Source: Candidatus Lightella neohaematopini (GTDB lineage: Bacteria > Pseudomonadota > Gammaproteobacteria > Enterobacterales > Enterobacteriaceae). From it: DNA of 64,000 nt. The position numbers were made by a program, and so were the translations under genes. This document shows positions 1 to 64,000 of the stretch, one piece after another. Numbering within the stretch: position 1 is the first letter of the stretch; each line of letters begins with the position of its first letter. The stretch is from assembly GCA_025728535.1 (NCBI GenBank), contig JAOBJO010000001.1, positions 62,001 to 126,000 on the forward strand. Direction: 5' to 3'. The notes under the pieces were generated by a model that did no database searches, was not told the DNA's origin, and saw only the letters and a program-made list of their open reading frames with translations.

Positions 1-380
1 TTAAAACCCATAATATAATAAATTTATACAATAAAACAAGTATATCTATTAATAGATTTAAGTTTAATAAAGTAATATTAATAGCTGGTATAGGACATCC
101 TAAAGTTTTTTTTAATATGGTAAGATGTATAGGAATATTACCAGTAAAAGAAATATCTTTTTGTGATCATCAAGAGTATGATCAATCTATGTTAGATCAA
201 TTAACTTATAATAAAGAACAATTATTAATGACAGAAAAAGATGCTATTAGGTGTCAAAAATTTGCTCGTGAAAATTGGTGGTATTTACCAATATATGCAT
301 ATCTACCATCAAAAATTAGTGATAAATTACTAAATGATGTAGAATATCATATTTTTAAATACAAAACCAAAATTATTTAA
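1..380 (+). CDS. lpxK: Tetraacyldisaccharide 4'-kinase, 3' part (gene runs off the left edge)
   Basis: C-terminal part of LpxK, the inner-membrane kinase that phosphorylates the lipid A disaccharide at the 4' position. The frame is open from base 3 with no start inside the window, so about 125 residues of a roughly 320-residue protein are visible. The recognisable part is an AGIGHP segment, then LLMTEKDAIRC and ENWWYLPI, which match the end of enterobacterial LpxK. An internal ATG at 117 is not the start, because conserved LpxK sequence continues upstream of it. The gene is followed by ycaR and kdsB in the enteric order, with ycaQ missing. Family assignment is firm; the N-terminal kinase motif lies outside the window. 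Confidence 0.93.
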   Translation, partial: KTHNIINLYNKTSISINRFKFNKVILIAGIGHPKVFFNMVRCIGILPVKEISFCDHQEYDQSMLDQLTYNKEQLLMTEKDAIRCQKFARENWWYLPIYAYLPSKISDKLLNDVEYHIFKYKTKII

Positions 381-393
381 TCTTATAAATTTT

Positions 394-558
394 ATGATAA
401 ATAGAAAATTACTAAAAATTATTGTGTGTCCAGTTTGTAAAAATAAATTATTTTTAAAAAAAGAAAAACTAGAACTAATTTGTGTAATTGATTCATTAGC
501 TTATCCAATAATAGATAATATACCAGTTTTAATAAAAGATAGAGCAAGGAAGTTTTAA
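394..558 (+). CDS. ycaR: YcaR, small Trm112-like zinc-ribbon protein
   Basis: A 54-codon gene. It opens with a CPVCKNKL pair of cysteines and later reads ELICVIDSLAYPI and NIPVLI, which follows the E. coli YcaR pattern (CPVCNGKL, ELICKLDNLAFP, GIPVLL) along almost its whole length. The family is a small UPF0434/Trm112-like domain of unsettled function in enterics. Only the first CxxC pair plus one further cysteine is visible. It lies 13 bases after lpxK and 5 bases before kdsB, the usual lpxK-ycaR-kdsB arrangement, and is probably co-transcribed with them. Its retention in so reduced a genome suggests it matters to its host cell. Confidence 0.9.
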   Translation: MINRKLLKIIVCPVCKNKLFLKKEKLELICVIDSLAYPIIDNIPVLIKDRARKF

Positions 559-563
559 TAAAG

Positions 564-1280
564 ATGAGTTTTATAGTTATTATTCCTGCTAGATTAAACT
601 CTAGTAGACTACCAAAAAAACCATTAGTTAATATTAATGGTGTGCCAATGATAATACATGTAATGCGTAATGCATTAAATTCTTATGCAAATAAAGTAAT
701 AGTAGCAACTGATCATAACAGTATTGCTGAAGTAGTAAAAAAATTTGGTGGTGAAGTATATATCACTACGAATAACCATAATTCAGGAACAGAACGTATA
801 GCTGAAGTAGTTCATCATTATAAATTATTAGATGATCAAATTATTGTTAATGTTCAAGGTGATGAACCGTTGGTATCAGATAAACTAATTAATCAAGTCG
901 CCAAAACATTACCAAATAAATATTATAATATGTCTACTATAGCAACATCAATAAATAATACAAAAGAAATAACAAATCCGAATGTAGTAAAGTTAATTAT
1001 TGATAAATATAATTATGCTATATATTTTACTCGTATTGTAAAAAATAACTCATTTACTAAGAATATAGTATTAAAACATATTGGTGTATATGCTTACAAT
1101 GTATCCTTTATTAAGGATTATAAGAATCTTTATAGCCCAATAGAACACATGGAAAACTTAGAACAGTTAAGAGTATTATGGCATAGAAAAAAAATCTATA
1201 CTTTAGTAATAAAAACATCAACACCAATTATTGGTGTCGACACACCAGAAGATCTAAGTCAGGTACGTTTTCTACTTTAA
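564..1280 (+). CDS. kdsB: 3-deoxy-manno-octulosonate cytidylyltransferase
   Basis: Activates Kdo as CMP-Kdo for attachment to lipid A. The protein is 238 residues, close to the roughly 248 usual for the family. The N-terminal nucleotide-binding segment IPARLNSSRLPKKPL and the later NVQGDEPLV motif are typical KdsB signatures. AGGAAG lies in the tail of ycaR about 10 bases ahead of the ATG and may serve as ribosome binding site. Together with lpxK, lpxC and lptD elsewhere in the window, it indicates that the cell still makes at least a minimal LPS (Kdo-lipid A). Confidence 0.96.
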   Translation: MSFIVIIPARLNSSRLPKKPLVNINGVPMIIHVMRNALNSYANKVIVATDHNSIAEVVKKFGGEVYITTNNHNSGTERIAEVVHHYKLLDDQIIVNVQGDEPLVSDKLINQVAKTLPNKYYNMSTIATSINNTKEITNPNVVKLIIDKYNYAIYFTRIVKNNSFTKNIVLKHIGVYAYNVSFIKDYKNLYSPIEHMENLEQLRVLWHRKKIYTLVIKTSTPIIGVDTPEDLSQVRFLL

Positions 1281-1301
1281 TTTTTTATAAAATAAAAAAG
1301 G

Positions 1302-2651
1302 TTAGAAATTAATATCATTCATACTTCTGGGGAATGGAATTACATCACGGATATTATGCATACCTGTAATATATAAAATTAATCTCTCTAATCCAATACC
1401 AAAACCAGAATGCGGAACAGTACCATACTTACGTAAATCTCTATACCACCAATAATTCTTAATAGAAAGATTTTTTTCTTTTAAACAAATATCTAATTTA
1501 TTTAAACGCTCTTCTCGCTGTGATCCTCCAATAATCTCTCCTACATCTTGAGCAATCACATCTATTGCAGATACTGTTTTATTATCACTATTAATACGCA
1601 TATAAAATGCTTTTATGTTTTTTGGATAATTTGTTATAGCAACAATATTTTTAAAATATTTATTAGTTAAATAGTTTTCATGTTCTAAAGAAAAATCACA
1701 CCCCCAAGTTATTTGTTTATTAAATTTACTTTTATTTTTTTTTAATATTTCTATAGCTTCATCATAATTAATATGTACAAATCCATTATTAATAAAATTA
1801 TTTAAACGGGTAATTAAATTTTTACCATTATACTTAACACAATATTCTATATCTTTGATTCTTTTATTTAATACATAACTAAATATATACTTCAACATAT
1901 TTTCTATTAATTTAATAATATCTTGAAGATTAGCAAATGCTATTTCTGGTTCCACCATCCAAAATTCTGCTAAATGTCTACTAGTATTAGATTTTTCTGC
2001 TCTAAATACTGGTCCAAAAGTATATACTTTAGATAAAGCACAAGCATAACTTTCAATATTTAATTGTCCAGATACAGTTAAGAAAGATTTTTTATTAAAA
2101 AAAATTTTATTATTAGTTAATATATCAAACATATTACTAAAACCCTCTGTATCTATACTAGTAATAATTGGTGTTGTTATCCAAATAAAATCATGTGTAT
2201 TCATAAAATTATGTATAGCAGTAAATACTGTATTTCTTATACGAATTATAGAACTGATAATATTAGTTCTTATTCTTAAATGCGCAACCTTACGTAAATA
2301 TTCTAAACTATGTAGTTTAGTTGATATCGGATAGTTACGTGGATCACTAACTAAACCAATAACTAATAATGATGTAGCATGCATTTCATAATCTTGCTTA
2401 TCTTTTGGTGATTTAGTAATTAAACCGCTTACTTTTACAGAACAACCAGTAGTTAATTTTAATATTTCATTATAATTATTTATACTATTTTTAATAATAA
2501 TTTGTAAATTATCAATACACGAACCATCATTTATACTAAGAAAAGAAATTCCTAACTTAGAGTCACGACGTGTTTTTACCCAACCACATACTGTAATTTG
2601 TTGGTCTACAAATAAGCCATTAATAATATTCTTTATACAGATTTTGTACAT
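1302..2651 (-). CDS. asnS: Asparaginyl-tRNA synthetase
   Basis: Class IIb synthetase that charges tRNA-Asn. An N-terminal OB-fold anticodon-binding domain (about residues 1-100, with VCGWVKTRRDSK) is followed by the catalytic domain. Motif 2 is FGPVFRAEKSNTSRHLAEFWMVEPE-like around residues 215-240, and motif 3 contains GFGIGLERL near the C-terminus. The length of 449 residues is slightly under the E. coli 466. The gene converges on kdsB with about 20 bases between stops. A nine-A tract in the message (T run at 1735-1743) stays in frame. No clear Shine-Dalgarno is visible before the ATG. Confidence 0.97.
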   Translation of the reverse strand: MYKICIKNIINGLFVDQQITVCGWVKTRRDSKLGISFLSINDGSCIDNLQIIIKNSINNYNEILKLTTGCSVKVSGLITKSPKDKQDYEMHATSLLVIGLVSDPRNYPISTKLHSLEYLRKVAHLRIRTNIISSIIRIRNTVFTAIHNFMNTHDFIWITTPIITSIDTEGFSNMFDILTNNKIFFNKKSFLTVSGQLNIESYACALSKVYTFGPVFRAEKSNTSRHLAEFWMVEPEIAFANLQDIIKLIENMLKYIFSYVLNKRIKDIEYCVKYNGKNLITRLNNFINNGFVHINYDEAIEILKKNKSKFNKQITWGCDFSLEHENYLTNKYFKNIVAITNYPKNIKAFYMRINSDNKTVSAIDVIAQDVGEIIGGSQREERLNKLDICLKEKNLSIKNYWWYRDLRKYGTVPHSGFGIGLERLILYITGMHNIRDVIPFPRSMNDINF

Positions 2652-5047
2652 TAAAAACTAACATATCTTTGAAAAAGTTAATTTACTAAATTTAAATCCC
2701 TATATTATAATACAACTATAAAAATAAAATAAATATAAATAATTTTTTAATTCTTTACTACCTAATACTATTATCTAAAATAATAGAAAGTAAATAATAA
2801 TTATATTTTATTGTTAATAAAAGTTAAAGTATTATATTTAATACTATAATTTAAATTAGATATTAAAAAACATAAATCTTACTATATATATTAGATTTAC
2901 TTAATTTTCTAAAAATAGACTATTACATAAATTTTTAATACAAAACCATATAGTAATTTAGTTTTAATTATTTCAGATAAAAAAAATTGTATTTTATTTA
3001 TTATCCATAGTATTTTAAAAAATAGTAAAAATTAATATCCTAATTACTTTAAATTAAATAAGCTATTAAATTATCAATAACATGTAAGTTAAGAATAACT
3101 AAAAAATTTATCTATAACATTATCTATTAATAATAAACGATATAAATAAAATTAGATAAATATTCAATATAAGTTAAGGAAGTAATAAATTTATTTTTTT
3201 ATATTACATAAGTTAATATTAATTTTACTATATTACTAATAGTAGTATATAATTTTTGTGTTTTTGTACTATGTTAGTATACTTTTTTATATGGATAAAT
3301 ATATTTAATACAATTAAGTAACTGCTTAATATATATTATTATCACGTATTAATTTTATATTTACTATAGTTTATGTAACTATATATTTATATTTAACATA
3401 ATACTTATAAGTATCTATATAATACTAATATTAAAAATATTATTAGTAACCAATAATTTTCTTTAATATTAATCTTTTTTAAAGATATTGTTACTAACTT
3501 TTTTTAAAATATCTTCCTTATATTAGAATAATGAATAATTATCATATATTTACTTAGTATCTCTTTTAATATGTACAAATTTATATTACTTATTATTAAT
3601 AAAACATAAAAAAATAATCAATAGTATTTAGTACTAATTTGTAATAAGTTTTTATATTTATCCACATAAAAAATAGTATTTCTTAATAAAATTGTATACC
3701 TAATTAATCTATACTAGATACTTAAATTCTCTAATATTTTTTGGTTAGATTTAATACTATCTAAACTAGTTAACTATATTTTAATAAGTATTATAATGCT
3801 TATTTTTTTAAGTAACCAATAAACTAGTAATAATCTATTAATATTATTACATTATTAATTGTAATATCAAACATAACTATTAATAATCTTAATATATATT
3901 TTATTAAAAATAATTTAACTGGTATATTACTTATACTCAATAATGAAAAACTAATATTTCTTATCTTTTTTTTAGCAAATTTACTAAATAAGTTAAGTAC
4001 TAGTTATTAAAATAGTTTTAATTTAATTGGATTATATATTTTATTTACATTAGTTAAACATACTTAAATCTTTTTCGTAAATATCATATAAAAATTAACT
4101 AAATATGTTAAATGTATTAAGCTAAATTAAATTATTCTAGTAAGATGTATAATTTTTAAGCTAGTTATCTACATTAGATAATTACTAATATATATATGTG
4201 TTGATATTAATTAGTGGATAATAATTATGACTTTCTATAATTAGAATTCTATCTAACTTATTTTCTAATTCATACTTTCATAAAATACATAATTCATAAC
4301 TACTAAAATTAGTACAATTCAATTCATTATTAATAATTATATTATAGGAAATAATATTGTCTTATAAGAAAAACACTAATAACCTATTGTTAATAACAAT
4401 TATTAAATTATATTTTTCAATAAAAATATACTAGTACTAATTATTATAATAATTATTACTTGATAGTAATCTAATATAATATATACATGATTTTATTATT
4501 TTTTTAATTAAGTATTGGTAAACAAATAACTTTATGTTAACTATATATCTTATTTAATATAAATATTATCTGTATTCTTATATTACTAATATCTTTATTA
4601 TTAATATTAAAATAATTACTTATTATTTTAAATAGTATTAATACTATATTTAATTACGTATCCTAAAATTAATAATATTGTAATCTTTAACTAATATATT
4701 TAATACTATTATAGTTACTATTAGTAGTTATAATATATGAAATATATAGTACATTACACCAAACTAAGTATTAGTTTTATTGATAGTTTTATACAGTATA
4801 ATAAGATATAATAATAGTATAACCAATAAAAATATTTTTTAAATTAATTAAATTTATTTGACTAATTTTTTTAATAATTATTATTACTTAATAAAGTAAA
4901 ATAATACTAACTATGTTATTACCTATAATTACATAATTTAATTAAAGTTAAATACTAAGAATATATTTTTTTAATTTAAAATCTTTATTAAAATGTTAAA
5001 CACAAAAAATTTTATATTATTATTAGATATGATTATGAATTTTCTTT
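2652..5047. other. Gene-free A+T desert with DnaA-box-like sites; possible origin or decayed genes
   Basis: About 2.4 kb without a credible gene, by far the longest gap in the window. No open frame of useful length, tRNA-like stem set or family motif is visible on either strand. What stands out is a scattered set of DnaA-box-like 9-mers: one perfect TTATCCACA at 3658-3666 and single-mismatch forms at 3001-3009, 3290-3298 (minus), 4165-4173 and 4213-4221 (minus). The segment joins two blocks that are far apart in E. coli (asnS and rpiA), so it also marks an old rearrangement. It could be a replication origin, the eroded remains of deleted genes, or both. The sequence alone does not decide. Confidence 0.4.
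3658..3666 (+). promoter_or_regulatory. Perfect DnaA-box sequence TTATCCACA
   Basis: Exact match to the high-affinity E. coli DnaA box, inside the 2.4 kb gene-free region with several one-mismatch copies around it. Perfect copies also occur inside mraY (40569-40577) and mrcB (60220-60228), where codons explain them, so one match alone is weak evidence. Confidence 0.35.
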
Positions 5048-5710
5048 TTAAGAAAACCTAGTAATACTACCATCATAGTTACCAACTAAAACAACATCAG
5101 CTATTCTTTGTGTAAAAAGACCAACAGTAACAATTCCTGGAATACTATTTAATTTATTTTCAATTAATTTAGCATTACTCAAATCTAATTCATATATGTC
5201 TACTATTAGATTATTATGATCAGTAATTACATTACTACGTAAAATAGGAATACCTCCAACGCATTTTTTTATTTTGTTAATTATTAATGGATAAGAAAAC
5301 GGTATAATTTCTACTGGTACTGGAAAATACCCTAATTTTTTAACTAATTTATTATTACTAACGATACATACAAATTTTCTAGATATAGAAGAAATAATTT
5401 TTTCGTTTGTTAACGCTGCTCCACCACCTTTAATCATAAACATATTATTATCAATTTCATCTGCACTATCAATATAAATATCAATGTTTTCTACTAAACT
5501 AATATCAACTACTGGTATATTCAATTGGTTTAATTGATAAGATGATTTATATGAACTAGATACTGTACTAATAATATAATGTTTAATTTTTACTAATTCC
5601 TTAATAAAATACGATACGGTGCTACCGGAACCAATACCAATAATACTATTAGGTTTTATATATTTAATCACTTCCATACCTAAACGTTTTTTTATTTCAT
5701 TTTCTTTCAT
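5048..5710 (-). CDS. rpiA: Ribose-5-phosphate isomerase A
   Basis: Interconverts ribose 5-phosphate and ribulose 5-phosphate in the non-oxidative pentose phosphate pathway, feeding nucleotide synthesis. At 220 residues it is full length. The phosphate-binding GIGSGSTVSYF lies near residues 25-35. The active-site stretch SADEIDNNMFMIKGGGAALTNEK near residues 82-104 keeps the family aspartates, lysine and glutamate. It is transcribed toward the large gene-free region and is divergent from endA. Its upstream spacer is plain A+T with no recognisable regulatory site. Confidence 0.96.
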   Translation of the reverse strand: MKENEIKKRLGMEVIKYIKPNSIIGIGSGSTVSYFIKELVKIKHYIISTVSSSYKSSYQLNQLNIPVVDISLVENIDIYIDSADEIDNNMFMIKGGGAALTNEKIISSISRKFVCIVSNNKLVKKLGYFPVPVEIIPFSYPLIINKIKKCVGGIPILRSNVITDHNNLIVDIYELDLSNAKLIENKLNSIPGIVTVGLFTQRIADVVLVGNYDGSITRFS

Positions 5711-5936
5711 AATTTTTTAACAAAACTAATAGTAATATTATTAGTAGTTTTTGTTATATTATAAAATTCAAATAATTAAACTAGCTATTTATATAATTTA
5801 AATTTAATAATAAATATTTTGTATAATTTAATATATTATAGTATTTAAATTAGTATTAAGTAAATAATAACATTTACTTAAATTATAATTATATTATTTT
5901 AATATAATCAAATGATAAATTATATAATTTTTTAAA

Positions 5937-6662
5937 ATGAGTAATAAATTAATCACATTAACACTTACTATTAGTTTAATAATACTAACTACATTTTTGT
6001 TTACTAGTAATAAAAAAAGAAAAATTAATAATTTTAAAGAAATTAAAGAATTAGCTGTATTAGTTAATAGACACATTTCTGGTACTTTTTATTGTGGTTG
6101 TAAAATTAATTGGCATGGTTATCATGGAACACCTGAATTATTATCTTGCGGATACAAAATAAGAAGTAATTATTTAAGAGCTAATAGAATAGAATGGGAA
6201 CATGTTGTACCAGCCTGGAAATTTGGTCATAATATGAAGTGTTGGTTATATGGTGGTCGCAAAAATTGTAAGAATGATTATAATTATCAAAAAATAGCAA
6301 CTGATTTACATAATTTACAACCAGTTATAGGTGAAATAAATGCTGATAGAAAAAATTATGAATACAATCAATGGCCTGGTAATTATGGTAGTTATTATGG
6401 TAATTGTAAAATAAAAATAAATTTTAAAAGTAAACAAGTTGATCCACCTATAACTACTAGAGGTATAATAGCAAGAACATATTTATATATGCATGACAAG
6501 TATAATATAATATTATCAAATAAACAATTACTACTATTTCATAAGTGGAATAATTTATATCCGGTAACTAAGTGGGAATGTTATAGAAATAAACGCATAG
6601 CTTTAATACAAGGAAATAGTAATTGTTACATAGAACGAGCTTGTAAAAATATAGATTATTAA
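5937..6662 (+). CDS. endA: Endonuclease I family periplasmic DNase
   Basis: A member of the EndA family of periplasmic non-specific DNA endonucleases. A hydrophobic N-terminal segment (about residues 4-24) followed by lysines and arginines fits a signal peptide or membrane anchor. The His-Me-finger core is present as WEHVVPAWKFG near residue 90 and ATDLHNLQP near residue 120, followed by NADRKNYEYNQW. The length of 241 residues is near the E. coli 235. It heads the enteric endA-rsmE-gshB-yqgE-ruvX block, 12 bases before rsmE. Retention of an extracytoplasmic nuclease is unusual for so small a genome. Confidence 0.92.
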   Translation: MSNKLITLTLTISLIILTTFLFTSNKKRKINNFKEIKELAVLVNRHISGTFYCGCKINWHGYHGTPELLSCGYKIRSNYLRANRIEWEHVVPAWKFGHNMKCWLYGGRKNCKNDYNYQKIATDLHNLQPVIGEINADRKNYEYNQWPGNYGSYYGNCKIKINFKSKQVDPPITTRGIIARTYLYMHDKYNIILSNKQLLLFHKWNNLYPVTKWECYRNKRIALIQGNSNCYIERACKNIDY

Positions 6663-6674
6663 TTAATTTAAAAA

Positions 6675-7418
6675 ATGCGTATACCTAGAATATATTTTCC
6701 TCATGACTGCAAAATTGGAGAAATAATAGTTTTGAATAGTAATGCTACGCATTATATTATTCATGTATTAAGAATGAAAGAGAATAATATTGTAGAACTA
6801 TTTAATGGTAATAATATTATATACAAAACAAAAATCATTAATTTAAATAAACATAGTAAGGTTAAATTAATTATTTTATACAAAACATATAAAAGTATAG
6901 AATCATCCCTCAAACTACACCTAGGACAAGTATTACTTAGTTCGAAAAAAATGGAGTTTATTATTCAAAAAGCAGTTGAATTAGGAGTAAATACTGTTAC
7001 TCCAATAATACCAATCAGAAATTATAACACTAGTAAACTTAATTTATTAGATACTAAAATTAAACGTTGGCGAGATATTATTAATAATAGTTGCGCCCAA
7101 TGTGGACGAAATAAAATTATGAAAATAGAGACACCAAAGTCTATATTAGATTGGTGTACTATATTAAAAAAAAATATAAAAATATACTTTAACCCCTATA
7201 GTAATAATAATATATATAAGTTAAAAAAACTATTATTAATTAATAAAATTTATTTTTTAATTGGATCAGAAAGCGGATTATCTAAAGAAGATGATTTAAT
7301 TATTAATAACTATAAGTTTTTTAACATATCTTTAGGACCAAGAATTCTACGTGTAGAAACTGCTGTAATAAGTGCTACAACTATTTTACAAACTGTATTT
7401 GGTGATATGGGGAATTAA
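6675..7418 (+). CDS. rsmE: 16S rRNA m3U1498 methyltransferase
   Basis: SPOUT-class RNA methyltransferase that modifies U1498 of 16S rRNA. It has an N-terminal PUA-like region opening with MRIPRIYF and a C-terminal knot with IGSESGLS and LGPRILRVETAVISA, which match the RsmE S-adenosylmethionine site. The canonical GPEGG is changed to GSESG here. The length of 247 residues is normal. A nine-A tract at 7166-7174 is in frame. Only 3 bases separate it from gshB, so the two are almost certainly co-transcribed. Confidence 0.95.
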   Translation: MRIPRIYFPHDCKIGEIIVLNSNATHYIIHVLRMKENNIVELFNGNNIIYKTKIINLNKHSKVKLIILYKTYKSIESSLKLHLGQVLLSSKKMEFIIQKAVELGVNTVTPIIPIRNYNTSKLNLLDTKIKRWRDIINNSCAQCGRNKIMKIETPKSILDWCTILKKNIKIYFNPYSNNNIYKLKKLLLINKIYFLIGSESGLSKEDDLIINNYKFFNISLGPRILRVETAVISATTILQTVFGDMGN

Positions 7419-7421
7419 TTT

Positions 7422-8384
7422 ATGATTAAATTAGGTGTAATTATGAATTCAATAAAATTCATTAACATAAATAAGGATAGTACCTTTGCTATGTTACTAG
7501 AAGCTCAACGGAGAAATTATATTATCTACTATATAGAAGATAATTCTCTAATTCTAAATAATAATACATTGTTAGCAAATAGTTATCTAATAAAAGTACG
7601 AAAAAATTATAATAATTGGTATCAATTATATAATAGAAAAATACTTGATTTAAGTACACTACATGTCATTTTAATGCGTAAAGATCCACCAGTTAATAAT
7701 GATTATTTTTATATTACTTATATGTTAGAACAAGTAAAAAAAAATGGAGTGCTGATTATTAATGAACCATCTAGTTTACGTAACTATAACGAAAAAATAT
7801 TACCTATAATGATTAATAAACATATTCCAAATACTATTATTACTTGTAATAAGTATGATATAAGAAAATTTGTTAATAGATATAAAAATATTATTTTGAA
7901 ACCATTAAATTACATGGGTGGTAAATCAGTATTTTTTATAAATAAAAATGACATTAATTTTTCTGTCATAGTAGAAACTATGACTGATTATGGTAATAAG
8001 TTTTGTATTGCTCAAGAATTTCTACCAGTTATGAAATATGGTGATAAAAGAGTACTAATAATTAATGGGAGACCAATATCTCATTGTTTAATTCGTTTTC
8101 CTAAGCAAGGTGAATTAAGAGGTAATATTGTTGCTGGAGGAAAAGGGAAAGTTATGCCATTAAATGATAATGATTACGAAATTGTTAATAGTTTATCTTC
8201 TTTTTTAATTAAAAATGGATTAATATTTGTTGGATTAGATATTATAAAGGATAAAATAACCGAAATTAATTTTACTAGTCCAACCTGTATAATTGAAATA
8301 GAAAGTTCTACTAACATATCTATTACAAGTATATTAATGGATTATATTGAAAGTAAGTTATCAAAAATCAATAATCTATTATAA
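7422..8384 (+). CDS. gshB: Glutathione synthetase
   Basis: ATP-grasp ligase that adds glycine to gamma-glutamylcysteine. At 320 residues it aligns end to end with the E. coli protein. The start MIKLGVIMNSI and the segments FAMLLEAQRRNY, LMRKDPP, GDKRVLI and LIFVGLDII are clear. Conservation starts at the first ATG, so 7422 is preferred over the internal ATG at 7443. A nine-A tract at 7736-7744 keeps its frame. gshA is not in the window, so the source of gamma-glutamylcysteine is unknown. Confidence 0.97.
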   Translation: MIKLGVIMNSIKFININKDSTFAMLLEAQRRNYIIYYIEDNSLILNNNTLLANSYLIKVRKNYNNWYQLYNRKILDLSTLHVILMRKDPPVNNDYFYITYMLEQVKKNGVLIINEPSSLRNYNEKILPIMINKHIPNTIITCNKYDIRKFVNRYKNIILKPLNYMGGKSVFFINKNDINFSVIVETMTDYGNKFCIAQEFLPVMKYGDKRVLIINGRPISHCLIRFPKQGELRGNIVAGGKGKVMPLNDNDYEIVNSLSSFLIKNGLIFVGLDIIKDKITEINFTSPTCIIEIESSTNISITSILMDYIESKLSKINNLL

Positions 8385-8408
8385 AATTTTATATTGTAGT
8401 AAATAACA

Positions 8409-8975
8409 ATGAACTTACAACATCACTTTTTAGTAGCTATGCCGACATTAACAGATCCTTTATTTAAAGGATCTGTTGTCTATATTTGTGAACATAACTA
8501 CGAAGGCGCTATGGGTATTATTATTAATAAACCAGCAGTTTACTTTACTATAGAAAATATTTTAGATAAATTAAAAATCAAACCAAAAATTTCAGACAAT
8601 CATAACTCTAAGCTAAATAATCCAGTATTTGTTGGTGGTCCATTAGCTGATGATAGAGGTTTTATATTACATACTCCGTGTAATAAATTTACTTCTAGTA
8701 TTAGTATATCTGCACAAACGATGATTACAACATCTAAAGATATACTAGAAACTTTAGGTACTGATAATCAACCAGATAATATATTAGTTGCATTAGGATA
8801 TTCTAGTTGGGGTCAAGAGCAATTGGAGCATGAATTAATGGATAATAGTTGGTTAATTATCCCTGCTAATACAGAAATATTATTTCATACTCCAATAACA
8901 CATCGTTGGCGTAATGCTGCAAAAATTATTGGTATAGATATTTATAATATTTCTAGTCAAATTGGACATGGTTAA
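8409..8975 (+). CDS. yqgE: YqgE/AlgH family protein (UPF0301)
   Basis: A conserved UPF0301 protein of unknown biochemical role. It is 188 residues and very similar to E. coli YqgE from its first residues ([12 protein letters not shown]), through [14 protein letters not shown], to [10 protein letters not shown] and [18 protein letters not shown]. Its stop overlaps the start of ruvX, the usual yqgE-ruvX pairing, which implies translational coupling. Codons 15-23 contain a perfect 13-base inverted repeat (8450-8477), so the mRNA may fold into a hairpin near the 5' end. Confidence 0.95.
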
Positions 8976-9411
8976 TAAAAAAATAGTAATCGCAATGGCT
9001 TTTGATTTTGGAACTACCAATATTGGTGTTGCAGTAGGACAATCTATTACTTACACTGCTCAGCCAGTTACTACATTAAAAACTAATTGTGACAATCAAA
9101 TATGGAGTAAACTAGTATCACTGATAAATATTTGGTCACCTAATATATTAATTGTTGGTTTACCAGTTAATATGAATAATACTGAGCAAAATATAACTAT
9201 TATGGCTCGTAATTTTGCTAATTTATTAAATACTAAATTTAATATATCAGTAGAGTTGCATGATGAACGATTAACAACTAAAGAAGCACGTTTATTATTA
9301 AATAATAAATGGTGTAAAGTAGACAAAATAAAGGATGATATAATTGATCAATTATCAGCTGTTTTAATACTTGAAAGTTGGTTCAGAAAAAAATTTTTTA
9401 AATACTATTAG
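8968..9411 (+). CDS. ruvX: RuvX/YqgF, putative pre-16S rRNA nuclease
   Basis: RNase H-like fold protein of the YqgF family, implicated in maturing the 5' end of 16S rRNA. The first catalytic aspartate lies in [38 protein letters not shown] and the C-terminal [12 protein letters not shown] complete the signature. I choose ATG at 8968, giving 147 residues and an 8-base overlap with yqgE. A TTG at 8962 would add two residues, and ATG at 8995 would start just before the first motif. The last gene of the endA block, it is followed by about 215 bases of A+T-rich spacer. Confidence 0.94.
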
Positions 9412-9626
9412 TAATAATTTATTAATATTAATTTATTTTTTATATTATATATAATTCTATAAATGAGTTATTTTTAATAACTAATTATATAATAATATAT
9501 AGACATCTATAATTAATATTTTTAGATTATGATTTTTTATTTTAATTATTTAAAATTTATTATTCAATATAATAATTGATGTTGGAAAATAATAATGCAT
9601 AATTTTTTGTTAAAAGGTAAATTAAA

Positions 9627-10469
9627 ATGAGTAAATTTACAATGAAAGAAAAAAAGATTAATGTTATTGGTGCAGGTAATATGAGTTATGCTGTAATTAG
9701 TGGTTTAATTAATAGTAACTATAACAAAGAATTAATAACTGTGTGTGCTCCATCTGTTGACAATAATAGTGATATAATAAAATCTTTTGGTATAAAGCAC
9801 AGCAATAATAATATATGTTACTCTGATCAAGCAGATATATTAATATTAGCTGTTAAACCACAATCGATTATTTCAGTTTGTAAAGATCTTAGTAAGATTA
9901 ATTTATCAAAAAAAATAATTATATCATTATTAGCAGGAATTAATATTAAAACTTTAACTAATTTATTAAAACAAAATAATAATAATATTATTAGAATAAT
10001 GCCTAATATATCAATTGCTGTAAATCATGGTATTATTGCAATATATGCAGTATCTGAAATAAATAACGATAGCATAAACTTTACTAAAAATTTATTTAGT
10101 AAAATGGGAATAATATATCAACTAAATAATGAAAATGATATTGATCTTTTTACTGTTATTGTTGGTAGTTCCCCTGCATATTTTTTATTTTTTATGGAAA
10201 AAATACAAAAAAAGATTGAATCTATGGGTATAAATAAATGTGATGCTTATAATATAGTACTTAATACTATAAATGGAATTACTCATTTAAGTAAATCAGA
10301 CTATAATAATACATTTAATAAATTACGTAAATTAATATCTTCTAAAAAAGGAATTACAGAGTCAGCAATATCAGTATTCAAAAAGAATAATATATCATCT
10401 ATAATATCACATGCAATAGATGAATCTATGAATCGTATAGAAGATTTAAAAAATAACATTAAAGCTTAA
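9627..10469 (+). CDS. proC: Pyrroline-5-carboxylate reductase
   Basis: Last step of proline synthesis, NAD(P)H-dependent. Residues 9-20 carry the Rossmann motif VIGAGNMSYAVI. NIIRIMPNISIAV and VIVGSSPAYFLFFME match the family. The helical C-terminal substrate region is recognisable but altered: E. coli SPGGTT reads SSKKGIT here. The length of 280 residues includes a short N-terminal extension; an internal ATG at residue 6 is an alternative start. proA and proB are not in the window. It sits where many gammaproteobacteria keep proC (near yggS/yggT), rather than the E. coli position. Confidence 0.93.
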   Translation: MSKFTMKEKKINVIGAGNMSYAVISGLINSNYNKELITVCAPSVDNNSDIIKSFGIKHSNNNICYSDQADILILAVKPQSIISVCKDLSKINLSKKIIISLLAGINIKTLTNLLKQNNNNIIRIMPNISIAVNHGIIAIYAVSEINNDSINFTKNLFSKMGIIYQLNNENDIDLFTVIVGSSPAYFLFFMEKIQKKIESMGINKCDAYNIVLNTINGITHLSKSDYNNTFNKLRKLISSKKGITESAISVFKKNNISSIISHAIDESMNRIEDLKNNIKA

Positions 10470-10621
10470 GTTTAATTGTACATAGAATTTATAATTTATT
10501 TGAGTAAATAAAAAATACATTATTTATTTTTAATAAAAGTCTATAAAGAACTTTGAAGATATTAATTATTAGTATTAATTACTAAATTAACCATATAGTA
10601 TTTTAAAAGTAGTTAATTAAT

Positions 10622-11683
10622 ATGAAAAAAATATTATACTTATTAAGTACTATATGTTTATTAATTTCTTGTTCATCTAAAAATAACTTAAATAGATCTA
10701 TCTTTTATCACAAAAAAAATAATTTTGGTATTTTAATAGTTAAATTAACAAACAATATAAAATATCACATACATAATCATATTATAACTAGTATTGAAAA
10801 TTATTTAGAATATAGTAAATATAAAACTTATAGTTATATTAACCTTAATAACCATTCAATTACTATTGAAACTATAGTTAGTAATAATCCTATTCAATAT
10901 TTACGTAATGCTACTATAAATAGTATATTGATATATAATTATTTAAGTTTAATTAAAATTAATAAACATAATTTTAATATACAAATTTTTAGGCTTAAAT
11001 ATAATATTATTAATAATTTACATCTACCAGTAAGATATTATTATTATGCTGCTAAACTTACCGATTATTTATTACAAACAAAATTAATAATAAAACAGAT
11101 TAATCAACACAAAATCTGGTCGATAACTATAAAATATAATAATAATAAAGGTAAAAATATTTATGAAAAAGCTTATAAATATCTTAATTTAGTTAATAAA
11201 GCATCAAAAAAATATGGTGTAGATAGATCTTTAATTTTAGCTATTATAAAAATAGAATCTAATTTTAACCCTTATGCTGTTAGTCATTCAAATGCATTAG
11301 GTTTAATGCAAATTATAAGACAAAGTGCTGGTCGTGACGTATTTAAAAAACAAGGAAAATTAGGTCAACCAAGCCGCAAATATTTATTAAATCCAAGAAA
11401 TAATATTGATATTGGAACAGCTTACTTAGCTATACTTCAAAATAAATATTTAAATAAAATTAATAATCCATTATCTCGTAGATATGCAGTAATAACTGCT
11501 TATCATAGTGGTGCTTCAAGTGTACTTAAAGTATTTTCTCAAAATCAAAATAGAGCAATAAAAATTATAAATAACCTAAGCCCAAAAGATGTTTATCTTG
11601 CACTTAATACTAAACACCCATCACTAGAATCACGTAGTTACTTAAGTAAAGTTAATCAATTACAACAAGAATATCAAAAGTAG
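10622..11683 (+). CDS. mltC: Membrane-bound lytic murein transglycosylase C
   Basis: Outer-membrane lipoprotein that cleaves peptidoglycan to 1,6-anhydro products. A lipobox (LLISC) places the lipidated cysteine at residue 17. The C-terminal SLT domain (about residues 190-340) holds the catalytic glutamate in KIESNFNPYAV, then ALGLMQII and RRYAVITAYHSGA. The N-terminal half is diverged and asparagine-rich but follows MltC. The length of 353 residues is near the E. coli 359. LspA, needed to mature it, is also in the window. It converges on tRNA-Gly and orn. Confidence 0.95.
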   Translation: MKKILYLLSTICLLISCSSKNNLNRSIFYHKKNNFGILIVKLTNNIKYHIHNHIITSIENYLEYSKYKTYSYINLNNHSITIETIVSNNPIQYLRNATINSILIYNYLSLIKINKHNFNIQIFRLKYNIINNLHLPVRYYYYAAKLTDYLLQTKLIIKQINQHKIWSITIKYNNNKGKNIYEKAYKYLNLVNKASKKYGVDRSLILAIIKIESNFNPYAVSHSNALGLMQIIRQSAGRDVFKKQGKLGQPSRKYLLNPRNNIDIGTAYLAILQNKYLNKINNPLSRRYAVITAYHSGASSVLKVFSQNQNRAIKIINNLSPKDVYLALNTKHPSLESRSYLSKVNQLQQEYQK

Positions 11684-11694
11684 AATAACTTATA

Positions 11695-11767
11695 AGCGGG
11701 AAACGAGATTCGAACTCGCGACCCTAACCTTGGCAAGGTTATACTCTACCAACTGAGCTATTCCCGC
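11695..11767 (-). tRNA. tRNA-Gly (anticodon GCC)
   Basis: On the minus strand a 73-base cloverleaf begins GCGGGAA and ends TTCCCGC plus discriminator T. It has the D-arm AGCTCAGTTGGTAGAGT, an anticodon loop reading CTTGCCAAG (GCC), and the T-arm GCGAGTTCGAATCTCGT. The 3' CCA is not encoded (the next bases are TAT), so it must be added after transcription. It lies 27 bases downstream of orn in the same direction, as the glyVXY genes sit beside orn in enterics. Confidence 0.97.
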
Positions 11768-11794
11768 TAAAAAATTTAACTCTACAATAACTAT

Positions 11795-12328
11795 CTATAA
11801 AAAAAACTTTTTACGATAAAAATCTAATTCTGCAACCGATTCACGGATATCAGCTAATGCTTGATGCATATTACGTTTTTTTATACCACTTAATATTTGT
11901 GGTTTCCATCTACGAACTAATTCTTTAATTGTACTAACATCTAAATATTTGTAATTGAAATATGATTCTAATTTAGGCATATAACGAAATAAGAATCTTC
12001 TATCTTGCGCAATACTATTACCACATATTGGGGATTTATTTATAGGCACCCATTTAGTTAGAAATGTTATTGTTTGTTCTTCTGCAATAATTTCATTAAT
12101 TTTACTATTACGTACTCTATCTAGTAAACCAGTTGCTGTATGAGTTCGGACATTCCAATCATCCATTTGTAATAATTGTTCTTCTGGTTGATACAATGCT
12201 AATGATGGGCCTTCTGCTAAAATATTTAAATCAACATCAGTAACTAAAGTAGCAATTTCTATAATACGATGATTATCTGGATCTAGTCCAGTCATTTCTA
12301 AGTCTAACCAAATAAGATTATTATCCAC
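11795..12328 (-). CDS. orn: Oligoribonuclease
   Basis: DEDDh 3'-5' exonuclease that degrades 2-5-base RNA fragments and pGpG to mononucleotides; essential in E. coli. [20 protein letters not shown] near the N-terminus supplies the first acidic pair. [12 protein letters not shown] and [10 protein letters not shown] supply the middle ones, and [18 protein letters not shown] supplies the C-terminal histidine and aspartate. At 177 residues it is near the E. coli 181. tRNA-Gly follows 27 bases downstream and may share its transcript. Confidence 0.97.
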
Positions 12329-12449
12329 TATTTTCTCTTTTAAAATATAAATTATCTTTGTACTATTATAATGACTTATTACGTATTATACAATATAGTT
12401 TAAATAATTTACTACTTATATTTTTGTAAATACTAAATATAATATAACT

Positions 12450-13310
12450 ATGATTAATAAATTAAAAATAATATTACTATTTTTAATGCCTAAATATTTA
12501 TTAACAAAATTATTTGGTAAAATAGCAGAATTAAAATTAGGTTATTTAACCCGTTTAATTATTAAAATATTTATATATATTTATAATATAAATATACATG
12601 AAGTAAAAGAAGAAAATATAAACAAATACTTTACATTTAACGAATTTTTTACCAGATCGTTAAAATATAATGTACGTACTTTTGATAATCATAAACTTAC
12701 TATAATATTACCTGCTGATGGTTATATAACACAATGTGGTAACATCAACTATTATAGTATGGTGCAAGCAAAAAATATTTTTTATAATTTAAATATGTTA
12801 TTAGCTGAAGATAAATATTTATCGAACAAATTTATCAATGGTGTATTTGTTAATATATATTTATCTCCTGCTAGTTATCATAGAATACATATGCCTTGTG
12901 ATGGTATACTTAAGAAAATGATATATGTTCCAGGAAAATTATTATCTTTAAACAAATTCAATATAAGTAATAAATCAAATTTATTTGTAAGAAACGAACG
13001 TGTAATATGTTTATTTAATACAAAATTTGGACCAATGATACAAATATTAATAGGATCTACCTTAGTGGGTAGTATTGAAACTGTCTGGCATGGTACAGTT
13101 ATTCCACCAAGGAATCATATTATAAAATATTGGTATTATACTAATAACGATAATATTTATTTATTAAAGGGTCAAGAAATGGGAAAATTTAAATTAGGAT
13201 CTACTGTTATTACTATTTTTAAAAAAAATAGAATTATTTTATGCGAAACGATAAAATCTAATAATATTAGTTATGTTGGTAATGTAATGGGATATAGTAT
13301 ACTATACTAG
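12450..13310 (+). CDS. psd: Phosphatidylserine decarboxylase proenzyme
   Basis: Inner-membrane enzyme that makes phosphatidylethanolamine. The self-cleavage motif LGST is present in GKFKLGSTVI, with Ser251 predicted to become the pyruvoyl group, close to Ser254 in E. coli. FNEFFTRSLK, PADGYI, LSPASYHRIHMPC and GSIETVWHGT are the other family blocks. At 286 residues it lacks most of the low-complexity tail after the cleavage site (E. coli about 322), so the alpha chain is short. It converges on epmA with 7 bases between stops. Confidence 0.96.
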   Translation: MINKLKIILLFLMPKYLLTKLFGKIAELKLGYLTRLIIKIFIYIYNINIHEVKEENINKYFTFNEFFTRSLKYNVRTFDNHKLTIILPADGYITQCGNINYYSMVQAKNIFYNLNMLLAEDKYLSNKFINGVFVNIYLSPASYHRIHMPCDGILKKMIYVPGKLLSLNKFNISNKSNLFVRNERVICLFNTKFGPMIQILIGSTLVGSIETVWHGTVIPPRNHIIKYWYYTNNDNIYLLKGQEMGKFKLGSTVITIFKKNRIILCETIKSNNISYVGNVMGYSILY

Positions 13311-13317
13311 TAGTTTT

Positions 13318-14274
13318 TTAAGAATTATGTATATCAAAAGAAATTATTTTTTTTAAATTATTTATTTTTAAAGCTAACATAATTAGTCTATCTATTCCTA
13401 ATGCTACACCAGAACAGTTTGATATTCTACCATATTTTAAAGCTAATACTAATCTTTTATCTACATAACGTTCTAATTTATTATTATTAATTTTTTTATA
13501 TTCATACATGAATCTTTTTAATTGTTCTTTTGCATTAACTAGTTCATAACAACCATTTGATAATTCAATACCTTTGAAATAAACTTCAAATCTATCAACT
13601 ATTTTATTATTTTTATTATTAACACGAGCTAATTCTGCTTGATAAATAGGAAAGTGATATACAAAAATTGGATTTTCTAAACCTAATTTAGGTATTATAA
13701 ATAACGAAAATATTAATTGTATAATATCATCATAATTATTATTAAATAAATATGTTAATTTTCTTTCTAACAAAAATTTATTTATTTTTTCTTTATTAAC
13801 ATTTAGTGGATCAATATTTGTGTATTTAATAAATACATTTTGATAGGAAACAAATTCTGGTTTTTTATATTTTATAATAGATTTAAGTAATTCATTAGTT
13901 TCTAACATAATATCATACATATTACAATTTTTTCTATACCATTCTAATATAGTAAATTCTGGATTATGATATTTACCAATTTCACCATTACGAAAGCTAT
14001 GACATAATTGAAATATCTTATTCATACCAGCACATAATAAACGTTTCATATGAAATTCTGGGCTACTAATTAAGTATAGTTTTTTATGATTATTATTAAT
14101 TAATTTTGTTTCAAAAGGAGTTATATAAACATTTGTAGTTGTCTTATTACTTAATAATGGAGTTTCTACTTCTATATAATTTCGACATTCAAAAAATTTT
14201 CTAATTTTTTTTATTAATTTAGCTCTTTTTTTTAAATTAAAAATTGAAATATTAGGTTGCCATTTACAGTTCAT
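13318..14274 (-). CDS. epmA: EF-P lysine lyase/ligase EpmA (LysRS-like)
   Basis: A stand-alone class II synthetase catalytic domain related to LysRS, without the anticodon-binding domain, that joins (R)-beta-lysine to elongation factor P. Motif 2 appears as CHSFRNGEIGKYHNPEF and motif 3 as GVALGIDRLIML. The length of 318 residues is typical (E. coli 325). It lies 18 bases downstream of efp on the same strand, with epmB divergent from efp, so the three modification components are adjacent. Confidence 0.95.
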   Translation of the reverse strand: MNCKWQPNISIFNLKKRAKLIKKIRKFFECRNYIEVETPLLSNKTTTNVYITPFETKLINNNHKKLYLISSPEFHMKRLLCAGMNKIFQLCHSFRNGEIGKYHNPEFTILEWYRKNCNMYDIMLETNELLKSIIKYKKPEFVSYQNVFIKYTNIDPLNVNKEKINKFLLERKLTYLFNNNYDDIIQLIFSLFIIPKLGLENPIFVYHFPIYQAELARVNNKNNKIVDRFEVYFKGIELSNGCYELVNAKEQLKRFMYEYKKINNNKLERYVDKRLVLALKYGRISNCSGVALGIDRLIMLALKINNLKKIISFDIHNS

Positions 14275-14292
14275 TTACTATTACATCAAATA

Positions 14293-14859
14293 TTATTTAA
14301 TTCTAGAAATATATTTACCAGAATTAGTGTTAACTTTAACTACATTTCCTACTTCTATAAAGTAAGGAACTTTGATTACTACACCAGTTATTAATTTAGC
14401 TAACTTAGTATTAGTAGTAACATTATCTCCTTTTGTAAAAGGAGCCGTACTAATAATTTTTAGACACATAAACGTTGGTGGAATAACTGTAATTACTTTA
14501 TTATTCCACATTATTATATTGTATTTAACTTGCTCTATAATCCACTTAATATTATCTCCTATAGCATTTTTATCAACAACAAATTGTTCAAAATTATTTT
14601 TATCTATAAAATACCATAAATCACCACTTCTGTATAAAAAAACTAAACAAATTTCTTGTACATTAGCTAGTTCAACATTATGTCCGGATTTAAATATTCT
14701 TTCTATAAATTTGTTTGATATTAATTTGCGTAAACGTATTCTATTAAATGCCTGTCCTTTTCCTGGTTTAATAAATTCATTATGAGTAATAATAGATGGT
14801 TCATTATCTTGTAATATTTTCATCCCTGGATATAATGAATTAACGTTACATGTAGTCAT
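14293..14859 (-). CDS. efp: Elongation factor P
   Basis: Relieves ribosome stalling at polyproline and similar motifs. It has full-length three-domain architecture at 188 residues. The modified lysine is kept exactly at position 34 in EFIKPGKGQAF, and the C-terminal OB domain ends with VNTNSGKYISRIK. Direct adjacency of epmA and epmB strongly suggests the lysine is beta-lysylated. A long antisense open frame (14372-14785) is an A+T and codon artefact and has no homology I recognise. Confidence 0.97.
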   Translation of the reverse strand: MTTCNVNSLYPGMKILQDNEPSIITHNEFIKPGKGQAFNRIRLRKLISNKFIERIFKSGHNVELANVQEICLVFLYRSGDLWYFIDKNNFEQFVVDKNAIGDNIKWIIEQVKYNIIMWNNKVITVIPPTFMCLKIISTAPFTKGDNVTTNTKLAKLITGVVIKVPYFIEVGNVVKVNTNSGKYISRIK

Positions 14860-14903
14860 AATATGTTAATTTTTTATATTAAAAATTTTTTGATTATTAT
14901 AGT

Positions 14904-15866
14904 ATGAGATACTTTAACAGTAAAGAAATTTGGTTAAATCAATTAGTTGATACTATTAATAGCCCGTATGAACTATTAAGTTTATTAAAACTAGATAGTA
15001 ATGTTAAATTAGTTAATAGTATAAAAACAAAAGTATCTTTTTCTTTTAGAGTACCTAAAATTTTTGTAGAGAGAATGAAATTAAATGATCCTAATGATCC
15101 ACTACTTATGCAAGTCTTAATAAATAGTAAAGAATCACGTATTTTTAATAAGTTAGCAAAAAATATTTCATTTGAAAAGCACGCAATTAAATTTAATTTA
15201 ATACATAAATATAATAACCGAGTATTAATTTTACTAAATAATAGTTGTGCTATTCACTGTCGTTATTGTTTTCGTCGTGATTACTTAAATAATATTAGTA
15301 ATATAAAAAATAATATGAATCATATAATAAACTATATTCTCTCAAATAAAGAAATTAATGAAGTAATTTTATCAGGTGGTGATCCATTAATAATGCAAGA
15401 TAAAAATATAAAAACACTTATATTAATGTTAGAAAAAATTAATCATATTCTTATATTAAGAATTCATACAAGGTTACCTATAATTATTCCTAGCAGGATT
15501 ACAGATAATTTATGTAATATATTAATTAATTCTAGATTTAGAATAATTTTGGTTACACATATTAATCATGCTAATGAAATAAACTCTAATGTAATTAATA
15601 GTATGAATAAACTAAGGCAGGCTAATGTAATATTATTAAACCAAAGTGTACTATTACGTAATATTAATAATAATGCTAATGTATTAGCTAATTTAAGTAT
15701 AAAATTAATCCAATCTGGTATTATACCATACTATATTCATTTATTAGATAAAATTAATAGTAACATTCATTTTCTAGTAACAAAAGTACAAGCTAATAGA
15801 ATTATGAAAGACTTATCTAATAAAGTATCAGGATATTTATTACCTAAATTAATGTATAATAAATAA
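14904..15866 (+). CDS. epmB: EF-P modification lysine 2,3-aminomutase EpmB
   Basis: Radical-SAM, PLP-dependent enzyme that converts (S)-alpha-lysine to (R)-beta-lysine for EF-P. The CxxxCxxC iron-sulfur motif is Cys115, Cys119 and Cys122 (CAIHCRYC). LSGGDPL follows it, and the C-terminal SGYLLPKL contains the lysine expected to hold PLP. The length of 320 residues is slightly short of E. coli. It is divergent from efp over a 44-base spacer and ends just before a strong bidirectional terminator. Confidence 0.95.
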   Translation: MRYFNSKEIWLNQLVDTINSPYELLSLLKLDSNVKLVNSIKTKVSFSFRVPKIFVERMKLNDPNDPLLMQVLINSKESRIFNKLAKNISFEKHAIKFNLIHKYNNRVLILLNNSCAIHCRYCFRRDYLNNISNIKNNMNHIINYILSNKEINEVILSGGDPLIMQDKNIKTLILMLEKINHILILRIHTRLPIIIPSRITDNLCNILINSRFRIILVTHINHANEINSNVINSMNKLRQANVILLNQSVLLRNINNNANVLANLSIKLIQSGIIPYYIHLLDKINSNIHFLVTKVQANRIMKDLSNKVSGYLLPKLMYNK

Positions 15867-15873
15867 TAGAATA

Positions 15874-15903
15874 TAAAACCCTCTATTTTATTAGAGGGTT
15901 TTA
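15874..15903. terminator. Bidirectional rho-independent terminator between epmB and groL
   Basis: A perfect 10-base stem, AAAACCCTCT paired with AGAGGGTTTT, extendable by one A-T pair, closes a 6-base loop. It has A/T flanks on both sides. It lies between the convergent stops of epmB (plus) and groL (minus) and is the most G+C-rich hairpin I see in any intergenic region here. Confidence 0.88.
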
Positions 15904-15932
15904 ATATAAAAAACTTGGATAATATAGATTTT

Positions 15933-17612
<1,680 letters not shown>

Positions 17613-17642
17613 TCAAATATATATAACATAATTTTAATAAAC

Positions 17643-17984
<342 letters not shown>

Positions 17985-18010
17985 TTAAACTAAACACCTA
18001 CAGTAATAGA

Positions 18011-18036
18011 ATTGGGACATTTAAAAAAACTTCAAG
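18011..18036 (-). promoter_or_regulatory. Sigma-32-type heat-shock promoter of groSL
   Basis: On the minus strand the -35 element CTTGAA (18031-18036) and the -10 element CCCAAT (18011-18016) are separated by 14 bases. This is the same spacing and nearly the same hexamers as the E. coli groE promoter (CTTGAA and CCCATT). A start a few bases downstream would give a leader of roughly 65-70 bases before groS. It depends on an rpoH gene elsewhere in the genome. Confidence 0.72.
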
Positions 18037-18190
18037 TACTATTAGAGAATAAAATGAAATAAGTAGCTATTTTAAACAGTATTATCTAGCATCTGTTGAT
18101 CGTAACTAAAATATGAATTAACATTAACATGATTTACTTTGTAAAGTACAGATAATAACATTTAATTATCTTAATTAGTAAAATTTTAAC

Positions 18191-18219
18191 TTGATTAGTT
18201 AGGATAATTAGCTCATAAT
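18191..18219 (+). promoter_or_regulatory. Sigma-70-like promoter of tRNA-Phe
   Basis: TTGATT (18191-18196) and CATAAT (18214-18219) are separated by 17 bases, placing a start about 10 bases ahead of the tRNA. A+T-rich DNA produces such matches by chance, so the placement directly upstream of the tRNA is the main support. Confidence 0.45.
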
Positions 18220-18236
18220 TAATAAGTTTTGATTAT

Positions 18237-18309
18237 GCCCAGATAGCTCAGTTGGTAGAGCAAAGGACTGAAGATCCTTGTGTCCTTGGTTCAATTCCAA
18301 GTCTGGGCA
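18237..18309 (+). tRNA. tRNA-Phe (anticodon GAA)
   Basis: A 73-base cloverleaf: acceptor GCCCAGA paired with TCTGGGC, D-arm AGCTCAGTTGGTAGAGC, anticodon arm GGACTGAAGATCC with GAA, T-arm CTTGGTTCAATTCCAAG and discriminator A. CCA is not encoded. It stands alone between groS and thrA, with its own likely promoter. Confidence 0.97.
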
Positions 18310-18504
18310 ATCAATTCAATTAATTTATTAATTCATCATTTTATTAAAAACTTAATATCTTTTTTGACTAATTATTTACCTTGAGTTATCTTCTAATTAT
18401 TAATTTGGCGTAGTTAATTCATCAAACAATAAATTGTTAACTAGGTAAAATAAAAATAATATCTTTTAACTTTACTATTGGGTAGTCTATTTAGTAATTA
18501 GAGT

Positions 18505-19419
18505 ATGAAAATATTAAAATTTGGTGGTTCTTCTATAATCCACACTAACAATAATATATTACATGTAATAGACATTATTACTAAGAATGCTAAAATTGAA
18601 AGAATCGGTGTGGTTTTATCTGCTCCATACAAAATAACTAATTATTTAGTGTCAATAATTAATTCAGTGAATAACCAAGCTGTAGTTAGTTACTATTTAC
18701 TATTGATTCAACTAATATTTACTAAAATTATAAAAGTTATATCTAGTAGTGATATTGGTATTAGTTTTAATGCTTTGTACTCGTTATTGGTTAACGAGTT
18801 AAACGAATTAAATAATATGATTGTTGGCTTAATTAATCATAATTTGTACAAAGAATGTGACATTGTTAAAATAATAGCCTGGGGGGAAAAATTAACAGTT
18901 TTGATTATAAGTAAAGTAATTAGAATTTGTGGTTTTCAGGTTACAGTTATAGATCCTACTAAAAAAATAATAGCTAACGGTAGTTATTTAGAATCGACAG
19001 TAGATATCAACGTATCGATAAAAAATGTTAATAATGTAATTATGCCTAATACAAATATAGTGTTAATGCCAGGTTTTATAGCTGGTAATAAAAACTATGA
19101 ATTAGTATTATTAGGAAGAAACAGCTCAGATTATTCTGCAGTTATACTAGCTGTTTGTCTAAAAGCAGAAAAATGTGAAATTTGGAAAGATGTTGATGGT
19201 ATATATGATCAAGACCCTAAATTTACTTCAAGAGCTAAGTTATTTAAGTATATCTATTACAATGAATTATTAAATTTAATTAAGCCAGGAGTTAGGATAC
19301 TACATCCAAACTCTATTCTTTTAGCAAAGAAGTTTAATATAAGCTGTATTGTAAGAAACATAAATAATCCAGGATTATCTGGAACTATACTATTAAATAA
19401 TAGTTACTATAAGCGATAA
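18505..19419 (+). CDS. thrA: Aspartokinase: ThrA reduced to its kinase domain
   Basis: Phosphorylates aspartate, the first step toward diaminopimelate/lysine. The 304 residues match the N-terminal aspartokinase domain of ThrA: LKFGGSSI at the start, LSAPYKITN, the catalytic/ATP region LLGRNSSDYSAVILAV and WKDVDGIYDQDP. The protein stops just after the kinase fold (HPNSILLAKKF, then about 30 residues), so the ACT regulatory region and homoserine dehydrogenase half of the roughly 820-residue enteric enzyme are gone. Only 193 bases separate it from dnaK, with no visible remnant. Position just before dnaK is that of thrA, which supports thrA over lysC. I infer an enzyme without feedback control, kept for mDAP and lysine. 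Confidence 0.9.
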   Translation: MKILKFGGSSIIHTNNNILHVIDIITKNAKIERIGVVLSAPYKITNYLVSIINSVNNQAVVSYYLLLIQLIFTKIIKVISSSDIGISFNALYSLLVNELNELNNMIVGLINHNLYKECDIVKIIAWGEKLTVLIISKVIRICGFQVTVIDPTKKIIANGSYLESTVDINVSIKNVNNVIMPNTNIVLMPGFIAGNKNYELVLLGRNSSDYSAVILAVCLKAEKCEIWKDVDGIYDQDPKFTSRAKLFKYIYYNELLNLIKPGVRILHPNSILLAKKFNISCIVRNINNPGLSGTILLNNSYYKR

Positions 19420-19530
19420 ATCACACTATACTCATGATAACACTATATGTAAATGGATATAACAGTTAACTTATGAATTAAATATAGTTGGTCTTATGCG
19501 TAAATATTTATTTATAACCTAATTTAAAAA

Positions 19531-19558
19531 CTTGAAAAGTTTATTTTTGGCCACACAT
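19531..19558 (+). promoter_or_regulatory. Sigma-32-type heat-shock promoter of dnaKJ
   Basis: CTTGAA (19531-19536), a 14-base spacer, then CCACACAT from 19551. The -35 and spacing match the heat-shock consensus well; the -10 is weaker than the consensus CCCCAT. The element lies about 55 bases upstream of the dnaK start, and a matching element precedes groS. Confidence 0.6.
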
Positions 19559-19612
19559 AACACACTTAAGTGTATTTAAACAAAATAAAAAAATTAACTG
19601 GAGATGTTTAGT

Positions 19613-21529
19613 ATGGGAAAAATCATTGGTATTGATTTAGGCACGACTAATTCTTGTGTTGCTATTGTTGAAAGTGGTAAGCCCCGTGTATTAGAAAATA
19701 GTGAAGGTGATAGAACTACGCCTTCAGTTATTGCTTATATGCAAGATGGTGAAATTTTAGTTGGTCAACCAGCTAAACGTCAATCGGTTACTAATCCACA
19801 AAATACGTTGTTCGCTATAAAACGATTAATAGGTAGACGTTTTGATGACGAAGAAGTACAAAGAGATGTTAATATTATGCCATATAAAATAGTTTCGTCT
19901 AATAATGGTGATGCATGGTTAGATGTTAGAGGTCAAAAAATGGCTCCTCCTCAAATATCTGCCGAAATACTAAAAAAAATGAAAAAAACTGCAGAAGATT
20001 ATCTAGGAGAAACTGTTAAGGAAGCAGTAATTACTGTACCTGCTTACTTTAATGATACCCAGAGACAGGCAACTAAAGATGCTGGTCGTATTGCTGGATT
20101 AGATGTAAAAAGAATTATTAATGAACCTACTGCAGCAGCATTAGCATATGGTTTAGATAAGGAAACAGGAAATCGTGTTATTGCTGTGTATGATTTAGGT
20201 GGTGGTACTTTTGATATCTCTATAATAGAAATAGATGATGTGGATGGTGAAAAAACATTTGAAGTCTTAGCTACTAATGGTGATACACATTTAGGTGGTG
20301 AGGATTTTGATAGTAGATTAATTAATTATTTAGTATTTGAATTTAAAAAAGATCAAGGTATTGATCTAAGAAATGATCCGTTGGCTATGCATAGATTAAA
20401 AGAAGCTGCTGAAAAGGCAAAAATTGAACTATCAGCCACACAACAAACTGATGTTAATCTTCCTTATATTACTGCTGATTCTAATGGTCCAAAACATATG
20501 AATATTAAAGTTACTAGAGCTAAATTAGAATCATTAGTTGAAGAACTAGTTAATAAAACATTAGAACCAGTAAAAGTAGCCTTAAAGGATGCTAATCTAT
20601 CAGTATCAAATATTAAAGATGTTATCTTAGTAGGTGGTCAAACACGTATGCCTTTAGTACAGAAGAAGGTATCTGATTTCTTTGCTAAAGATCCTCGTAA
20701 AGATGTTAATCCTGATGAAGCAGTAGCAACTGGAGCGGCTGTACAAGGTGGAGTGTTAGCTGGCGATGTTAAAGATGTTCTTTTATTAGATGTAACACCT
20801 CTATCTTTAGGTATCGAAACTATGGGTGGGGTGATGACTACTTTAATTCCTAAAAATACAACTATTCCAACAAAACATAGTCAGGTTTTTTCTACAGCAG
20901 AAGATAATCAGTCAGCTGTTACAATTCATGTATTACAAGGTGAAAGAAAACGTGCTAGTGACAATAAGTCACTTGGTCAGTTTAATTTAGATGGTATTGC
21001 TCCAGCTATGAGAGGTATTCCTCAGATAGAAGTTACTTTTGATATTGATGCTGATGGTATTTTACATGTTTCAGCTAAAGATAAAAATAGTGGTAGAGAA
21101 CAAACAATTACTATTAAAGCATCTTCTGGACTAAATGAGAATGAAATAAAAAATATGATAAAAGAAGCTGAAGCTAATGCAGAATCTGACAAGAAATTTG
21201 AAGAGTTAGTTAAAATACGTAATCAAGCAGATCATTTAATACATAGTACTCGCAAACAAGTAAAAGAATTAGGTGATAAAATTACTAATGATGATAAAGC
21301 TAATATAGATAATGCTATAAAAAATCTTAATACTGCTTTACAGAATGAGAATAAATTAGATATAGAAAATAAAATACAAGAACTTATATCAGTATCTGGT
21401 AAAATAATTGATGTTATAAAAAATAATAACAATCAAAATAATAAAAATAATACAAATAATGAAAATATTAATAAAAATGAAGATAATGTAGTTGATGCTG
21501 AATTTGAAGAAGTTAAAGATAAAAAATAA
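19613..21529 (+). CDS. dnaK: Chaperone DnaK (Hsp70)
   Basis: Hsp70 with an N-terminal ATPase ([34 protein letters not shown]), the interdomain linker [13 protein letters not shown] near residue 390, the substrate-binding domain and the C-terminal tail ending [10 protein letters not shown] start at ATG 19613, not the in-frame ATG at 19604. GGAG at 19600-19603 is correctly spaced for 19613, the enteric protein starts MGKIIG, and the result is 638 residues, the same as E. coli. The asparagine-rich linker near residues 600-620 is lineage-specific. Less A+T-rich than its neighbours. Confidence 0.98.
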
Positions 21530-21577
21530 TATAAAATTTATTTAGATTAATTAGTATTTATTGTTCTTAGATAAGAT

Positions 21578-22681
21578 ATGGCTAAATTGGACTATTATAG
21601 TATTTTGGGTGTATCAAAACAAGCAAGTGAACGTGATATAAAAAAAGCTTATAAACGTTTAGCTATAAAGTTTCATCCTGATCGTAATCCAGGAAATAGT
21701 AAAGCTGAGTCTAAATTTAAAGAAATTAAAGAAGCTTATGAAGTATTAACTGACCCAAAAAAACGATCTATGTATGACCAATATGGTCATTCTGCTTTTG
21801 ATAATACAAGTAGTTTTACTACTGGTAGTAGTACTGATTTTAGTGATATTTTTGGTGATGTTTTTGGTGATATATTTGGTAGTAGTAAAAAACAGTATTC
21901 TAATCATAATAAATCAGTAAAATTTGTTGTAGAGTTATCACTAGAAGAGGCAGTTAAAGGTACAACACGTGAAATAAATGTTCCAATATTGGAAAGATGT
22001 AATATATGTTATGGTAGTGGTGCTAAACCAGGAACCACTGCTACTATTTGTTCAACTTGTAGAGGACAAGGACAAATACAGATGAGACAAGGATTTTTCA
22101 TGATACAACAAACTTGTCCAACTTGTCATGGAGATAGTAAAATTATTAAAAATATTTGTGTAGTTTGTCATGGTAATGGTCAAGTAGAAAGATTAAAAAC
22201 TTTATCAGTTAAATTGCCTGCAGGAGTAGACAATGGAGATAATATAAGGTTATCTGTAAATAATAGATCTAATGATTTATATGTACAAGTTAAAGTTAAT
22301 AAGCATCCTATATTTAGTAGAGATGGTAGTAATTTATATTGTGATGTACCTATTAATTTTGCTATAGCGGCACTTGGTGGTGAAATAGAAGTACCAACTA
22401 TTGATGGTAAAGTAAAATTAAAAGTACCAGCTGAAACTCAAACTGGTAGATTATTTAGAATGAGGGGGAAAGGTGCTAGGTCAATACGTAATGGTATAAA
22501 TGGGGATTTAATATGCAAAATTGTTGTAGAAACACCAGTTAGATTAAATGACAAACAAATTCAGTTAATGAAAGAGTTACGTAATAGTTTTGATGGTCCT
22601 AGTGGACATAAAAATAGTCCGAGATCAAAAAGTTTTTTTGATGGTGTTAAAAAATTTTTTGATGATTTAACTAGATACTAA
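21578..22681 (+). CDS. dnaJ: Chaperone DnaJ (Hsp40)
   Basis: Type I Hsp40 that delivers substrates to DnaK and stimulates its ATPase. The J domain (residues 1-70) contains the HPD motif in [13 protein letters not shown] region follows. The zinc centre has four CxxC units ([32 protein letters not shown]). Substrate-binding beta domains make up the C-terminal half. The length is 367 residues (E. coli 376). It follows dnaK by 48 bases, and no separate promoter is evident. Confidence 0.98.
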
Positions 22682-22688
22682 TTAAATT

Positions 22689-22722
22689 TTACCTAACATA
22701 AAAATGTAGCAGGTAAGTTTTA
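22689..22722 (+). terminator. Possible terminator after dnaJ
   Basis: TTACCT (22689-22694) pairs with AGGTAA (22711-22716), and inside it ACAT pairs with ATGT around an AAAA loop, with a small asymmetric bulge. GTTTTAG follows. It lies in the spacer between convergent dnaJ and rpsT. It is weaker than the epmB-groL hairpin. Confidence 0.4.
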
Positions 22723-22759
22723 GTATTTTATAAAAACTAATATTATAATGAATATATAA

Positions 22760-23023
22760 TTATTGTAGATTATTAATTCTTTTTATTATATTAGATTTGT
22801 GTCTGGCTGCTTTATTCTTATGAATTATACCTTTTCTAGCTTGACGATCAAGAATTAATTGTAAATGTAGATATAGCTTTTTTGCAGTTACTTTATCATT
22901 ATTTAGTATGGCTCTATTAGTTTTTTTTAGAAAAGTACGTATCATAGATTTTTTACTGATATTATTGATGTGATTTTTTTTAGATTTTATAATATGCTGC
23001 TTATTTGATTTAATATTAACCAA
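22760..23023 (-). CDS. rpsT: 30S ribosomal protein S20
   Basis: Small basic protein that binds 16S rRNA early in 30S assembly. At 87 residues it is full length. It is lysine-rich throughout, with MRTFLKKTNRAI-like N-terminal helices and the conserved LILDRQARKGIIHKNKAARHKS block. It is transcribed away from ribF, in the enteric arrangement rpsT/ribF/ileS/lspA. Confidence 0.97.
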   Translation of the reverse strand: MVNIKSNKQHIIKSKKNHINNISKKSMIRTFLKKTNRAILNNDKVTAKKLYLHLQLILDRQARKGIIHKNKAARHKSNIIKRINNLQ

Positions 23024-23144
23024 AATAATTACCCCCTCAATTTATTATTAATAAAGAAAAGATGTTTTACAATATTCTATATCATATTATTAATATTAAT
23101 AATATAATATAAGAATAAGTTAAATTATATAAATTTTACATTAT

Positions 23145-24074
23145 ATGACAAAATTTATTAGAGGAATACATAATATAAAAAATTGTAGTAGCCAACATAT
23201 AGTTACTATAGGTAACTTTGATGGTTTTCATAGAGGACACCAAGTAATTATAGAAAAATTAAAAATAGAAAGCAAATATTATAATTTACCAAATATAGTT
23301 ATTATTTTTGAACCTCAACCTCAAGAATTTTTTTATAAAAAAGTTTATAGATTAACTAATTTAAGAAATAAAATAAAATATCTTTACGAAAATAATATAG
23401 ATAAAATATTATGTGTTAATTTTAATAAAAAATTTTCTTCATTTAACGCTTATAAATTTATTGTAAATATTCTAGTAAAAAAAATTAATATGAAATGTAT
23501 TGTTATAGGTGATGATTTTCGTTTTGGTTATAATAGGAAAGGAAACTATATATTTTTACAGAAAATAGCAAGAAAATTTAAATTTAATATTATACAAATT
23601 ACGACATATACTAATAATGGAGAAAGAATAAGTAGTACTAAAATACGTAATTTGTTATTACAAGATAAAATAAAAGAAGCTCAAATTTTATTAGGACATC
23701 CTTATGTAATATCTGGTATTGTAGTTTCTAATAAAAAACTAGGTAGAATCATAGGTTATCCTACAGCTAATATAATTTTAGTTAAAATAATTTTACCAAT
23801 TAATGGTGTTTATATTGTAAAAGTAAATAATATTTTTTCATATCCGATATTTGGTGTAGCTAATGTTAATAGTGTATCAACAACATTAGGTTATAAACAA
23901 CAGTTAGAAGTACATTTACTAGATGTAAACATTAATTTATATGGACGAATGATAGATGTTTATTTTATAAAAAAGATTCGTAACGAAAAAAAATTTAATT
24001 CGATAAAACAACTAAAACAACAAATATCTGCTGATATTATAGAAACACGTAATTTTATAAAAAATAATACTTAG
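23145..24074 (+). CDS. ribF: Bifunctional riboflavin kinase/FAD synthetase
   Basis: Makes FMN and then FAD from riboflavin. The N-terminal adenylyltransferase domain has VTIGNFDGFHRGHQ and later GERISSTKIRNLL. The C-terminal kinase domain has GRIIGYPTANI and the glycine/serine loop VANVNSVSTTLG. The length is 309 residues (E. coli 313). First gene of a tight ribF-ileS-lspA-ispH run. Confidence 0.97.
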   Translation: MTKFIRGIHNIKNCSSQHIVTIGNFDGFHRGHQVIIEKLKIESKYYNLPNIVIIFEPQPQEFFYKKVYRLTNLRNKIKYLYENNIDKILCVNFNKKFSSFNAYKFIVNILVKKINMKCIVIGDDFRFGYNRKGNYIFLQKIARKFKFNIIQITTYTNNGERISSTKIRNLLLQDKIKEAQILLGHPYVISGIVVSNKKLGRIIGYPTANIILVKIILPINGVYIVKVNNIFSYPIFGVANVNSVSTTLGYKQQLEVHLLDVNINLYGRMIDVYFIKKIRNEKKFNSIKQLKQQISADIIETRNFIKNNT

Positions 24075-24100
24075 AAATTTTTAAGGAAAATAAAATAATA

Positions 24101-26926
24101 ATGATTGAATATAAAAATACTATTAATTTACCAAAAACTAGTTTTAAAATGAAAGCTAACTTAATACAAAATGAACCAAAAATAATAGAAAAATGGTATA
24201 AGGAAAATTTATATAAAACTATTAGGAATGCAAAAAAGAATAAAAAAATTTTTATACTACATGATGGACCACCTTATGCTAATGGTCCTATACATATGGG
24301 TCATGCAATAAATAAAATTTTAAAAGATATAATTATTAAATATAAAAATCTTGTTGGTTATGATGCACCATATATTCCAGGATGGGATTGTCATGGGTTA
24401 CCAATAGAATTAAAAGTAGAACAGCTATTAAAAAATAATAAATATAAAAATATTAACAAATTTAATACTAATTGTTACAAGTATGCTATATCTCAAGTAA
24501 GAAAACAAAAAGAAGAATTTATTAGATTAGGAGTAATTGGTGATTGGGATAATTCATATTTAACTATTCATAATAGTGTTGAAGCAAATACTATAAAACT
24601 TTTTTCAGAAATTATTAGTAAAAATTATTTATATAAAGGAAAAAAACCAGTACATTGGTGTACTAAGTGTTGTTCTACATTAGCAGAAGCAGAAATTGAG
24701 TATAATTCACGTATATCAGAATCTATATATGTAAAATTTAAGGTAATTAATAATAATGTGTTAAATGAATTACTAAACAATAAACATTATAGTAATTATT
24801 CAACATTTTTACTAATTTGGACTACTAATCCATGGACATTATTAGCTAACCAAGCAATAGCTATTAATTATAATTTAAAATATGTAGTTGTTAATATTAA
24901 TAATTATATTAATGTTATTGTTGCAGAAAAGTTATTAACTAAATTAATGTTAACTATGAATATTACTAATTACACAATATTATGTTTTATTAATAGTAAT
25001 CAATTAATTAAATTAAAATCACGACATCCATTTTTACCATTATTAGTATCGATAATTTCATCTAATCATGTTAAATATGATATTGGTACAGGTTTAGTAC
25101 ACATTGCTCCTGGACATGGAGTAGATGATCATATTCTAGGAAAGAAATATAACTTAGAAATAATTAACATTGTTGATATACACGGCCAGTATTGTATAAA
25201 AACTATATTACCGGAATTATATGGTTTACAGTGGTTAATATTAAATAATAAAGTAATAAAACTATTAATACATTATAATAATTTATTTCACAAAGAAAAT
25301 ATAACACACAATTATCCTTATTGTTGGCGTCATAAAATACCAACTATATTTCGTACGACAGAACAATGGTTCATTGATATAAATAAACATAATTTGCGCC
25401 AACAATTAATACAACAAGCTAAACAAATTAAATGGATACCATATTTTAATTTTAAAAATATTAAAGATATGATTATGAATAGACCAGATTGGTGTATTTC
25501 TAGACAAAGAACTTGGGGAGTGCCAATACCACTATTTATTCATAAAAAAACAGGTCATTTACATCCCGATACAATATATTTAATACATCGTATTGCTAAA
25601 TTAGTAAAAAAATATGGTATTAGAATATGGTGGGATTTAGATATTAAATCATTTTTAGGAAAAGATGCAACTTCATACAATAAAGTTAATGATATTTTAG
25701 ATGTTTGGTTTGATTCCGGAGCCACCTTTTATTCAGTTTTGAAACATAGAAATGATTTTAGAGGACATAACGTATCTGATCTTTGTTTAGAAGGTTTAGA
25801 TCAATGTAGAGGATGGTTTATGTCTTCATTAATACTATCAACTATTGTACAACAAAAACCACCATACAAAAAAATAATAACACATGGTTTTGCTGTTGAT
25901 CATAATGGTAATAAAATGTCTAAATCTGATGGTAACGTTATTAGTCCTAAACAAATAATAGATAATTTTGGTGCTGATGTATTAAGATTATGGATTGCTT
26001 CAACTAATTTTTCTAACGATGTTCATATATCTTTAAAGATAATAAAACAATCAGCTGATAATTATAGACGTATTCGTAATACAATGCGTTTTTTATTATC
26101 TAGTTTAGATAAATTTAACCCTACAGTAAATGAAGTTAAGTATGATAATATGATTGCTATTGATAAATGGATACTAGATCAAACATATCAAACTCAAACT
26201 AATATTATCCATGAATATAATAACTATCGTTTTCATAATGTTGTTAAACAAATATTATATTTTTGTTCTATAACAATGAGTTCATTATATCTAGAAATAA
26301 TAAAAGATCGTCAATATATAACTAAACAAGGTAGTATACCTCATCGTAGTTGTCAAACGGCATTATTTCATATTAGTGAATCAATTGTTCGTTGGTTAGC
26401 TCCTATTATATCATTTACTGCTGATGAAATTTGGCAATTTTTACCTGGTAATAGATCTAATAGTGTATTTACTGAAGAATTGTATTATAAATTAACACCA
26501 CTAAGTAATGATAATCCATTAAACAATAAATTTTGGGAAAAAATAATATTAGTTCGTAATGAAGTTAATAAAGTTATTGAAAAAGCAAAAATTAATAAGA
26601 TTATTAATGACTCTTTAGAAGCTAATATTATTTTATATGTTGAGTCAAATTTATTAAAAGAATTAAATAAATTAAATAATGAATTGAAGTTTATATTTAT
26701 CGTATCTAAAGTACTAATTTTTCCTTATTACAAAGCTAATTACAATGCAGTAAAATCAAAAAATATTTACAAATTAAAAATTAGTATTTTTAAATCTAAA
26801 GATAAAAAATGTCAAAGATGTTGGCATTATGATAGTAGTGTTGGATTGTCAATGATACATACATCTATATGTAATAGATGTATAATTAATATTACTGGAA
26901 ATGGAGAAATAAGAAAATTTGTTTAG
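24101..26926 (+). CDS. ileS: Isoleucyl-tRNA synthetase
   Basis: Class I synthetase. HIGH-type motif PYANGPIHMGHA near residue 60, an editing (CP1) domain with TTNPWTL and DIGTGLVHIAPGHG, and the KMSKS motif in GNKMSKSDGN near residue 605. The C-terminal zinc site is CQRCWHYDSSVG followed by CNRC. At 941 residues it is full length (E. coli 938). A Shine-Dalgarno AAGGA lies 14 bases upstream of the ATG. Its stop overlaps the start of lspA. Confidence 0.98.
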   Translation: MIEYKNTINLPKTSFKMKANLIQNEPKIIEKWYKENLYKTIRNAKKNKKIFILHDGPPYANGPIHMGHAINKILKDIIIKYKNLVGYDAPYIPGWDCHGLPIELKVEQLLKNNKYKNINKFNTNCYKYAISQVRKQKEEFIRLGVIGDWDNSYLTIHNSVEANTIKLFSEIISKNYLYKGKKPVHWCTKCCSTLAEAEIEYNSRISESIYVKFKVINNNVLNELLNNKHYSNYSTFLLIWTTNPWTLLANQAIAINYNLKYVVVNINNYINVIVAEKLLTKLMLTMNITNYTILCFINSNQLIKLKSRHPFLPLLVSIISSNHVKYDIGTGLVHIAPGHGVDDHILGKKYNLEIINIVDIHGQYCIKTILPELYGLQWLILNNKVIKLLIHYNNLFHKENITHNYPYCWRHKIPTIFRTTEQWFIDINKHNLRQQLIQQAKQIKWIPYFNFKNIKDMIMNRPDWCISRQRTWGVPIPLFIHKKTGHLHPDTIYLIHRIAKLVKKYGIRIWWDLDIKSFLGKDATSYNKVNDILDVWFDSGATFYSVLKHRNDFRGHNVSDLCLEGLDQCRGWFMSSLILSTIVQQKPPYKKIITHGFAVDHNGNKMSKSDGNVISPKQIIDNFGADVLRLWIASTNFSNDVHISLKIIKQSADNYRRIRNTMRFLLSSLDKFNPTVNEVKYDNMIAIDKWILDQTYQTQTNIIHEYNNYRFHNVVKQILYFCSITMSSLYLEIIKDRQYITKQGSIPHRSCQTALFHISESIVRWLAPIISFTADEIWQFLPGNRSNSVFTEELYYKLTPLSNDNPLNNKFWEKIILVRNEVNKVIEKAKINKIINDSLEANIILYVESNLLKELNKLNNELKFIFIVSKVLIFPYYKANYNAVKSKNIYKLKISIFKSKDKKCQRCWHYDSSVGLSMIHTSICNRCIINITGNGEIRKFV

Positions 26927-27410
26927 ATATATTTATTACAGTAGATTGTATCTAATAATAGTATTTATATTATTATTTAATATAGATATATTTAGTAAAC
27001 AATATATAATTAATAATTTAAATAATAAAAAAATTATTATCGATGGATATTTAAGCTTTTTTTTAACTTTTAATAAAGGTATTATATTTGGTCTATTATC
27101 TAATAATATATCAGTTTTGTATATATTACCAATAATAACAGTTATTATAATATTACTATTAATTATCGAATTATTTTATCTCCGTAATAATAAGTTATTA
27201 GATATAGCTTATATATTAATTATTAGCGGAGCCTGTGGTAATTTCTATGATAGAATAAAGTATAATGCCGTGGTAGATTTTATTAATATTAATATTTTAA
27301 ATATAAATTTATTAATATGTAATATTGCTGATATCTATATATTTTTTGGTATTATTTTTATTATAATTAATAATGTTTATATAAAATACAAAAATATTAA
27401 TAAATATTAA
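26919..27410 (+). CDS. lspA: Lipoprotein signal peptidase
   Basis: Inner-membrane aspartic protease that removes the signal peptide of prolipoproteins such as MltC. Four hydrophobic segments are visible in 163 residues. The two catalytic aspartates are kept in GNFYDR and CNIADIY, and NKGIIFG matches the NxGxxF element. The start used is TTG at 26919, which overlaps ileS by 8 bases. No upstream ATG exists, and a second TTG nine codons in is an alternative. Very isoleucine/asparagine-rich, as is usual for membrane proteins here. Confidence 0.93.
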   Translation: MFRYIYYSRLYLIIVFILLFNIDIFSKQYIINNLNNKKIIIDGYLSFFLTFNKGIIFGLLSNNISVLYILPIITVIIILLLIIELFYLRNNKLLDIAYILIISGACGNFYDRIKYNAVVDFININILNINLLICNIADIYIFFGIIFIIINNVYIKYKNINKY

Positions 27411-27422
27411 TTTTTTAAGTAT

Positions 27423-28352
27423 ATGAATATTATATTAGCAAAACCTAGAGGTTTTTGTGCTGGTGTGATTAGAGCAATTAGTATAGTTCAACAGGTATTA
27501 AATTTATATAAATCACCAGTATATATAAATCATGAGTTAGTACATAATAACTATGTAATAAATTACTTAAAAGATAATGGTGTTGTAATTGATAGTAATA
27601 TTAATAATATTCCTAGTGGTTCTGTATTTATTATTTCGGCTCATGGTACTACAAAGAATATAATTAATAATGCTTATAAACGTGATTTAGTTGTATTTGA
27701 TGCCACTTGTCCTTTAGTTAAAAAAATTCATTGTCAAGCTTCTTATGCTGATGAAAATAATATTGATACAATTATTATTGGTGACTCTAAGCATCAAGAA
27801 ATATTAGGAGTTATTGGTCAATATAGTAGTGCTACTACATATATAGTAGAATCACTATACGATGCTAATCGTATAGAAATAAAAAGTAATAATAAATTAT
27901 GTTTTTTAACACAAACTACATTATCAATATTTGATACATACCAAATAATAAATACATTAAAAAGTAAATTTCCAAATATTTTAGAGTTAGGAAAAAATAA
28001 TATTTGTTATGCTACAAGTAATAGACAAAAAGCAATACATAAATTAGCTAAAATTACTGATTTAGTTATCATATTTGGTTCTAGTATATCATCTAATGCT
28101 AATAAATTACTAGCAATAGCTAAAAAATATAATAAAAAAGTTTACATGATTGACAGTATTTTATCTTTTAAAAAAAGATGGTTGAATAATATTAATACAG
28201 TTGGTATTACCTCAAGCGCATCAACCCCTGAGTATTTAATAACACAATTTATTGAATATATTAAAAAACAATATAGTAATATAATTATTAAAGAAATAAT
28301 TTTTAATGAAGAAAAATTATCATTTAAATTACCTAAAATATTTAGAACATAA
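27423..28352 (+). CDS. ispH: 4-hydroxy-3-methylbut-2-enyl diphosphate reductase
   Basis: Iron-sulfur enzyme that makes IPP and DMAPP in the MEP pathway. The three cluster cysteines are in GFCAGV, DATCPLVKK and NNICYATSNRQ. The histidine/glutamate elements NHELVHN and SAHGT are present. The length is 309 residues (E. coli 316). fkpB, which separates lspA and ispH in E. coli, is missing. ispD and ispF lie near the end of the window, so isoprenoid synthesis (undecaprenyl carrier, quinones) is probably kept. Confidence 0.97.
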   Translation: MNIILAKPRGFCAGVIRAISIVQQVLNLYKSPVYINHELVHNNYVINYLKDNGVVIDSNINNIPSGSVFIISAHGTTKNIINNAYKRDLVVFDATCPLVKKIHCQASYADENNIDTIIIGDSKHQEILGVIGQYSSATTYIVESLYDANRIEIKSNNKLCFLTQTTLSIFDTYQIINTLKSKFPNILELGKNNICYATSNRQKAIHKLAKITDLVIIFGSSISSNANKLLAIAKKYNKKVYMIDSILSFKKRWLNNINTVGITSSASTPEYLITQFIEYIKKQYSNIIIKEIIFNEEKLSFKLPKIFRT

Positions 28353-28369
28353 TTTATTAATATTATTTT

Positions 28370-29169
28370 ATGATAAATAAAAATATAAGAGTTGCAGTAA
28401 CTGGTGCTAATGGACGTATGGGTAAAACCATAATTAAATTAATATTACAAAATAATTATAAAGTAAAATTAGGAGCTGCTATTGTTAGTAATTACTCTAA
28501 ATATAATAATATTGATGTAAGTAAATTAATTGGTTTATCTACCCCAGTAGGAATATTAACTACTAATAATATTAATTTAGTAAATGATAAATTTGATGTA
28601 TTAATAGATTTTACTAATCCTAATAGTAGTATAGAAAGTATTAAAAAATGTTGTAAGTATAGTAAAAATATAGTTATTGGAACTACAGGATTTAATGAAG
28701 AACAAAAAAATATTATAAAAAAAAAAGTAAAATAATTAGTATTTTGCTATCTGAGAATTTTAGTAATGGTATTAATATAATAGTTAATAGTTTATTTAAT
28801 AATATTATTGAACAATTTAATAATATTACTGATGTGCATATTATTGAAACACATCATCGTAACAAACAACAGATACCATCCGGTACAACATTAATGTTGG
28901 CAAAAAAAATTTTTAACTTAATATCAAATAATAAAAATATTAACAGCATAAAAGAAATAAATGATATAAAATTAACTTCTATTAGACTAGGTAATGTTAT
29001 TGGCAAACATAGCATTATATTTATAAATGATTTAGAATGTATAGAAATAAAACATAAAGTGTATCATCGTAAATCTTTTGCTATTGGTGCTATTAAAGCA
29101 GCAAAATGGATTATAAATTATAAAAATGGTTTATTTAGTATAAATGATATTTTTTGTAACCAAAAATAG
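28370..29169 (+). pseudogene. dapB: 4-hydroxy-tetrahydrodipicolinate reductase, frameshifted at a ten-A tract (possibly still functional)
   Basis: DapB makes tetrahydrodipicolinate for mDAP and lysine. The first frame (28370-28735) carries the Rossmann motif VTGANGRMGK, VLIDFTNP and VIGTTGFNEEQ, then hits a stop just after ten consecutive A at 28717-28726. The second frame continues from the same place with ISILLSENFSNGINI, the catalytic ETHHRNKQQIPSGTTL and the C-terminal block, ending at 29169. One extra A in the tract would fuse the two parts into a full-length protein with no other lesion. All conserved residues are intact, unlike an old pseudogene. RNA polymerase slippage on long A tracts is known to rescue such genes in Buchnera and Blochmannia; assembly error is the other explanation. 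Confidence 0.85.
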
Positions 29170-29179
29170 TTTATTTTAA

Positions 29180-29653
29180 ATGATTAGTATGATTGTAGCT
29201 GTTGCTAAAAATAGAGTAATTGGATTAAATAATAATATTCCATGGAATATACCGATTGATCGTTTATGGTTTAAAAAACATACTTTACATAAAACTATTA
29301 TTATGGGACGTAATACATATGAATCTATTGGTATATTACCATATAGACATAATATAATTTTAACTAAGACTATAAAAAATACTAATTTTACTAATGTTAA
29401 AATTGTAAATACAATAAAGGAAATCTTATTATCATTAAATGATAACGATGAACATCTCATTATAGGTGGCGCTCAAATATATAAATTGTTTTTTAAGTAC
29501 ACAAAAAGGTTATACATTACTAATATTGACTTATTAGTGCATGGTAATGTATTTTTTCCTAAATTTGATTTAAGAAATTGGTATCCAGTTTTTATTAAGT
29601 ACTATCGTTATAATAAAGTAAATCTTTGTTTTAAAATTTTAGAAAAGAGATAA
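29180..29653 (+). CDS. folA: Dihydrofolate reductase
   Basis: Regenerates tetrahydrofolate. It is 157 residues. The catalytic acid is Asp27 in NIPIDRLWFKKHT, as in E. coli. MGRNTYESIG and IIGGAQIYKLF are the NADPH-site motifs. It starts 10 bases after dapB; carA and carB, which lie between them in E. coli, are absent. It converges on apaH with a 4-base gap. Confidence 0.97.
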   Translation: MISMIVAVAKNRVIGLNNNIPWNIPIDRLWFKKHTLHKTIIMGRNTYESIGILPYRHNIILTKTIKNTNFTNVKIVNTIKEILLSLNDNDEHLIIGGAQIYKLFFKYTKRLYITNIDLLVHGNVFFPKFDLRNWYPVFIKYYRYNKVNLCFKILEKR

Positions 29654-29657
29654 AAAT

Positions 29658-30473
29658 TTAACCTTTATTTACATAATAATATTTTTTATTATCCCAACAT
29701 AGTGCTGTTAATTTTCTTCCCCAACAACAACCAGTATCAATATTATAAATCTTGCTTAGAGCAAGATTATTAGATAATGTAGACCAATGCCCAAAAATAA
29801 TACTATATTTGTTTAATATTTGTACTTTATTAAACCAAGGAATTAAATGTGTTGGTTTATTTATTGGAAAGCCTAGATACTTATTATCTAGTTGATAATA
29901 ATTGTAGTAATAACGAATACGTGTAAACACATTAGTATTAAATCTGATGTATTCTAACTTATGTAAAGTAAATAATTCAAGTAGTTTATTATTTAAACTA
30001 TTCTTAAAAAGAAAATATAAAAAGTACTTATGATAACTACTTCTCAAAATAAATTCAATTTCTTTAGTATACTTAATAATTTTCTTAATACTCCAAAACG
30101 GTAATATACCAGCATGAACAACAATAAATTTTTTTGTTTTATTAACTATTGATATAGGTCTAAATTTTAACCAACTTATTAATTCTTCTATTTCAGATGA
30201 ATGTAATATATTATTAGTAATAACAAGATCATTATATTTTAATGAGATACCATTATATAATGCTAGTAAATTTAATTCATGATTACCTAAAACTATATTA
30301 GTATTTTTTAGTTTATAAATTAATTTTAGTACTTCTAGTGATTTGGCCCCCCTAAAAATTAAATCACCAGTTAACAATAATTGATCATTATTATCATCAT
30401 AATTAATAATATCTAATAATCTACACAACTCATTATAACAACCATGAACATCACCAATAAAATAAATAGACAT
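29658..30473 (-). CDS. apaH: Diadenosine tetraphosphatase (symmetrical)
   Basis: Metallophosphatase that splits Ap4A to two ADP and can decap NpnN-capped RNA. The metal motifs are GDVHGCYNEL at the N-terminus, LLTGDLIFRG and VLGNHELNLLAL. The length is 271 residues (E. coli 280). It lies 12 bases after rsmA on the same strand; the intervening apaG of enterics is missing. Its retention is a little surprising for a reduced genome. Confidence 0.95.
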   Translation of the reverse strand: MSIYFIGDVHGCYNELCRLLDIINYDDNNDQLLLTGDLIFRGAKSLEVLKLIYKLKNTNIVLGNHELNLLALYNGISLKYNDLVITNNILHSSEIEELISWLKFRPISIVNKTKKFIVVHAGILPFWSIKKIIKYTKEIEFILRSSYHKYFLYFLFKNSLNNKLLELFTLHKLEYIRFNTNVFTRIRYYYNYYQLDNKYLGFPINKPTHLIPWFNKVQILNKYSIIFGHWSTLSNNLALSKIYNIDTGCCWGRKLTALCWDNKKYYYVNKG

Positions 30474-30485
30474 AGATTTTAAATA

Positions 30486-31265
30486 CTAAATTTTATTTGT
30501 TAAATAATAATATTGATCAATAGTTATTTCATCAGCTCTTAATGATGGATTTATATTATACTTTACTAAATCCTGTATAGAAAATAATTTTTTTAAGCTA
30601 TTACTTACTTTTTTACGTCTCTGATTAAAAGCTAAATTTAGAATTAATATTAGTTTATCTAAATCAATATTTATTTTCTGATTACGTGGTATAAATTTAA
30701 TTATAGTAGAATAAACTTTTGGGATCGGATAAAATGATGTTGGGGGTATAGTAATAAGCGGTACTACATCATAATAATATTGTATAATAACACTTAGTTT
30801 ACTATATTCTTTATGATTTGGTAAAGCAATAATTCTATTAGCTAACTCTTGTTGTAACATAAAATGCATATCATAAATAACATTAGTATATTTTAACATA
30901 TGAAAAATAATATTTATACAACTATTATATGGTAAATTACCAAATAATCTTAATTTTTGATTAATTTTTCTACTTAATATAAAAAAATTAGTGTTAGTAA
31001 CATTTTGACATATAATATTAATATTATTATTACTAAACTTATTTACTAATTTTGTAGCTAAATCTATATCTATTTCAATTAAAAATAAATATTTTACTAA
31101 ATTTACTAATTTTTTTGTTATAGCTCCAGTACCTGGACCAATTTCTACAATTGTTTGATTGATTTTTGGACATATTAAATGAATAATATTATTTATAGCA
31201 CTAGCATCTTTTAAAAATACTTGACCAAATTTTTTTCTAAAAATTTTTTTATTTAAATTAACCAT
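30486..31265 (-). CDS. rsmA: 16S rRNA dimethyladenosine transferase (KsgA)
   Basis: Dimethylates A1518 and A1519 in 16S rRNA, a late 30S assembly step. GQVFLKDASAINNI at the N-terminus, the SAM-binding EIGPGTGAITKKL, the GNLPYNS catalytic motif and the C-terminal LILNLAFNQRRKKVSNSL are all present. The length is 259 residues (E. coli 273). It is transcribed with apaH. Confidence 0.97.
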   Translation of the reverse strand: MVNLNKKIFRKKFGQVFLKDASAINNIIHLICPKINQTIVEIGPGTGAITKKLVNLVKYLFLIEIDIDLATKLVNKFSNNNINIICQNVTNTNFFILSRKINQKLRLFGNLPYNSCINIIFHMLKYTNVIYDMHFMLQQELANRIIALPNHKEYSKLSVIIQYYYDVVPLITIPPTSFYPIPKVYSTIIKFIPRNQKINIDLDKLILILNLAFNQRRKKVSNSLKKLFSIQDLVKYNINPSLRADEITIDQYYYLTNKI

Positions 31266-32181
31266 ATTATAATTTATGATTATACTTTAACTTCAATTTC
31301 ATTATATTATATATATTATATTTTGTTAAATTCTGCTACTTCTAAAAAAATAATACTACGATATGCTAAAGTTACTAATAAATAATAATCCATAGTAATA
31401 TTTATTAACTTATCAAAGTAATAATATTTTATTAGTGAAATTAGTTAATCATGATACATAGTTAGTATAATATCAACGTGATTTAAATACTTAACTTGAA
31501 AAAATCATCTGCTAGTGATAATCACTATAATTACTTTTTTTAATGAATTAATTAATGAAATAATAATATTAATCTTTTTAGTTCCCAAAAAATGTATCTA
31601 GTATGATAATTTAATCCATAAAGATAAATATATGGATTAGAAATTTTATAATCATATTTTAAGTAGTCATATAATATCATAATACTATTATATAGTAATT
31701 TTTATTAACTAATTTTAATACTTTATTTAGTAATACATAAATTGTAGCTGTAATACGTATATTTTTTATATAAATATCATTAAAGTTATTTTCTCATCAT
31801 TTTAATAAAAATTTAGTATGATTAGTAAAAAAATAATTCTGCTGATATTAACAACAATTTTATTAATTGTTCTAATGATAAGAAATAAAAAATTATTTAA
31901 TAAGTAAAAATTATATCCTTGCTTTAGAGTAATAAAAATATGCTTACTATTACCAGTATCTAATTTATTTTTAATGTATATTAGTGATACTAATAGTTTT
32001 ATTTTTTATATTAGTTGAATAATTATATTTTTAATGGTAATGATGATTATTTTGATTTATTAATTAATAAATTAGGATTAGTGTAAATAATAATATTTAC
32101 TAGCTATACACATTATTCTAAATTAATAATTAAATATAGTCTAATTATTTCTTATAGTTCACCGGCAGAACAATATTATAA
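31266..32181. other. Gene-free stretch at the expected pdxA position; probable pseudogene relic
   Basis: About 916 bases, close to the length of pdxA, lie between rsmA and surA, where enterics carry pdxA in the same direction. No frame survives. Immediately after the surA stop, on the minus strand, a relatively G+C-rich patch (32158-32166) can be read as AGE, at the right distance for the PdxA N-terminal PGEPAG motif, before a stop. That is thin evidence; the rest is featureless A+T. A 29-codon hydrophobic frame (31818-31907, plus) is noted as a separate entry. Confidence 0.4.
31818..31907 (+). other. Tiny hydrophobic open frame, doubtful
   Basis: An ATG-started 29-codon frame encodes a basic start, about 17 hydrophobic residues and a basic end, which looks like a single-pass membrane peptide. 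It has no ribosome binding site and no family I recognise. It lies in a region that looks decayed, and short frames of this kind are common in DNA this rich in A+T. Confidence 0.12.
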
Positions 32182-33441
32182 TTATTCATAATTATTAATA
32201 TTAGAATTTATATAAGATTGATTGTATTGTGTGTTGATAAAAAATTTTCTTATCTCTGAAAGATAACGTTTTAAAATTACTAGATAACTATATTTTCTTA
32301 AAAAATTATTATTTTCATTATAGGTATCTAATAATTGTATAATATACCAGTTATGTTTTATTTTAATTGGGCTGCTAATATCATTAATATTCATATTTAA
32401 AATTACTTTTTTTATTAATGGATGTACATAACTAATATTACTAAACCATATACCAGTAATATAAAAATTTTTATTACCAAATACTAGTCTATTTAAAATA
32501 TCATAAAAATTAATATTTTTACTATAAATTTGCTTTCTAAGTTTATTAAAATTACGTATTAATAAATTATTATTGAAATATTTCCAATTAATTATAACAT
32601 ATCTTATAATATATATTTTATTGTTTAAAATATTTCTATCTAATTTACAGATATTATTTATTTTTACAAAATATATTTTGTTTTTTGCACAGATTGGACC
32701 AATTAATATATTTTTATAAATCTTCTTTATATGTTTTTTTATTAAAAATGGTATACTGTCTATTGATTGCCAATCATTATTATTATATTTTTTTATGTTA
32801 ATTAATTTATTATTTATTAGATATGTTAATTTATTAAAGTGTAAACAATTATTACTATAATCAATAGAATTATTAATTATGTACATCATTTTTATTTTAT
32901 TAGATGTATGTTTCAATAAATTAATTATAAAATAACTTAGTTTAACTCTAATTTTATGAAAATATTTATTTATTATCTGTTTTGACAGAATATCAACTTC
33001 TTGTGTTGAAATTATTGTATTATGTATAATATAGTTAATTATTTGTCTATTTAAAATTATTTGGTAAATTTGATTTTTAACAAAATTAAATCTTATTTTT
33101 GGTGTAAAAAAATTTATATCATCTATATTTATGTCTTTAATAATTTTTGTTGTTATATTTTCTATTTGTTTATCGTTAATAATATTTTTAGATAAAATTA
33201 TATTATTAATTACTAACATATATAAAATTCTATAATATATAATATAATAATCATATTTATTATATAATGTATATGTATTATCTTTTAACACATGTTTAAT
33301 TTCATTATTAATATCACTATCTAAAATTATATTACTATTTACAATAGTATTTATTTTATCTAATAAAATTGGTGTAGAATATATACTACTAGTTAGTATT
33401 AAATTAATAAATATGCTAAATAGCAAGTACATATATTTCAT
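32182..33441 (-). CDS. surA: Periplasmic chaperone SurA, strongly diverged
   Basis: Escorts outer-membrane proteins to the Bam complex; LptD is a main client. An N-terminal signal peptide is followed by LLDKINTIVNSNIILDSDI, matching VDKVAAVVNNGVVLESDV of E. coli. Both parvulin domains can be traced (KLSYFIINLL near residue 168; IIRYVIINWK near 268), but their conserved HILL, GGDLGW-type motifs are largely lost. The C-terminus (SSPIKIKHNWYIIQLLDT) is clearer. At 419 residues it is near normal length. It follows lptD by 15 bases in the same operon. The identity rests on both termini and synteny. Confidence 0.85.
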   Translation of the reverse strand: MKYMYLLFSIFINLILTSSIYSTPILLDKINTIVNSNIILDSDINNEIKHVLKDNTYTLYNKYDYYIIYYRILYMLVINNIILSKNIINDKQIENITTKIIKDINIDDINFFTPKIRFNFVKNQIYQIILNRQIINYIIHNTIISTQEVDILSKQIINKYFHKIRVKLSYFIINLLKHTSNKIKMMYIINNSIDYSNNCLHFNKLTYLINNKLINIKKYNNNDWQSIDSIPFLIKKHIKKIYKNILIGPICAKNKIYFVKINNICKLDRNILNNKIYIIRYVIINWKYFNNNLLIRNFNKLRKQIYSKNINFYDILNRLVFGNKNFYITGIWFSNISYVHPLIKKVILNMNINDISSPIKIKHNWYIIQLLDTYNENNNFLRKYSYLVILKRYLSEIRKFFINTQYNQSYINSNINNYE

Positions 33442-33456
33442 TATTTATTTTTAATA

Positions 33457-35535
33457 TTAATTATCAGTACCAATACTAAAAGAAATATGGTTATTATTTT
33501 TTTTAGCTAAGTTATCATGTATCTTATTATAAGATGATTCATATTCATATTTAATAATAAAATTAAAATGACAGTTCTTATATTTTATATTGATAATTTG
33601 GTTATTTATATTAATATTTTTTATATTAAAATTATTTTGACTATTAATAGTCCAATTTTTATTAATTAACCAACTAAAATTAACTCCGATCTTATGTTCT
33701 AAAGAAGAAAGTGATTTATTAATATTCAGATATTTTAAATTTAAATAATAATAGTTAATTGTTAATAATCTCGTATTTTTAAATTTAAAATTAATATTTG
33801 TATTATTAAGTACAATATTATTTATATTTCTAGTAAATTCTACATTGTTATCAATAGCAAGTTTATTTTTAAAATTTGTAATATTTTGATTAAACCAAAT
33901 ATTATTTATAATTTTATTATAATTAGGTAATATATGTTGTATCATTCCTAATGAAAGATATAATTTTTCTATGTTTTTATTAAATAAAAGTGTTTTAAAT
34001 CCTTCAAAAAGATAGTGATTAGAAAATCTATCTTTATTAATACTATTAGATAAATAAATAAATTTATTTTGATCAAAATTATCGTAATTAAAATTATTAT
34101 TTAATATATCGTATTTATACTCTATAATCGGCTTAATAATTTGTGTGTAATTATTAATGTATAATTTTGCTATCATATACCAACTAATATCTATTTTTGG
34201 TAATACATATATATATTTATTATTAAGTAAATTGTTAATTTTACTATAGTAACTATTATTAATATCTCTATTTTTATATAGAGTGTTTAAATTAAATGAT
34301 GAATTTAGTATTCCTAATTTATTAGTACGAATTATATAATTTAATTTAGAGGTGATATAAAAATATTTTAACATACTATTATTATTAGTATATTTGTTAA
34401 ATTGCCCTAATATGCTAAAATGAATTAGCTTATTATATAAATTTTTATAGTAATAAAAATTAATTAACGAATTAATATCATAGTAATTATTGTCTTTTGT
34501 TAAAAATTTTTCATATAAAATATCGCTATTAAAATTATTCTTATTTATTAAGAAATAATATTTTTTTATTATATTATTATTAAGATAATTATTAATATTT
34601 AATGATTTTATAAAATTAAAATTATTAGATTTATTATAAATAATATCTAGTTGATAATTATTTTTCTTTAGTGTATTAGACCAATAAAGTAGCCACAAGT
34701 TATTATTTATTCTATTTTGATTAGGAATAAAATAAAATTCTACTAATCCATGATAATTTTTATATAGATAATTAAATTTATTTTTTAAGTTAAAAATACC
34801 TTGTTTAATACTAGGAATAGTAATTATTTCGTAAGAATGAAAGTTACTAAGTAATCTATGTGGAATATTTAATTCTATTCCTTTACTATTATAATTTATC
34901 TTTGGTAATAATATATTAAAATATGGTAATTTATTATTAACAAAAGATAAGTGCGGACTATAAAATATTGGTATATTATTTAACTTAATTTTAGCATGCC
35001 GTATATTAATAACTTTATCATAATAATTATAAACTATTTTTGATCCACAAATAATAATACTATTATTATTTATAGAACATAAATATAATTTTCCATTAGT
35101 TATAAATATATTATCGATGTTGTATACTATATTATATAAATTATTATATTTTTTAATCTTTACTATGTTAAAATGATTACTAATATGAATATTATTTGTA
35201 TTAAAGTATAATTTTAGTTTATCTCCAGTAATTTTGTTTGTTTTATTAAAAAATCTAATATGTCCAATAGCTACTATTTTTATTAAAAATCTTTGATTAT
35301 TTTCTGGTACCGTATATCTTAAAATTAGTTTGTCTGAATAAATAATATTATTATTATTCTTTAATGATACATGTCCTGAAAATATTATTGTTTTATTATG
35401 GTCAATACTAATTATATCAGAGTAAATACTAATAAATTTATTACTATAAGATTTCGCATTTATATTTAACATACGTAAAAATACAAAATATACTATAAAT
35501 AGTATCTTTAATATGTAAAATAAAGTATTCTTCAT
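33457..35535 (-). CDS. lptD: LPS-assembly outer-membrane protein LptD
   Basis: Beta-barrel that inserts LPS into the outer leaflet. A signal sequence (about residues 1-28) is followed by an OstA-type N-terminal domain (IISIDHNKTIIFSGHVSL, DALGNV-like VAIGHIRF), then IRHAKIKLNNIPIFYSPHLSF and a long, tyrosine/asparagine-rich barrel. The length is 692 residues against about 784 in E. coli. Cys153 aligns with E. coli Cys173, and Cys655 with the Cys724/725 pair. No cysteine matches Cys31, and the partner position before Cys655 is asparagine, so only one long-range disulfide is possible. It shares an operon with surA. Confidence 0.9.
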   Translation of the reverse strand: MKNTLFYILKILFIVYFVFLRMLNINAKSYSNKFISIYSDIISIDHNKTIIFSGHVSLKNNNNIIYSDKLILRYTVPENNQRFLIKIVAIGHIRFFNKTNKITGDKLKLYFNTNNIHISNHFNIVKIKKYNNLYNIVYNIDNIFITNGKLYLCSINNNSIIICGSKIVYNYYDKVINIRHAKIKLNNIPIFYSPHLSFVNNKLPYFNILLPKINYNSKGIELNIPHRLLSNFHSYEIITIPSIKQGIFNLKNKFNYLYKNYHGLVEFYFIPNQNRINNNLWLLYWSNTLKKNNYQLDIIYNKSNNFNFIKSLNINNYLNNNIIKKYYFLINKNNFNSDILYEKFLTKDNNYYDINSLINFYYYKNLYNKLIHFSILGQFNKYTNNNSMLKYFYITSKLNYIIRTNKLGILNSSFNLNTLYKNRDINNSYYSKINNLLNNKYIYVLPKIDISWYMIAKLYINNYTQIIKPIIEYKYDILNNNFNYDNFDQNKFIYLSNSINKDRFSNHYLFEGFKTLLFNKNIEKLYLSLGMIQHILPNYNKIINNIWFNQNITNFKNKLAIDNNVEFTRNINNIVLNNTNINFKFKNTRLLTINYYYLNLKYLNINKSLSSLEHKIGVNFSWLINKNWTINSQNNFNIKNININNQIINIKYKNCHFNFIIKYEYESSYNKIHDNLAKKNNNHISFSIGTDN

Positions 35536-35655
35536 AAAGAGGATTAATTAATTATTCTATTGTTAGATATTTTTATATAAAATAAACTAAATTATTATAA
35601 AATAAAATTTTATATTAATTTAATAGAATTATTATTTATAATACAAAATTAATTT

Positions 35656-36600
35656 ATGACTAATAAATATCAACATAATACAGTATTATTACATGAAGCT
35701 GTTAATAGTCTTAATATAAAACCTAATGGTATATATATAGATGCTACTTTTGGTTCTGGAGGACATGCTAAATTAATATTATCTAAACTAGATAAAAATG
35801 GTAAGTTAATAGTAATAGACCGTGATCCATTAGCTATAAAAATAGCTCATAATATTTTAGATAAAAGGTGTTATATTATTTATGATAATTTTTCTAATAT
35901 GATAAAATATATAAGAAAATTAGATTTATTAGGACGTATTGATGGAATATTACTAGATTTAGGTATATCATCAATACAGTTAAATGATCCTAGTAGGGGT
36001 TTTTCTTATATGATAAACGGTCCATTAGATATGCGCATGAATAATAAAATAGGTTATACTGCAGGATACTGGTTAAATTATGCTAAATATCATGATATTT
36101 ATTCAGTACTATATAATCTAGGTGAAGAACGTCATGCTAAATATATTAGTAAAAATATATGTAAATTTAAAAAATATAATAATATAGTAAATACTGTTGA
36201 TCTATCAAAAATTATTATTAGAAGTTATAGAAGTATTAATAAGTACAATAAAAAACATCCAGCAACTAAAAGTTTTCGTGCAATTAGAATGTTTATTAAT
36301 CAAGAATTAAAGGAAATTATATTACTATTAAATTATATATATTGGATATTATCCTCCAAAGGAATATTATCTGTTATTAGTTTCCATTCATTAGAAGATA
36401 GAATAATAAAAAATTTTATGTCACCAATGATTATTACTAATAATACTAATTTATTTAGTATAAATCAAAAATTTACATTAGAAGATAATAAAAATAAAAA
36501 ATTTAAATTTTTAAAAAAAATTAAACCATCATTAAATGAAATAATTAATAATAATCGATCACGTAGTGCAATCTTACGTATTGCTCAAAAAATAAATTAA
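35656..36600 (+). CDS. rsmH: 16S rRNA m4C1402 methyltransferase (MraW)
   Basis: Methylates C1402 of 16S rRNA. HNTVLLHEAVNSL at the start, the SAM-site DATFGSGGHAKLIL, LDLGISSIQLNDPSRGFSY and HPATKSFRAIRMFINQEL are all family blocks, and VISFHSLEDRIIKNF lies near the end. The length is 314 residues. It opens the dcw-type cluster, but mraZ upstream and ftsL and ftsI downstream are missing: murE follows after only 84 bases. Confidence 0.97.
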   Translation: MTNKYQHNTVLLHEAVNSLNIKPNGIYIDATFGSGGHAKLILSKLDKNGKLIVIDRDPLAIKIAHNILDKRCYIIYDNFSNMIKYIRKLDLLGRIDGILLDLGISSIQLNDPSRGFSYMINGPLDMRMNNKIGYTAGYWLNYAKYHDIYSVLYNLGEERHAKYISKNICKFKKYNNIVNTVDLSKIIIRSYRSINKYNKKHPATKSFRAIRMFINQELKEIILLLNYIYWILSSKGILSVISFHSLEDRIIKNFMSPMIITNNTNLFSINQKFTLEDNKNKKFKFLKKIKPSLNEIINNNRSRSAILRIAQKIN

Positions 36601-36684
36601 ATTTAGTTAAGTAATTTATAAAAATCTATTTATGACTTTGTGTATATTTCATATCATAATTTAATTAATTAAAAGTATTAAAAA

Positions 36685-38208
36685 ATGAACTATAATCTAT
36701 ATCATCTAGTTCGTCCATGGATTAAAGATATTATTATATTAGAAAATAATTATGATTTATCTAAATATAATATTACTGATATTGTATTACATAGTAGCTT
36801 AGTAACTAAAGGAAGTTTATTTATAGCTATAAGTGGCCACAGTACTCATGGTTATAATTATATTAATATCGCTATCAAAAATGGTGCACAAGCAATAATT
36901 ATTGAATTAACTAATAATAATTATATTAATAATTTAGGATTTTATACTAGTATTCCAATTATTTTATTTAAAAATTTAAAATTAAAATTATCAGCATTAG
37001 CTGGTAGATTTTTTAATCAACCATCAAAAAAGATTAAATTAGTAGGTGTTACTGGTACCAATGGTAAAACCACCATTACTAATTTAGTATCACAATGGAT
37101 ATATTTATTAGGAGAAAATAGTGCAGTGATGAGTACTATAGGTAATGGTATGATCAAAGATAATTACTTATCACCAACATATAATACTACAATATCACCA
37201 ATAGATATTCAAAGACAATTATTAAATTTTGTTTTAAGTGGGGTAAAATTTGTAACATTAGAAGTTTCCTCTCATGGAATTACACAAAATAGAATAGATG
37301 ATTTATATTTTAATGCTGCAATATTTAGTAATATTAGTCATGATCATTTAGATTATCATGGTAGTATGAAACAATATATTTTTAGTAAATGGCAGCTATT
37401 TAGTAAATTCAATATACATCATAATATTATTAATGTTGATGATACGATTGGGGCAATTTGGGCAAACAGAATATCTAACGTTTCAGTAGTATCAATAAGT
37501 AAAAAAATATCTAATTATTATAATAATTATTGGTTATACGCTGATGATATATTATATACTATTAGTAATACTAATATTAAGTTTTGCTCTTTTTGGGGTA
37601 ATGGTAATATTAATACTAAGTTAATTGGTGAATTTAATGTTACAAATGTATTACTAGCACTAGTTACTTTACTATCATTAAATTACCCACTATCGGAATT
37701 AATAAATACTGCTAAATACTTAAAACCAATAGTAGGTAGAATGGAAGTTATAAATGTAGTAAATTATCCAATAATAATTATTGATTATGCACATAATCCT
37801 GAAGCTCTTAAAAAATTATTATTAATTAGTAGAAGTTATTGTAATAATAAATTATGGTGTATATTTGGTTGTGGTGGTGAAAGAGATAAACAAAAAAGAT
37901 CAATGATGGGTTATATTGCTAATAATTATGCTGATATAAGTATTATTACTAGTGATAATCCACGTAATGAATCATTATTATCAATAATTAATGACATAAA
38001 ATTTGGTATGCATAATATTAAAACAGTTAAAATTATAATTGATCGTAGTCAAGCAATTACTTATGCTATAAGTAATGCTAATAAGAAAGATGTTATTGTT
38101 ATTGCTGGTAAGGGTCACGAAAATTATCAAATTATTAAAAATAATTACTTTTATTATTCTGATAAATTTATAGTTAATAATTTATTAAAAAATATAAAAT
38201 GTTACTAA
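36685..38208 (+). CDS. murE: UDP-MurNAc-tripeptide synthetase (meso-DAP adding)
   Basis: Adds the third stem-peptide residue. The ATP loop [15 protein letters not shown] lies near residue 115. The substrate loop ITSDNPRNE near residue 428 carries the DNPR motif of mDAP-specific enzymes, as opposed to lysine-adding ones. YFNAAIFSNISHDHLDYHG is also typical. The length is 507 residues. It overlaps murF by 10 bases. The mDAP specificity ties it to thrA and dapB in this window. Confidence 0.97.
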   Translation: MNYNLYHLVRPWIKDIIILENNYDLSKYNITDIVLHSSLVTKGSLFIAISGHSTHGYNYINIAIKNGAQAIIIELTNNNYINNLGFYTSIPIILFKNLKLKLSALAGRFFNQPSKKIKLVGVTGTNGKTTITNLVSQWIYLLGENSAVMSTIGNGMIKDNYLSPTYNTTISPIDIQRQLLNFVLSGVKFVTLEVSSHGITQNRIDDLYFNAAIFSNISHDHLDYHGSMKQYIFSKWQLFSKFNIHHNIINVDDTIGAIWANRISNVSVVSISKKISNYYNNYWLYADDILYTISNTNIKFCSFWGNGNINTKLIGEFNVTNVLLALVTLLSLNYPLSELINTAKYLKPIVGRMEVINVVNYPIIIIDYAHNPEALKKLLLISRSYCNNKLWCIFGCGGERDKQKRSMMGYIANNYADISIITSDNPRNESLLSIINDIKFGMHNIKTVKIIIDRSQAITYAISNANKKDVIVIAGKGHENYQIIKNNYFYYSDKFIVNNLLKNIKCY

Positions 38209-39566
38209 TTACCTTATCTAAAATTGCATTAATAGTTAATGCTAAACTAATTAACAATGTTAACGATGATAAAATATTTACAATTAGTTTTGACTCAAGA
38301 AAAATTACAAAAAATAAAAAATGTTTATTTATTGCTTTAAAAGGTAAAAATTTTGACTCTCATAATTTTATATTAGAAGCTATTAATAATGGTGTAATAG
38401 CTATCTTAGTTTGTCGTGAATATAAAATAAATATTCCTCAGTTAATAGTTTCTGATACTAGAAAAGCATTAGGAAAATTAAGTTTGTGGGTTAGACAACA
38501 ATATTCGGTAAAAGTAATAACTATTACTGGTTCTTCTGGTAAAACATCAGTAAAAGAAATTACTAATAATATTTTAAAGCAATGTGGTCATGTATTATGT
38601 AATATTGGTAATCAAAATAATGATATTGGAGTACCAATAACTTTATTAAAATTAAATTCAAAACATGATTTTGCTGTTATTGAACTAGGTTCTAATAATT
38701 TTGGTGATATTATGTGGACTAATAGCTTAGCAAAACCAGAGATAGTACTAATTAATAATATTTCTTTTGCTCATCTAAAAGGATTTAAAAATATTTATGG
38801 AGTTTCACGAGCTAAGAGTGAAATATTTTTAGAAAAATCAGTACGTCATTGTATTATTAATCTTAATAGTAATGATATTATAAATTGGAAACCATTACTT
38901 TATAATAAGAGGGTCTGGTATTTTTCTATACATAGAAATAATTTAGCACATTTCTTTGTTATTAATATAACTAATATTCATAATGTTCATTATTATTTAT
39001 ATACACCGATTGGTAGATGTAAAATAACTATACCATTATTTGGTATATATAATATTTCTAATATTATAGCAGCTAGTGCTTTGGCTATTTTAGCTGGTGC
39101 TCCGTTATCGGCAGTAGTTCAAGGAATATCCCAGTTATTACCAATTAGTGGTAGATTATATCCAATTTTTTTGGGTAAAAAAAAATTATTAATTAATGAT
39201 AGTTATAATGCTAATGTTGGTTCTACAATATTTGCTGCTAATACTTTATCTAAATTTTCAGGTTATAAAATTATGATTATAAGTGATATGCTAGAATTAG
39301 GAAACAACAGTATATTATATCATAAATTTACTGGTAGAATAATTAAAAATTTTAATATTAATGAGATTTTAACAATAGGAAAATTAAGTTACTTTTTAGG
39401 TAAAAATATTAGTAATAACAAACATTTTTTTGATTTAATTAATTTAGTTAATTATACAAGGAAATTAATATTATATTATAATAATATTACTATATTAGTT
39501 AAAGGATCACATAATACTGTAGCTAATTATATAGTAACTATGCTTGTTAATAGTATATTATGTTAA
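38199..39566 (+). CDS. murF: UDP-MurNAc-pentapeptide synthetase (D-Ala-D-Ala adding)
   Basis: Adds D-Ala-D-Ala to the tripeptide precursor. The P-loop is TITGSSGKTSVKEIT near residue 110. GNQNNDIGVPITLL, ELGSNNFGDI and LINDSYNANVGST are the usual Mur ligase motifs. The length is 455 residues. Overlaps murE upstream and mraY downstream by 7 bases. The dipeptide supplier ddlB is missing from this cluster, so a ddl elsewhere in the genome or another source is needed. Confidence 0.97.
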   Translation: MLLITLSKIALIVNAKLINNVNDDKIFTISFDSRKITKNKKCLFIALKGKNFDSHNFILEAINNGVIAILVCREYKINIPQLIVSDTRKALGKLSLWVRQQYSVKVITITGSSGKTSVKEITNNILKQCGHVLCNIGNQNNDIGVPITLLKLNSKHDFAVIELGSNNFGDIMWTNSLAKPEIVLINNISFAHLKGFKNIYGVSRAKSEIFLEKSVRHCIINLNSNDIINWKPLLYNKRVWYFSIHRNNLAHFFVINITNIHNVHYYLYTPIGRCKITIPLFGIYNISNIIAASALAILAGAPLSAVVQGISQLLPISGRLYPIFLGKKKLLINDSYNANVGSTIFAANTLSKFSGYKIMIISDMLELGNNSILYHKFTGRIIKNFNINEILTIGKLSYFLGKNISNNKHFFDLINLVNYTRKLILYYNNITILVKGSHNTVANYIVTMLVNSILC

Positions 39567-40633
39567 TAAAATTAATTGATTATTATTGTTATCACATTAA
39601 TACATTAAATGTATATGTTTTACTTATTATTTTATTAACTACATTTATTATTACTATATTTATAGGATATTTAATTTTTCCTATCTTAGTTAACCTGAAT
39701 TGTAAACAAGTAACAAGATATTGTTATCCTAAATCACACAAAATAAAAGATAATACCCCAACTATGGGTGGTATTATTATAAACATTGCAATTATATTAT
39801 CTACCCTAGTATGGGTAGACTATAATAATATATTTATAAAATATATAATATTTTTACTTATTGGATATAGTATTATAGGATTTGTGGATGACTATTATAA
39901 GGTGTATTATAATAATACACAAGGGCTAAGCGCATTAAAAAAATACTTATGGCAATCAATATTGTCAATAATAATTATTATATGTATTTTAACTAAACAT
40001 GTTATAAATTATGAATTATTAATTATTATTCCTTTTATTGGATATATAAAAATTTATTCTTGGTTAATGTTTGTAATATTATCTTATTTAGTAATAGTAG
40101 GAACGAGTAATGCTGTTAATATTTCTGATGGATTGGATGGTTTAGTAATTGTACCAATAATATTTACTAGTACTGGATTATTAATTTTATCGTTTATTAC
40201 TAGTAATATAAAATTAAGTAAATATTTTAATATTAATTATGTTAGCTTATCTAGTGAATTAGTAGTATTATGCGCGATAATAATTGGAGCTAGTTTAGGA
40301 TTTTTATGGTTTAATTGTTATCCAGCAAAGTTATTTATGGGGGATGTTGGATCATTATCATTAGGTGGAACTATAGGATTAATATCTATATTAATAAATC
40401 AGGAAAGTTTACTATTAATTATGGGTGGGTTTTTCTTTATAGAGATTATATCAGTTATAATACAAGTAACTTTTTTTAAAATAACTAGAAAAAGAATTTT
40501 TCTTATGGCACCAGTTCATCATCATTTTGAATTAAAAGGTTATAAAGAACAATTAATTGTGGTACGTGTGTGGATAATTTCTTTTGTACTATTAATAGTA
40601 TCTTTAATGCAATTAAAATATTGTAATGACTAA
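39560..40633 (+). CDS. mraY: Phospho-MurNAc-pentapeptide translocase
   Basis: Polytopic inner-membrane enzyme that makes lipid I on undecaprenyl phosphate. It has about ten hydrophobic segments, TPTMGGIIINIAI, the first acidic motif GFVDDYYKVYYNNTQGLSALKK, NAVNISDGLDGL and the C-terminal APVHHHFELKG histidine loop. The length is 357 residues (E. coli 360). Overlaps murF and murD, consistent with one transcript. Confidence 0.97.
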   Translation: MLIKLIDYYCYHINTLNVYVLLIILLTTFIITIFIGYLIFPILVNLNCKQVTRYCYPKSHKIKDNTPTMGGIIINIAIILSTLVWVDYNNIFIKYIIFLLIGYSIIGFVDDYYKVYYNNTQGLSALKKYLWQSILSIIIIICILTKHVINYELLIIIPFIGYIKIYSWLMFVILSYLVIVGTSNAVNISDGLDGLVIVPIIFTSTGLLILSFITSNIKLSKYFNINYVSLSSELVVLCAIIIGASLGFLWFNCYPAKLFMGDVGSLSLGGTIGLISILINQESLLLIMGGFFFIEIISVIIQVTFFKITRKRIFLMAPVHHHFELKGYKEQLIVVRVWIISFVLLIVSLMQLKYCND

Positions 40634-41930
40634 TTACAAAAATAAAAATATAGTTATTATTGGCTTAGGTATTACTGGACTATCATGTGTTAAATTTTTT
40701 CTTAAAAGGGGTGTTATCCCAAAAGTTATTGACACACGTAGATATTTATATCAATCAATACCTAGTTATATTCCATGTCATTTAGGATCAATAAATAAAC
40801 TATGGTTATTTTCTGCAGAACTAATTATTATTAGTCCAGGATTAAAATTAAAATACTCACTATTATTAAAGTTGATTAGTTTAAATATTGAAATAATTAG
40901 TGATATTGAATTATTTATTAGAGAAGTTAATAAGCCAATCATAGCTATTACTGGTTCTAATGGAAAAAGTACGGTCGCTACTTTAGTAGGAAAGATTATA
41001 AAAGCTAATGGATTATTGGTTGGTATTGGCGGTAATATTGGTGTGCCAGTATTATCATTGCTTGATCAGTATTATCAAATATACGTAATAGAATTATCTA
41101 GTTTTCAACTAGAATTTACTTATAGTTTACGTGCAATGATTGCTGTTATAACTAATATTAGTGAAGATCATATGGATCGTTATCCATTAAGATTAATTGA
41201 ATATAGCTCAATTAAATATAAAATATATTATAATGCTAAATATTGTATTATTAATACTAAATATTATGACAAATTATTAAATTATAATAAACATCATCAT
41301 TATATAACATTTGGTAAATTAGGAAACTATCAAATAAGTTATTATAATAATTCTTATTGGATAGTAGTAAATAATAATATAATTTTATCATGTAATAAAT
41401 TAAGAATTACAGGAATTCATAACTATTATAATATTTTAATAGTGTTAGCAATAACTGATATTTTATGCATTCCTCGTAATATTAGTATTAATATACTATG
41501 TTCGTTTAATGGATTAAAACATAGATTTCAACTAGTTCATGAACGTAATAATGTTAAATGGATTAATGATTCAAAATCAACTAATGTTGGTAGTACAATA
41601 GCTGCTTTAAAAAGCATCATCGTTAAAAATAAATTACATTTAATTCTTGGAGGAGATAGTAAATCAGCTAATTTTTCTCCGTTATTACCGTGGTTAAATA
41701 ATAATAAAACAATAGTTTATTGTTTTGGTAAAGATAAATATAAAATAGCATCATTATGCAATAAAGTAATTTTAGCTAATACATTAGATCAATTAATACA
41801 TATTATCGTGCCTAATGTTAAAAGAAATGATATAGTGTTATTATCACCAGCATGTGCTAGTACGGATCAATTTAGTTCATTTGTTGAAAGAGGAGTATTA
41901 TTTACTAACTTAGTGAGAACCTTATATTAA
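40626..41930 (+). CDS. murD: UDP-MurNAc-L-alanine:D-glutamate ligase
   Basis: Adds D-glutamate. VIIGLGITGLSCVKFF at the N-terminus, the P-loop ITGSNGKSTVATLVG near residue 105, ELSSFQLEF, and the C-terminal NDSKSTNVGSTIAAL and LLSPACASTDQF. The length is 434 residues (E. coli 438). Overlaps mraY by 8 bases. ftsW, which normally follows, is absent; 152 bases of plain A+T spacer lie before murG. Confidence 0.97.
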   Translation: MTNYKNKNIVIIGLGITGLSCVKFFLKRGVIPKVIDTRRYLYQSIPSYIPCHLGSINKLWLFSAELIIISPGLKLKYSLLLKLISLNIEIISDIELFIREVNKPIIAITGSNGKSTVATLVGKIIKANGLLVGIGGNIGVPVLSLLDQYYQIYVIELSSFQLEFTYSLRAMIAVITNISEDHMDRYPLRLIEYSSIKYKIYYNAKYCIINTKYYDKLLNYNKHHHYITFGKLGNYQISYYNNSYWIVVNNNIILSCNKLRITGIHNYYNILIVLAITDILCIPRNISINILCSFNGLKHRFQLVHERNNVKWINDSKSTNVGSTIAALKSIIVKNKLHLILGGDSKSANFSPLLPWLNNNKTIVYCFGKDKYKIASLCNKVILANTLDQLIHIIVPNVKRNDIVLLSPACASTDQFSSFVERGVLFTNLVRTLY

Positions 41931-42082
41931 GATTTTACTTATTAAGATCTATAAAATATTAATTAGTTTTATTATTTTTTTAATAATATTTGTTAATTGT
42001 TAAAAATAATTTTGTCATTATACTTTTATAAGTAAATTATTGGTGTTATAGTTACTAATTATATAAATAGTATTTTTTAACT

Positions 42083-43147
42083 ATGTTTAATAAAAATAAA
42101 CATTTAATTATAGCAACTGGTGGTACCGGTGGTCATATTTTTCCTGGTGTAGTAATTGCAAAATATTTTCAATCAATTAATTGGAAAGTAAGTTGGATTG
42201 GTTGTTTAAATAGAATGGAAAAAATTATTGTTCCAAAATTTAATATTGATATTAAATTTATAGAAATAAATAATTTTAATAGTTCATATTTAGAAAAACT
42301 ATTATTTATTTTAGATATATTTAAAGCAATAAAAAAGGTAAAAAATATTTTGCATTGGTGGAAACCAGATATCATATTATGTATGGGTAATTATATTTCT
42401 ATTCCTACAGCAATTGCTGCAAAAATAATGAGCATTCCTATTATCGTACATGAACAAAATACTGTGGTTGGAAAAGCCAACAAATTAATTAGTATATTTG
42501 CTGATAAATGTACTCAGGCATTCCCAAATACTATTAAACATGCTACTGTAGTTGGTAATCCAATAAGATCAGAAATATTAAATATTCCTAAACCAGTAAT
42601 TAGATTAAAAAATAGAACTGGTTTAATAAGAGTGCTAGCACTTGGTGGTAGTCAAGGGGCTAGTATTATTAATAAAATTATACCTATAATAGCAAAGGTA
42701 TTAAAAGGAATAATTATTGTATGGCATCAAGTAGGTTATGGATACTACAAATTAGTAAAATATACTTGTAATACATTAAATATAAATAATATAAAAATAA
42801 CTGAGTTTATAACTAATATAGCTACAGCATATTCATGGGCTGATATTGTTATATGTAGATCTGGAGCGTTAACTATTAGTGAATTAGCAGTAGTTGGATT
42901 ACCATCTATACTAATACCATATATACATTCAGATCAACAACAATATTTTAATGCAACTTTATTAGCTAATGTTAATGCTGCAATTATTGTTGATCAAACA
43001 GATGTAACTCCAGATAAAATAATTAATATTTTACTTAAAATTAATAGACAGAAATTATTTACTATGGCTTGTTGCGCACAAATTATAGCAACATATAATG
43101 CTACACATTATATAGCAAAAGAAATAAACAATATAGTTAGATGTTAA
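42083..43147 (+). CDS. murG: UDP-GlcNAc:lipid I GlcNAc transferase
   Basis: Peripheral inner-membrane GT28 transferase that makes lipid II. ATGGTGGHIFPG at the start, HEQNTVVGKANK, ALGGSQGASIINK and CRSGALTISELAVVGLPSILIPY are diagnostic. The length is 354 residues. It starts after the 152-base gap left by ftsW and is followed by murC after 4 bases. No lipid II polymerase of the SEDS type (FtsW) remains at this locus; mrcB supplies a transglycosylase later in the window. Confidence 0.97.
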   Translation: MFNKNKHLIIATGGTGGHIFPGVVIAKYFQSINWKVSWIGCLNRMEKIIVPKFNIDIKFIEINNFNSSYLEKLLFILDIFKAIKKVKNILHWWKPDIILCMGNYISIPTAIAAKIMSIPIIVHEQNTVVGKANKLISIFADKCTQAFPNTIKHATVVGNPIRSEILNIPKPVIRLKNRTGLIRVLALGGSQGASIINKIIPIIAKVLKGIIIVWHQVGYGYYKLVKYTCNTLNINNIKITEFITNIATAYSWADIVICRSGALTISELAVVGLPSILIPYIHSDQQQYFNATLLANVNAAIIVDQTDVTPDKIINILLKINRQKLFTMACCAQIIATYNATHYIAKEINNIVRC

Positions 43148-43151
43148 TTTT

Positions 43152-44570
43152 ATGATAAATTTATCTTGTATTAAAAATATTCATTTAGTAGGAATTGGTG
43201 GTATTGGAATGAGTGGTATAGCAAAACTTTTAGTACTAAAAGGCTATAAAGTTAGTGGTTCTGACTTATCTCCTACTATAATTACTAAACAGTTAATAGT
43301 ATTAGGAGTAAATATAATTTTCTATCATCACAAGAATAATATTAATAATACTAATTTAATAGTATTTTCTAACGCTATTAGTAGTAATAATCCAGAAATA
43401 TTAGCTGCTAAAAAATTAGGTATTCCTATTATTAGTAGAATGAATATGCTATCACTATTAATGGAAAACTATTATAATATTATTATTTCCGGAACACATG
43501 GTAAAACTACTACTACTGCTTTAATATATAGTATATTTAAAAATAACAACTTAAAACCTACTGTAATAAATGGTGGATTGACCATATCATCAGACATATA
43601 CTCATACTTAGGTAATAGTAAATATTTTATTACTGAATCTGATGAAAGTGATATATCATTTGTACGTTTAAATCCTACAGTTAGTATAATTACTAATATT
43701 GATAATGATCATTTACGTACTTATGGTAACTTATATTTTTTACAAGAAAAATTTATTAATTTTTTGAATAAAATCCCAGTAGATAGTTATATAGTATTAT
43801 GTATAGATAGTTTACCAATAAAAAAAATATGTTTTAGTATTAAAAAAAATATTATTACTTATGGTTTTGATAAACAAGCAGATTTTTATATTACAAATTA
43901 TCGTCAACATAAAATAAATACATCTTTTATTATTAAGCAAAAAAATGGTACTGATATAAATATATCAACGATAATTCCAGGTTATCATAACGCATTAAAT
44001 ATAACAGCAGCAATTATCGTTGCTATAAAAGAAAAAATTAAATTATCTAGAATAATTAATAGTATCTCAAAATTTTGTGGAGTAAAAAGAAGATTATCTA
44101 TTTTAGGTAGATATAATATTAATTATATGAATAAGAAAATAAAAGAAATTATGTTAATAGATGATTATGGTCATCATCCTACTGAATTAAAAGAAACTAT
44201 AGATACTATTCATATTGGCTGGCCAGATAGAAGAATTATCATGATATTTCAACCTCATAGATTTACAAGAACATATGATTTATACGATGATTTTATTCGT
44301 GTATTGTCTAATGTTAATGTAACATTGATACTGGCAATATATCCAGCTGGAGAAAAACCAATTAAAAATTTTGATAGTAAATCACTATGTATATCACTGA
44401 ATCAATATAGCAGAACACAATCCATACCGATATTAGATAATAACAAATTAATTTCTGTATTAATGTCAATTATCAAAGATAATGATATTATTATAACTCA
44501 AGGAGCTGGTACAATTGGTGATATTGCTACTTACATAAATAAGTATATGATAACTCATCAAATTAATTAA
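43152..44570 (+). CDS. murC: UDP-MurNAc:L-alanine ligase
   Basis: First stem-peptide ligase. HLVGIGGIGMSGIAKLL at the N-terminus, the P-loop ISGTHGKTTTTALIYS near residue 115, ESDESDISFVRLNP, and LIDDYGHHPTELKETI with IFQPHRFTRTYD in the C-terminal half. The length is 472 residues (E. coli 491). It is the last gene of the mur block; ddlB, ftsQ, ftsA and ftsZ, which follow in enterics, are all missing before lpxC. Confidence 0.97.
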   Translation: MINLSCIKNIHLVGIGGIGMSGIAKLLVLKGYKVSGSDLSPTIITKQLIVLGVNIIFYHHKNNINNTNLIVFSNAISSNNPEILAAKKLGIPIISRMNMLSLLMENYYNIIISGTHGKTTTTALIYSIFKNNNLKPTVINGGLTISSDIYSYLGNSKYFITESDESDISFVRLNPTVSIITNIDNDHLRTYGNLYFLQEKFINFLNKIPVDSYIVLCIDSLPIKKICFSIKKNIITYGFDKQADFYITNYRQHKINTSFIIKQKNGTDINISTIIPGYHNALNITAAIIVAIKEKIKLSRIINSISKFCGVKRRLSILGRYNINYMNKKIKEIMLIDDYGHHPTELKETIDTIHIGWPDRRIIMIFQPHRFTRTYDLYDDFIRVLSNVNVTLILAIYPAGEKPIKNFDSKSLCISLNQYSRTQSIPILDNNKLISVLMSIIKDNDIIITQGAGTIGDIATYINKYMITHQIN

Positions 44571-44888
44571 TGATTATCATTTTAAAATTAAATTTAATTA
44601 GTTAATTACTTTACTAAGTATATAATTAGTACCGATTAGTATAATATACTACTAAATTATGTAATAGTTTTTTAATAAAAAAATTTTAGTTTAAATAGAA
44701 TTAAATACAATAAATTACTAATATATAGTAATTTAGTATGTAAATGAGTAAAGTAATAATATATCATCATTAATAATATTCCATGTGATGATGTATTAAT
44801 AATAAACTAAAGTTATTTAAATATTTAATTTTATTATCTATTACTTAATAAAATAACTATTTTATATTTTAATATAATAATATGTTAT
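44571..44888. other. Spacer at the lost ddlB-ftsQ-ftsA-ftsZ position
   Basis: 318 bases of A+T-rich DNA between murC and lpxC. Enterics carry about 4 kb here (ddlB, ftsQ, ftsA, ftsZ). I see no reading frame, tRNA or recognisable fragment of these genes. A promoter for lpxC may lie here, but no element stands out from the background. Confidence 0.6.
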
Positions 44889-45824
44889 ATGGTTAAGCAA
44901 CGTACTATAAAAAATATTATAAAAATTACTGGTATTGGTTTACATACTGGAAGAAAAATTAATATGATATTAAAACCATTATCAGAAAATTCTGGTATTA
45001 TTTATCGTAGAGTTGATTTAGTTCCACCTGTAGATTTTGTTATTAATATTAACACTATATGTGATAATACATTATGTACTTGTTTAATTGATAGTAACAA
45101 TACTCGTATTTTCACTATAGAACATTTACATGCAACATTATCTGGTTTAGGTATTGATAATATATTAGTGGAAGTTGACGCACCAGAAATTCCTATTATG
45201 GATGGTAGTGCTTATTGTTTTATTTATTTAATACTTAAAGTTGGTATTTGTGAATTAAATGCGCATAAAAAATTTTTTCGTATAAAAAAATCTATACATA
45301 TTCAAGAATATGATAAATGGGCTGAATTATTACCATTTAATGGATTTAAGTTAAGTTTTTTTATCGACTTTAATCACCCAATTATTAATTTTAATAGACA
45401 ATATTACTGTTTAAATTTTTCCACTACCTCATTTATTAAAAATATTAGTTCAGCTAGAACTTTTGGTTTTACAAAAGATATTAAATACTTACATAAGCAT
45501 GGTTTAGCGTTAGGAGGTAGTATTAACTGTGCAATTATAATTGACAATAATAAAATTTTGAATAAGGATGGGTTAAGATTTAATAATGAATTTGTACGTC
45601 ATAAATTATTAGACGCTATAGGTGATTTATTTTTGTATGGTCATAATATTATTGGTGAATTTAATGCTTTTAAAGCTGGACATGCATTAAATAATAAGTT
45701 ATTAAGAACAATGATATCTAATCCAGATAATTGGGAATTAGTTACATTTAATAATGATCAGGAATCACCAATAAAATTTAGTATACCAAGTGAGTATTAT
45801 TTAAAGGATAATAATTTTAGCTAA
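44889..45824 (+). CDS. lpxC: UDP-3-O-acyl-GlcNAc deacetylase
   Basis: Zinc enzyme of the committed step of lipid A synthesis. TIKNIIKITGIGLHTG at the start. The zinc and catalytic residues lie in TIEHLHATLSGLGIDN and VRHKLLDAIGDLFLYG, and the C-terminal catalytic histidine is in FKAGHALNN. The length is 311 residues (E. coli 305). The C-terminal region that marks LpxC for FtsH degradation in E. coli is not obviously conserved. Confidence 0.97.
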   Translation: MVKQRTIKNIIKITGIGLHTGRKINMILKPLSENSGIIYRRVDLVPPVDFVININTICDNTLCTCLIDSNNTRIFTIEHLHATLSGLGIDNILVEVDAPEIPIMDGSAYCFIYLILKVGICELNAHKKFFRIKKSIHIQEYDKWAELLPFNGFKLSFFIDFNHPIINFNRQYYCLNFSTTSFIKNISSARTFGFTKDIKYLHKHGLALGGSINCAIIIDNNKILNKDGLRFNNEFVRHKLLDAIGDLFLYGHNIIGEFNAFKAGHALNNKLLRTMISNPDNWELVTFNNDQESPIKFSIPSEYYLKDNNFS

Positions 45825-45845
45825 AATTATAAATTTTTTAATTTT

Positions 45846-46328
45846 TTAATATATTAAATTTGCTAACATAATATTAACTAACTTTTTTAAAGACTTTTTA
45901 AAAGTTCCATGACTACTATTTATTAACGTATTAATAGCATTAATACTTTTATTAGTAAATTTAGTTTCTCCTTCTCTATTACTAGAAGATGTATTGTTAG
46001 TATTACTTAACAATAAATTAGGAGTAATTTTAATTATTATATTAGATAAACTAGGTAAAATATTTGAACGTAATTTAATTATTAACTTAGTATGTAATTT
46101 ATCTAAATAAAATTTCCAACCTATATCACTAACACCTATGATTAATAAGTTATTACGAAAATTTATTACTTGACAATATGGGTGTAATTTTTTTGGTATT
46201 ATTTCATATAATGAATTATTAATTTTAATTAATAATATAATTTTTTCTTTAAAGGAAAATGGTATACTAAATTGTTCTGATGATTTATTACTGTTTAAAA
46301 AATTAATAATATAAGGTTTCTGTAACAT
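45846..46328 (-). CDS. DUF721 / DciA-like protein
   Basis: A 160-residue basic protein I assign tentatively to DUF721. The N-terminal two-thirds show the family pattern: a helix, LHPYCQVINFRNNLLIIGVSD, a conserved tryptophan in IGWKFYLDKLHTKLIIKLR, then LPSLSNIIIKITPNLL. The tail is rich in Ser/Thr/Asn and Lys. DUF721 includes DciA, the ancestral loader or operator of the DnaB helicase, which phage-derived DnaC replaced in E. coli. Its place between lpxC and secA, reversed, is where I recall this family in other gammaproteobacteria. No catalytic motif is expected. Confidence in the family is fair, in the function low. Confidence 0.68.
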   Translation of the reverse strand: MLQKPYIINFLNSNKSSEQFSIPFSFKEKIILLIKINNSLYEIIPKKLHPYCQVINFRNNLLIIGVSDIGWKFYLDKLHTKLIIKLRSNILPSLSNIIIKITPNLLLSNTNNTSSSNREGETKFTNKSINAINTLINSSHGTFKKSLKKLVNIMLANLIY

Positions 46329-46495
46329 ACTAACTATTTTATTATTTATTCAATACTAATAATTATAACATATAATTTATAGACTAATACTACTTAATTT
46401 TATAAGTATTTTTTTTTAGTAAAATTATTGTTACAATGTTAATTATTGTCAACTATCATGAATATAAGTTAGTTTATTATATAGTATATAATTAA

Positions 46496-48961
46496 ATGAT
46501 TATAAAGTTTCTCACCAAAATTTTTAGTAATCGTAATACTAAAATAATACGTAATATAAATAAAATTGTTGATATTGTTAATAGTCTAGAACAAAACATG
46601 TCAAGCATGACAGATAAACAATTATCCAATAAAACAAACGAATTTCGCATTAAGTTAGCTAATGGAATTAATATAGATAATTTATTACCTGAAGCATTTG
46701 CTGTAGTACGTGAAGCTAGTAAAAGAATTTTTGGTATGCGTCATTTTGATGTACAAATAATAGGTGGCATTATACTACATCATCGTTGTATTGCAGAAAT
46801 GCGTACTGGTGAAGGTAAAACATTAACAGCTACTTTACCAGCATATTTAAATGCCTTATCCGGGTATGGTGTACATATAGTAACAGTAAATGATTATTTA
46901 GCTCAGAGAGATGCAGAACAAAATAAACCATTATTTGAGTTTCTTGGACTAACTGTTGGTATAAATCTACAAGGATTATCTATTTGTCAAAAGCAAGATG
47001 CTTATAATGCTGATATCACTTATGGTACTAATAATGAATATGGTTTTGATTATTTACGAGACAATATGATACTTAATAAATCAGATAAAGTACAAAGAAC
47101 ATTATATTTTGCATTAATTGACGAAGTAGATTCTATTCTTATTGATGAAGCACGTACTCCATTAATTATTTCTGGTGCATCTCAAGATAATACTATTTTG
47201 TACAAAAAAATAAATAAGCTAATATCAACTCTTAAATATCAAGAGAAAGAGGATTCTCATAAATTCCGTGGTGATGGTCATTATACTATAGATAAAAAAA
47301 CTAAACAGGTACATTTAACAGAACGAGGATTAATTTTAATTGAGAAATTGTTAGTACAATCTAATATATTAGATTCTAAAGAATCACTATACTGCATAAA
47401 TAATATTATGCTTATGCATCATGTTATTGCTGCATTAAGAGCTCATAATTTATTTAATAAGAATATAGATTATATTGTTAAGAATGGTAAAATTATTATA
47501 GTGGATGAACATACAGGCCGTATTATACCAGATAGAAGATGGTCAGATGGTTTGCATCAAGCTATAGAAGCTAAAGAAAATTTAAAAATTCAAAGTGAAA
47601 ACCAAACTCTAGCTTCTATTACATTTCAGAATTACTTCCGTTTGTATTATAAATTATCAGGAATGACTGGTACTGCTAGTACAGAAGCTACAGAATTTAA
47701 ATCAATTTATAAATTAGATACAGTAACTGTACCAACTAATAAACCAATGATACGTAATGATTTACCAGATCTAGTATATATAACCGAAAATGATAAAATA
47801 AATGCTATTATTAATGATATTAAATCTTGTATTAAAAGACAACAACCAGTTCTAGTAGGTACTATTTCTATTGAGAAATCAGAATTAATTTCAAGAAAAC
47901 TAAAAAAGCTTGGTATTAGTCATAAAGTATTAAATGCTAAACATCACGCTATGGAAGCTGATATTATTGCTCATGCTGGGGCACCTGGAGCAGTAACAAT
48001 TGCAACTAATATGGCTGGTAGAGGAACTGATATAAAATTAGGTGGTATTTGTCAAGTACAATTATCTAAATCATATAAATTTAATAAAATGTTATTAAAA
48101 AATAATTGGAAACAACGACAGGCAATAGTTTTAGCTGCTGGTGGATTACATATTATAGGTACAGAACGTCACGAATCAAGGCGGATAGATAACCAACTTC
48201 GTGGTCGATCTGGGAGGCAGGGTGACGTTGGATCATCACGTTTTTATTTGTCTATGGAAGATTCTCTTATGCGTATATTTGCTTCTGATCGAATAACTAA
48301 TATAATGCGTAAATTAAGTATACATAATCATAATGCTATTGAACATCCTTGGGTTACTAGAGCAATTGCTAATGCACAACGTAAGGTCGAAAATTATAAT
48401 TTTGATATACGCAAACAATTATTAGAATATGATAATATAATTAATGAACAACGTTGTGCGATTTATAAAAGGAGAAATGAATTACTTAATTCTAATGATA
48501 TTAGTATAATCATTAAAAAAATACGTCAGGATGTACTAAAACACCTTATATTTAGTAATATACCAATCTACACATTAAAAAAAACGTTAAAGAATGATTT
48601 TTCTCTTTGTATATCACAAAATTTAATTAATGCTAATAAAACAATATTATATGATATGTTATTAAAACAACAAATATTAAAATTTAATAATAAAGAATCT
48701 ATTGTTGGTAGTAAAGTTATGAGGAAGTTTGAAAAATATATTATGTTACAAGTACTAGATGATTTATGGAAAGAACATTTATCTGCCATGGAATATTTAA
48801 GACAAGGTATTCATTTACGGGGTTATGCACAGAAAGACCCAAAACAAGAATATCAAAAAGAATCTTATACAATGTTTGTTAATATGTTAAACTTACTAAA
48901 ATATGAAGTAATTAGTATATTAAGTAATGTTTCAATTAATGAATTAAAAATAGATAACTAA
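46496..48961 (+). CDS. secA: Preprotein translocase ATPase SecA, short C-terminus
   Basis: Motor of the Sec pathway. Walker A region [17 protein letters not shown] near residue 102, [47 protein letters not shown] and [17 protein letters not shown] are intact. The protein has 821 residues and ends soon after [12 protein letters not shown], so the flexible linker and the C-terminal zinc tail (CxCxSGxxxKxCHG in E. coli, which binds SecB) are missing. secM is absent upstream. The stop overlaps coaE by 4 bases. Confidence 0.97.
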
Positions 48962-49587
48962 ATAAAAATATTATTAAAATTATTTTTTATATATTTATTA
49001 GTTGCTAATAGTAAATAATATTGATGTAATACTATAATGTCATTATCATCCACGAATAAGTTATTATCAATAATAATATTAGCGTAGCTTAGTCTAACTT
49101 TAGTTTTAACTTGAGTATTTAATATATTATTAATTTGTTTATAATTTACATCTTCTCTATTAAGTATACGTTGTACTTTATTTTCGTATCTAGTGTTAAT
49201 AACTGTTATATTATTCACATAATGTTGTAAATTACATTCAATTAATAATGGTACTACTAATATAACATAACAAGTAGTAACATTACTTAATAAAGCATTA
49301 ATTCGTTTAATAATAATTGGATGTAATAAATTATTTAACCATATTCTTTCGTTGTTATCATTAAATATTCTATGTTTTAACGCACTGCGATCAATTATAT
49401 TATAAATTCTTGTAATTTTTTTACCAAAATAATTTATAATACTACTACTTATATCTATATTATAATTAACTAATTCTTTAGCAATAATATCTGCGTCTAT
49501 TATTGGTATATTAAATGTTTTAAATAAATTAGTAATTGTAGTTTTACCACTACCAATACTACCAGTAATTGCAACAATATATGTCAT
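48958..49587 (-). CDS. coaE: Dephospho-CoA kinase
   Basis: Last step of coenzyme A synthesis. P-loop [17 protein letters not shown] at the N-terminus, [22 protein letters not shown] and VVPLLIE are the family signatures. The length is 209 residues (E. coli 206). Converges with secA. It complements panB and panC further along; coaA, coaBC and coaD are not in this window. Confidence 0.95.
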
Positions 49588-49759
49588 AGTACAACATACT
49601 ATACTACAATATTAAATAACAATATACTTATTAACCATAATTTATAGATATTTAAATTATCTATCGAGTATAATAATTTAATTATAAAAAAATATTTTAT
49701 ATATTTTAAATTTATATAAAATAAATAATACTTAATATCTCATAAATTAAGGAATATTA

Positions 49760-52420
49760 ATGTTAAATTTAATTAATGACGATATAGATAAAATAGAAAC
49801 AAATGAATGGATTCAATCAATTGAATCAGTAATTAAGCATGATGGTATAGGAAGAGCAAAATTTTTATTAAAATGTATGTTACAACATTTAAATAAATAT
49901 AATTCTTCTAATTTAGAAGATTACGTAAATACAATTCATTATTGCCATGAACCTAAATATCCTGGTAATTTAGAAATAGAAGATCGTATTAATGCTGCAA
50001 TTAGATGGAATGCTGTTATGATTGTACTTAATGCTTATAATAAGAATTTAGATTTAGGTGGTCATATATCATCATTTCAATCAATCAGCACAATATATGA
50101 AGTATGTTTTAATCATTTTTTTCGAGCTAGAAATAATTTTGACGGTGGTGATTTAGTGTATTTTCAAGGACATAGCGCACCAGGAATTTACGCACGTGCT
50201 TTTTTAGAAGGAAGATTAACTAAGAAACAAATAGATAATTTTAGACAAGAAATTGATGGGTTTGGATTATCTTCCTATCCACATCCTAAATTAATGCCTG
50301 ATTTTTGGCAATTTCCTACAGTATCTATGGGGTTAGGGGCAATTAGTGGTATTTATCAAGCTAAATTTCTTAAATATTTACAAAATAGATCAATTAAAGA
50401 TACTAGCAAACAAACTGTATATGTATTTTTAGGTGATGGAGAAATGGATGAACCAGAATCTAAAGGTGCTATTAATATAGCAGTTAGAGAAAAGTTAGAT
50501 AATTTAATTTTTATTATTAATTGTAATTTACAAAGATTAGATGGTCCAGTGATTGGTAATGGAAAAATTATTAATGAATTAGCTAATATGTTTTCTGGTG
50601 TTGGTTGGGAAGTAATTAAAGTAATTTGGGGTAGTAACTGGGATACATTATTAAGTAAAGATTATACTGGTAAATTAATTCAATTAATGAATGAAACATT
50701 AGACGGTGATTATCAAACATTGAGATCAAAAGACGGAGCTTATATAAGAAAATATTTTTTTGGTAAATATCCAGAAACTAAATTATTAGTAAAAAATATG
50801 ACTGATGGTGAAATTTGGCAACTAGTTAGAGGTGGGCATGATGTAAAAAAAATTTACGCAGCTTTAACTTTAGCTAAAAATATTATTGATAAACCAGTAG
50901 TAATTTTACTACATACTATTAAAGGTTATGGTCTTGGTGAACCAATCGAAAGTGCTAATATTGCACATCAAGTTAAGTATATTAATTTAAAATCATTAAA
51001 TAATTTTAAAAAAAAATTAAATTTAAACGATTTAATTATTAGTAACACAGAATCATTACCTTATATTAAATTTAGTGAAGATTCTGCTGAATATCATTAT
51101 TTACATAATAAACGTAAAAAATTATATGGTTATTTACCATCTAGACTAAAAAATTTTACTGAATCTTTAACTTTACCAGTATTAGATGATTTTCATCCAT
51201 TATTAACAAAACAAACAAAAAAAATATCTACTACTACTGCTTTTGTAAAGGTACTTAGTATTTTATTAAAAAATAAAACTATAGGTCATAGGATTGTACC
51301 AATCATCGCTGATGAGGCACGTACTTTTGGTATGGAAAGTTTATTTAAAAAATTTGGAATATATAATTCACAAGGACAACAATATACAGTTCAGGATAAA
51401 GATTATATAACTACTTATTATGAACATAAAAATGGACAAATTATGCAGGAAGGTATTAGTGAATTAGGAGCAGCAGCTTCATGGTTAGCAGCTGCAACTT
51501 CGTATAGCAATAATGATTTACCTATGATTCCATTTTATATTTATTATTCTATTTTTGGATTTCAACGTATTGGTGATTTATGTTGGGCTGCTGGTGATCA
51601 GCAAGCAAGAGGTTTTTTAATTGGTGGAGTATCTGGCAAAACAACATTAAACGGTGAAGGATTACAGCATGCAGATGGACATAGTCATATACAATCATTA
51701 ATAATACCAAATTGTTTGTCATATGATCCAGCATATTCTTATGAGTTAGCGGTGATTATTTATAATGGATTAATTAGAATGTATGGTAAAAAACAAGAAA
51801 ATATTTATTACTATATAACAATTTTAAATGAAGATTATACTATGCCTAGTATTCCAAATGGAATAGAATATAATATATGTAAAGGTATTTATAAATTAGA
51901 AACACTAAATAGTAATAGTACTCATATTGGTTCAATACAATTAATGGGTTCTGGGTCATTATTAAGGCATGTTCGTAAAGCAGCAAAAATTTTATCGCAA
52001 GATTATAATATTCATGTTGATGTATATAGTGTAACTTCATTTACTGAATTAGCTAGAGATGGTCAAGATTGTTATAGATGGAATAAACTACATCCTAAAG
52101 AAAAACCAAAAATTCCATTTTTAAATACAGTGATAAATAATAATCCAGTGGTTATAGTAACTGATTATATGAAGATTTTAGCTGAACAGATACGTCAATT
52201 TATTCCTAATAAACATGTTTGTATACTTGGTACTGATGGTTTTGGGCGTTCTGATAGTAGAAAAAAATTACGTCATTATTTTGAAATAGATACTAGTCAT
52301 ATAATAATTTCTGCATTATATGAATTAGCATTGTGTAATATTATTACTATGAATATTGTACAACAAGCTATAGATAAGTTTAGTATTGATGTAAATAAAA
52401 TTAACCCCCGTTTAGTATAA
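49760..52420 (+). CDS. aceE: Pyruvate dehydrogenase E1 component
   Basis: Thiamine-diphosphate decarboxylase subunit of the pyruvate dehydrogenase complex. Homodimeric gammaproteobacterial type, 886 residues (E. coli 887). The ThDP motif is GDGEMDEPESKGAINIAVREKLDNLIFIINCNLQ-like near residues 228-262. FQGHSAPGIYARAFLEGR and IADEARTFGMESLF are also diagnostic. GGAATAT just upstream may serve as ribosome binding site. pdhR is absent and no operator is recognisable. A nine-A tract at 51008-51016 is in frame. First gene of aceE-aceF-lpd. Confidence 0.98.
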   Translation: MLNLINDDIDKIETNEWIQSIESVIKHDGIGRAKFLLKCMLQHLNKYNSSNLEDYVNTIHYCHEPKYPGNLEIEDRINAAIRWNAVMIVLNAYNKNLDLGGHISSFQSISTIYEVCFNHFFRARNNFDGGDLVYFQGHSAPGIYARAFLEGRLTKKQIDNFRQEIDGFGLSSYPHPKLMPDFWQFPTVSMGLGAISGIYQAKFLKYLQNRSIKDTSKQTVYVFLGDGEMDEPESKGAINIAVREKLDNLIFIINCNLQRLDGPVIGNGKIINELANMFSGVGWEVIKVIWGSNWDTLLSKDYTGKLIQLMNETLDGDYQTLRSKDGAYIRKYFFGKYPETKLLVKNMTDGEIWQLVRGGHDVKKIYAALTLAKNIIDKPVVILLHTIKGYGLGEPIESANIAHQVKYINLKSLNNFKKKLNLNDLIISNTESLPYIKFSEDSAEYHYLHNKRKKLYGYLPSRLKNFTESLTLPVLDDFHPLLTKQTKKISTTTAFVKVLSILLKNKTIGHRIVPIIADEARTFGMESLFKKFGIYNSQGQQYTVQDKDYITTYYEHKNGQIMQEGISELGAAASWLAAATSYSNNDLPMIPFYIYYSIFGFQRIGDLCWAAGDQQARGFLIGGVSGKTTLNGEGLQHADGHSHIQSLIIPNCLSYDPAYSYELAVIIYNGLIRMYGKKQENIYYYITILNEDYTMPSIPNGIEYNICKGIYKLETLNSNSTHIGSIQLMGSGSLLRHVRKAAKILSQDYNIHVDVYSVTSFTELARDGQDCYRWNKLHPKEKPKIPFLNTVINNNPVVIVTDYMKILAEQIRQFIPNKHVCILGTDGFGRSDSRKKLRHYFEIDTSHIIISALYELALCNIITMNIVQQAIDKFSIDVNKINPRLV

Positions 52421-52447
52421 GTTAATAAAAATAGTTAATAAATTATT

Positions 52448-53608
52448 ATGAATTTAGAAATTAGATTACCAAATGTAGGTTTAGATAAGGTAGAAATTAT
52501 TGAATTATTAGTTAATATTGGAGATTACGTAAATATTAATCAAACATTACTAACAGTAGAAGTAGGTAAAGCTATAGTTGAAGTACCATCACAAACTAGT
52601 GGTATTGTACAAGATATAAAAGTAAAGGTAAATGATAAAGTTAGTACCGATTGTTTATTAATGTTAATAAAAACTGATCATGATATAACATCTACTAGTA
52701 ATATTGATATGACACAGCATTATCATATTTATGCTAGCCCTATAATAAGAAGATTAGCATATAAATTAGATATTGATTTAAAAAATATTATTGGTACTGG
52801 AAGAAATGGAAGAATTTTACGATGTGATATTGATAAATTTATAAAACAGAAAAATAGGAAAATTAATGATTTACCAGAATTTATAGTACAACAATATAGT
52901 AAATATGGTAATGTGAAATTAATTAAATTAGAGAATAATAAAATTTCTACAATTAAGCAATTAAATAATAGCTGGAAGAATATTCCTCATGTTACTCAGT
53001 TTGATGAAGTTGATATTACTGATATTGAAGAATTTCGTAAAAATTATAATAATAAATTAGTTAGTCAAAATATACCAATTAAAATTACTTTATTAACTAT
53101 TTTTACTAAAATTATCTCAGTTGCGTTACAAGAATTTCCTTATTTTAATAGTGTATTAATTAATAATAATAAACTTTTACTAAAAAAATATGTTAATATA
53201 GGAATAGTTGTAGCAACTACTAATGGATTAATAGTGCCGGTATTATATAATGTGAATGATAAAAATATTTTGACTATATCGTATGAATTAGAAACGTTAT
53301 TAATAAAAATCAAAAATAATAAATTAGAATTATCTAATTTAAAAGGTGGTAGCTTTACTATTTCTAATTTGGGTGTTAATAGTAGTACTATTATGTTTAC
53401 TCCATTAGTTAATTTTCCTGAAGTGGCTATACTTGGATTATCTAAAGCTCGTATAATACCTGTTTGGAATGGTAATAACTTTATACCTAAATTAATGTTA
53501 CCACTATCATTATCATATGATCATCGTGTTATAAATGGACTTGATAGTGTGAATTTTATTAATTTTATAAAAGATTTAGTATTAGATATACGTAATTTAA
53601 TTACCTAA
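52448..53608 (+). CDS. aceF: Dihydrolipoamide acetyltransferase (E2), single lipoyl domain
   Basis: Core of the pyruvate dehydrogenase complex. Only one lipoyl domain is present (residues 1-80, lipoyl Lys41 in VEVGKAIVEVPS), then a peripheral-subunit-binding domain (about 97-135, ASPIIRRLAYKLDIDL) and the catalytic domain. The protein has 386 residues, against about 630 with three lipoyl domains in E. coli. The active-site motif reads DHRVING; asparagine in place of the E. coli aspartate also occurs in other E2 proteins, so activity is expected. Confidence 0.96.
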   Translation: MNLEIRLPNVGLDKVEIIELLVNIGDYVNINQTLLTVEVGKAIVEVPSQTSGIVQDIKVKVNDKVSTDCLLMLIKTDHDITSTSNIDMTQHYHIYASPIIRRLAYKLDIDLKNIIGTGRNGRILRCDIDKFIKQKNRKINDLPEFIVQQYSKYGNVKLIKLENNKISTIKQLNNSWKNIPHVTQFDEVDITDIEEFRKNYNNKLVSQNIPIKITLLTIFTKIISVALQEFPYFNSVLINNNKLLLKKYVNIGIVVATTNGLIVPVLYNVNDKNILTISYELETLLIKIKNNKLELSNLKGGSFTISNLGVNSSTIMFTPLVNFPEVAILGLSKARIIPVWNGNNFIPKLMLPLSLSYDHRVINGLDSVNFINFIKDLVLDIRNLIT

Positions 53609-53657
53609 TGATTAAAGATGTAATATAATTTAGTTTTCTATATAGATAGGAAATAAG

Positions 53658-55052
53658 ATGTCTAATAAAATTAATGTTGATGTTATTATATTAGGTGCTG
53701 GTCCTGGTGGTTATTCAGCTGCTATTAAATGTTCTTATTTTAATTTAAAAACATTATTAGTTGAAAGGTATAACTTTATTGGTGGTACATGTTTACATTT
53801 TGGTTGTATTCCGTCAAAAACATTACTTAATATAGCTAAATCGGTAAAAGAATTTAATACATTTAATAAGTATGGTATTTTTTCTGGTGATTTAAAAGTT
53901 AACATAAAACAATTACTTTTTTGGAAACAAAATTTAATTAATAAATTATCTAGTAATTTACTAAATGTTGTTAAAACAAATAACATTAACATAATTTATG
54001 GTATAGGTAAATTTATTAATAGCAATACTATAATTATCGAAGATCACCAACATGGTGAAATATTAGTTAATTTTAAATATGCAATAATTGCTACAGGATC
54101 TACTTCGAATAGTTTATTAAACATAAAATTTGATAGTAAATATATTTGGGATTCTACTACAGCATTAAATATACCATGTATACCAAATAAATTATTAATC
54201 ATAGGTGGTGGAGTTATTGGTTTAGAATTAGCTAATATTTATAATATTTTAGGATCAACAGTAGAAGTAATAGAAAGTTCTAACCAAATTATACCAAGTT
54301 TAGATAAAGATATAGTAGATAAATTAATGCATCAAATGGAAAGTGATACACTATTATTTAAATTAAATACTAAGGTATCCCATATAGAAATAAAGAATTC
54401 TCAAGTTGAAGTAATAACAAATAATGATAAATTAAGCAATACTAATTATTATGATAATGTTATTGTCGCTATTGGTAGAAAACCAAATATTAGTTATTTA
54501 CAGCTTGAAAAAATTGGATTAGAAATTAATAATAATTGTATTGTAGTAAATAATCAAATGCAAACTAATATTAATCATATCTATGCTATTGGAGATGTGA
54601 TTGGTACTCCTATGTTAGCTCATAAGAGTATACATAATGGTTGTATTGCAGCAGAAGTAATAGCTGGAAAAAAACATTTTTTTGATCAAAAAGTTATTCC
54701 ATTAATAGTATATACCAATCCAGAACTTTGTTGGACTGGTTATACTATTAAACAAGCAAAATATTTAAATATAAATTTTAGAGTAGTAGATTTTAATTGG
54801 TCTAATTTAGGTAAAGCTGTAGTTACTAGTAATCACATTGGTTTTACTAGATTAATCTTTAACAAAGATAATAATTGTTTAATTGGTGGTGGTGTGTTTG
54901 GAGTGAACAGTAGTGAAATTCTTGGAGAATTAAGTTTAGCAATTGAAATGTCTTGTGAGGCTGAAGATATTGCTTTAACTAGCCACGCTCATCCAACTTT
55001 ATATGAATCAATACAGTTAGCTGCGGAGATGTATACAACTAATTTTTTATAA
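53658..55052 (+). CDS. lpd: Dihydrolipoamide dehydrogenase (E3)
   Basis: FAD-dependent disulfide oxidoreductase that reoxidises the lipoyl groups. FAD motif ILGAGPGGYSAAIKC at the N-terminus, redox cysteines in GGTCLHFGCIPSKT, NAD motif IIGGGVIGLELANIY near residue 180, and the C-terminal SHAHPTLYES with the catalytic histidine and glutamate. The length is 464 residues (E. coli 474). A good Shine-Dalgarno (AGGAAA) is present. Confidence 0.98.
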   Translation: MSNKINVDVIILGAGPGGYSAAIKCSYFNLKTLLVERYNFIGGTCLHFGCIPSKTLLNIAKSVKEFNTFNKYGIFSGDLKVNIKQLLFWKQNLINKLSSNLLNVVKTNNINIIYGIGKFINSNTIIIEDHQHGEILVNFKYAIIATGSTSNSLLNIKFDSKYIWDSTTALNIPCIPNKLLIIGGGVIGLELANIYNILGSTVEVIESSNQIIPSLDKDIVDKLMHQMESDTLLFKLNTKVSHIEIKNSQVEVITNNDKLSNTNYYDNVIVAIGRKPNISYLQLEKIGLEINNNCIVVNNQMQTNINHIYAIGDVIGTPMLAHKSIHNGCIAAEVIAGKKHFFDQKVIPLIVYTNPELCWTGYTIKQAKYLNINFRVVDFNWSNLGKAVVTSNHIGFTRLIFNKDNNCLIGGGVFGVNSSEILGELSLAIEMSCEAEDIALTSHAHPTLYESIQLAAEMYTTNFL

Positions 55053-55061
55053 AATACAGAG

Positions 55062-55916
55062 TTATTTAATTATTTTTATTTTAATATTATCAATTAATCT
55101 TACTTTACCTAACCACACAGCTGATAATATTATTATATGTTTACTATTACTATTAACATATGTTAAATTTTCATAATCTAAAACATATAGTGAGTCTACT
55201 ACGAAACCAATTATTTTTAATTGATATATTGTATTTTTAATTAGATTAGCTATATTATAAATATTATGTTTTAACTCATCTGCCATATTTCTTAATGCAA
55301 GATAAAATTTATGAGCTATTTTGTATTCATAATCGTTTAATAAAGTATTACGTGAGCTATATGCTAAACCATTAGCTTCTCTAATAATAGGTATACTAAT
55401 TATTTTTATATCATAATGCATATCATATACCATACGCTTAATTATCATTAGTTGCTGAAAATCTTTTTCTCCAAAAAATGCTAAATTGGGTTGTATTAAA
55501 TTAAATAATTTACTAACAATAGTTGCTACTCCTTTATAATGATCCATACGTTTTTTACCTTCTAAAATTTCTGATAAAATAGGTATGTATGTACAAGTAT
55601 AATTATTAATTCCACTAGGATACATTGTTAATATTGATGGAATAAATACTATATCAACATTATAAAACATTAATTTTTTACAATCTGATTTAATAGAACG
55701 TGGATAATTATCTAAATCATACGATTGATTAAATTGAGTTGGATTAACAAATATACTTACTACACAAATAGTATTCATTGATTTTGCTTTTTTTACCAAA
55801 GAAATATGACCATTATGAATATTACCCATAGTTGGTACTAATGATATAGTGTACCTATCATCTTTAAAAGATTTTATTGTTTTTTTTAAGTTATTAATTG
55901 ATCTAATAATTTTCAT
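55062..55916 (-). CDS. panC: Pantothenate synthetase
   Basis: Joins pantoate and beta-alanine to give pantothenate. PTMGNIHNGHISLVKKAK near residue 27 contains the HxGH motif. FVNPTQFN, FGEKDFQQL and the KMSKS-like REANGLAYSSRN are clear. The length is 284 residues. It lies 12 bases downstream of panB on the same strand. panD (beta-alanine supply) is not present here, so beta-alanine must come from another locus or the host. Confidence 0.97.
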   Translation of the reverse strand: MKIIRSINNLKKTIKSFKDDRYTISLVPTMGNIHNGHISLVKKAKSMNTICVVSIFVNPTQFNQSYDLDNYPRSIKSDCKKLMFYNVDIVFIPSILTMYPSGINNYTCTYIPILSEILEGKKRMDHYKGVATIVSKLFNLIQPNLAFFGEKDFQQLMIIKRMVYDMHYDIKIISIPIIREANGLAYSSRNTLLNDYEYKIAHKFYLALRNMADELKHNIYNIANLIKNTIYQLKIIGFVVDSLYVLDYENLTYVNSNSKHIIILSAVWLGKVRLIDNIKIKIIK

Positions 55917-55928
55917 ATTCTACTAAAA

Positions 55929-56705
55929 TTAATTATTTTTTATTGGAAAAGTACCAAATTCAACTTCTTTAATATATTTACTAATAGCAATATTAATATG
56001 ATTATCTAAATAATTCTTAGCAAATACAGGAATATTATTAGTAATACCTAAAACATCTTGTAATACTAGTATTTGCCCATCAGTATGAACACCAGCACCT
56101 ATACCAATAACTGGAATTTTTAGTGTCTCAGTAATTTTTTTAGCTAAAAATTCTGGCACATACTCTAATAACAATATAACTACTCCTGCTTGTTCTAAGA
56201 ATACAGCATAATCCAGTAATTTATTTGCGTCATTAGAATAAGTACCTTGTATTTTATAACCACCTAAATAATTTACATACTGAGGTGTTAAACCAATATG
56301 ACCACATATTGGAATAGAATACTTAGTTAAGTAACTAATAATATCAAGTGATTGTTTATTAATAACTTCTAATTTTATTATATTAGCTCCAACTTTCATT
56401 AATTTAACAGAATTATTTAATGCTTGTTCATTATTGTTATAACTCATAAATGGTAAATCAGCTAATAATAAACAATTTGGGGCACCATTTTTTACACAAT
56501 TAACATGATATATTATATCATTCATAGTAACAGATAAAGTAGAATTGTGACCTTGTATAACCATTCCTAAAGAATCACCAACAAGCATAACATTAATCCC
56601 TTGGTTATATAATAGTCTAGCAAAAGTCGCATCATAGACAGTAAGTGCTGCAAATTTTTTTTTATTTTTTTTCATTTTTTTTAGATGATTAATAGTATAC
56701 ATCAT
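55929..56705 (-). CDS. panB: 3-methyl-2-oxobutanoate hydroxymethyltransferase
   Basis: First committed step of pantothenate synthesis. VYDATFARLLYNQGINVMLVGDSLGMVIQGH, GAPNCLLLADLPFM, CGHIGLTPQ and IPVIGIGAGVHTDGQILV are highly conserved. The length is 258 residues. Codons 9-17, almost all lysine, create three A tracts of 8, 8 and 9 in the message (T runs at 56655-56682), a likely hotspot for slippage or indels; the frame is intact. It runs panB-panC, downstream of folK. Confidence 0.97.
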   Translation of the reverse strand: MMYTINHLKKMKKNKKKFAALTVYDATFARLLYNQGINVMLVGDSLGMVIQGHNSTLSVTMNDIIYHVNCVKNGAPNCLLLADLPFMSYNNNEQALNNSVKLMKVGANIIKLEVINKQSLDIISYLTKYSIPICGHIGLTPQYVNYLGGYKIQGTYSNDANKLLDYAVFLEQAGVVILLLEYVPEFLAKKITETLKIPVIGIGAGVHTDGQILVLQDVLGITNNIPVFAKNYLDNHINIAISKYIKEVEFGTFPIKNN

Positions 56706-56746
56706 ATATCATTTCCTAAATTTAATAGATATTATTTTTTAAATTC

Positions 56747-57262
56747 TTAGTTATTACATTTTTTTAATAATAAAACTCTTTTATTTGATAAAAATTTAAT
56801 ACTATCTTTAATTACTAATCCATTTGGTAATTTTATACTACTGTCTAATTCTATCATTGGATAAATAACAAATTCTCGGTTTAACATATCGTAATGAGGG
56901 ACTGTTAATTTTGATGTATTAATTACATAATTACCAAATAGTAGTATATCTAAATCTATTATTCTAGAAGACCAACGTAAACAATTATATCTACGTCCTT
57001 GAGAATACTCAATAATTTTAATAAAATTAAATAAACTATCTAATGATAACATAGTATTCAAAATAACTACCGAATTAACATAATTAGGTTGACTATAATT
57101 ATTTAGTGGTATACTTTCGTAATAAGAAGAATACCTGATTACCTTAGTATAAGGTATATATCTTAATTTATCTATAGCATTATTAATTTGATTTATAGGA
57201 TAATTTAAGTTACTACCTAAAGATAACCAAACAAAGTTTATTTGATTTAAAATTTTTATCAT
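56747..57262 (-). CDS. folK: 6-hydroxymethyl-dihydropterin pyrophosphokinase
   Basis: Pyrophosphorylates the pterin before folP in folate synthesis. WLSLGSNLNYPINQI at the N-terminus, the signature RWSSRIIDLDILLFGNYVI and TVPHYDMLNREFVIYPM are typical. The length of 171 residues includes a short N-terminal extension. It lies between dksA and panB on the same strand; pcnB and gluQ, found between dksA and folK in enterics, are missing. Confidence 0.95.
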   Translation of the reverse strand: MIKILNQINFVWLSLGSNLNYPINQINNAIDKLRYIPYTKVIRYSSYYESIPLNNYSQPNYVNSVVILNTMLSLDSLFNFIKIIEYSQGRRYNCLRWSSRIIDLDILLFGNYVINTSKLTVPHYDMLNREFVIYPMIELDSSIKLPNGLVIKDSIKFLSNKRVLLLKKCNN

Positions 57263-57282
57263 AATAATTATTACTTAATATA

Positions 57283-57732
57283 TTAGTATTTAGTAATTTG
57301 TTTTGCTTTTAGTTCTGCTAATGTCTTGCAATCAATACATAGATTAGTTATTGGATTTGCTTCTAAACGTTTTATACCAATTTCTGTATCACAGTAGTCA
57401 CAAAATCCAAAATTATTTTCTTCTAGTCTTTTAATAGTTTTTTGTATATTAATAATAGTTTTTCGTTCTCTATTACAATGATGTAACATTAAATTAAATT
57501 CTTCTTCTTGCGTTGCTCTATCTATAATATCTGGAAAATTAACAGATTTATTTAATAAATTGATACGATTTAAATTATTTGTAATATAATTATACCAGGC
57601 ATGCAAAATAATTTCAAAATGCCTAATCTGATTTTTATTCATATATTTTTCATCAGATTTAACATTATATGGTTCTACTCCAGCAATATTTAAAATACTT
57701 AATGATGAAGATTTAAAATTATTTTTATTCAT
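57283..57732 (-). CDS. dksA: RNA polymerase-binding transcription factor DksA
   Basis: Binds the RNA polymerase secondary channel and works with ppGpp. The coiled-coil tip DxxDxA is present in DIIDRATQEEEF near residue 86. The zinc site is FCDYCDTEIGIKRLEANP followed by LCIDCKTLAE. The length is 149 residues (E. coli 151). Retaining a stringent-response cofactor is notable in a genome with few visible regulators. Confidence 0.97.
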   Translation of the reverse strand: MNKNNFKSSSLSILNIAGVEPYNVKSDEKYMNKNQIRHFEIILHAWYNYITNNLNRINLLNKSVNFPDIIDRATQEEEFNLMLHHCNRERKTIINIQKTIKRLEENNFGFCDYCDTEIGIKRLEANPITNLCIDCKTLAELKAKQITKY

Positions 57733-58019
57733 GTTATCACCTTAATTATAAACTATAGTATTTAATTAATAAATTTATATTATTTTATAATTAACATTAA
57801 TTATTATGTTAGTATAATTAATATTATAAAAATATTTTTTAGTTTATATTACAAATTAATATTATGATACAATGCTAAATTATAAATTTTTGAATTTATT
57901 TTTAATTTAAATAAAGTTTTATATTAAACTAACTAATAATATTGTAAATTATTAATAATAATGTTATTAAACAATCAATTATTGTGAAATATTAATAATA
58001 ATAAAGAAAATATATCAAT

Positions 58020-60233
58020 TTGCCTAATTACGATTACTTACATCAAAAATCTAAAAATAATATATTATTAAAGTTACTAAAAGTATCATTTGTTTTTTTG
58101 GTATTAATATCACTATATTTTTTTTATTTAAGTATTATAATTAAAAATAGGATTTCCGGTAGAGTATGGAAATTACCAACTGTAGTATATAGCAAGACTA
58201 CTTATTTAATGCCTGGTATGTGTATTAATAAAAATAAAGTTATTAATATATTGGAAAGTATATATTATCGTAGAGTAAAATATATTACTGGTCCTGGAGA
58301 ATTTTCTGTACATAATAATAATATTGAATTGATACGTAGAACATTTGATTTACCAGAAGGTACAATAGATAATGTTCATGTGTTAGTATATTTTAATAAT
58401 GGTAAGATATCTAATATAAAAAATTTTAATAGTCAACATAATTTTGGTTTTTTACAATTGGATCCTAAACTTATTACTATTATTCAATCACCATATAGTG
58501 AACAAAGACTATTTGTTAACAAAAATAATTTTCCTAAATTATTAATTAAAATATTATTGACTATTGAGGATAAAAATTTTTACCACCATAATGGTATTAG
58601 TCTTAATTCTATTTGTAGAGCAATATTGACTAATTTAATAGCTAAAAAAACTGTACAGGGTGGTAGCACTATTACTCAACAATTAGTAAAAAATTTATTT
58701 TTAGATAATAAACGATCATTATGGCGTAAATTTAACGAAATTTGTATGGCGCTAATATTAGATTACTATTACAGTAAGGATTATATTTTAGAATTATATT
58801 TAAATGAAGTTTATTTAGGACAAAGTGGTGATGATCAAATTAGAGGATTTCCACTAGCTAGTTTGTATTATTTTAATAGACCAATAAATGAGTTAAGTAT
58901 TGATCAACAAGCTATGTTAGTTGGTATGGTAAAAGGAGCATCATTATATAACCCATGGCATAATCAAAAATTAACTTTAGAAAGACGTAATTTAATACTA
59001 AGATTAATTAGTAAACAGCATATATTAGATAAAGAATTATGTGATTTATTAGTATCTCGTCCATTAGGTATAAATCATTATGATAATATTGCAGCTAATA
59101 AACCTGCTTTTACTCAATTAATTAGAGAAGAAATACAAAATAAATTACACAATAAAATATATAATTTATCAGGGGTAAAAATATTTACTACATTAGATCC
59201 TGTGTCACAAAATGCTGCTGAATATGCTATAAAGTGTGGTATTAGTAATTTAAAATTTAGTCATAACTTAAATTTAGAAGCAGCTATGGTTGTTGTAGAT
59301 AGATTCAGTGGTGAAATTAGAGCAATTGTTGGAGGAGCTAATCCGGAATTTGCAGGATTTAATAGAGCTATGCAAGCTAGAAGATTAATTGGTTCATTAA
59401 TTAAACCAGCTATTTATTTAACAGCATTAAGTAATCCAAATAAATATAATTTAAGTACTTTAATTGATGATCAACCATTAACGATTAAACAACATAATAG
59501 ATTATGGTCTCCTAAAAATTATGATAGACAATTTCGTGGTCATGTCATGTTAGTAGATGCATTAGTACAGTCTTTGAATGTACCCACAGTAAATTTAGGT
59601 ATGATGTTAGGATTAAATAAAGTTATATCTACCCTAATTACATTAGGGGTTCCATATAATAGTATTAATTATCCAATATTTCCAGCTATATTATTAGGGG
59701 CAGTTAATTTAACACCAATTGAAGTAGCTCAATTATTCCAAACTATAGCTAGTGGTGGTAATTATACTATGTTATCTGTTGTTCGAACTATATTATCCAG
59801 TGATGGTAGTATTATCTATAATAGCTTACCTAAATCAGAACGTGTCGTATCACCCCAAGCTACTTATTTAACATTATATGCTATGCAACAATCAGTAGTA
59901 AGAGGAACATCTAATTTACTATTCTCTAAGTTCTCTTCCTATAACCTAGCAGCAAAAACTGGTACTTCTAATGACTTAAGAGATAGTTGGTTTGTTGGTA
60001 TAGATGGTAAAGAAGTATCTGTTATTTGGATAGGACGAGATGATAATAAACCAACAACACTAACAGGTGCAAGTGGAGCATTAATACTATATCAATATTA
60101 TTTAGAAAAACAATTTCCAACAATATTAAATCTTATTAAACCAAAAGGAATTAGTTGTATATCTATTAGTTGTAATAATAGTTTATTTTGTAGTAAACAA
60201 CGTAATTTTAAAGTACCTATGTGGATAAAATAA
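58020..60233 (+). CDS. mrcB: Bifunctional penicillin-binding protein 1B
   Basis: Inner-membrane peptidoglycan polymerase and transpeptidase. One transmembrane segment (about residues 20-42), a UB2H-like region (RVWKLPTVVYSK), the GT51 domain with catalytic glutamate in LTIEDKNFYHHNG and TVQGGSTITQQLVKN, then the transpeptidase with active serine in IGSLIKPAIYL, SLNVPTVN and AAKTGTSND. The length is 737 residues against about 844; the long charged cytoplasmic tail and C-terminal extension are gone. The start is TTG at 58020, with no in-frame ATG before conserved sequence. The only glycan polymerase in this window. Confidence 0.95.
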   Translation: MPNYDYLHQKSKNNILLKLLKVSFVFLVLISLYFFYLSIIIKNRISGRVWKLPTVVYSKTTYLMPGMCINKNKVINILESIYYRRVKYITGPGEFSVHNNNIELIRRTFDLPEGTIDNVHVLVYFNNGKISNIKNFNSQHNFGFLQLDPKLITIIQSPYSEQRLFVNKNNFPKLLIKILLTIEDKNFYHHNGISLNSICRAILTNLIAKKTVQGGSTITQQLVKNLFLDNKRSLWRKFNEICMALILDYYYSKDYILELYLNEVYLGQSGDDQIRGFPLASLYYFNRPINELSIDQQAMLVGMVKGASLYNPWHNQKLTLERRNLILRLISKQHILDKELCDLLVSRPLGINHYDNIAANKPAFTQLIREEIQNKLHNKIYNLSGVKIFTTLDPVSQNAAEYAIKCGISNLKFSHNLNLEAAMVVVDRFSGEIRAIVGGANPEFAGFNRAMQARRLIGSLIKPAIYLTALSNPNKYNLSTLIDDQPLTIKQHNRLWSPKNYDRQFRGHVMLVDALVQSLNVPTVNLGMMLGLNKVISTLITLGVPYNSINYPIFPAILLGAVNLTPIEVAQLFQTIASGGNYTMLSVVRTILSSDGSIIYNSLPKSERVVSPQATYLTLYAMQQSVVRGTSNLLFSKFSSYNLAAKTGTSNDLRDSWFVGIDGKEVSVIWIGRDDNKPTTLTGASGALILYQYYLEKQFPTILNLIKPKGISCISISCNNSLFCSKQRNFKVPMWIK

Positions 60234-60266
60234 TAATTTTATTTTACAAATTAAATAAGGATTATA

Positions 60267-60608
60267 ATGAATAATTTATTATCAACAAAAATTAATGTTA
60301 CCAACACAGCAATAAAAAAAATTAAATCTATATTAAGTTATAAAAATAATATTGGTTATAACTTTAGAGTACTTGTAACTAATGGAGGTTGTAGTGGTCT
60401 TAAATATGATTTTACTTTAGATAAAAATATTAATGATAATGATTTTATATTAAGACAATCTAATATTATAATTTTAATAGATAATAATAGTTTAAATTAC
60501 TTACATGGTGGGTTAATAGACTATATAGAAAATATTAATAAATCTTATTTCTTTATTAGTAATATAAAATATAATAATAAATGTAATTGTGGAATGTCAT
60601 TTAACTAA
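60267..60608 (+). CDS. erpA: Iron-sulfur insertion protein ErpA
   Basis: A-type carrier that delivers iron-sulfur clusters to targets such as IspG and IspH. It is 113 residues, with the three ligand cysteines at positions 42, 106 and 108 (GGCSGLKY and CNCGMSF), as in E. coli. Its retention fits the MEP-pathway genes here, since IspH is a cluster enzyme. A Shine-Dalgarno AAGGA lies upstream. Converges on mtnN. Confidence 0.96.
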   Translation: MNNLLSTKINVTNTAIKKIKSILSYKNNIGYNFRVLVTNGGCSGLKYDFTLDKNINDNDFILRQSNIIILIDNNSLNYLHGGLIDYIENINKSYFFISNIKYNNKCNCGMSFN

Positions 60609-60624
60609 AGTAAGTACTATATTT

Positions 60625-61320
60625 TCATGTAGTATTTAAATTTAATATGATATTTTTAGTTGCAACGAACAAATTATTTTTTATATTTTTTATGGCATGC
60701 ATAAATTCTATGTTAGCTATATTATCAGCATGATCTGAAACTTGTTTAATAGAAATAAATGGTATATTAAATCTATAACATACTTGAGCAATTGCGGTAG
60801 ACTCCATATCAACTACGAGTGCTTTAGGAAAATTATTACGTATGTTATTTAAAGCACTAGTATTATTAATAAAATTATCACCGCTAATTATTAAACCGAA
60901 GAAAATATTTTTTTCTTTTTTATTAAATATTTTTGCTATAGATAAAATATGTTTTGGAGTATTAAATATTAGCGGATGTTTTGGTACTTGGCCAATTTTA
61001 TAACCAAACGATGTTACATTAACGTCATAGTAACATGTAGATTGAGAAATAACTAAATCATGTTTCTTTATGTATGGTACTAAACTACCAGCTAATCCAA
61101 TATTTATTACTAAATTTGGTAAAAAATAACTTATTAAAATAGTAGTTCCTAAAGATGCAGACACTTTACCTACACCAGTTTCGATTATTATTACTCTTAT
61201 AGAACTAATATTACCATAATATACTTTACATCCACCAAAATTTTTTGTTTTAATATCGGTTAACTGCTGGCGTAATAATATTAACTCTTCTTTTATAGCT
61301 CCTACAATACCAATAATCAT
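60625..61320 (-). CDS. mtnN: 5'-methylthioadenosine/S-adenosylhomocysteine nucleosidase
   Basis: Clears the SAM by-products MTA and SAH (and 5'-deoxyadenosine), which otherwise inhibit methyltransferases and radical-SAM enzymes such as EpmB. GIVGAIKEELILLRQQL at the N-terminus, the catalytic glutamate in VVDMESTAIAQVC and the aspartate in QVSDHAD are kept. I place the start at ATG 61320, where the E. coli protein begins (231 residues). An in-frame ATG at 61338 would add six residues that have no counterpart. Confidence 0.94.
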   Translation of the reverse strand: MIIGIVGAIKEELILLRQQLTDIKTKNFGGCKVYYGNISSIRVIIIETGVGKVSASLGTTILISYFLPNLVINIGLAGSLVPYIKKHDLVISQSTCYYDVNVTSFGYKIGQVPKHPLIFNTPKHILSIAKIFNKKEKNIFFGLIISGDNFINNTSALNNIRNNFPKALVVDMESTAIAQVCYRFNIPFISIKQVSDHADNIANIEFMHAIKNIKNNLFVATKNIILNLNTT

Positions 61321-61565
61321 ATAAATTTTAAATTTCATTATTTAATAATTATTAAATCGTGATATTATACTACAATTATATCTAATTAAAATACTATAAA
61401 ATTTTATTTAAAATACTTATATTATTTTGTAGTAAAATTTTATTCTGTTATATCATAAGTATAAATTAATTTTTTTAAGTTAAAAATTAATGTATAGTAT
61501 TTAATATTGGTTATGACTAATACAATTATGAATATTTTTTATTTACCTTTTCACAATTAAAATAT

Positions 61566-62279
61566 ATGTTAAACAATAAAATGTTTCCTGATATTACAGC
61601 GATAGTAGCAGCAGCTGGTACTGGTAAAAGAATGAATATTAGTATTCCAAAGCAATATTTAACTATTGCTAATAAAACAGTATTAGAACATGTGATAGAT
61701 ACATTATTACTAGTTCAGTGTATAAAAAATATTATCATAGTAATTAATTCTAATGATTATTATTTTAATAAATTATCATTATCAAAGAATAGTAAATTAA
61801 CTGTTATTCATGGTGGTATATCTAGATTTTATTCAGTTATTAATGCATTAAGATATATTAAATATACTAAATGGGTTATCGTTCATGATGCTGTTCGTCC
61901 TTGTTTACATAAAGATGATTTGTATAAATTATTATTAATTACTAATTATTCTACCATAGGTGGTATTTTAGCAATACCAGTAACTAATACTATAAAAGTA
62001 GTTAATATTAATAATAATATAAAATTAGTTAATAATACATTAAATCGTAATAAATTATGGCAAGCATTAACCCCACAAATATTTAATTTTGAATTATTAA
62101 AATATTGTTTTGAACAAATATTAAAAGAAAATATATCAGTTACAGATGAATCTAGTGTATTAGAATACTTTGGTTATAAACCAATTGTTATTCATGGTAG
62201 ATCAGATAACATTAAAATAACTAATAAAAGTGATATTATTTTAATTAAAAATTATTTTAATAAATTTAAATATTATTAA
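61566..62279 (+). CDS. ispD: 2-C-methyl-D-erythritol 4-phosphate cytidylyltransferase
   Basis: MEP-pathway step that makes CDP-methylerythritol. The CTP-binding VAAAGTGKRM and IPKQYL near the N-terminus, WVIVHDAVRPCL, IPVTNTIKVV and TDESSVLEYFG are diagnostic. The length is 237 residues. Separated from ispF by a single base, the common ispDF pairing. ftsB, its usual upstream neighbour, is missing, in keeping with the loss of other division genes. Confidence 0.96.
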   Translation: MLNNKMFPDITAIVAAAGTGKRMNISIPKQYLTIANKTVLEHVIDTLLLVQCIKNIIIVINSNDYYFNKLSLSKNSKLTVIHGGISRFYSVINALRYIKYTKWVIVHDAVRPCLHKDDLYKLLLITNYSTIGGILAIPVTNTIKVVNINNNIKLVNNTLNRNKLWQALTPQIFNFELLKYCFEQILKENISVTDESSVLEYFGYKPIVIHGRSDNIKITNKSDIILIKNYFNKFKYY

Positions 62280-62280
62280 C

Positions 62281-62748
62281 ATGCGCATTGGTTATGGTTT
62301 TGACATTCACAAATTTGATGATTTTGGTAGTTTAGTTTTAGGAGGTGTGAAAATACCAACATTTAATAAATTACTAGCTCATTCTGATGGTGATGTATTA
62401 TTACATGCTATAATAGATGCTTTATTAGGAGCTGCTAACATGAATGATATTGGTACTTTATTTCCTAATAATAATAAATCTAAAAATATAAATAGTAGAA
62501 TTATGTTAATAAATACCTGGAAAGTAATAACAAATAAAAAAAAATATATTATTAATAATCTTGATACTACCATAATTGCACAAAAACCAAAATTATCTAA
62601 TTATCTTTATAAGATGAGAACAAATATTTCTATAGATCTTAATTGTTCAATAAATAATATTAATCTTAAGGCCACTACAACAAACGGAGTACCATTTATT
62701 AATAATATTAACGCTATAGCGTGCATAGCTGTAGTATTACTGTTATAA
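62281..62748 (+). CDS. ispF: 2-C-methyl-D-erythritol 2,4-cyclodiphosphate synthase
   Basis: MEP-pathway cyclase. Zinc ligands Asp8, His10 and His42 are in GYGFDIHKF and the HSDGDVLLHAIIDALLGAA block, with DIGTLFP following. The C-terminal KATTTNGVPF is slightly altered from the usual KATTTEGLGF. The length is 155 residues. A nine-A tract at 62536-62544 is in frame. Confidence 0.96.
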   Translation: MRIGYGFDIHKFDDFGSLVLGGVKIPTFNKLLAHSDGDVLLHAIIDALLGAANMNDIGTLFPNNNKSKNINSRIMLINTWKVITNKKKYIINNLDTTIIAQKPKLSNYLYKMRTNISIDLNCSINNINLKATTTNGVPFINNINAIACIAVVLLL

Positions 62749-62876
62749 TATTTAATATAAAATTAATTTTAGTATATTGGAAATTAATATATTACTAGAT
62801 GGTATCTATTACCAATATTTTAATAATTTATTAACGTTATTAATCATAAAAATTTTATGATTATTTAAGGAATATC

Positions 62877-63920
62877 ATGATTACTGATGATAATAAAAAA
62901 AAAGCATTAGCAATAGCTTTAACACAAATAGAAAAGCAATTTGGTAAGGGATCTATTATGCGTTTAGGTGAAGATCGGTCAATGGACATTGAGACAATTT
63001 CAACTGGATCAATATCTTTAGATATTGCGTTAGGTGGTGGTCTACCGATGGGTAGAATGATTGAGATTTATGGTCCAGAATCATCTGGTAAAACTACTTT
63101 AACTTTACAAATTATTTCTTCAGCACAAGATAATAATAAGATATGTGCTTTTATAGATGCTGAACATACATTAGATCCAATATATGCAAAAAAATTAGGT
63201 GTTGATATAGATAATTTATTGTGTTCTCAACCAGATACTGGTGAACAAGCATTAGAAATATGTGATGCTTTAGTAAAATCAGGTGCTGTTGATGTTATTG
63301 TAATTGACTCAGTAGCAGCATTAGCACCAAAAGCAGAAATAGATGGAGAAATAGGTGACGCGCATATAGGATTAGCTGCTAGAATGATGAGTCAAGCAAT
63401 GAGAAAGTTAGCTAGTAATTTAAAACATGCAAATACGTTATTAATTTTTACTAATCAAATTCGTATGAAAATAGGAGCTATGTTTGGGAATACAGAAACT
63501 ACTGCTGGTGGTAATGCATTAAAATTTTATGCTTCTGTACGTTTAGATATTAGACGTATAGGTCCAGTAAAAGACGGTGAATTAGTTATAGGTAACGAAA
63601 CACGTATTAAGGTAGTAAAAAATAAAATAGCAGCTCCTTTTAAACAAGCTGAATTCCAGATTCTTTACGGAGCTGGTATTAACAAACTAGGAGAACTAAT
63701 TGATCTTGGTTTAAAGTATAAAATAATAGAAAAATTAGGTACTTGGTACCGTTATAATAATAATAACATTGGTCAAGGAAAATTAAATGCATGTAAATTT
63801 TTAAAAGATAATCATCATATGTTAGCTCAGCTAGATAAGGAATTACGTAATTTACTACTAAGTAAATGTGAACTAAAAACAGTTACAAATGATATTAATA
63901 CAGATGAAAAATTAATTTAA
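62877..63920 (+). CDS. recA: Recombinase RecA
   Basis: Homologous recombination and repair filament protein. Walker [14 protein letters not shown] near residue 66, [22 protein letters not shown] (Walker B and L1), and [17 protein letters not shown] with the L2 region before it. The length is 347 residues; the acidic C-terminal tail is short. GGAATATC with AAGG upstream serves as ribosome binding site. No LexA-type CTGT-N8-ACAG box is seen upstream, so SOS control is not apparent. A nine-A tract at codons 7-9 (62895-62903) is in frame. alaS follows after 13 bases; recX is absent. Confidence 0.98.
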
Positions 63921-63933
63921 TTGGTAATAATTA

Positions 63934-64000
63934 ATGTATAAATCTTCTTTAGAAATTCGACAAATTTTTTTAAATTATTTTACTAGTAGAAATCATCAAT
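63934..64000 (+). CDS. alaS: Alanyl-tRNA synthetase, 5' end (runs off the right edge)
   Basis: The first 22 codons are visible. SSLEIRQIFLNYFTSRNHQ matches the AlaS N-terminus (STAEIRQAFLDFFHSKGHQ in E. coli). Its place just after recA is the usual enteric order with recX removed. Nothing can be said about the catalytic core, which lies outside the window. Confidence 0.9.
   Translation, partial: MYKSSLEIRQIFLNYFTSRNHQ

Follow-up and report, generated by a model that had tools for sequence, protein, structure and literature searches.

The dapB gene of the louse symbiont Candidatus Lightella neohaematopini is interrupted by a frameshift within ten consecutive A residues, and our comparative data suggest that it is a functional gene, kept by selection and rescued by slippage of RNA polymerase on this A10 tract. 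We estimate the probability of this reading at about 0.8. The genome studied (L208) is the draft of the symbiont of the chipmunk louse Neohaematopinus pacificus (Table 2, PMC9376444) and comprises 461,635 bases in six contigs of up to 216,026 bases. The window, i.e., the whole stretch of 64,000 nucleotides analyzed here, corresponds to contig C2:62001-126000. It was compared with the congeners L469, L207, L220, L217, L218, and L201 (L201: JAOBJL010000001), so that seven species-level Lightella genomes were covered. These drafts were obtained from separate louse specimens and separate Illumina libraries, with reads of 100 and 160 nt (PMC9376444).

Structure of the dapB Locus

The elements of the locus, with their positions in the window, are as follows:

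28370..28735, plus strand: 5′ frame of dapB, NADPH-binding domain, 121 codons from the ATG at 28370 (open reading frame; PF01113 DapB_N, E 2.4e-33; TIGR00036 positions 2-116)
28704..28710, plus strand: upstream A7 tract, in frame (sequence)
28717..28726, plus strand: A10 tract, where slippage presumably occurs; the frame of the remaining gene would need one base more (sequence; exactly A10 in 7/7 genomes)
28726..29169, plus strand: 3′ part of dapB in the -1 frame, substrate-binding/tetramerisation domain, stop TAG at 29167-29169 (PF05173 DapB_C, E 2.7e-32; TIGR00036 positions 127-269)
28733..28735, plus strand: premature TAA in the original frame (sequence, seven-genome comparison)
28852..28866, plus strand: catalytic HHRNK motif (HHRHK in E. 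coli), -1 frame (sequence; alignment to E. coli DapB)

The local sequence reads ATT AT[A10] GTA AAA TAA, and the 3′ part begins with AGT at 28726-28728, whose first base is the last A of the tract. The ten A, the stop, and the resumption of DapB sequence in the next frame had been reported in a preliminary description of this DNA and were all confirmed by sequence. The claim that one extra A restores the whole protein, including HHRNK, also held: adding one A gives a protein of 266 aa, which reaches 214.5 bits against TIGR00036 (cut-off 122) over positions 2-269 of the 270 in the profile, and its alignment to E. coli DapB (1arz) is free of gaps at the junction. Taken separately, the halves reach 96.9 and 105.0 bits, both below the cut-off. 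The catalytic HHxxK motif is present in the seven genomes, as HHRNK or, in L217 and L201, as the variants HHRDK or HHQNK. The upstream tract is A7 in L208, A9 in five congeners and interrupted in L201; hence it is not the conserved element. The search for another dapB suggested in the preliminary description was carried out on the whole L208 genome and gave one match to DapB_N and one to DapB_C only, with no second copy.

The frameshift was found at exactly A10 in 7/7 genomes, the locus being read in each. When dapB was searched in 60 related genomes, all six congeners displayed short open frames, and in more distant relatives the gene was one continuous open frame, some 260-300 codons long. 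In 8.7 kb of sequence near dapB, lipB, and lptB, the divergence between L208 and L201 is ~15%, as is that of either from the other five genomes, which differ by 7-9% among themselves. As the break is common to all seven genomes, including the most diverged L208 and L201, it is older than the earliest branching among the sampled genomes.

Poly(A) Tracts and Other Split Genes

Split genes were sought by a tract scan and a tblastn frame-split scan (L208, L201, and L207). The preliminary description had treated dapB as an isolated case; instead, it turned out to be one of several predicted recoding-dependent genes in L208. The other poly(A) splits are the following:

L208 C2:153305-153314, plus strand, outside the window: lipB split at A10, 7/7 genomes, one additional A required (family model)
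L208 C3:46954-46963, plus strand, outside the window: lptB split at A10, 5/7 genomes (family model)
L208 C6:9943-9953, minus strand, outside the window: murB split at A11, L208 only (family model)
L201 C2:64186-64194, minus strand: holA split at A9, L201 only (tract scan)

All five poly(A) splits, i.e., these four and dapB, need an insertion. For lipB, dN/dS is 0.21 in both parts. The murB gene is in frame in the six congeners; in five, its tract is C plus A10. Each of the five split lptB copies has a pure A10, and in the two in-frame copies (L207 and L201) the tract is interrupted, which counts for polymerase slippage. The in-frame lptB sequence of L207 is AAAAAAAAGAA; since L207 groups with L220, the carrier of a split copy, the simplest reading is that the L207 gene is probably a repaired, formerly slippage-dependent copy.

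Tracts of at least ten A or T are rare in L208 (12 in 461,635 bases). Among coding-strand A tracts of this length in genes, 4 lie at frameshifts and 7 are in frame, whereas the 594 tracts of seven to nine A (A7-A9) are all in frame (Fisher p = 6e-8); part of this contrast may be due to indel mutations being more frequent in longer tracts. In many bacteria, runs of at least nine are evidently selected against (PMC1088944). Two A8 candidates, at rpsK/rpsD and fabD/fabG, were rejected as gene borders, and many apparent splits at A7 or T7 as noncoding or antisense noise or gene borders.

Probable Restoration of the Reading Frame

If the 9-bp RNA:DNA hybrid of transcription has to be accommodated within the run, frameshifts on the longest tracts only are as expected. 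Insertions are the prevailing errors in A/T runs of E. coli and Buchnera transcripts (PMC5574713), and polymerase slippage fits because all five poly(A) splits need an insertion. That study surveyed the transcriptomes of both Buchnera and E. coli without finding a transcription error that restored a frame (PMC5574713), which counts against polymerase slippage. Corrected transcripts are reported to represent 12-50% in Buchnera and Blochmannia (PMC5009743).

We propose the following sequence of events. One A would already have been missing from the dapB DNA when the sampled Lightella lineages separated, and ever since. RNA polymerase would slip on A10, so that part of the transcripts would carry 11 A (or 8, or 14); in these the frame would be restored and ribosomes would make full-length DapB. 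The remaining 10-A transcripts would give a truncated protein of 121 aa, probably useless. The distance from the tract to the stop is 15 codons in L201 and 2 codons in the other six genomes, and a role of its own for the truncated product is unlikely because this C-terminal end is not conserved. Expression through slippage at the A tract, as proposed in the preliminary description, is supported by the comparative data, with the polymerase as the probable agent; for dapB, we infer slippage itself, its level (polymerase versus ribosome), and its efficiency.

Alternatively, the mRNA could keep its ten A unmodified and the ribosome could shift by -1 on A_AAA_AAA. This heptamer occurs in the correct phase inside the tract and the direction fits the five poly(A) splits, all of which would also be correctable by such a slip; this counts against the polymerase reading. 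Also, translational rescue probably exists in L208, as judged from the +1 sites CCC_A and CCC_UGA of asd and coaA in 7/7 genomes (see below). E. coli dnaX, a case of -1 ribosomal frameshifting, resembles Lightella dapB in its A-rich slip site and in the direction, and has a Shine-Dalgarno-like element upstream and a hairpin downstream. Unlike in dnaX, neither of these signals was found at Lightella dapB: in the seven genomes, visual inspection of the 40 bases preceding the tract revealed no Shine-Dalgarno-like element, and the sequence downstream displayed no shared fold, with energies near those of shuffled sequence, hence no conserved or unusually stable structure. Moreover, seven A would be enough for the ribosome, yet no A7-A9 tract of L208 is split (0/594), and a tRNA-Lys(CUU) gene exists alongside tRNA-Lys(UUU). 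On balance, ribosomal -1 frameshifting at dapB appears unlikely, and slippage of the polymerase is the reading that we retain.

Selection on dapB and Its Pathway

Over 21 genome pairs, dN/dS of dapB was 0.23 in the 5′ part and 0.28 in the 3′ part, near the genome-wide median of ~0.20 (0.20 for L208-L207 and 0.21 for L208-L201; 90th percentile 0.33-0.35). The view that both halves are under selection was thus borne out by the dN/dS test proposed with it. No further stop or frame change was observed in about 266 codons in seven genomes. Against L201 alone, dN/dS was ~0.40 in both parts, a value above the genome's 90th percentile of 0.35 and uncertain owing to small dS; it suggests that selection is somewhat relaxed in this comparison, and counts against a functional dapB.

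Real decay can be seen nearby:

31265..32182, minus strand: pdxA remnant, decay control (longest stop-free stretch 67 codons in L208)

Located 2 kb from dapB, pdxA is decayed in L208 and L201 and intact (332 aa) in L207. To judge by its short stop-free stretches, this neighbor is a picture of real decay, which contrasts with dapB.

The pathway to which dapB belongs was also considered, as its product is needed by the following gene:

36685..38208, plus strand: murE, mDAP-adding ligase (NF001123, 615.7 bits, cut-off 586)

In L208, dapD was confirmed by family model, dapA and dapF were identified by motif, and a dapE-like frame was present in the tract scan; a search of the whole genome gave no match to lysA. 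The paper describing Lightella lists a retained lysine pathway (PMC9376444). With dapD and murE retained and lysA missing, the DAP pathway seems here to end at mDAP and to serve peptidoglycan only. The argument that MurE needs mDAP and that a dead dapB would be costly was strengthened, as murE and dapD were confirmed and would be stranded without dapB.

The question then arises whether dapB could be a recent pseudogene in which decay is still slight. This genome is losing genes, pdxA being an example close by, and the dN/dS against L201 is somewhat high. However, a break common to seven species is not recent, purifying selection has acted on both parts across the whole divergence with no added break, and the intact pathway neighbors would be left stranded along with murE. 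Relaxed selection and accumulating breaks, the marks of a pseudogene, are not what the seven genomes display. Taken together, selection, the lack of other breaks, the kept pathway, and the absence of a second copy in L208 argue strongly against a pseudogene, an explanation that we consider very improbable.

It is even harder to believe that two polypeptides, the second from an internal start, together form DapB: a TTG does occur six codons past the tract in L208, but in L207 and L201 the second frame is devoid of ATG, GTG, and TTG over its first 45 codons, start candidates in the other genomes lie at differing places, and the end of the 5′ product varies. Finally, an assembly or sequencing error hiding a genomic tract of 11 A, kept as the alternative in the preliminary description, is excluded for practical purposes: homopolymers are prone to errors and the comparison is one of assemblies, but seven independently sequenced louse libraries all yielded the identical A10 break, A11 tracts were assembled elsewhere in L208, L207, and L201, and lptB shows an 11-base in-frame form in one genome.

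Comparison with Known Systems

Rescue of frameshifted poly(A) genes by RNA polymerase slippage is known for cell-wall genes in Buchnera and a histidine gene in Blochmannia (Tamas et al., 2008, as reported in PMC5009743 and PMC3017870). The Lightella case is similar in that it concerns an AT-rich insect symbiont, a single-base break in a long A tract, a gene otherwise intact, and a cell-wall function among the genes; it differs in the symbiont lineage and in the gene, and slippage in Lightella is deduced from sequence. Ancient homopolymer frameshifts maintained by selection have been described in Blochmannia (Wernegreen et al., 2010, as reported in PMC3017870), and B. vafer alone has eight candidate slippage-rescued genes (PMC3017870). 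As in these ancient frameshifts, the Lightella break is kept across species without decay; the difference is that the seven species are invariant for dapB and lipB, and that one of them presents a probable repair of lptB. In Citrobacter rodentium, slippage on the A11 tract of tssM1 reaches about 20% without other signals (PMC4256274). There too, one inserted A leads to the full-length protein and no ribosomal frameshift signals lie nearby; however, both tssM1 products are needed, whereas the short dapB product is unlikely to have a role.

Three of the features by which slippage-rescued genes are recognized are found in dapB, namely a break in an uninterrupted run of at least about nine A, purifying selection on both parts with no further breaks, and a break common to species; a fourth, a mixture of transcript lengths that includes the in-frame one, is predicted. 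In the literature searched, we found no report of a poly(A) break of dapB in an endosymbiont, and the Lightella paper mentions neither frameshifts nor dapB (PMC9376444). As a predicted case, dapB extends the known poly(A)-slippage genes to a new lineage, with unusually broad conservation and comparative support. It would provide, in a further symbiont lineage, an essential gene whose DNA is broken throughout a genus and which nonetheless remains under normal selection. Also, gene-calling or pseudogene tools that score genes of this sort as absent would give a wrong picture of metabolism in reduced genomes.

A Second Class of Breaks

Two further genes of L208 are interrupted in another manner:

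L208 C6 about 7906, minus strand, outside the window: asd, +1 break at CCC_A (ACTCCCAGTAAT), 7/7 genomes
L208 C6 about 6262, minus strand, outside the window: coaA, +1 break at TTT CCC TGA, 7/7 genomes

The sites are ACT/ACC CCC AGT AAT in asd and TTT CCC TGA ATC in coaA, and the breaks are invariant in the seven genomes. The dN/dS of the two parts is 0.23/0.18 for asd, both of them under selection, and 0.12/0.15 for coaA. Read with the shift, the asd protein reaches 464 bits against TIGR01745, above its cut-off, and the coaA protein reaches 223 bits, just below its cut-off of 235. The sole tRNA-Pro gene found in L208 has the anticodon UGG, and tRNA-Pro(UGG) pairs better with CCA than with CCC. 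The sequence CCC_UGA is a known +1 site, with 15% shifting at the end of E. coli pheL, where the preceding Phe matters (PMC5009743); in coaA, CCC_UGA is likewise preceded by Phe. Both asd and coaA are candidates for ribosomal +1 slippage by tRNA-Pro(UGG). The idea that every CCC codon is a shift site was rejected, as L208 has 63 CCC codons, most of which are decoded without a shift.

We are inclined to think that two genus-wide repair layers coexist in Lightella, i.e., polymerase slippage at A10 (dapB, lipB, and mostly lptB, with murB in one lineage) and ribosomal +1 slippage at CCC (asd and coaA). If both are real, the supply of peptidoglycan precursors would depend on both, because asd and dapB act in one pathway. 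With dapB, lipB, lptB, murB, asd, and coaA in one genome of 0.46 Mb, L208 offers a test bed for tolerated expression error, and the same six genes are suited to separating polymerase slippage from ribosome slippage.

Lineage-specific breaks were also observed in two congeners. In L201, lpxC has a +1 break where a C8 run precedes AGT (C2 about 109413, minus strand), and panB is broken near GTAAAAAATGGGC (C2 about 97972, plus strand). In L207, rnpA appears frameshifted at a T9 run close to the 3′ end of the gene (C5 about 169376, plus strand).
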